A stretch of DNA of 25,715 bases from a virus, in the IMG/VR virus record IMGVR_UViG_3300023223_000446, positions 1 through 25,715 of that record, one strand, 5' to 3'. Under the pieces are notes generated by a model. That model did not search any database. It worked only from the letters and a program-made list of their open reading frames with translations, and had not been told where the DNA came from. A program made the translations under genes and the position numbers. Shown here piece after piece: positions 1-25,715 of the stretch; within the stretch, counting starts at the first letter, position 1, and the number at the start of each line of letters is the position of its first letter.

Positions 1-88
1 GAATACTTGTAACCGCTGTTATCGGATATTGATAAGGGATTAAAACATTTGTACTGTCTCCGGTATGAAATTCTGTTGCACCTTCCAT
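1..88 (-). CDS. Start of an unknown late gene (partial, runs off the left edge)
   Basis: Only the first 29 codons are visible, reading leftward from an ATG at 88; the gene continues beyond base 1. An AAAGGT ribosome binding site lies about 9 bases before the start. The visible N-terminus (MEGATEFHTGDS...) has no recognisable motif. It lies directly downstream of the prohead protease in the head operon, where a capsid, scaffold or decoration protein would be expected. That role is inferred from position only. Confidence 0.6.
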   Translation of the reverse strand, partial: MEGATEFHTGDSTNVLIPYQYPITAVTSI

Positions 89-111
89 TTTTATATACCT
101 TTATTTTAAGA

Positions 112-969
112 TTATTTTTTAAAAAGGTCGCCTAGTTTTTTAGTCGGTCCCTTTTTGGTTTTAAATAATGCTCCAAGACTCCCTTTTTGTGGCGGGTCTT
201 CGTGATCCTGATTTTCAGGCTCCCCGTCGAGAATCGCATCATATATTGTTTTTGTTTCCTTACCTTCTTTTAATGTTTTAATAATATTTTCGTTTGACTC
301 CTCGAGTCCAGATATTTTTTCATTGAACCCTTCCATTAATTTAACTAAGTCCTCAATTGTTTTCGCGGGCTCCGGTTCTGTAGCTGGGTCTTTTTCAATG
401 AACATAGATTGCTCAAGTTTACTAAGGTCGATATCCTTGGGGAATTTTTTTAATATTTCATCCTCATTAAGTTCATCGTCTTCACCAAGAAAACCTTTGA
501 CCCTTAAAGCATTTCTATTGCTCCCGACGTTGACCATAGAAAATTCATGGAGCTCTGCCTTGTGTGTGATTATACTTGCTTTCGGTTTTAAACCGGTTCT
601 CTCGTCGCGGTGTACAAACTCTCTATCTGTTGCAGTAAATCCAACTGAACCGGCTGTCATAATCTTGTCAATCATTAAACCCTTAACGGTGTCAGCGAGG
701 GCATGTATACCGCTAGTAGGAAATTTAATACCTTTAATCATAAGTTTACCGTTTTCAACAACTGCCTTTTTAGCCCGAGCAATTGCAGGTATACGATGAT
801 TGTGTGCAAATAAAATAACTGGGTTTCTATTAAATTGTTTTACATCCCACCCCTTAACCTCAATTATTTCACCGTCACGATCAACACTTGAGTCGCTACC
901 GATAAAATCAAATGTGCCGTCTTCATTGGCTTTAATATCTTGATTAAAAAGCCCTTTCAATAATTTCAT
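112..969 (-). CDS. HK97-type prohead protease (peptidase U35/S78 family)
   Basis: This 285-residue protein is a capsid-maturation protease that would cleave scaffold or capsid N-termini inside the prohead. The visible family pattern includes a central fold with the His-containing segment VILFAHNH (about residues 51-58), the AGSVGF segment (about 106-111), and the Ser-containing ELHEFSMVNVGSNRNAL stretch (about 139-155) that aligns with the family's E-x-S-x-V-x-x-x-x-N-x-x-A motif. The C-terminal third is acidic and lysine-rich and could act as a scaffold-like tail, which is an inference. AGGAGAAA precedes the ATG, and the gene follows the portal stop by 8 bases, the usual portal-protease order. 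Confidence 0.87.
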   Translation of the reverse strand: MKLLKGLFNQDIKANEDGTFDFIGSDSSVDRDGEIIEVKGWDVKQFNRNPVILFAHNHRIPAIARAKKAVVENGKLMIKGIKFPTSGIHALADTVKGLMIDKIMTAGSVGFTATDREFVHRDERTGLKPKASIITHKAELHEFSMVNVGSNRNALRVKGFLGEDDELNEDEILKKFPKDIDLSKLEQSMFIEKDPATEPEPAKTIEDLVKLMEGFNEKISGLEESNENIIKTLKEGKETKTIYDAILDGEPENQDHEDPPQKGSLGALFKTKKGPTKKLGDLFKK

Positions 970-977
970 ATTTTCTC

Positions 978-3134
978 CTATTCAAATGGTATTGTTATAC
1001 ATCCGCAATTAATTACATCTTCGGCCGCTGCCCCTGACTCGTGCGGCATAGTTAACCCATTAGAAAAAGCTTTACCAATCTCCCGTACTTCTCCGTCGGT
1101 GGCTGCGTGATCTTCTCTAGGATCGGTCGGGTTTTTAGAACTTATCCACATATGTTTAGACACCCCAAGACCTTCCATTGCATCGACACGGCCTTGTGTA
1201 AGTGCTTTATTAATTTCTGTTTTAGCAATATTCCGGGCATTCCGATTTGCGTTATTCATAATATCCCGTGCAGCTTGTGCAACTTTTCCGGCTGCCTCAT
1301 TATATGATTGTCCTGCGGTTATGGCATCGGCAATAATAGGTTTTATTTTCTTTTCCATCTTACGACGGATGGTTTCATTTAATCCCTGCAATTCAACGGA
1401 CCTGGTATTGATGGCTGCCAGTGCCCGAGGGTTACCAATGTCAAAACTAAGTTGCAGTTGTGAGGTAATGTTTCCAACACCGAGGGTATAACCTTCCGCA
1501 ATGAATGGCCTACTGACTTCGACAATACGTTCGTTAGCGTCTTTAAAATCGGGGAATATTTCATTTATGATATCAGGTGAAAGCTGTTTAATGGTCTTTG
1601 AATCATCGTCAATAGAGAATATACGTTCTAATATTTGTTGCCGTAATGGGTCTAAATACTCCTCAATTAATGCTTTAGCAAATCGTCCCTGGGCACGGGC
1701 TTTCTGTTTTTCGGTGCGCTTCCTTTCATTGTCGCCCCGAGTAGATTTTTCCTCTATAGATAATGACCAATAATCTGTTTTATCATTGTCAATTGTTTTA
1801 CTATTATTATCGGGTGTTGCTGCAGCATTTGAGGCCCCAATTTTTTGTAGCTCTAAAGGTAATCGATCCGGCTGTGCAGGAAACCCAAGATTTTGATTAG
1901 TGTTTACTTCGTCCGGGGTAAATCCTATTTTAATTAATCGCTCCGCAGTTTCCACCTTTATATCAAACTCCTCTTTTAATCCGTCAATTGCTTCCTTCCT
2001 AAACCTTGCGTGTTTACCGTCTAATCCTTCGGCGTCAAAAAAATCACTAAGTAAAGTGGTTTCAAATAATATCATTTTTGGAATAAGATTATAATTGTAT
2101 AACTGTTTTTCCTGTTCCTTGATATTACTTTTAATACTAGAATCCTCTAATATTTGTAACAGTGCTTTTGGAGTATTTAAAACCGTACATACTTCGTCAC
2201 GTGACCACCTTTTTTGAAATGGAAACTCCATATCTTTTTGACTCGCTGAAATTGCCTCAAGCTTTGAGCCTTTACCAAATACGCTAACGCTGTGGCTTTT
2301 ACGTAATCCACGATGTTTCTTTTCATAACGTAATTCCATTGCCGTGGCTTCGTCCTCTGTTATCTGCTGTTCAGTCGATATCTGTACTGTCGGCGTTGCA
2401 TCCCTTTGAAAAAAGTTATGATTAAATTGACTTGCTGCAAAATCGGTTTGTAATCCAAGCGATGCAGCTAGTAGCGGCCCCATACCCCGAAACTCATTAA
2501 AGGGATTGAAGTTTTTAAAATGTATAATATCAATCGGATCAATAAACTGTTCCTTTCCATTTGGAAGTAACCTTTTCCAGCCAATTAACTCGTCGGCTTT
2601 TACAATGTGTTGCATTCTATCAGGACTTAAAACTTTTATTCGCATGGGTTGCCCGTTCGCTCCCCTTAATTTTTGCCAGAAACATTCACCCCTTAAAGCC
2701 ATCCAAGTAATAAAAGAATCAAGTAGCCAAAATTTATTACCGGTAGGGCTAACAAATTCAAATAGACGCTGTGGAAAAACATCCGGTCTTTCCATTAGGT
2801 TATCACCGTCGAAGAAATCAAGTGGTACATGTGAGAAATTTAAACGCATAACTTCAATGCAAGAAAATACCCAGGGGTTTTGAGCATAGGCATTTTGTAG
2901 CCTTGCCGACGTTCCAAGGTCTTCACGACTTGCGAGGTTAAGAAATTTTAGATGTGCATCACCTGTACTCAGTACGGTATTAAAATTTGATATGGAACCA
3001 TCTGCAGCAAAGTTTAACCCTTTCTCGGTGAGGCCTTGCATTACTTTTCGGGTGACGGTTTCTGTTAGTGTGGTCGTTTTTTGTTGCTCCATTATCTTAG
3101 TATATCCGTTATCATAATTATCTAATATATTCAT
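978..3134 (-). CDS. Portal protein fused to a Mu F-like head morphogenesis domain
   Basis: At 718 residues this is about 250-300 longer than a typical HK97-type portal. Residues about 80-420 look like a portal: the NPWVFSCIEVM helix, a WxxxRGECFW segment, LSPDRMQ, DIIHFKNFNP and the FGKGSKLEAIS/KDMEF region. A charged linker follows. Residues about 560-718 resemble the Mu gpF/SPP1 gp7 minor head domain: NIAKTEINKALTQGR, MWISSKNPTDPREDHAATDGE and a terminal CGC motif. The portal forms the dodecameric DNA channel, and MuF proteins enter the head or assist assembly. The start overlaps the stop of the upstream LamG gene (TAATG), with GGGTGG 4 bases before it. The fusion appears intact, with no frameshift. 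Confidence 0.87.
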   Translation of the reverse strand: MNILDNYDNGYTKIMEQQKTTTLTETVTRKVMQGLTEKGLNFAADGSISNFNTVLSTGDAHLKFLNLASREDLGTSARLQNAYAQNPWVFSCIEVMRLNFSHVPLDFFDGDNLMERPDVFPQRLFEFVSPTGNKFWLLDSFITWMALRGECFWQKLRGANGQPMRIKVLSPDRMQHIVKADELIGWKRLLPNGKEQFIDPIDIIHFKNFNPFNEFRGMGPLLAASLGLQTDFAASQFNHNFFQRDATPTVQISTEQQITEDEATAMELRYEKKHRGLRKSHSVSVFGKGSKLEAISASQKDMEFPFQKRWSRDEVCTVLNTPKALLQILEDSSIKSNIKEQEKQLYNYNLIPKMILFETTLLSDFFDAEGLDGKHARFRKEAIDGLKEEFDIKVETAERLIKIGFTPDEVNTNQNLGFPAQPDRLPLELQKIGASNAAATPDNNSKTIDNDKTDYWSLSIEEKSTRGDNERKRTEKQKARAQGRFAKALIEEYLDPLRQQILERIFSIDDDSKTIKQLSPDIINEIFPDFKDANERIVEVSRPFIAEGYTLGVGNITSQLQLSFDIGNPRALAAINTRSVELQGLNETIRRKMEKKIKPIIADAITAGQSYNEAAGKVAQAARDIMNNANRNARNIAKTEINKALTQGRVDAMEGLGVSKHMWISSKNPTDPREDHAATDGEVREIGKAFSNGLTMPHESGAAAEDVINCGCITIPFE

Positions 3135-3820
3135 TATGCCACCCGCCTACGGAATTTTAAATCACTGTCACCGTAATCAGGTGAACCGTTTGGTGTACCG
3201 TTGAACCCTCCGACAATATCTATTACTGAACCGGCACCACCTGCAGCAACACCGCCGCCTTTTTCATTCATTCGCCAATTAGCAATAATACCCTCGTGTA
3301 TTCCATCCGTACCTTCACAACCAAACATATGTTTAGCCTCTGGTAATACAAGAGCACGATTATATATTCTTATATCCTCAACACGGGCCTTTACATCCCT
3401 CGTCGTGCTATCCGGATGGCGGCCAATTCCTATATGTTCATTTGCATCGTTTATGGTTCCCGTGTTTGTGTCCGAATCTTCCTCAACGCCATCAAGTAAA
3501 AGCCTTACCGTCGTACCATCCCAGGTCATACAAATATTATGTTTGACATCATTATTTGATAACACTGTAGTTCCTGTGAGAGTGGTTGTATGATCGCTTG
3601 TGGTTAATCTACAAACGGCCTCAAACGTCGAACCTCTAATGCCTATATGATAATCATCACCTGTAGAACCATTTGTTTTTGTCAACATGCGACCCCAATT
3701 CGTGCCAGCGTTAGCAGTAGGAAAAATCCAACCGCATAAGGTCATAGCAGAGAAACCACCAAGGGCGGCATTGTCTGCAACTTCAATGTATTTCGAATCC
3801 GAATCAATTTCCATTGACAT
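3134..3820 (-). CDS. LamG / concanavalin A-like lectin-fold protein
   Basis: This 228-residue protein has the LamG jellyroll pattern: an opening D-S-x-Y-I-E-V strand, MTLCGWIFPT, the central HNICMTWDGTTVRLLLDGV strand pair (about residues 93-111) and VEDIRIYNRALVLPEAKHMF (about 148-167). Such domains bind carbohydrate or decorate virion surfaces. An AAGGAT site precedes the ATG. The start could also be the second Met, two codons later. It lies between a fibre-like gene and the portal, so it is likely a virion appendage or capsid decoration; that role is inferred. Confidence 0.72.
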   Translation of the reverse strand: MSMEIDSDSKYIEVADNAALGGFSAMTLCGWIFPTANAGTNWGRMLTKTNGSTGDDYHIGIRGSTFEAVCRLTTSDHTTTLTGTTVLSNNDVKHNICMTWDGTTVRLLLDGVEEDSDTNTGTINDANEHIGIGRHPDSTTRDVKARVEDIRIYNRALVLPEAKHMFGCEGTDGIHEGIIANWRMNEKGGGVAAGGAGSVIDIVGGFNGTPNGSPDYGDSDLKFRRRVA

Positions 3821-3829
3821 AATTTATCC

Positions 3830-5506
3830 TTATTTAAATTTCATTCCTAATTCTGCGATAAGTGCGGCGGCAACAAGGTTGTCACTACCATCGGTAGGAA
3901 CTCTGGTAATTTGGAATTGATACAATCGACCTGCCACAATATCGGGAGTAAAAGAAACGAATGTTAAATCTTGAGTATCATATTGAAAAAATTCATTTGA
4001 GGCCGGGTAATCAATTGCGGTTAACAGTGTCCCGGAATCCCAAGCCGCTACCGCGCCATTATCCGGTATTTCACGAACATATAATTTGAGCCTCATAGTT
4101 ACGGCACCACCGGTTGATGTTCTCCTACGCGACTTGATATCTATCTGTAAGGTAGATTTTCCAGTCCTTGCCCTTAATAGAAAACCAAATCCCGTTTCGG
4201 CTGACTCCTCAAGTGCTATAACAGGAATTGCCGCGTTATTATCATCGTTCTCAGTAGGTGCACCGGCATTGACAGCCCAATCAGCACCAACAGAAATATT
4301 AACTTGATCGGCATAGAATAAATGTTCAGCGTCACCACCGTTACCAGTTTCCAAGGCAGCAATTGCCTGTGCTACTCTTTGGGCCGTCCATATCCTTTCT
4401 GTTGTGGCCGTACCTGCCTCGGCTTCGCCCTGTGAAACAACATCGGGATTGACCTCTGCACCTGTGGCAACACCATCTAATTTCGTTATTTGTGCAGCAG
4501 TGGCAAGCCCCTTTTGTGCAGCAGTTGCGCTTTGAATGTCATCTGTACCGTCGGTGTGATCGCTTGCGTGATTAGTAGGTGCTCTTGAATCACTATTGCG
4601 TGGATCTGAATTTGTAACGTATTTATTGGCTGAACTAGCAACCCCATTTGTACCAACTAAGGCGTCGTTTTCATCCTGTAATGGTATACGTGAATCATCA
4701 CCCTCGGTGATTTGTCCGGCACCTGTACCAAACTCAAGGGCCGATACTTCATCAAAGGTCAATCCGGTAGTACCAACGACAATTGGATTAGCGGTTGTTA
4801 AGATATGCCGGTGTGTATGGTGTGTAGAATTTGAATCATTGACAGAAACAGTTAACCCGTTCTTGACCTCTGCGTCACTGTCAGCGTCGGTAGAACGTGC
4901 CCAGGCGCCTGCAGCAGTAACATAAATACCGTTGTCCTCTGCGGCTGTCTGCTCAAGTACCAGTATACGGCTTGCCGATGTAGTTACACCATTAATGGTT
5001 TGCTCACCGGATAAAGTAATATTACCTGAACCCTCGGTCGTAGTAGCGACGGACGCCTTTACTTCTACACCGGTTGATAAGGCCCCGGTAATAGCGAGAA
5101 TTTTACTTGCTGATAATAGCTCGGTTGTACTCGAACCCGCATCATTAATAATCCTATGCTGTGCTATAATGAAATCAAGTAAATTATCATGGGAAATAAT
5201 TGCCTCAATTTCCCCGGCTGTCTGGTCGTCTTTTGCATTCGCCTCTATACCATCTAATTTAGAAGCAAATGCGATAGTCATTAATCCATCTAACGCCGCC
5301 GTTGCATCTCTGATTTTATCAGCGCCACCGGTAACATGAGTAGCCGCGTGGTTCATTGGCATTGCTGCGGGTAGGTTCCCAACCTCCACTTTCTTTTGTA
5401 CAAAATTGTCGGCTGAATCTTCTATAACTAAAACGTCACCACTAATAGGCGGGTCTTTTTCGGCTAATCCTTTTATATTTAATTTAAGAGGGCTAAATAT
5501 TTCCAT
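3830..5506 (-). CDS. Tail-fibre-like protein with repeated fibre motifs
   Basis: The protein has 558 residues from the ATG at 5506; a TTG one codon earlier is possible. Two copies of a fibre repeat are visible near residues 50-93 and 311-353, each with NHA..H..G.D.I..A....GL........KLDG pattern. Residues about 150-255 match the phage fibre module running from ITLSGEQTINGV through NGIYVTAAGAWARSTDAD to GTTGLTFDEV. A C-terminal beta-rich domain (about 395-558) would be the distal or knob part. Expected role: host-surface adhesion. Unusually, it sits between the large terminase and the portal genes instead of in the tail module. It overlaps the upstream gene's stop (TGATGG), and GGGGGTGG precedes the start. 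Confidence 0.75.
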   Translation of the reverse strand: MEIFSPLKLNIKGLAEKDPPISGDVLVIEDSADNFVQKKVEVGNLPAAMPMNHAATHVTGGADKIRDATAALDGLMTIAFASKLDGIEANAKDDQTAGEIEAIISHDNLLDFIIAQHRIINDAGSSTTELLSASKILAITGALSTGVEVKASVATTTEGSGNITLSGEQTINGVTTSASRILVLEQTAAEDNGIYVTAAGAWARSTDADSDAEVKNGLTVSVNDSNSTHHTHRHILTTANPIVVGTTGLTFDEVSALEFGTGAGQITEGDDSRIPLQDENDALVGTNGVASSANKYVTNSDPRNSDSRAPTNHASDHTDGTDDIQSATAAQKGLATAAQITKLDGVATGAEVNPDVVSQGEAEAGTATTERIWTAQRVAQAIAALETGNGGDAEHLFYADQVNISVGADWAVNAGAPTENDDNNAAIPVIALEESAETGFGFLLRARTGKSTLQIDIKSRRRTSTGGAVTMRLKLYVREIPDNGAVAAWDSGTLLTAIDYPASNEFFQYDTQDLTFVSFTPDIVAGRLYQFQITRVPTDGSDNLVAAALIAELGMKFK

Positions 5507-5853
5507 CAACCACCCCCGGAATAATTGATTGATGCGGTGGGTGTGCCGCCTGTAGCACCAACAAAATTAAATCTAATCTTTTCAATTGGTGCACTAGGTA
5601 CTGATATTGCAAAATTACCATTTGCTGTTTTAACAGTATCTACCTCATTAGGGTTGAGGTTGTAAGGTTTTTCAGATCCAGCGGCTTCCTCGTTTGCACC
5701 CTCTACCCGGACAGTTGCATCTGTTACTACACCCGCTAACACATACCTCATAATATGATGTTCGTATTTTAATTGCTTAACATTGAGCCACTTTGTTGTA
5801 TCACCAACATTTAAAAGTGCCTCACCATTTTCTTTTAATAAAACCTCACTCAT
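5506..5853 (-). CDS. Small beta-rich virion-associated protein, function unknown
   Basis: This protein has 115 residues and a strong AGAGGAG ribosome binding site. Alternating hydrophobic residues suggest beta strands, including RYVLAGVVTDATVRVEG (about 36-52). A C-terminal stretch resembles the NGNFAISVP-APIEKIRFNFVG segment that I recall from small hypothetical proteins near phage terminase and fibre genes. It has no signal peptide or membrane segment. Its place before the fibre and LamG genes suggests a decoration or fibre-base protein, but no function can be assigned. Confidence 0.65.
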   Translation of the reverse strand: MSEVLLKENGEALLNVGDTTKWLNVKQLKYEHHIMRYVLAGVVTDATVRVEGANEEAAGSEKPYNLNPNEVDTVKTANGNFAISVPSAPIEKIRFNFVGATGGTPTASINYSGGG

Positions 5854-5864
5854 TTATTTCTCCT

Positions 5865-7193
5865 CTATATAAATACTTGTGGTGCGTAATATATATTTGA
5901 TTTACGAGCCCAATTAGCGAGTATATAAGCGTCTCCCCAATCCGGGCTTTTACCAATTCGTTTTTTAATATCCTGTTTCTTTTCCACTTTTATTTTCCTA
6001 TCTCCGACAATTTCATACCATACATTTGTTAGATCATTTATAATTAATTGCTCAGTTATTTCACCGACTTCTTTTTTCTCAATACTTTTTTTACAAGCCC
6101 AGTGCATTTGAGCCCGTAGATTAAAAAATTTAAAGAACCTCTCCTCAGTTGTTTCAATTGGTTTCTCTCCACCGTTGATACTGATTACAAGTATTTTTAA
6201 TACTGCCAAGCCATCGACTACACCGGCACCGAGCCCAACGGCATCAACTGCGACTTTCCTATGGGGTATATTAAACCGTACAATGAGTTCAGCGGATTTT
6301 TGGATCACTTCCGGTATACTCGTTTTTTTGTGCTCCTCGGTGTAATGTGTATTACCATTTTTTAGAACGATCCATACACTCGGGTCGGGACCGTAACGGC
6401 CTACATCAACACCCATAGAGTACTCGTCACTTTCCTCGGGGTTGTGCTTGACAGGTTCCTTACAGGCTTCTATTTCAGCCGTACCTATGATTTGTTTGAT
6501 ATCGTCGGCACTGACAAATTTACCAAGTACAAACCGGTCATACTGTGAGGGTGACAACTCGTCGAGTATTTCAAAGTATTCCTCTGCAAGATTTTCTTTA
6601 TTGTGAATGGGGTTCATTAAAAGCTTGTCGTAATTCTCAGGCCTTTTTAACGGCTCGTTAGTAATCGGATTAACTAAATCGAAAAACAACCTATGACACC
6701 AGTGTGTTTTAGGTGGTGGGTTACAATCGAAGTACCCCTTGTTTTTACAACCGGCGGTTTTCTTACCGAGCCTGGTCATAAGTTTTTCGACAAGTATATA
6801 ATCCGGATTCTCCGATACCTCACAGGCGTACACCGTATTATATTCATGGCCGAGTATTTTCTCTGTCTTACGTGGGTCGTCTAATCCAGCGACGGATATA
6901 ACAGACCCATTGCTAAACGTTACAAAATACTTTGACCTATTAAGTGTATATTGGTGAGGCTCTAACATTTCCTCAAGCATAGGGATTAACGTTTCTCTCC
7001 ATATACTTGATTCAGCGTGTGCGAAAATCTGCCGTACAATAATGTGTCTTGACTTCCGAAATTTCAAAGAGCGGTAAATAATAGCCTTGGTTAGTATGTA
7101 GGTCTTTCCGGACCGTGAACCACCATAGGCAAAAAAGAATCTTACTTTTTTAATTTTCTCTAATAATGGACCTTGCTTTATGTTTAGTCCCAT
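5865..7193 (-). CDS. terL: Terminase large subunit (packaging ATPase and nuclease)
   Basis: This 442-residue DNA-packaging motor translocates DNA into the prohead and cuts the concatemer. Walker A is GGSRSGKT (residues 24-31). The Walker B/catalytic Glu region is NTVYACEVSE (119-128, probably Glu125), and the coupling motif is DCNPPP (156-161). The RNase H-like nuclease domain starts at GVDVG (Asp263), continues through VAVDAVGLGAG (Asp317) and ends with PDWGDA (Asp421), the usual acidic triad. Length is typical. The ATG follows the stop of a 20-codon membrane peptide gene with no gap, and no good Shine-Dalgarno precedes it, so translational coupling is likely. Confidence 0.95.
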   Translation of the reverse strand: MGLNIKQGPLLEKIKKVRFFFAYGGSRSGKTYILTKAIIYRSLKFRKSRHIIVRQIFAHAESSIWRETLIPMLEEMLEPHQYTLNRSKYFVTFSNGSVISVAGLDDPRKTEKILGHEYNTVYACEVSENPDYILVEKLMTRLGKKTAGCKNKGYFDCNPPPKTHWCHRLFFDLVNPITNEPLKRPENYDKLLMNPIHNKENLAEEYFEILDELSPSQYDRFVLGKFVSADDIKQIIGTAEIEACKEPVKHNPEESDEYSMGVDVGRYGPDPSVWIVLKNGNTHYTEEHKKTSIPEVIQKSAELIVRFNIPHRKVAVDAVGLGAGVVDGLAVLKILVISINGGEKPIETTEERFFKFFNLRAQMHWACKKSIEKKEVGEITEQLIINDLTNVWYEIVGDRKIKVEKKQDIKKRIGKSPDWGDAYILANWARKSNIYYAPQVFI

Positions 7194-7256
7194 TTACACC
7201 ATTGCAAATAGAGCCATGAATAAAAGTGCTAATATCACATATATAATTATTGTCAT
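7194..7256 (-). CDS. 20-residue single-span membrane peptide
   Basis: This tiny frame begins at an ATG two bases past the TAA of the upstream gene (TAATAATG) and ends in TAA immediately before the terminase ATG. Apart from the start Met and Thr2 the peptide is almost wholly hydrophobic (MTIIIYVILALL...), enough for one transmembrane helix. No ribosome binding site is evident, so expression would depend on coupling to the gene before it. It fills the whole intergenic space, which argues for a real gene, but such a short AT-rich frame could be chance. A function cannot be assigned. Confidence 0.4.
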   Translation of the reverse strand: MTIIIYVILALLFMALFAMV

Positions 7257-7258
7257 TA

Positions 7259-7465
7259 TTAAAAATTCTTATCATAGTAATCGTGTATTAGTCCGTTAAT
7301 ATCTTTTTTGGAGAACTCTGAGCCCTCCCCACTTTTATGCCGTACCCAATAATTTTCATTATCAATACTGGATTCGGTAATAGTGTAATCACCGAAAGTA
7401 AATTCTTGTTTTATTTCTGGCTCAGGCATTTTTACACTCTCTGATATAGTCGGCCAATATCCCAT
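7259..7465 (-). CDS. Conserved-looking small acidic protein, unknown function
   Basis: This protein has 68 residues. AAAGGAAG precedes the ATG, which overlaps the stop of the upstream gene (TTAATG). Residues about 23-60 form a compact domain pattern (FTFGDYTITES...YWVRHKSGEGSEFSKKDINGLI) that I recall from small phage proteins near terminase genes. It has no cysteines, membrane span or signal peptide. Function not recognised. Confidence 0.6.
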   Translation of the reverse strand: MGYWPTISESVKMPEPEIKQEFTFGDYTITESSIDNENYWVRHKSGEGSEFSKKDINGLIHDYYDKNF

Positions 7466-7599
7466 TAACTTCCTTTACAATAATCCTTACCACCGTGGAG
7501 GGACATAAACAATTCTGTCATAAGCCAATAATCTCTATTGGTTGAATTTTCAATACTCTCAAATAGTTCATCTAATTTTTTACACTTTTTACATGTCAT
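7465..7599 (-). CDS. Small CxxC protein, 44 residues
   Basis: The frame runs from an ATG at 7599, overlapping the end of the upstream membrane-protein gene by 11 bases, to a TAA that overlaps the next start. The N-terminus MTCKKCKKLDELFESIE has a CxxC pair, and there is one more cysteine near the C-terminus (GKDYCKGS). The middle NRDYWLMTELFMSLHGG is a pattern I recall from small phage proteins. It may bind a metal, but three cysteines are not diagnostic. It exactly fills the gap between two genes of the operon. Confidence 0.55.
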   Translation of the reverse strand: MTCKKCKKLDELFESIENSTNRDYWLMTELFMSLHGGKDYCKGS

Positions 7600-7819
7600 A
7601 TTTTATACCAAGGCTGATAAGTCTAACAATGATGGCTGTGGCTGCAAGCAATAAAAATGATGCACAGAGCGTTATAGTAGAAAACCGTATAAATCTATAT
7701 TCCGATGTATACCAATTATAAAAATTAGGGTCGAGTTCTTTTATAGTTCTCGCCCCTGCGTTCCATCGTTTATTATATTCTTTCTCTGTTAATGCCATTG
7801 GTGGCGGTATCCTTCCCAT
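7589..7819 (-). CDS. Small membrane protein between the terminase genes
   Basis: This protein has 76 residues. A soluble, aromatic-rich N-terminal half (NFYNWYTSEYRF) precedes one long hydrophobic segment at about residues 48-70 (TLCASFLLLAATAIIVRLI), then a short basic tail. The topology is one membrane span. The first ATG at 7819 has GGGGTG about 10 bases upstream, inside the end of the terS gene; a second Met at codon 8 is also possible, with GGAAGGA upstream. Its location in the packaging cluster gives no clear role. Confidence 0.6.
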   Translation of the reverse strand: MGRIPPPMALTEKEYNKRWNAGARTIKELDPNFYNWYTSEYRFIRFSTITLCASFLLLAATAIIVRLISLGIKYDM

Positions 7820-7826
7820 TTAATTA

Positions 7827-8234
7827 TCACACCCCATCAAATGCCTTATCAAATTTAATAGTAAAATCCGTATCTCCGGAGTGTTCCAGGTTAATTTTTT
7901 CGTTCCATTTTTCGACTACTTGCATGAATAATTTCATGGCAGCAACGTCACCATTTATTGCCTCGGTTGCGATCTTATGAACAACGGCATTTGTGAGTAC
8001 TCTAACTTTTTGAATACGTTCATCAAGGCTTTTTTTCGATAATGATTTAACATGTGCGTGTATTGTATTTGGGCTATACTTGGTTATTTTAGCCAGATTA
8101 CGAATAGTGGGAATGCGCTGAAACTCTTTAATATATTGTACATAGGCACCTTCAATTATAGCCTGGGTATGCTCCCAGGCGGCAGTGTGATCTGTATCAA
8201 CTTGTGCAATCTCATGTTCGTTAGTTTCGGGCAT
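7827..8234 (-). CDS. terS: Probable terminase small subunit
   Basis: This 135-residue protein is the first gene of the leftward operon and lies a short distance before terL. Residues about 38-66 form a helix-turn-helix (RIPTIRNLAKITKYSPNTIHAHVKS), the DNA-recognition part of small terminases. Residues about 80-115 are helical and would form the oligomerisation region, ending with a short acidic tail. It would recognise the packaging site and load the large subunit. No Shine-Dalgarno lies immediately before the ATG at 8234; the only good one, AAAGGAG, is 40-46 bases upstream and serves a two-codon frame (see leader). An alternative is an HTH transcription regulator. Confidence 0.72.
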   Translation of the reverse strand: MPETNEHEIAQVDTDHTAAWEHTQAIIEGAYVQYIKEFQRIPTIRNLAKITKYSPNTIHAHVKSLSKKSLDERIQKVRVLTNAVVHKIATEAINGDVAAMKLFMQVVEKWNEKINLEHSGDTDFTIKFDKAFDGV

Positions 8235-8325
8235 AAAAATAAAGGTTAGAGAAAACTAAACCATTGAGCCCAACTCCTTTAATTTAAAGGGGTTTTCCGT
8301 TTCAAATAACCTTGGCCGGGCTTTC
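8235..8325 (-). promoter_or_regulatory. Leader of the packaging operon with SD hairpin and two-codon ORF
   Basis: Reading leftward, the leader holds an inverted repeat CCTTTAA-A-TTAAAGG (8290-8276). Its 3' arm contains the ribosome binding site AAAGGAG (8280-8274). Nine bases later comes ATG-GTT-TAG (8264-8256), a two-codon frame in frame with terS (ATG at 8234). Two further complementary pairs, AAGGTTA/TAACCTT (8313-8307 with 8248-8242) and AGCCC/GGGCT (8322-8318 with 8271-8267), interleave. The pairings are visible in the sequence; a translational control role is inferred. Confidence 0.45.
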
Positions 8326-8331
8326 ATTACT

Positions 8332-8363
8332 GTTATAATTGGTATTACTGTATTCGCTGTCAA
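8332..8363 (-). promoter_or_regulatory. Candidate leftward promoter for the packaging operon
   Basis: A perfect -35 hexamer TTGACA lies at 8363-8358 on the minus strand. The -10 region is less certain: AATTAT at 17-base spacing (8340-8335) or TTATAA/TATAAC at 19-20. Transcription would begin near 8325, giving a leader of about 90 bases before terS. It faces away from the rightward promoter, whose -35 lies 60 bases off. Late phage promoters often need an activator, and the imperfect -10 would fit that. Confidence 0.45.
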
Positions 8364-8423
8364 GCACAATATATACATCTTATATATTATTATCATATAC
8401 TTTCAAATACTTAAAGAAAAAGC

Positions 8424-8451
8424 TTGACATTTAAAAATACTTACATATATT
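8424..8451 (+). promoter_or_regulatory. Rightward promoter for the early operon
   Basis: TTGACA at 8424-8429, a 16-base spacer, then TATATT at 8446-8451 (5 of 6 matches to TATAAT). The upstream 60 bases are strongly AT-rich and could act as an UP element. The predicted start is about 8457-8459. It is the only strong sigma70-like promoter seen ahead of the plus-strand gene run, so it probably drives the early genes. Confidence 0.7.
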
Positions 8452-8508
8452 GATAGTAGAATGAGAAACAAGATAACAAATACAGGAACTAGCCAAAGGG
8501 AGAATAAA

Positions 8509-8658
8509 GTGTATCAAATAACTAAAAACGGAAAAATTTGGATAAACAGTATTGATAATAAAGTTGTTGGCAAGGACACTTTGAAAAAAGCTAAACACCA
8601 TGTTTATATGATGGGGTTATATTGCCCGGACGTAAAATGGGGATATAAAGCTATATAA
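8509..8658 (+). CDS. First early gene: small basic protein, 49 residues (GTG start)
   Basis: An ATG at 8461 lies in frame, but it sits only about two bases after the predicted transcription start and has no ribosome binding site. An in-frame GTG at 8509 has AAAGGGAG (8495-8502) six bases upstream and is the better start. The 49-residue product begins MYQITKNGKIWINS and is basic and aromatic; it has no recognised domain. As the first gene behind the early promoter it is a candidate host-takeover or anti-defence protein, by position only. Confidence 0.55.
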   Translation: MYQITKNGKIWINSIDNKVVGKDTLKKAKHHVYMMGLYCPDVKWGYKAI

Positions 8659-8684
8659 TAAATTTAACTATAAGGGATGATAAA

Positions 8685-8915
8685 ATGAGTGAACTAACAT
8701 TGAACACACAAAAAGAACTTAAATTAACACAAGGTCAAATTGCCAATATGATAGAAGATTTAATTGGTGAAAAACAGAGGTTGCGGGAAACGATAATTGA
8801 ACACGATATAGCAATGTGTGAAGGTAAAGACCATAGCTGGAAATCTGTAACAGATATAAGTGCCAGTGTAAAAGAGATGAAACAAGAAATAATTGATATG
8901 GTTAATAGTATATAA
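8685..8915 (+). CDS. Helical early protein, 76 residues, unknown function
   Basis: AAGGGATG precedes the ATG. The protein is almost entirely helical with heptad-like spacing (QIANMIEDLIGEKQRLRETI at about 18-37 and VKEMKQEIIDMV at about 62-73), so it is probably a small coiled-coil or helical bundle. It has single Cys and His residues in the middle (MCEGKDHSW). No family is recognised. Its stop overlaps the next start (TAATG). Confidence 0.6.
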   Translation: MSELTLNTQKELKLTQGQIANMIEDLIGEKQRLRETIIEHDIAMCEGKDHSWKSVTDISASVKEMKQEIIDMVNSI

Positions 8916-9049
8916 TGAATTTTCAATTTATAAGAAATAGCTGTCAAGAACTTATTGAAGTACTTGATGGAAATAGAAGCGACAAAGCTAAAATAGTGGC
9001 GGTGAAATGTTTTGTAATATCAATAATTAGACAAGTAATAGGAATGTAA
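8915..9049 (+). CDS. Small early protein, 44 residues
   Basis: The frame begins at an ATG overlapping the previous stop by one base and ends at TAA 9047-9049. The product starts MNFQFIRNSCQELIEVLDG and ends with a hydrophobic, beta- or helix-compatible segment (KIVAVKCFVISIIRQVIGM). Contiguity with its neighbours supports it; no ribosome binding site of its own is obvious, so it would be coupled. Function unknown. Confidence 0.45.
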   Translation: MNFQFIRNSCQELIEVLDGNRSDKAKIVAVKCFVISIIRQVIGM

Positions 9050-9050
9050 A

Positions 9051-9227
9051 ATGAATACATCTAATTTTTTAAAATTACTACAAGACCGTATTACAGTATT
9101 ACAGGAATTAAATAAAAATCTTAACAAAGCTTCTAATGCTGTGACTATTTATCAAAATTCTATCAGGATTCGTGAGTGTCGAGAGATAGTCACCCTTATA
9201 AATAAAAAACATGTAGAGTTAAATTAA
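9051..9227 (+). CDS. Small helical early protein, 58 residues
   Basis: The ATG follows the previous stop by one base, with AGGAA about 6 bases upstream. The product (MNTSNFLKLLQDRITVLQELNK...) is mainly helical, with a leucine/isoleucine heptad in the first 25 residues that suggests a short coiled coil. No domain is recognised. It fits the gapless run of early genes. Confidence 0.5.
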   Translation: MNTSNFLKLLQDRITVLQELNKNLNKASNAVTIYQNSIRIRECREIVTLINKKHVELN

Positions 9228-9243
9228 TTATGGTTATGAGAAA

Positions 9244-9450
9244 ATGCTTACATCACAACTTACTATGCCCAACATATACGATATAAAAATAGCCATTAAA
9301 AAAGCTGAGGACAGGGGCGTTATATATGATTGGGGATCGTGCTTAACTTTTTTAGAAATGAATATGGAGCAAACAATGGCACCGTTTGAATATAACGTAG
9401 TTAGAAAAATAATATGTTCTTGGTATGAGAAAAACAAAGGGGATAAATAA
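9244..9450 (+). CDS. Small early protein, 68 residues, unknown function
   Basis: The product begins MLTSQLTMPNIYDIKIAIKK and ends in a basic tail (SWYEKNKGDK). The composition is mixed helical with two aromatic patches and no membrane span. The ribosome binding site is weak (GAGAAA just before the ATG). The second Met, at codon 8, is a possible alternative start. No family recognised. Confidence 0.5.
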   Translation: MLTSQLTMPNIYDIKIAIKKAEDRGVIYDWGSCLTFLEMNMEQTMAPFEYNVVRKIICSWYEKNKGDK

Positions 9451-9618
9451 ATGTATAAATGTGCAATTGATGTTTTGGTGTTTCATCGAACCTCGTTAGA
9501 AAATATAATCCTCCACGGTCCCAATCATGGGTTTACACCCGAGAAAATAAAAAAAAGAATGGTGGAGAAAGCAATTATAAATGATGCAATTAATATTTTA
9601 ATAAGGGAGTCGGAGTAA
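9451..9618 (+). CDS. Small early protein, 55 residues
   Basis: It starts at the ATG right after the previous TAA, with GGGGAT upstream, and its stop overlaps the next start (TAATG). The product opens with a strand-like MYKCAIDVLVFHR, then ENIILHGPNHGFTPEKIKKR and a C-terminal helix. There is no known motif; HGPNHGF is rich in His and Gly but matches no metal site that I know. Confidence 0.5.
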   Translation: MYKCAIDVLVFHRTSLENIILHGPNHGFTPEKIKKRMVEKAIINDAINILIRESE

Positions 9619-9875
9619 TGGATATAGATTTTAATAATGTTAGAAGGCAGGCGGTGAATAATTACAATAGTCTGGTTAAAAAATTAAATGTTGCTACAAC
9701 GTCGTCCGGTGGCGCGGGTAGTCATTGGATAGAAATGAGCCCGATGGAAATTAAAGAGGATTTAGACAATTTACGCTCAACACTTGCGGGGATAGCGTGT
9801 ACATATGAGGAGGGAGAGCCAAAGTTTAAAGATGTTTTAAAAGAGGGAGAACAATTAGAAATTTATCACGGATAA
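9618..9875 (+). CDS. Early protein, 85 residues, unknown function
   Basis: AAGGGAG lies just before the ATG. Residues 1-27 are an amphipathic helix. A Gly/Ser-rich loop (TTSSGGAGSHW) follows, then an acidic second half with a helix (MEIKEDLDNLRSTLAGIACTY). The TSSGGAGSHWIEMSP region resembles nothing I can name with confidence. A soluble acidic protein of this kind could bind a partner protein; that is speculation. Confidence 0.55.
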   Translation: MDIDFNNVRRQAVNNYNSLVKKLNVATTSSGGAGSHWIEMSPMEIKEDLDNLRSTLAGIACTYEEGEPKFKDVLKEGEQLEIYHG

Positions 9876-9883
9876 GGGAAAAC

Positions 9884-10081
9884 ATGAACAACGACGAAAA
9901 CACAATGTATTTAACATTAAAACAACTGGCAGTTAAAACGGGTTGCACCGTCGGGTTTTTACGTAGGCTCTGTAAAAAAGATAAGATTGGTCATATATTT
10001 GAGAGTAAACAAATTGGTTATAAATTCAGGCTTAAAGATTGGGCCGAATATGTTGCCAAGTATCGGCACGAGGCTAAATAA
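9884..10081 (+). CDS. Small helix-turn-helix DNA-binding protein (excisionase/HTH_17-like)
   Basis: This protein has 65 residues with an AAGGGA ribosome binding site. Residues about 9-40 (YLTLKQLAVKTGCTVGFLRR...) have the pattern of the winged-helix family used by excisionases and MerR-like regulators, followed by a wing (IGYKFRLKDWAEYV). It likely binds DNA as a small regulator or accessory factor. No integrase is visible nearby, so an excisionase role is not supported by context; an early-gene regulator is equally possible. Confidence 0.6.
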   Translation: MNNDENTMYLTLKQLAVKTGCTVGFLRRLCKKDKIGHIFESKQIGYKFRLKDWAEYVAKYRHEAK

Positions 10082-10233
10082 TGGAAAAAATAAAACCATT
10101 GACTTTTTATGATCCATGTGAGGCGGTAATAAATGCGTATAAAATTAATGAAGTAATAGCTGAAAATGAGGAGCTAAAATATAAATTAAAAGAACTTGAA
10201 ACTAGGGTCTACGACTTGGAAAAAACAATTTAA
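10081..10233 (+). CDS. Small coiled-coil protein, 50 residues
   Basis: The ATG overlaps the previous stop (TAATG) and the frame ends at TAA 10231-10233. The C-terminal half is a clear heptad (NEVIAENEELKYKLKELETRV), so it probably dimerises through a short coiled coil. The N-terminal half (LTFYDPCEAVINAYK) has no motif. Function unknown. Confidence 0.45.
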   Translation: MEKIKPLTFYDPCEAVINAYKINEVIAENEELKYKLKELETRVYDLEKTI

Positions 10234-10254
10234 TTTTACTGTGTAAAGGAATTT

Positions 10255-10815
10255 ATGAAAAAAATATTATATTTTGATACGGAAACGACGGGGCTTAACC
10301 CGTTAAAAAATGAAATACATCAACTAGCAATTATAATCGAGGTTGACGGAAAGATAAAATTTGAGGGTGAGTTTAAAATACGTCCGATGGATGTCGATAA
10401 TATATCAGAAAAAGCCCTCTCCATTTCCGGTGTAACGGAACATGATATATTAAAATACCCACACCCTGCAGAGCAATATAAATCTATAATTGAAGTTTTC
10501 TCTCAAGTTGTGGACAGATTTGACAAAGATGATAAGTTTTACCCTGCAGGATATAATGTAAAATTTGACCTAGAATTTTTGTATCAATTTTTTCTAAAAA
10601 ATGATGATAAATTTTTTGGTTCTTGGATCAATTGGATGCCACTAGACCCGTTGCCGGTACTACATGCAATGGATTTTAAAAATCAGATTAAATTATCCAA
10701 TTATAAGCTTGCAACAGCGTGTCAATATTACGATATTAAGTTAGATAATGCGCACGATGCAATGGCAGATATTAAAGCCACTCGTGAGCTATTAAAAAAA
10801 ATGAATTTGGTTTAA
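10255..10815 (+). CDS. DnaQ-like 3'-5' exonuclease (DEDDh family)
   Basis: This 186-residue protein resembles polymerase proofreading subunits and RNase T-type exonucleases. Motif I is YFDTET (Asp8, Glu10), motif II is NVKFDLEF (Asp105) and motif III is AHDAMADIKAT (His167, Asp172), giving a complete DEDDh set of two-metal catalytic residues. AAAGGA precedes the ATG. It stands directly before the zinc-ribbon recombination-like gene, so it may supply 3' trimming in phage recombination or replication; the pairing is inferred from proximity. Confidence 0.88.
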   Translation: MKKILYFDTETTGLNPLKNEIHQLAIIIEVDGKIKFEGEFKIRPMDVDNISEKALSISGVTEHDILKYPHPAEQYKSIIEVFSQVVDRFDKDDKFYPAGYNVKFDLEFLYQFFLKNDDKFFGSWINWMPLDPLPVLHAMDFKNQIKLSNYKLATACQYYDIKLDNAHDAMADIKATRELLKKMNLV

Positions 10816-10834
10816 TTTTAATTAAAGGAATGTA

Positions 10835-11881
10835 ATGTCAAATGAAAATGAATTAGTTACGGTGGAAACCCCAATTGTAGGACCATTAACACCTTCGGCA
10901 GTAAAAGACCAAGTAAATAATATTCAATTGGTTATGCGTGACGTTATGAAAGACGGTGAACATTTTGGTAAAATCGACGGCCTTGGAGAAAAAAAGATTT
11001 TATTTAAAGCGGGCGCTGAAAAGCTTAGTTTAACATTCAGGTTGTTACCTAAATATGATATTCTCATGAGGGAGTCAAAAAACAGCCATCGTGAATATGA
11101 AATTTTATGCACCTTGGTTAACCCCTCCGGGCAGTTTATGGGTCAAGGCGTGGGCTTATGTAGTACAATGGAAAGTAAGTATCGGTATCGTAATGCAGCA
11201 CGTACATGCCCCGAATGTGGACAACCTGCGATTATAAAAGGTAAACACGAATGGGGTGGTGGTTGGCTTTGCTTTAAGAAAAAAGATGGTTGTGGTGCTA
11301 AATTTGAGGATGGTAGCGATTCTATAGAAAAGCAGCCTATTGGTAAGATTGAAAATGAGGATTTAGCAGACACGTATAATACAGTTTTAAAAATGGGTAA
11401 AAAACGGGCCTTTGTTGATGGTGTAATTTCTGCCACTGCAGCAAGTGATATTTTCTCACAGGATGTTGAGGATATTATTGACAATGAAAACTCTGCCTCC
11501 GGGAAAAGTACCGAAGATGCAACACAAAAGGAATCTGAAAATCAAAAAACTATTGATGGCCGTCACAGACTCGAAATAAAGCAGGGTTTATTTAAATTAG
11601 TTGGCGTTGCTCCGGGTGTTACTGCAACCGAACCCCAGGTAAAACTTATGCGGGAAAAATTACAAGATTTAACAAGGTGGGAAGATCCACAAACACAAGA
11701 AATACACGAGGGTGTAACAACCACAATCAATATGTCTGGTAAAAGATTAAGTATTGTAACCGGTATGATGCGCGAGGAGTTAAAAAGGGTTCCAATGCCG
11801 GGAGAGGTTCAACCAGAGCCACCAAAAAAACCAACCACAACGGTTACCGACGACGATTTAAAAGAAGTCGGTATCAAATAA
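10835..11881 (+). CDS. Phage zinc-ribbon protein, possible ssDNA-binding/annealing factor
   Basis: This 348-residue protein belongs to a phage type I recognise by pattern. It has an N-terminal helical VMRDVMKDGEHFGKI and KAGAEKLSLTFRL segment (about 33-70). A four-cysteine zinc ribbon follows (Cys125, Cys128, Cys146, Cys153; CPECG...CGAKF), then a conserved helix NTVLKMGKKRAFVDGV and ATAASDIF (about 181-207). A low-complexity linker leads to a C-terminal region rich in Pro/Thr. The overall layout resembles single-strand annealing proteins (Rad52/Erf-like), and the DnaQ-like gene beside it agrees, but the fold assignment is inference. Confidence 0.55.
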   Translation: MSNENELVTVETPIVGPLTPSAVKDQVNNIQLVMRDVMKDGEHFGKIDGLGEKKILFKAGAEKLSLTFRLLPKYDILMRESKNSHREYEILCTLVNPSGQFMGQGVGLCSTMESKYRYRNAARTCPECGQPAIIKGKHEWGGGWLCFKKKDGCGAKFEDGSDSIEKQPIGKIENEDLADTYNTVLKMGKKRAFVDGVISATAASDIFSQDVEDIIDNENSASGKSTEDATQKESENQKTIDGRHRLEIKQGLFKLVGVAPGVTATEPQVKLMREKLQDLTRWEDPQTQEIHEGVTTTINMSGKRLSIVTGMMREELKRVPMPGEVQPEPPKKPTTTVTDDDLKEVGIK

Positions 11882-12006
11882 TGCGCCCTCATGTGCGCGA
11901 AGCCTGGGCTAAATTTTTCTATCTATGGTTAGAGGTTTTTCAAATTCCTAGATTAATAAAATGGCTAGTTAAGGTTTTGCGGAAATATAATAATAGAAAT
12001 AAGTGA
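11881..12006 (+). CDS. Small basic protein, 41 residues
   Basis: The ATG overlaps the previous stop (TAATG) and the TGA overlaps the GTG start of the methyltransferase (GTGA), so it is stitched between two real genes. The product begins MRPHVREAWAKFFYLWLEVF and is aromatic and strongly basic at the C-terminus (RKYNNRNK). It could be an amphipathic membrane-associated or nucleic-acid-binding peptide. No family recognised. Confidence 0.45.
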   Translation: MRPHVREAWAKFFYLWLEVFQIPRLIKWLVKVLRKYNNRNK

Positions 12007-12770
12007 TAAAATTCGTTGAATTATTTGCCGGCATAGGCGGTTTTAGTTTAGGTTTTGAACGTACCGGAATGGAATGCGTCGGACATGTAGAAATAGATAA
12101 ATATGCACAAAAAGTATTAAAAAAACATTGGCCGGATGTACCACTTTACCCGGACGTTACTAAAATTAAAGGGGATGAATTTGGAAAAATCGACTTACTC
12201 TGTGGGGGGTTCCCATGTCAAGACGTTTCAATCGCTGGAAACAAAGAGGGCATTAATGCCCCGCGCACGGGTCTTTACTACGAAATTATTAGGGTTGCAA
12301 CCGTTTGCCGTCCTCGATGGATTGTCCTTGAAAACGTTGCAAACCTCCTTACTAGCGCCGAGTGGATGGGCGTCGTATTTGGAGAACTTGCCAAAATCGG
12401 GTATAATGTTGAGTGGGAAGTTATACGAGCGTACAGCTTCGGTTTTCCCCATACAAGACCCCGTATTTTCATTGTTGCCTACACCGATAAAATTACAAAT
12501 AGACTCGTCCAACGCCAGGGAGATAATCGGGAACAGGGAAATAGACAAAAAAGGTCGGTCTTGGGGCGCAACATTGCCAAGCGTAATATCAAACGAGACT
12601 GGTTTAAAATTGTTCGCAGAATTTGTGGAGTTAATAATGGGGTTCCCCCGAAGGTGGACCAAAATAAATTAAGATTAGAGTGTTTAGGAAATGCATTGAT
12701 ACCTCAAATTGCGGAGTTCATAGGAAATAAAATAATAGAGTCTGAAATAAACCTTGACAAATCAAAATAA
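12003..12770 (+). CDS. C5 cytosine DNA methyltransferase
   Basis: This 255-residue enzyme transfers a methyl group from S-adenosylmethionine to cytosine C5. Motif I is ELFAGIGGFSLG (6-17). Motif IV is GGFPCQDVS (68-76, catalytic Cys72), motif VI is ENV (110-112) and motif VIII is FPHTRPRIFIVAY (148-160). A short target-recognition region follows, and motifs IX/X are RLECLGNALIPQ (224-235). The motifs are complete although the protein is shorter than bacterial Dcm-type enzymes. It starts with GTG overlapping the previous stop. No restriction endonuclease is adjacent, so it is an orphan enzyme, probably shielding phage DNA. A second open frame overlaps it at +1. Confidence 0.93.
   Translation: MIKFVELFAGIGGFSLGFERTGMECVGHVEIDKYAQKVLKKHWPDVPLYPDVTKIKGDEFGKIDLLCGGFPCQDVSIAGNKEGINAPRTGLYYEIIRVATVCRPRWIVLENVANLLTSAEWMGVVFGELAKIGYNVEWEVIRAYSFGFPHTRPRIFIVAYTDKITNRLVQRQGDNREQGNRQKRSVLGRNIAKRNIKRDWFKIVRRICGVNNGVPPKVDQNKLRLECLGNALIPQIAEFIGNKIIESEINLDKSK
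12256..12672 (+). CDS. Overlapping +1-frame ORF inside the methyltransferase gene (possible dual coding)
   Basis: In the +1 frame relative to the methyltransferase, an ATG at 12256 with AGAGGG five bases upstream opens a 138-residue frame. It stays open upstream to at least 12136. The product contains SLKTLQTSLL (24-33), LPKSGIMLSGKLYE (45-58), SLLPTP (72-77), GATLPSV (104-110) and FVELIMGFPRRWT (123-135). I recall this order from phage proteins annotated as methyltransferase fragments, in the form WKTSQTSLL / WPRSGMMRNGKLY / LLPTP / FVEWMMGFPxGWTD. Those proteins can begin with a frame-shifted reading of motif IV; the same reading here, VGGSHVKTFQS, is upstream of the ATG. Translation is unproven. 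Confidence 0.45.
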   Translation: MPRARVFTTKLLGLQPFAVLDGLSLKTLQTSLLAPSGWASYLENLPKSGIMLSGKLYERTASVFPIQDPVFSLLPTPIKLQIDSSNAREIIGNREIDKKGRSWGATLPSVISNETGLKLFAEFVELIMGFPRRWTKIN

Positions 12771-12783
12771 TTGTTTTTATTAC
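12754..12783 (+). promoter_or_regulatory. Candidate internal promoter before the replication gene
   Basis: TTGACA at 12754-12759 (inside the methyltransferase end), an 18-base spacer, then TATTAC at 12778-12783 (4 of 6). The predicted start is about 12789-12790, which is exactly the 5' edge of the long helix described next. The same C-TTGACA string occurs at both promoters of the divergent region. Confidence 0.5.
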
Positions 12784-12788
12784 GGTTA

Positions 12789-12896
12789 AGCATGATAGTT
12801 ATTATTACATTTCTTCTGTTATTTACTGGGCTGACAGGCCATCCCGTTACAAATGTAATTAGGTGCGACTATCATGCTGATAATTCCTGTCAGTCC
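12789..12896 (+). ncRNA. Predicted pseudoknotted leader RNA upstream of the replication gene
   Basis: Three stacked helices are visible. P1 pairs 12789-12800 with 12867-12878 (12 bp, one G-U). P2 pairs 12804-12812 with 12851-12859 (9 bp). P3 pairs 12825-12830 with 12843-12847 (5 bp, one bulge). The apical loop 12831-12842 contains CUGACAGG, perfectly complementary to CCUGUCAG at 12886-12893, which would form an 8 bp pseudoknot. An AGGUG ribosome-binding-like site lies in the P1/P2 internal loop, and an AUG (12874) lies inside the 3' strand of P1. It does not match a riboswitch or ribozyme class I can name. A regulatory role for the gene starting at 12910 (or 12874) is inferred. Confidence 0.6.
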
Positions 12897-12909
12897 TTTC
12901 ATATATATA

Positions 12910-13884
12910 ATGGCGCTTAGAAATCAACCTTATTTACCGCTTTTTGTTCAAGATTATTTAACGGATGAAAAATTAAATGAATGTTCACCGGCAACTCAAG
13001 GGGTTTATATTAAAATTATGTGTTTGATGCACAAATCACAGGAATATGGTGTTATTTTGCTCAAGCAAAAACACAAGCAAAACGAAAGCGACCACTTCAA
13101 AGGGCTTGCTAAGCAATTTAAAAAACACCTCACATTTGATCAAATTGAAATAGAATCGGCAATACGTGAATTGGTTTTAGAGGGCGTTTGCGACATGAAT
13201 GTTGATGGTAATCTATCACAAAAAAGAATGATAAAGGATTGTAAAATAAGCACTTTGCGTGCTGAGAATGGATCCAAAGGTGGTAAGGCTACCAAGAATT
13301 TAGCTTCTAATTTTGCTACAGCAAAAACACCACCAAACTCTGAAAATGAATATGAATATGAAATTGAAGATGAAAATAAAGATAATAAAAAAGAAACAAT
13401 AATGTATAATGGTGCCTCACTTGATCAACACCTAGCTTTTAATGCCTTTATTGGTTTATATCCTAATAGGTTTGGCCAAACAGCCACGAAAAAGATATTC
13501 CTAGAGCTAATAATTAATCAAGAAAAATGGGATAACCTGTTGTTATGCCTTAACAACTACAAGAAAACGGAGCATTTCCGCAACAACAAAATATTGAACT
13601 TAGAGAAATTTATGATTAATTACAATGATTACCGGGTTCCGGACCAGAACCAAAGTGCTGCAAATAAGGCCGCACAGGCCAAAAGTCAATCCCGGTACTC
13701 TACTACCCCGGAAAAACCGGATTTAAGGCCTGAGATCACTAAAAACTGCATAGAAACTGATTGTGGCAAAGAATTTGAGACCCGTGATCCGGATAATATT
13801 GACCGGTGCCGGGATTGTTTTAAAATATTTTATGATAACTGGGTGAAAAACTTTAATAAAAATAAGGTGGTAAATAATGACTAG
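12910..13884 (+). CDS. Replication protein, DnaD/replisome-organizer-like
   Basis: The protein has 324 residues from ATG 12910. The N-terminus ALRNQPYLPLFVQDYL with a following winged-helix region (about 1-110) matches the DUF1376/phage replication-initiator type. An RAENGSKGGKA segment (about 116-126) and an acidic low-complexity linker (ENEYEYEIEDENKDN) follow. A second helical domain (about 165-245) comes next, then a C-terminal four-cysteine zinc knuckle (CIETDCGKEFE...CRDC). It probably binds the origin or loads helicase. The in-frame ATG at 12874 has AGGTG upstream but would add 12 non-conserved residues, so 12910 is preferred, although no Shine-Dalgarno precedes it. It follows the pseudoknotted leader. 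Confidence 0.72.
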   Translation: MALRNQPYLPLFVQDYLTDEKLNECSPATQGVYIKIMCLMHKSQEYGVILLKQKHKQNESDHFKGLAKQFKKHLTFDQIEIESAIRELVLEGVCDMNVDGNLSQKRMIKDCKISTLRAENGSKGGKATKNLASNFATAKTPPNSENEYEYEIEDENKDNKKETIMYNGASLDQHLAFNAFIGLYPNRFGQTATKKIFLELIINQEKWDNLLLCLNNYKKTEHFRNNKILNLEKFMINYNDYRVPDQNQSAANKAAQAKSQSRYSTTPEKPDLRPEITKNCIETDCGKEFETRDPDNIDRCRDCFKIFYDNWVKNFNKNKVVNND

Positions 13885-14104
13885 TCAATTTGATGTAGAT
13901 ATGTATGGATTAAAGCAAAAACTTAAACAATTTGAATGGATAAGTGTAAAAAATAAGTTACCAGGATATAAAAAAGGGGGCCGTACATATCTCTGTTATC
14001 AGGAAAAAACAAAGACAATAGCAGTTAGTTGGTATGAATTTAAAAATTTTGGTTTAACAGAAATAACCCACTGGATGCCACTACCAAAGCCACCCATAAA
14101 TTAA
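13877..14104 (+). CDS. DUF551-like phage protein
   Basis: This 75-residue protein has the DUF551 signature: WISVKNKLP (about 21-29), a central strand region (GGRTYLCYQEKTKTIAVSWYEF) and the C-terminal ITHWMPLPKPP. DUF551 is common in phage early regions and has no established function. The ATG overlaps the end of the replication gene by 8 bases, with GGTGG upstream. Confidence 0.85.
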   Translation: MTSQFDVDMYGLKQKLKQFEWISVKNKLPGYKKGGRTYLCYQEKTKTIAVSWYEFKNFGLTEITHWMPLPKPPIN

Positions 14105-14111
14105 ATAAATA

Positions 14112-14231
14112 ATGAAATACTATCATTTTATCCGTTTATTTTTAGGCATTGTTTACCGCCCCGATTGGTGTGACGGCAGGATTTCACCTAAAACCGCCTG
14201 GAAGGTTTCTAAAATAGTGTGGGGGAAATAA
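14112..14231 (+). CDS. Small phage protein, 39 residues, with RIS-TAW motif
   Basis: The frame lies between the DUF551 gene and the next gene, ending at TAA 14229-14231. The product reads MKYYHFIRLFLGIVYRPDW and then RISPKTAWKVSKIVWG. The last part is a pattern I recall from short phage proteins. It is basic and aromatic and could associate with a membrane or nucleic acid. It has no own ribosome binding site, so it is probably coupled to the gene before it. Confidence 0.55.
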   Translation: MKYYHFIRLFLGIVYRPDWCDGRISPKTAWKVSKIVWGK

Positions 14232-14236
14232 ATATT

Positions 14237-14503
14237 ATGCAAAAAATTACAATAATATGTATAGAGGAGCAAGCCGCACCAATAACAATTGATCTTATAA
14301 ATAAATATGATGTTAAATTTAACGCGGAATTAATAGCAGAAAAAAATACTGTAGATAGTTGGGAAAAAATACTCGACCACAACATTTTAGATTATGATGG
14401 GTTTAGAAATATTAAAAAAGATACATTAATTAATTACGATGAATATATAAAGGGATATGTTCAATGTACTACTAAATATAAAACTCAATACAATAGAATA
14501 TAA
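14237..14503 (+). CDS. Small early protein, 88 residues, unknown function
   Basis: A start at ATG 14237 is favoured because GGGGGAAA lies 9-16 bases upstream; a GTG at 14219 would place the start inside the previous gene. The product opens with a strand MQKITIICIEEQ, then a helix-rich acidic middle (AELIAEKNTVDSWEKILD) and a tyrosine-rich end (YDEYIKGYVQCTTKYKTQYN). No domain recognised. Confidence 0.55.
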   Translation: MQKITIICIEEQAAPITIDLINKYDVKFNAELIAEKNTVDSWEKILDHNILDYDGFRNIKKDTLINYDEYIKGYVQCTTKYKTQYNRI

Positions 14504-14546
14504 AAAATTTATGGAAATTAATCCATAATTAATAAAGGAGTAAAAA

Positions 14547-14726
14547 TTGGGAAGTTTGACAAGTAAAATCAGCGACGACATTGACGAATATAAAAGACTT
14601 TGCGAAATACATAATGAAGATATTCAATATATTAATGGGCATTTCTCAGAGGGACAGTTTTTTTCTGGCTCACCCGACTGTTATGGTAAGCATGCCGAAA
14701 GATTAAGAAAGACTAATAGAAATTAG
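14547..14726 (+). CDS. Small early protein, 59 residues, TTG start
   Basis: A perfect AAAGGAG (14534-14540) stands six bases before a TTG at 14547, and the frame runs to TAG at 14726. The same 14-base context AAAGGAGTAAAAAT precedes the next gene with an ATG, which supports this start. The product begins MGSLTSKISDDIDEYKRLCE, is helical and charged, and contains FSEGQFFSGSPDCYGKHAER, resembling a short motif but with no family I can name. Confidence 0.6.
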   Translation: MGSLTSKISDDIDEYKRLCEIHNEDIQYINGHFSEGQFFSGSPDCYGKHAERLRKTNRN

Positions 14727-14758
14727 TGGAATGAACCACTTTTAACAAAGGAGTAAAA

Positions 14759-14983
14759 ATGACTGAAGCTACAAAACTAACCGCCGGGAACCTGCGCAGC
14801 CAATTAGCTGGACACGATCCGGGCTCACACGTCGTTGGTAAAATTACGGCAAAGGAAATGCTTGAATTATGCAATGATCATTTGGGAGTTGTAACACCTG
14901 AGCCCGAGTCTAATGCCGCTGGACATGTTGACCAACCAGGTCAACCCACAGACGAAGGTGGTGAGCAACAGCAACAGCAATAA
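14759..14983 (+). CDS. Small early protein with poly-Gln tail, 74 residues
   Basis: AAAGGAG is placed 5 bases before the ATG. Residues 1-45 form a small folded segment (LTAGNLRSQLAGHDPGSHV...ITAKEMLELCNDHLG), followed by a disordered Pro/Gly/Glu stretch and a run of glutamines at the end. The N-terminal part may be a protein-interaction module; function unknown. A tRNA gene follows 7 bases after the stop. Confidence 0.6.
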   Translation: MTEATKLTAGNLRSQLAGHDPGSHVVGKITAKEMLELCNDHLGVVTPEPESNAAGHVDQPGQPTDEGGEQQQQQ

Positions 14984-14989
14984 TTAAAT

Positions 14990-15060
14990 AGCGATATGGT
15001 GAAGTGGTATCACGTCTGCCTCCAAATCAGAACTCAGGGGTTCGATTCCTCTTGTCGCTG
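14990..15060 (+). tRNA. trnW: tRNA-Trp (anticodon CCA)
   Basis: All four arms can be drawn. The acceptor AGCGATA pairs with TGTCGCT (one G-T). The D arm is GTGA/TCAC with GG in the loop. The anticodon stem is TCTGC/TCAGA with a C-T mismatch next to the loop CTCCAAA, the anticodon CCA being at 15022-15024. The T arm is AGGGG/CCTCT with loop TTCGATT. The variable loop is 4 bases and the discriminator base is G. CCA is not encoded. The length is 71 bases. It lies within the plus-strand early operon. Confidence 0.85.
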
Positions 15061-15071
15061 AAAAAAATAAT

Positions 15072-15365
15072 ATGGAAATATTACACTTAACACTTAAAAA
15101 ACGATGGTTCGATATGGTTTTATACGACGACAAGCGTGACGAGTACAGGGACATAAAACCATACTGGACAACCCGTCTTTGTGTTAATTCTAAAAAATTA
15201 AAATATACCCACATTAAATTTACAAATGGTTACGGCATAACCCGCCCCTGTTTTGTAATTAAATTAAAGGAAATTCTTATTGGTATTGGAAATCCCAAAT
15301 GGGGTGCACCGGTATTGAAAGATGTTTATATTTTAAAACTCGGTGATATTATCGCCACTAACTAA
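15072..15365 (+). CDS. ASCH-like domain protein, 97 residues
   Basis: The N-terminus MEILHLTLKKRWFDMVLYDD with KRDEYRDIKPYW (about 21-33) matches small ASCH/PUA-like phage proteins, in which this segment forms the nucleic-acid-binding barrel edge. The middle KLKYTHIKFTNGYG and the end DVYILKLGDIIAT fit the same all-beta fold. Such proteins are thought to bind RNA or modified bases. It starts 11 bases after the tRNA with no clear Shine-Dalgarno. Confidence 0.65.
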   Translation: MEILHLTLKKRWFDMVLYDDKRDEYRDIKPYWTTRLCVNSKKLKYTHIKFTNGYGITRPCFVIKLKEILIGIGNPKWGAPVLKDVYILKLGDIIATN

Positions 15366-15373
15366 AGGATAAA

Positions 15374-15688
15374 ATGAATAAACCGATAATAGTATGTTTA
15401 TGTGGGTCAGCACGTTTTTCTAAAGCATTTAGAGACGCAAATTTAAAAGAAACTCTAGATGGTAAAATAGTACTGTCTATTGGTTGTGATACTAAAAGCG
15501 ATCAAGGTTTAAATTTAACAGAAGATGTTAAAATAAAATTAGATGAATTACATAAAAGAAAAATTGATTTAGCAGACGAAGTTTTAATATTGAATGTGGG
15601 GGACTATATTGGAGAATCAACCCGCAGCGAGCTTAACTATGCAAAAGAACACAATAAAATAATTAGATTTTTAGAAGAAATTCAATAA
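15374..15688 (+). CDS. Nucleoside 2-deoxyribosyltransferase-like protein
   Basis: This 104-residue protein has an AAAGGA ribosome binding site. The start strand and phosphate-loop-like IIVCLCGSARFSKAF (5-19), the helix with KLDELHKRKIDLADEVLILNVGDYIGESTRSEL (about 54-86) and YAKEHNKII (about 88-96) match the deoxyribosyltransferase-like (Rossmann) family found in phages; Asp and Glu residues in the DYIGESTRSE segment lie where the catalytic region is expected. It could act in nucleotide salvage or base exchange for modified DNA. It is shorter than full enzymes (about 150 residues), so activity is uncertain. Confidence 0.7.
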   Translation: MNKPIIVCLCGSARFSKAFRDANLKETLDGKIVLSIGCDTKSDQGLNLTEDVKIKLDELHKRKIDLADEVLILNVGDYIGESTRSELNYAKEHNKIIRFLEEIQ

Positions 15689-15696
15689 GGAAAATA

Positions 15697-15885
15697 ATGG
15701 ATAACAATAAAACTGAAACTATCGAACCAACAGACGAAATTAAAATGACTGATTTATTAAATGATCTCAAGGCCTTACAAATAAAATATGTTTTTAAATC
15801 TGACAAAAATGTGCAGGTCTACAATCGTTGTGTCTTAGATATTAATTATATGATTGCAAATATAAAAAGAAATACAGGGGGTTGA
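15697..15885 (+). CDS. Small early protein, 62 residues, unknown function
   Basis: AAGGAA precedes the ATG. The first 20 residues are acidic and Thr-rich, followed by a helix (MTDLLNDLKALQIKYVF) and a second helical part (YNRCVLDINYMIANIKR). No domain recognised. The TGA is followed 4 bases later by another small frame. Confidence 0.5.
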   Translation: MDNNKTETIEPTDEIKMTDLLNDLKALQIKYVFKSDKNVQVYNRCVLDINYMIANIKRNTGG

Positions 15886-15889
15886 GGTA

Positions 15890-15961
15890 ATGACAAATAA
15901 TGTCAGCCTTTTGAGTACTCCGTTCGCTCCCCCCTGTTCCAATTTTACCCTCGGGGAATAA
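15890..15961 (+). CDS. Possible 23-residue peptide
   Basis: The ATG at 15890 has GAGG four bases upstream, and the frame ends at TAA just before the next gene. The peptide is MTNNVSLLSTPFAPP-CSNF-TLGE. The first bases contain the inverted repeat TGACA-AATAA-TGTCA (15891-15905). It fills the gap, which supports coding, but it could equally be a short regulatory spacer. Confidence 0.3.
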   Translation: MTNNVSLLSTPFAPPCSNFTLGE

Positions 15962-15965
15962 TTAA

Positions 15966-16271
15966 ATGAACGATGGAAATAAAATATACGAGCAAAATAT
16001 TAAACCATTATTTTTTCTCTTATGTGCCATCGATAAGGTTTTAACTGAGCAAGACATATCATTATTACTTGAAAAAATTACAGAGCTTCGAGAGAAATAT
16101 GAAATTGATCATTGCTACGGTCGCGGGTCCGGAAATGAATGGCAGAAAATTTGTGACATTATGGGTCTGCAGCTTTTAAACCCGGATGAAAAACGGGACA
16201 AGGGAGCACAGCATTTTGATAAGCGACACGAGAATTTTAAACATTTTTTACGGAGGATTTTGAATAGATGA
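15966..16271 (+). CDS. Small early protein, 101 residues, unknown function
   Basis: GGGGAA lies upstream of the ATG. The N-terminal half is helical and leucine-rich (PLFFLLCAIDKVLTEQDISL...), without being a clear membrane span. The C-terminal half is charged and His-rich (QHFDKRHENFKHFLRRIL). No family recognised. The stop overlaps the next start (ATGA). Confidence 0.55.
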   Translation: MNDGNKIYEQNIKPLFFLLCAIDKVLTEQDISLLLEKITELREKYEIDHCYGRGSGNEWQKICDIMGLQLLNPDEKRDKGAQHFDKRHENFKHFLRRILNR

Positions 16272-16507
16272 ATGGGAAAATTGATCTAGATGGGATTTTA
16301 TATATAGATAGGGCTGGAAGAAGCGTTGTACAAATGTGTAAATTTATGAGTGGTGATACGTCTGACTGTTGTGCTCATGATTGCCCTCACTTCGGAGAAC
16401 CATATAAACGTAATATTACCCGTGGTGGCACAGTTACAACATTAAATATCTGCCAAGGAAATATTTTAGAATTTGAAAATTTCAAAGATGAACGAAATAC
16501 ACACTGA
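16268..16507 (+). CDS. Cysteine-rich small phage protein (probable zinc binder)
   Basis: This protein has 79 residues. A cysteine cluster MCKFMSGDTSDCCAHDCPHFGEP (about 23-45) holds four cysteines, with His residues at AHDCPHF, and looks like a metal site. A later single Cys lies in LNICQGNIL. The CCAHDCPHFGEP string is one I recall from short phage proteins, without a known function. The ATG overlaps the previous stop; GGAGG lies 11 bases upstream. Confidence 0.6.
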   Translation: MNGKIDLDGILYIDRAGRSVVQMCKFMSGDTSDCCAHDCPHFGEPYKRNITRGGTVTTLNICQGNILEFENFKDERNTH

Positions 16508-16676
16508 ATTTAATTTGTTGCCGTGCGCTCATTGTGGCGCTGAGGGGCAATTATTAAGTGAGAGCCAATTATATTTTTTAATTAATTGTACGTGTGGTAT
16601 TGTGGTTCAACGAGAAAAGAAAATAGGTGAAAATACAAGGTCAACGGTTATGGAAATTTGGAATACACGGGCATAA
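16488..16676 (+). CDS. Lar-like zinc-ribbon protein (restriction alleviation family)
   Basis: The protein has 62 residues from ATG 16488 (an upstream TTG at 16473 is less likely). LLPCAHCGAEG (about 10-20) and CTCG (about 34-37) give two cysteine pairs, and the C-terminal STVMEIWNTRA is the typical family ending (AxxxWNxR). Lar proteins of lambdoid prophages relieve type I restriction; small homologues in phages are often of unknown activity. The start lies inside the preceding gene by 20 bases. Confidence 0.75.
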   Translation: MNEIHTEFNLLPCAHCGAEGQLLSESQLYFLINCTCGIVVQREKKIGENTRSTVMEIWNTRA

Positions 16677-16915
16677 TGAATAAAGATAAATCAAAAAAGA
16701 AAGTAACTAAAGATCAAATCCGGCAATTGATACGGATTGAATATGATACAAATAATATTCTATTTGTACCGGCCCAACATTCGCAATACGCACAAAATAA
16801 AGTTATTAAAATATTCAGTGCTTGGAGATATTTAACTAATAAGTGTAAGGCTTATAAAACTTTTTTTCATAAGGGATTATATGAACATGTTATTATTATT
16901 ACGAGGGGTAAATAA
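16676..16915 (+). CDS. Small basic protein, 79 residues, unknown function
   Basis: The start is the ATG overlapping the previous stop (TAATG). The product has a lysine-rich N-terminus (MNKDKSKKKVTKDQIRQLIRI), a middle FVPAQHSQYAQNK and an aromatic C-terminal half (WRYLTNKCKAYKTFFHKGLYEHVIII). The high positive charge suggests nucleic-acid binding; no domain recognised. Confidence 0.5.
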   Translation: MNKDKSKKKVTKDQIRQLIRIEYDTNNILFVPAQHSQYAQNKVIKIFSAWRYLTNKCKAYKTFFHKGLYEHVIIITRGK

Positions 16916-17212
16916 ATGAAAGCTGAAACACCACCCGGAGAAGTGTATAAACCACCAACACCGACAGGTGAATTATTAAAAAAGGGTGAAGGTGTTAGGT
17001 TTCACGGTATAGACTGGGGCTGTTTTCATTCGGACCAGGCAACCGGATTTATACGTTTAAAAGTCCTCGAGTATAGCGAACTCGATTTAACAAAATATAT
17101 TAAAAAAGGTAAGGAGGTAACTATTGATAATTTGAAGTACAATTGTATTTACGACGATCCGCGCACGGGTGTCGCACATTTAAAAATTAGGAAACCGAAG
17201 GGGGAAAATTGA
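16916..17212 (+). CDS. Small early protein, 98 residues, unknown function
   Basis: The N-terminal 25 residues are Pro-rich (PPGEVYKPPTPTGELL). A beta-type domain then shows two similar stretches, WGCFHSDQATGFIRLKV (about 39-55) and YNCIYDDPRTGVAHLKI (about 76-92), which look like an internal duplication (x-C-x-x-x-D-x-x-T-G-x-x-x-L-K). That duplication is visible in the sequence; the function is not known. GGGG lies upstream of the ATG. Confidence 0.55.
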   Translation: MKAETPPGEVYKPPTPTGELLKKGEGVRFHGIDWGCFHSDQATGFIRLKVLEYSELDLTKYIKKGKEVTIDNLKYNCIYDDPRTGVAHLKIRKPKGEN

Positions 17213-17448
17213 AACCAATTAATTTCAAAGAAAGCAATGTTTCTTTTGCAGAAAATCAGCCCGAATATTTGACACTACACGCTCATAAAGATAAAGCCGG
17301 TATTATCACATCTTGTTGGAAAATGTCATTTTTTGACAGGATGATTGTCGCACTAACAGGAAGGGTTTTTGTATCAACAATGACCTTTAATCATCCGTTA
17401 CAGCCGCTATATGTGTGTGCTCAATTTGCTGACTCACTACATAATTAA
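17209..17448 (+). CDS. Conserved phage protein, 79 residues (MKPINFKE...NQPEY type), TTG start
   Basis: The gene starts with TTG overlapping the previous TGA, with GGGGGA four bases upstream. The product, MKPINFKESNVSFAENQPEY followed by TLHAHKDKAGIITSCWKMS, then VALTGRVFVSTMTFNHPLQP, is a pattern I recall from many phages and prophages, where it is hypothetical. No catalytic motif is visible; the conserved Cys-Trp in SCWK stands out. Confidence 0.75.
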   Translation: MKPINFKESNVSFAENQPEYLTLHAHKDKAGIITSCWKMSFFDRMIVALTGRVFVSTMTFNHPLQPLYVCAQFADSLHN

Positions 17449-17461
17449 AGGGAAACAAATT

Positions 17462-17758
17462 ATGAGCACACAATTAACCGCCGATTTTTGGAACACAAAT
17501 AAAGAGGAGGGTTCACACCTCCGGGACTCTCAAGAAAAAGCTGTGAGACAACAGGACGTTATTTTATATTTTTTCCAAATACACCGGCATGGATATTTTA
17601 CCCCCTTCGATGTTCAGTACCGCGCAAAGCTGAATAATCCTATTACAAGTATTCGCCGCGCAATTACTAATTTAGAGAGGGCTGGTAAATTAATTAAAAC
17701 TAACATAATGAAAACCGGTATCTATGGAAAACAAAATCATACTTGGAAGCTTGCCTAG
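17462..17758 (+). CDS. Winged-helix-like small protein, 98 residues
   Basis: The start is set by AAAGGG (17447-17452) ahead of ATG 17462. After a polar N-terminus, residues about 28-95 show a winged-helix pattern: QQDVILYFFQIHRHGYFTPFDVQY, then a recognition-like helix ITSIRRAITNLERAGKLIKT and a wing IYGKQNHTWKL. It probably binds DNA; it may be a regulator or an anti-repressor-like protein. The TAG overlaps the GTG of the next frame. Confidence 0.65.
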   Translation: MSTQLTADFWNTNKEEGSHLRDSQEKAVRQQDVILYFFQIHRHGYFTPFDVQYRAKLNNPITSIRRAITNLERAGKLIKTNIMKTGIYGKQNHTWKLA

Positions 17759-17907
17759 TGTATTGGATAGTTACCGAAGACGGCCTTAAATATCCACGAG
17801 TAATAAATGTTCCAAAATGGAAAATAAACATGGTGATAATATTAATTTTAATGATGGCATTATTTATTATTTTGCTTATATTGGGGGTACATGTCAAAAC
17901 GTTTTAA
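17758..17907 (+). CDS. Tail-anchored membrane peptide, 49 residues, GTG start
   Basis: A GTG overlaps the previous TAG (TAGTG), and the frame runs 17 bases into the next gene. The first 22 residues are polar (MYWIVTEDGLKYPRVINVPKWK). The rest is one hydrophobic span (MVIILILMMALFIILLILGV) with a short basic end. Its place right before the M15 peptidase gene would suit a holin or lysis helper, but it has one span only and this is inferred. Confidence 0.45.
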   Translation: MYWIVTEDGLKYPRVINVPKWKINMVIILILMMALFIILLILGVHVKTF

Positions 17908-18373
17908 AGTAAGTAAGAATTTTTATGAAGATGAATTAATCCCGCCCGCTATTTATAATAATAAGCGGTTAAAAAATGAGTGGTTCATTGATAAAATAAC
18001 GTTGAGGATTTTACAATCAATGCGGGATTTTTACGGGCCAATGATTGTAAATGATTGGTTTACAGGTGGGCAATATAAATACTCTGGCTATCGTAATCCG
18101 AGTTGTCCGGAGGGCTCAAAATTATCAATGCACCGGCATATGAAAGCTATGGACCCAAAACCTAGAGAGTGCTCCCCAAGCGCAATAATTGACGATATAA
18201 TAGGCTATAATAAATTGTTAAAAAATGGAAATCCCCACGGGATACGAATACCATATTTTGTACATAAAATTACTTGTGTAGAATATTCTATAAAAAGAAA
18301 ACGGCCAACCTGGGCGCATTGGGATACCCGGCCTACTCGGAAATTACACGGATTATTAATTTTAAAATTATAA
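17891..18373 (+). CDS. Peptidase M15-like protein, probable endolysin
   Basis: The protein has 160 residues. The family pattern is present: YSGYRNP (64-70), a zinc-binding SMHRHMKAMD (His81, Asp88), and WAHWDTRPT with His143 and Asp145. D,D-peptidases of the M15 family cut cell-wall cross-links, and phage members act as lysins. There is no signal peptide, so release would need a holin. The usual SxHxxGxAxD has Met in place of Gly here. It is a plus-strand gene among early genes, with the tail-anchored peptide before it and a holin-like protein four genes on. Confidence 0.75.
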   Translation: MSKRFKVSKNFYEDELIPPAIYNNKRLKNEWFIDKITLRILQSMRDFYGPMIVNDWFTGGQYKYSGYRNPSCPEGSKLSMHRHMKAMDPKPRECSPSAIIDDIIGYNKLLKNGNPHGIRIPYFVHKITCVEYSIKRKRPTWAHWDTRPTRKLHGLLILKL

Positions 18374-18383
18374 AGGTGGCATA

Positions 18384-18785
18384 GTGGAAAAAGAAGTTCA
18401 TTGTGAAATTATGGTTTTTGATAAAACCGACCTGAAAGGACGCAGGTATAACCTTGATTGTTTTAAAAAATATAAATTTCCTGAGAGACTTGTTGTCACG
18501 ATGAATTTTGGTTATGAATTAAAAGACATGGTTGGATATGTAACGCATTTAACGGTTTACATGTCTAAATTAATCGGCTGTTTTACGTTGTTCAATAAAG
18601 AGGAGTGTGGCGTTGATATTCCAATAACAATGAATCTAATAAAATTAATGTATATGTGCCCAGGATTAATAATACATAAAGAGGTAAATAACATTAGAAG
18701 AAACGTTGTTTTAGAGGCTGAACTAGTTACGCTCGGCCTATGCAATACTCACGCTGATAAAAATATTAATAAAATTGGAGGTTAA
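18384..18785 (+). CDS. Early/lysis-region protein, 133 residues, GTG start, unknown
   Basis: AAAGGTGG (18372-18379) lies before GTG 18384. The product begins MEKEVHCEIMVFDKTDLKGR and is mixed alpha/beta, with a few hydrophobic patches (GYVTHLTVYMSKLIGCFTLF, LIKLMYMCPGLII) that do not read as clear membrane spans. Six cysteines are scattered without a pattern. No family recognised. Confidence 0.55.
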   Translation: MEKEVHCEIMVFDKTDLKGRRYNLDCFKKYKFPERLVVTMNFGYELKDMVGYVTHLTVYMSKLIGCFTLFNKEECGVDIPITMNLIKLMYMCPGLIIHKEVNNIRRNVVLEAELVTLGLCNTHADKNINKIGG

Positions 18786-18789
18786 ATTA

Positions 18790-18993
18790 GTGAAACAAAG
18801 TCTCATAGATTTACTGCCCAAAAACGAAGTTATTACAGAGGTTATTACAAAGCCTTTGCGGTACGACCCGGACAAGGTTCGCTTGATTTGTCCAATATGT
18901 AAAACAGAGAGATACATTGATTATACGACGTGGGATAGAATAAAAAGTTATAAAAAAAGCGGAATTTGTAGAAGCTGCGCACGTAAACAATAA
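18790..18993 (+). CDS. Small zinc-finger protein, 67 residues, GTG start
   Basis: GGAGG lies 8 bases before GTG 18790; an earlier TTG at 18775 lies within that binding site and is unlikely. Two cysteine pairs (CPICKTE at about 35-41 and CRSCARK near the end) bracket a basic helix, a simple treble-clef or zinc-ribbon arrangement. The N-terminal half repeats VITEVIT. It probably binds nucleic acid. Confidence 0.6.
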   Translation: MKQSLIDLLPKNEVITEVITKPLRYDPDKVRLICPICKTERYIDYTTWDRIKSYKKSGICRSCARKQ

Positions 18994-19002
18994 AGGAATA
19001 AC

Positions 19003-19440
19003 ATGGAAACAACATTAAATTTTTTAATGTCAACCAACGGTTTAATTTTAATTGGAATTTTATGGTATTTAGTTCAACATTTTTTGGGGGTAAAAAGTAG
19101 GAATAAGTCACAGCTTGAGAAGTGGTTAATGTCTCAGTTTATTGGTGCAATAGCCCAACAGGAAGTTGAAAAACTTGGGATAATTATGCCTGGTACAAAA
19201 AGCGAATCAGATAAAAATAGAGATCGTAGTGACATGGCAAGAACTAAAGCTATTGACAAAGTAATAAATGTTGCTCTTGCATCAAATAAGAAAAAAGCTC
19301 TTAAGGAAATTGGTATTGAGTTAACTCATAAAGCTGCAGGCATGGCAATTGATAGAATAATAAAAACTTCCAAAATGGGTATTAAGTTAAAAATTCGTGA
19401 CCTACCATTTTTAAAAGCAATAAAGTGGCCGCGTATTTAA
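19003..19440 (+). CDS. Membrane-anchored protein, holin-like (145 residues)
   Basis: AAAGGAA precedes the ATG. One N-terminal hydrophobic span (GLILIGILWYLVQHFLGV, about 13-30) is followed by a long soluble helical part rich in lysine and alanine. The layout (span, then basic helices) resembles class III/LLH-type phage holins and also some tail-associated membrane anchors. Being last but one in the plus-strand operon and near the M15 gene supports lysis. The assignment is moderate. Confidence 0.5.
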   Translation: METTLNFLMSTNGLILIGILWYLVQHFLGVKSRNKSQLEKWLMSQFIGAIAQQEVEKLGIIMPGTKSESDKNRDRSDMARTKAIDKVINVALASNKKKALKEIGIELTHKAAGMAIDRIIKTSKMGIKLKIRDLPFLKAIKWPRI

Positions 19441-19449
19441 AAAACCATT

Positions 19450-19662
19450 TTGAAAATATCTGAAAATCCGGGTGAGGGTCTACACCCCATGTATAGATGT
19501 TTTATTAATTTTAGCGACGAGCCAATTAAACAAATTGATCATATATTAAGCTCTAGATTGGTATGGCTAAAACGCAACAATGATGAAACTACAAAAAGAT
19601 TAATAAATGAAGATATTGATTATTTATTAGATCAGAGGTTCAAACTTATGGATTCTGTATAA
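19450..19662 (+). CDS. Last gene of the rightward operon, 70 residues, unknown
   Basis: The frame starts with TTG at 19450 without a good ribosome binding site; an ATG at 19489 would give a shorter protein. The product is helical in its second half (RLVWLKRNNDETTKRLINED). Its end overlaps the end of the convergent membrane-protein gene by 17 bases, and a hairpin with a T-run lies across the stop codon. Confidence 0.45.
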   Translation: MKISENPGEGLHPMYRCFINFSDEPIKQIDHILSSRLVWLKRNNDETTKRLINEDIDYLLDQRFKLMDSV

Positions 19663-20131
19663 TCCGTTTTTTAGAATGTTTTTCACCCCAATTAAATACC
19701 AGTGCCACAAGTGGTGATTTAAAAAAGAATATTATTATTGTTAATATTATACCGCCAATGCTCCCGCCCGCCGCCCAGGTTTCCAATTTCTCATTAAATG
19801 TTTTAGCTTTTTTATTAACGTTTAGATTAGATTTTAACATTGCATAAATTTTCGCATTATTATTTTCTATCTTTGCCAACCTAATTTCATTCTTAATTTT
19901 ATAATCATAATATTTCTGCATGTATGACATGAACGTTGTAACTTTTAAATGTTGTCCTCGAGGCTGTTCAAAAATTTGATGGTCGAAATGTGGCCTCGCC
20001 GCGATATTAGTTTCCGGGGTTTCAATTGTCTGTATGTCTGAGTAATCAGCAATTAACTGTTTGAAATCCTGTGCATAACAAAGTTCTATTAATAGTATAA
20101 CTAGCACATAAATAGAAGCTTTATTCAACAC
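19646..20131 (-). CDS. Secreted or membrane protein with signal peptide and C-terminal span
   Basis: A GTG at 20131 is preferred: GGAAAGGA lies 8 bases upstream and it overlaps the end of the upstream gene. An ATG at 20185 would overlap by 65 bases and hide the signal. From 20131 (161 residues) the N-terminus has one basic residue (Lys) near the start, then a hydrophobic core, with likely cleavage after CYA. A helical ectodomain with charged heptads follows, then one C-terminal span (IGGIILTIIIFFFKSPLVALVF). That topology fits a spanin-like or tail-tip/lysis accessory protein. Function inferred only. Confidence 0.5.
   Translation of the reverse strand: MLNKASIYVLVILLIELCYAQDFKQLIADYSDIQTIETPETNIAARPHFDHQIFEQPRGQHLKVTTFMSYMQKYYDYKIKNEIRLAKIENNNAKIYAMLKSNLNVNKKAKTFNEKLETWAAGGSIGGIILTIIIFFFKSPLVALVFNWGEKHSKKRIIQNP
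19648..19672 (+). terminator. Weak intrinsic terminator at the end of the rightward operon
   Basis: ATGGATT (19648-19654) pairs with AATCCGT (19661-19667) around a 6-base loop (7 bp, one G-T), followed by a run of T. It sits over the stop codons of both convergent genes. The stem is short and AT-rich, so efficiency is uncertain. Confidence 0.4.
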
Positions 20132-20402
20132 TGTCTTGGTCCTTTCCGAATCTATCATCAATTCGTTTGTGAGCCGCTTTCGCAATTTTATTATTCCAAA
20201 CTTGCTTCTCTTGCATTAATTTAAATTCTGTCGCTAACCCGTCGTCGCCGTTCGGACCAAACAATTTATTATCCATTTTAACACACATTTTTTTTATGTC
20301 TTTTACGTCGCGCTTTATATTTGAACTTCCAAATATTTTTATAATTGTCCATGAGGCCGTTATCATACCAAAGCATATTATTATTACATATCCATAATCC
20401 AT
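20121..20402 (-). CDS. Small membrane protein with coiled coil, lysis/holin-like
   Basis: This protein has 93 residues with AAGGAA five bases before the ATG. An N-terminal span (YGYVIIICFGMITASWTIIKIFG, about 3-25) precedes a charged helical region (VKDIKKMCVKMDNKLFG and a lysine-rich end) typical of XhlA-like or holin-associated proteins. It follows the large tail gene by 8 bases and overlaps the next gene. Lysis or virion attachment to the membrane are both possible. Confidence 0.55.
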   Translation of the reverse strand: MDYGYVIIICFGMITASWTIIKIFGSSNIKRDVKDIKKMCVKMDNKLFGPNGDDGLATEFKLMQEKQVWNNKIAKAAHKRIDDRFGKDQDSVE

Positions 20403-20410
20403 GATATTCC

Positions 20411-23400
20411 TTAAGTTAAAAATCCCATTATAATAAAATCAACATCAACACCCTGTGGTGCAACAGTGGTTCCAGAAACCGCAAGTTCAAGCCTCTCGGT
20501 TATATGTGGAACGCCGTTCGAATCCCTTGTAACCGGTATGATACAAAAATTTGTATTGGTTTCATTAATATCAATAACGTCTTGGCTTTCAACTTCCATT
20601 TCCGCACAAATGTTTTCCGCTTCTGCAGCAGGTAGGGCACCAAATGTAAACCCAAATCTTTGACGTCCTATGATACTCCCTCGAGGCACCGCTACATCTG
20701 TAAAAACCCGCATTTTTAATCGCACCCATACCGCAGTAAAATTTGTAATTTCTTCTGAAACAAGTAAACTAATATCGTGGTCTGTTGGTGTTCCCGTTGC
20801 GCCGCCGACCGTAGTCCTCGACACTGTAAAGGCTTTAGCGACTTTATTTAATAAAAATAAGTGCCCACCATAAGTGCCCTCTACCGGTAAAGGTCTATCA
20901 GGTAAGTCATGTAATGTATTCCCGTCCCCATCGGTAGCAAAGACACCCTTACTTTCCCCAACTTCTATTAGGCGACCCTCGTTGTCCTGTATCGCTGTGT
21001 CACCCTTAACCACGTCGCTTGTTATGGCTGCACGATTTGTTGCGTTAGTGTTTGCAATTTCATCCTCGTTAATCCACGGTTTATTTAAATCAAAATGCCT
21101 GTCAAGATTTCCAGCGGTATTAATTGTCTTTACACAAATAAAATCAAATAAATATGAGTTCATAACCTTTAAACCATTTAATGTATTACCACCCATTGAT
21201 ATTATTTCATTAAATGGAACCGATGTTAGTACCCCTGGTGAGCCGCCTACACTGGCAATTGAGTTACCGTTTATACGAACATTAAAAATATTCTGCACCA
21301 CATCCCACACGATATGAATATGCGTAAATCTGTTTAACGCTGCGTTGTTAGTAAATGCTGTTGCAGTATTATAAGTAATCCCGTCCGAGCTACCAATAGA
21401 AACGGTTGCCGTGTTTACACCATCAAAAATTAATGCCTTAAATTTATCTGCGGTGGCATCATATATAAATGAGATATGTGTTGTTGATCCATCGAAATCA
21501 TCAAAAAATATTTTATCTTCTGTACTATCAAAATTAAAAAACGGTCTTATCCAAAATTGAATACCTGCTAAATTATTCCATAATAAATAATTTTGATATT
21601 GCACCGGAAATGTCTGCCGTAAAAAATATATGAATGGTGTTGAAAATTCAGACTGTTCGATTTGTGCGGCCGTAGCAAACCAGGTTTTTGCTACTGTTTC
21701 ATTAATATCAAATATTCTAAAAAAGTTATCATTTGCGGCAACTACCGCCGTTGCCGTTGTGCCTTTAATTAAAAAAGTATCTGAATTAATTTCTATTAGT
21801 TCCCCTGTCCCGGTTGTTTGTGTTAAAACCTTTGTAGTCCAATTAAATTCTAATTTAATTCTATCTACGGCGGCGGTATTGTCCCTTAAAATAATTTGTG
21901 AATCTGCCGTGTGTGTCCCCCTGAGCAATAATAATTGTACAGAATAGACCCCATCGGGAATAGTGACCGGCAAATTTTGTTCAATTCCTGTTTGTGTACC
22001 GGAAGCTGTGGCAGGGCGGGTTAACCTAAAAAACCTAAATTGTTTAAATCTAAATATTGTCTCTGCTACACTAGAACCTGCGACGGCAGTCCAATGACCC
22101 GGATTATTAAGCTGGGTGCGTGCGAATAATTCATTTTTTGTTTTATTAAATACGCCTATAGCCCCCCTATATCCTGTGCGCACGGGTTGAAACTCATGGA
22201 AGGGTTCAATCAATGTCGGATTTCCTATTGTTGGCCTGCGACCAAGGCTTGACGTGGTACGCTGCGCAAAATCCCATAGTTCAGAATCCGGCGGTATACG
22301 ATCATCGTCAACAAAAGGATTCTTTGCCAATTCCGCTGCCCTGAAATTTGTTGTAGTACTGCCACTTATTATTTTAGGGTTGTCGGTTGTACTATCTGTC
22401 CAGTCAAAAATATATGCAACTAATTCAATTGTACTTGTTTGTAATCCATGTTTAACAAAGTTGTGATTATAAGACTCTACCCGACAATAAATATCTACAT
22501 CGTCGCTAATTGTCGTATCATCTAAAACTAATTTTATCCACGCACCCGCTTGCATATGCAGCACTGCAGGAGCCTTTATTGTAAATGCCTGTCTCTGTTC
22601 ACTTCCAAAATCTCTTACAAATGCAGCAAGGGAACCGGCGGTAACCGGTGAATCAAAATATTTATTGTTTATAGTGACTAATTTTTCCCCGTGCTCGAGG
22701 AGGTTTGCAGCGCTCGCAATTTCAAATATATTAAATACCTGTACGTCCCGCACGGGTTTACCCCTAATAATAAGATTGTTTAATTTAACTTGTTGCGTTA
22801 AAACATTAACCAGCCTAATTTGTACTTTGTTAGCAAAAACGTCATAAACCCCGCCGCTAAATGTTAGCGCATCCGGTGAGCTTTTTAATATTGCCTCTGA
22901 TTCCGCATCAATATCAATTGCCAAATTAACTTTTTCATTATCCTCTGTTTGAAATTCTGCAAAAAAATCAATGTTTGGGTTAGTTATATCGGGTTGTGTG
23001 GGTGCCGCTGGAATGGGTATTACAAAACTACTTTCTTTTAATTGTGCGTTATAAGTTTGATCATCAATAAAATTATAAATTATTTCTTTAGTTGCTGCAG
23101 CCTGTTTTATTAGACCACTAACTTGAACCTTATTTGCAAAAACATCTATATGCTTTTTATCAATAGAGTTAGTATTGTTTTTATCCCAGGTATGCTCTAC
23201 CACCGACGGGGGAAAAGTATCGTTTGCAATAACATCAAGATTAAATTGGCTCCTTACAAACCTTAGTTTTCCATCACCATCAAAATATAATAATGCGTTA
23301 TACGCTTCCGCTAATTCACTTAATTCAGGCCATACATTTTTAGTTAACTTTACAAACGGCACAACATTTAATAAGTCTTCAGAGATTATATCTCCCGCAA

Positions 23401-24076
23401 CAACACCCCCGATTTCCGCGATACGGTGCACTAAACTATTAGTAACATCTGTGGAATCACATACTTTTAAATTAACAAATATTAATTCATCGTCGTCGGT
23501 AGTGTACGCGGCAAGAGCCGATTTTGTTACCGCCTTAGTATCAATCAAATCCTTAGATCGGTCGTGTAGACTAATTTCAATTAAGCTATCTGTATTTGTA
23601 ATTTTTTCAATAAATCCCTGCTTATCAACAAACCCCGTGAATATAGTTATCGTTTCATTACCCTCTCCGACGGTGGCCTTGATTTTTATCTCTCTACCGG
23701 CACGTAGATTTCCTATTTTTAATGAACTTGAAAAGCCACCACCACCCGGATTACTTACACCTGTACCATTAAAATGAAATGTACTAGCATTAAATGCGGC
23801 AAAGAATCCCGCACTAAATGGTCTCGTTCCATCACTTAAGAGGTCATTACGAAAACTTATTTTTGCGGTGTTGGTGGTGGCACCGGTGAACCCGCCAATA
23901 TCACTGCGTAACTTTGAGCTGATATCAACTTTTTCAACAAACTCTGTTATATCTATAAAGCTAGATGTCTGTTCAAAATCACATTCGACAAATACTTTAC
24001 GTTCATTTTTATCGTCGAGTAAATCAGTTTTGAAACCTGCGGAGGCGGTAAGGAATATATCTATCGGTAGTGCCAT
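20411..24076 (-). CDS. Large tail-tip/baseplate protein with carbohydrate-binding domains
   Basis: This protein has 1221 residues. The N-terminal half (about 1-570) is beta-rich and resembles phage tail-tip/hub proteins (FVECDFEQTSSFIDITEFVE, RFVRS...). A CBM4_9-like region follows at about 680-830 (YSVQLLLLRGTHTADSQIIL and AQIEQSEFSTPFI), then a LamG-like lectin domain at about 835-985 (IQFWIRPFFNF, FTHIHIVWD, FNVRING). The last 200 residues form a further beta domain. It probably anchors the tail tip to host surface sugars. GGGGGA precedes the ATG, and the gene sits right after the tape-measure gene, the usual place for tail-tip proteins. Confidence 0.7.
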   Translation of the reverse strand: MALPIDIFLTASAGFKTDLLDDKNERKVFVECDFEQTSSFIDITEFVEKVDISSKLRSDIGGFTGATTNTAKISFRNDLLSDGTRPFSAGFFAAFNASTFHFNGTGVSNPGGGGFSSSLKIGNLRAGREIKIKATVGEGNETITIFTGFVDKQGFIEKITNTDSLIEISLHDRSKDLIDTKAVTKSALAAYTTDDDELIFVNLKVCDSTDVTNSLVHRIAEIGGVVAGDIISEDLLNVVPFVKLTKNVWPELSELAEAYNALLYFDGDGKLRFVRSQFNLDVIANDTFPPSVVEHTWDKNNTNSIDKKHIDVFANKVQVSGLIKQAAATKEIIYNFIDDQTYNAQLKESSFVIPIPAAPTQPDITNPNIDFFAEFQTEDNEKVNLAIDIDAESEAILKSSPDALTFSGGVYDVFANKVQIRLVNVLTQQVKLNNLIIRGKPVRDVQVFNIFEIASAANLLEHGEKLVTINNKYFDSPVTAGSLAAFVRDFGSEQRQAFTIKAPAVLHMQAGAWIKLVLDDTTISDDVDIYCRVESYNHNFVKHGLQTSTIELVAYIFDWTDSTTDNPKIISGSTTTNFRAAELAKNPFVDDDRIPPDSELWDFAQRTTSSLGRRPTIGNPTLIEPFHEFQPVRTGYRGAIGVFNKTKNELFARTQLNNPGHWTAVAGSSVAETIFRFKQFRFFRLTRPATASGTQTGIEQNLPVTIPDGVYSVQLLLLRGTHTADSQIILRDNTAAVDRIKLEFNWTTKVLTQTTGTGELIEINSDTFLIKGTTATAVVAANDNFFRIFDINETVAKTWFATAAQIEQSEFSTPFIYFLRQTFPVQYQNYLLWNNLAGIQFWIRPFFNFDSTEDKIFFDDFDGSTTHISFIYDATADKFKALIFDGVNTATVSIGSSDGITYNTATAFTNNAALNRFTHIHIVWDVVQNIFNVRINGNSIASVGGSPGVLTSVPFNEIISMGGNTLNGLKVMNSYLFDFICVKTINTAGNLDRHFDLNKPWINEDEIANTNATNRAAITSDVVKGDTAIQDNEGRLIEVGESKGVFATDGDGNTLHDLPDRPLPVEGTYGGHLFLLNKVAKAFTVSRTTVGGATGTPTDHDISLLVSEEITNFTAVWVRLKMRVFTDVAVPRGSIIGRQRFGFTFGALPAAEAENICAEMEVESQDVIDINETNTNFCIIPVTRDSNGVPHITERLELAVSGTTVAPQGVDVDFIIMGFLT

Positions 24077-24085
24077 TGTCCCCCG

Positions 24086-25715
24086 CTATGTAGATGCAAC
24101 TACTATTAAACCGCCTTGCCTTTTCTGTTCATTTGTTATCATAGCAACCAACTCACTAAAATCACCGAGGAAAATACCATTAAAATTAAATATATTAGTT
24201 ATGTCTGGTTGCCTGGAAACGGTTGCGCGGCTTGCCTGGACCCTTGATTCAAATTCAGCTTCGGATGCTCCGGCAGTGGGTTCCGCTGCGGCCTCACCAA
24301 ATCCGGCCTTACGCTCGAGACCCCTTCTAATGGCACCAAATGATTTCTTTTTAGTTTTACCAAAGAACGCTTTAACCCTATTAGCGGCAAATGCAAAAGC
24401 GGCTAATACAAATATAATTCCTTTTGCTAACTGACTGAATATTTTACCGACAAATCTAATTACAGGTACGAGTAATTTTGCCATCATTCTACCTAATAAC
24501 TGTAATGCACCAAACAACGGTTTTAATATCTCTGTAGTGACGGGCTCCAATACCTCAAATATGCCTTTAAATACCTCGCTCATTAATTTAAGACCAATGC
24601 CAAAGGGACCGGCCATTAATGCCCGCACGATACTAAATGCACCTACAAGCCCGCCAAGGCCTGCGGTTGCACCTTCCAACATAGTACCAAAGAAACTAAA
24701 GTTTTCACCTGCCATCGTAATGGGTTCAATTGTATTTGCTTTTATTAATTCGCCTATACCTTTGAGTGTAGCACCTTCGTCTTTTGGGGCAGAGGGTAAA
24801 GCAAACGGTACAACCTGCGACGGTTGCGCAGCTTTAAAGGCCGCAAGATTTATAGCGTCGATTTTTGCTTGTTTCTCACGTTCAATAAGTAATTCTTTGG
24901 CAGCACGTTTCTTAGCTGCGGCCACTGCAATTGCAGTGCGTTTATTTTCAGCCTTTATTAACGCATCAATCTTTTTTTGTAACAATGAAAGCTCAAGTTC
25001 TAATTGTTTTTCCTCGCCTCGTGCGATGGTGTCAAGTGTTTTTTGGGTTTCAATTGCACGATTTCTAACAACCTTATTTGTAAAATCCTCGAGGGACTGT
25101 CTTTGCTTTTTAAGAAAACTGAAAAATTTTGATGCACCGCTCCGCTCCTCTTGGTTTGCTTTTTTAACTGCCTCAAGTCGTTGCTCAATTAATTTTAATT
25201 GCTCCTGCAGGGGTAACGTTCCAGGGACAAATTTTTGTCGCAACGCTTTTGCTAATTCATTTGCTTTGGTAATCGCATCACTGAAAAATTCTAATAGCGG
25301 TCCACCGGCCTGGGTTACAAAAGCCCCAATTTCCTCAAATAAATCACCGAAGTCATTTCCTAATTGTAAAATTTTTCCGCTATAAGTATCTGCTTGAGCT
25401 GCGGCCGCACCGCCGAATGATTTATTAATTTCACTTTGTAATTGAGCAAGCTTTTCCTGCTTTGTCCCTGCAGTATCAAGTTGTATACCGTACCTGACAA
25501 GGGCATTTGTTGTGCTTCCCAATGTTTGACCAACTAAACGAGCGGCCGTGGCAAGGCTAATATCTAATCCTGCGGCTAAATCCTGGACAAACGGCAATAT
25601 TTTTTTCAATCCCTCACCTGTTAATTTTCCGAGGCTCTGCAACATACCGGTTGCACTTAAAGTAACCTCGTCACCGAAGGTGGTTACTTTTTGTAAATCA
25701 GCGGCGATGGTTTGT
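24086..25715 (-). CDS. Tail tape-measure protein (partial, 5' end outside window)
   Basis: The reading frame stays open to the right edge; the ATG at 25645 is internal, since the 23 codons upstream of it are open and in family. The visible N-terminal part (LQSLGKLTGEGLKK...AAGLDISLATAARLVGQTLG...ALVRYGIQL) is characteristic of tape-measure proteins, which set tail length and line the tail tube. A coiled coil with many Lys/Glu (about residues 160-270 from the internal Met) and several hydrophobic segments (about 330-440) follow. The C-terminal 100 residues are Ala- and Glu-rich. The stop is 9 bases before the tail-tip gene. Confidence 0.87.
   Translation of the reverse strand, partial: QTIAADLQKVTTFGDEVTLSATGMLQSLGKLTGEGLKKILPFVQDLAAGLDISLATAARLVGQTLGSTTNALVRYGIQLDTAGTKQEKLAQLQSEINKSFGGAAAAQADTYSGKILQLGNDFGDLFEEIGAFVTQAGGPLLEFFSDAITKANELAKALRQKFVPGTLPLQEQLKLIEQRLEAVKKANQEERSGASKFFSFLKKQRQSLEDFTNKVVRNRAIETQKTLDTIARGEEKQLELELSLLQKKIDALIKAENKRTAIAVAAAKKRAAKELLIEREKQAKIDAINLAAFKAAQPSQVVPFALPSAPKDEGATLKGIGELIKANTIEPITMAGENFSFFGTMLEGATAGLGGLVGAFSIVRALMAGPFGIGLKLMSEVFKGIFEVLEPVTTEILKPLFGALQLLGRMMAKLLVPVIRFVGKIFSQLAKGIIFVLAAFAFAANRVKAFFGKTKKKSFGAIRRGLERKAGFGEAAAEPTAGASEAEFESRVQASRATVSRQPDITNIFNFNGIFLGDFSELVAMITNEQKRQGGLIVVAST

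Follow-up and report, generated by a model that had tools for sequence, protein, structure and literature searches.

The window analysed here, the whole 25,715-base stretch of DNA, is an IMG/VR virus record that belongs to a tailed phage, as judged by its terminase and portal genes. Its rightward genes include those for an exonuclease, a phrog_10048 protein, a cytosine methyltransferase and a DnaD-like replication protein (12910-13884, + strand). The DnaD-like protein gives weak PHROG matches to a primosomal protein and a replisome organizer. It begins MALRNQPYLPL, and this start is kept in relatives: profile searches found MALR[D/N]QPYLPL[Y/F]VQD to be common to over 80 of them. A preliminary description of the locus had drawn attention to a second in-frame ATG at 12874 with an AGGTG site (12862-12876, + strand). 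Both are present, but this non-conserved possible alternative is ruled out as the true start because relatives begin at MALR, which corresponds to ATG 12910. SD-like sequences precede 19 of the 23 rightward genes of the record; ATG 12910 has no Shine-Dalgarno (SD) sequence, and none resembling one is found before 62 of 86 DnaD-like family genes. Since, in addition, the upstream gene stops at -12 to +15 of the dnaD-like start in 37 of the 66 relatives that do not belong to the leader-bearing set described below, gene arrangement indicates that the family is usually translated by coupling.

Elsewhere in the early region, a tRNA-Trp (CCA) gene occupies 14989-15061, and an imperfect 17-bp inverted repeat, GTTCGATATGGTTTTAT / ATAAAACCATACTGGAC, lies just downstream of it (about 15051-15170). 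The first 50 residues of the methyltransferase (12003-12161) are 80% identical to those encoded at 3001-3159 of locus L009. No other window protein matches L009, which suggests, from sequence comparison, that the methyltransferase moves independently of the other window genes; its relatives have nothing in common with the window beyond the methyltransferase itself.

The gap before the replication gene holds a 108-nt element. A check of 12786-12920 found every pairing of the preliminary description in place (all on the + strand). Helix A (P1) joins 12789-12800, close to the predicted RNA start, to 12867-12878 through 12 bp, 11 of them Watson-Crick and one T.G. Nested in A and around the 5' strand of helix B, helix P2 pairs 12804-12812 with 12851-12859 (9/9 pairs), and helix P3 pairs 12825-12830 with 12843-12847 (5 bp and one bulge). 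The pseudoknot-forming loop pairing, CTGACAGG (12831-12838) with CCTGTCAG (12886-12893), holds at 8/8 positions but had been given too short a length: the full helix B is 12828-12838/12886-12896, 11 bp including one G.U, with 12831-12838 as its core. Because GGG 12828-12830 is common to P3 and the long form of B, long B competes with three GC pairs of P3, which is compatible only with the 8-bp core; the four pairings are thus mutually compatible, as had been claimed, for the core but not for long B. Read from the pairing, the strand order along the RNA is A5, B5, A3, B3, that of an H-type pseudoknot. The 3' strand of B ends 13 nt before ATG 12910 and is followed by a U/A-rich tail, TTTCATATATATA (12897-12909).

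Nested folding of 12770-12910 gives -28.4 kcal/mol (z -1.5, 20/200 shuffles as good) and chooses long B, not A. Taken alone this test is unimpressive, since z is only -1.5 and ordinary folding ignores pseudoknots; for the latter reason interleaved helix pairs were scored directly. The A+B pair then scores -44.7, and no other 130-nt window on either strand of the record does better; the runner-up independent interleaved pair reaches -36.2. The nested fold of A, P2 and P3 amounts to about -21, and B adds -17 to -23.5. With the usual pseudoknot penalty taken as about 9-10, summed helix energies would put the knot below the nested optimum, although all knot energies are estimates.

A feature absent from the preliminary description is a leader ORF of 42 codons (MIVIITFLLLFTGLTGHPVTNVIRCDYHADNSCQSFHIYNGA, then stop; 12792-12920, + strand). 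Its ATG lies inside helix A, its frame runs through the fold, and it overlaps ATG 12910, with its stop 11 nt inside the dnaD-like gene. It has no SD and starts at about +4 of the predicted RNA; its codon usage is neutral, so that translation is neither supported nor refuted.

Sequence searches of phages and plasmids turned up no relative of the leader, so the search of phage genomes proposed in the preliminary description came back empty; the leader also matches no Rfam family. The sole match in an Rfam 15 scan of the window at the gathering threshold is a tRNA, and no Rfam 15 family was found in 13 relative loci. Exact inverted-repeat pattern searches of viral contigs returned 106 matches, about chance level, and a second such search none; concatenated leaders did not match known phages. 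The DnaD-like and terminase proteins, used as single-sequence queries, and the family of the gene at 10835 gave no useful relatives; these were obtained by profile searches with an alignment of the DnaD-like protein. Prophage copies appear to be rare, since 395 Bacteroidota genomes gave only one match.

What relatives share is the topology. Interleaved helices recur in front of dnaD-like genes with an upstream gap of at least about 90 bases, and the order A5-B5-A3-B3 occurs in at least 20 of 83 dnaD-like loci, either before dnaD itself or before a gene that precedes it. The leaders of this set are unrelated to one another in sequence, as in L229 (TGTAATCATAAA/TTTATGATTACA and TTGCCCGTGCAG/CTGCACGGGCAA), L330 (TAACCGGCAAG/CTTGCCGGTTA and TACCCAGT/ACTGGGTA) and L362 (TGCAAACAGT/ACTGTTTGCA and TACCCCATTGGAT/ATCTGGTGGGGTA). 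The elements measure about 105-115 nt and have long helices; A3 and B3 lie 0-30 nt apart in nearly all, and the end of B3 is 10-25 nt from the first start codon. Scores of -33 kcal/mol or lower are reached by 12/24 gapped dnaD loci and by 7/960 shuffles (0.7%), as well as by 9/110 AT-rich intergenic controls, several of which visibly contain the same element before another gene. When loci are classified by their top two helices, all long helices are enriched, the interleaved arrangement most (8/24 vs 8.5% in shuffles). When 738 kb of AT-rich loci were scanned without regard to start codons, 25 non-redundant strong matches emerged, 10 of which, including the two best, have a start codon 8-40 nt later (background 15%, p 0.002). 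The scoring thresholds were fixed after the first examples had been seen. Column-wise covariation cannot be scored because the class is defined by topology and its leaders share no alignable sequence. The recurrence of the topology upstream of homologous genes with different sequence nevertheless bears out the original reading of a pseudoknotted leader RNA before a replication gene.

Two further properties are enriched in these leaders. The first is a through-ORF: its ATG lies between 2 nt upstream and about 35 nt downstream of the point where A begins, its frame is open through the fold and its stop is 1-14 nt inside the next gene. Through-ORFs are present in 13/20 leaders, against 3.3 expected from shuffles, 4/20 on the antisense strand and 25 of the 129 intergenic regions taken as controls (Fisher p 7e-5). 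They are not universal, since 7/20 leaders of the dnaD set have none, and L134 and L180 combine the knot with an ordinary SD and no through-ORF. The second property is a run of U directly after B3 (6.3/9 bases vs 2.4/9 at the same place in other relatives used as controls, p 1e-9). Most relatives show a GC-rich stem with an immediate U-run; the window tail, with 5 T in 9 (TTTCATATA), is a weak counterpart, and L314, L134, L180 and L200 lack the run.

The preliminary description had also placed a promoter aimed at the first base of P1, a claim that is weak in the window but clear in relatives. The possible sigma-70-type promoter of the window (12754-12784, + strand) consists of TTGACA at 12754-12759, a 19-bp spacer and TATTAC; its -10 element matches at 4/6 positions, and a consensus scan of the window (at least 9/12) does not list the pair. 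In L134, L180 and L200, TTGACA is followed after 17 bp by TATAAA, TATGAT and TATTAT, respectively, and helix A begins 5-8 nt further on; in L366, helix A follows a TATATTTG element after 4 nt. The predicted RNA start is therefore at or near A5 in all four. Scans for an antisense consensus sigma-70 promoter against the leader (at least 9/12 and at least 10/12) revealed none, which leaves antisense RNA control without promoter evidence.

Other phage genes (HNH-type, phrog_10048) are likewise preceded by this fold and by a good promoter directed at A5. Homologous pseudoknot leaders with strong promoters stand before different genes in L180 (3400-3600, reverse strand; the following gene is HNH-like as read from its translation) and L200 (6960-7180). 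They have in common the promoter, TGGCAAAC.../GTTTGCCAAAAC and AAGGAT, whereas helix B has been replaced with its pairing kept. A further helix, ATTAGTG/CACTAAT in one and TTGTTTTTGA/TCAAAAACAA in the other, has likewise been replaced with pairing kept. The leader of L134 (4781-4943) has a 20-bp helix B, a TTGACA-17-TATAAA promoter and an operator-like dyad, and precedes a phrog_10048 gene related to the window gene 10835-11881. L203 and L204 share 99% identity that starts at the TATATTTG promoter element, about 150 bases upstream of dnaD, and have unrelated sequence before it; since identity begins at this element, leader and gene may move as one recombination module.

The structure class is well supported, whereas its mechanism is inferred. 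Topology, position, strand and the enrichments of through-ORFs and U-runs are all read from sequence. On this basis a cis-acting 5' leader RNA that gates the replication gene through a leader-ORF-coupled pseudoknot switch is proposed tentatively, with doubt slightly outweighing belief. With A and B formed, the start of the leader ORF would be shut and B would block the downstream gene; in most relatives B and its U-run would in addition resemble an intrinsic terminator. A ribosome on the leader ORF would melt A and B, letting RNA polymerase continue, and at the overlapping stop it would be handed over to the dnaD-like start, which by itself is presumed unable to recruit ribosomes by Shine-Dalgarno pairing. 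Several observations count against this switch: the window leader ORF has no SD, the U-tract and promoter of the window are weak, and the ORF is not universal. Furthermore, the window leader is without a close homologue in the collections searched, so no direct compensatory changes are available for its own helices.

A transcription attenuator in which the peptide plays no role is unlikely, though not to be dismissed. Here B and the U-run would terminate transcription intrinsically, and the loop of this terminator (A3) would pair with A5, the 5' end of the same RNA; A would compete with B, and an antisense RNA, a protein or the speed of RNA polymerase would decide the outcome. The U-run that immediately follows B3 in most leaders of the dnaD group fits this, as do L308, L320, L226 and L340, where B is a compact terminator-like hairpin with A3 as its loop. 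The poor tail of the window and the four leaders without a U-run do not, and neither do the absence of a visible antisense promoter and the enrichment of through-ORFs.

Protection of the 5' end, or presentation of the start to ribosomes, seems improbable. A coaxial A-B stack would bury the 5' end and resist decay while keeping the start region open, and any sequence would suffice, in keeping with the lack of sequence conservation. The position of A5, which coincides with the predicted RNA start or lies near it in L134, L180, L200 and L366, agrees with this. So does B3, which ends where the ribosome footprint begins and directly adjoins the SD in L134, L180 and L200. Such a role, however, needs neither through-ORF nor U-run, and a plain hairpin would be enough.

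Quite improbable is an autogenous translational operator of the T4 gene 32 kind, with the downstream DNA-binding protein binding the knot and blocking its own start. The window does offer a phage replication gene, a 5' pseudoknot and an A/U-rich stretch from knot to AUG, and T4 gp32 accepts differing RNA sequences (PMC535899, PMC3014915). Yet the same architecture stands before unrelated genes, such as the HNH-type and phrog_10048 genes, and through-ORF and U-run are left unexplained.

Inverted repeats acting at the DNA level (origin, operators or att sites) are scarcely credible despite the nearby replication gene and the perfect dyads: interleaved dyads cannot both form cruciforms, position is strict relative to start codons, and under symmetric scoring G.U pairs exceed A.C on the sense strand (36 vs 9). 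This excess, pointing to pairing in the sense-strand RNA, carries some bias, the leaders having first been picked with a G.U-permitting score; together with the topology it led to rejection of DNA-level dyads. Chance, for which only the nested-fold z of -1.5 speaks, is just as hard to credit, because A+B is the best interleaved arrangement of the 25.7-kb record and the topology recurs in relatives, in line with the original claim that the pairings go beyond chance.

The gated-start switch can be compared with three known kinds of system. In pT181-type and amino-acid attenuators, the leader of a rep gene or operon carries a helix resembling a terminator, and a helix upstream competes with it. 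The phage leaders are similar in this respect, but their competing strand pairs with the terminator loop, not with an arm, and no antisense RNA or regulatory codons have been identified in them.

Among phages the closest analogue is the pseudoknot of T4 gene 32, likewise an H-type knot on the 5' side of a gene for DNA metabolism whose start region is A/U-rich. The T4 knot is about 28 nt long and lies about 67 nt upstream of the AUG (PMC535899, PMC3014915), whereas the phage leaders measure about 105-115 nt, have long helices 10-25 nt from the AUG, precede various genes and contain a through-ORF. In the T4 pattern the knot of about 28 nt is compact, and beyond it more than 40 nt of unstructured UUAAA repeats include the ribosome-binding site; the window, with a 108-nt element and a 13-nt spacer, does not show this pattern. 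Membership is not claimed because size, spacing and gene differ.

Like repY-repZ (repB-repA) of IncI/IncB/IncK plasmids, the locus combines a replication-initiator gene with a short leader ORF overlapping its start. The leader ORF of ColIb-P9 extends from -77 to +12 (29 codons) and ends 12 nt inside the rep gene as annotated; that of the window extends from -118 to +11 (42 codons). In I-complex plasmids rep expression needs leader translation (PMC10286972), and in repY-repZ, as far as the title of Asano and Mizobuchi (1998, cited in PMC10724649) indicates, a loop-to-downstream pseudoknot acts as a switch. Two features of that system are met: overlap of the leader ORF with the rep start (12792-12920 and 13/20 leaders) and a loop paired just upstream of this start (B, 13 nt before the ATG, as sequence pairing without probing data). 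The UUGGCG target loop is absent in the window, whose loop is CUGACAGG; ColIb-P9 has TTGGCG at -130. The phage leaders further differ in having A3 and B3 close together in nearly all cases, a U-run after B3 in relatives, a gene that encodes a DnaD-like protein, and no antisense RNA promoter that could be seen. The logic is thus one resembling that of repY/repZ by analogy; membership is not claimed, because the UUGGCG loop is missing and there was no sign of an antisense RNA.

Within the open-access literature searched, this looks like an undescribed, shape-only switch on the start of a replication gene, reused by phages. The same device stands before the replication genes of many uncultivated phages, with its letters replaced and its topology kept. 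Whether the leaders amount to a widespread, undescribed class of phage regulatory RNA seems evenly balanced. Such a class would be defined by its topology of 5'-terminal interleaved helices, often with a coupled leader ORF and a terminator-like second helix. It would occur in about a quarter of DnaD-like operons and before other phage genes, and be invisible to homology-based RNA discovery as its sequence turns over completely. If true, it would be a general phage gene-control device unseen by sequence-profile RNA searches, and it would tie phage replication control to the leader-peptide and pseudoknot logic of plasmids.
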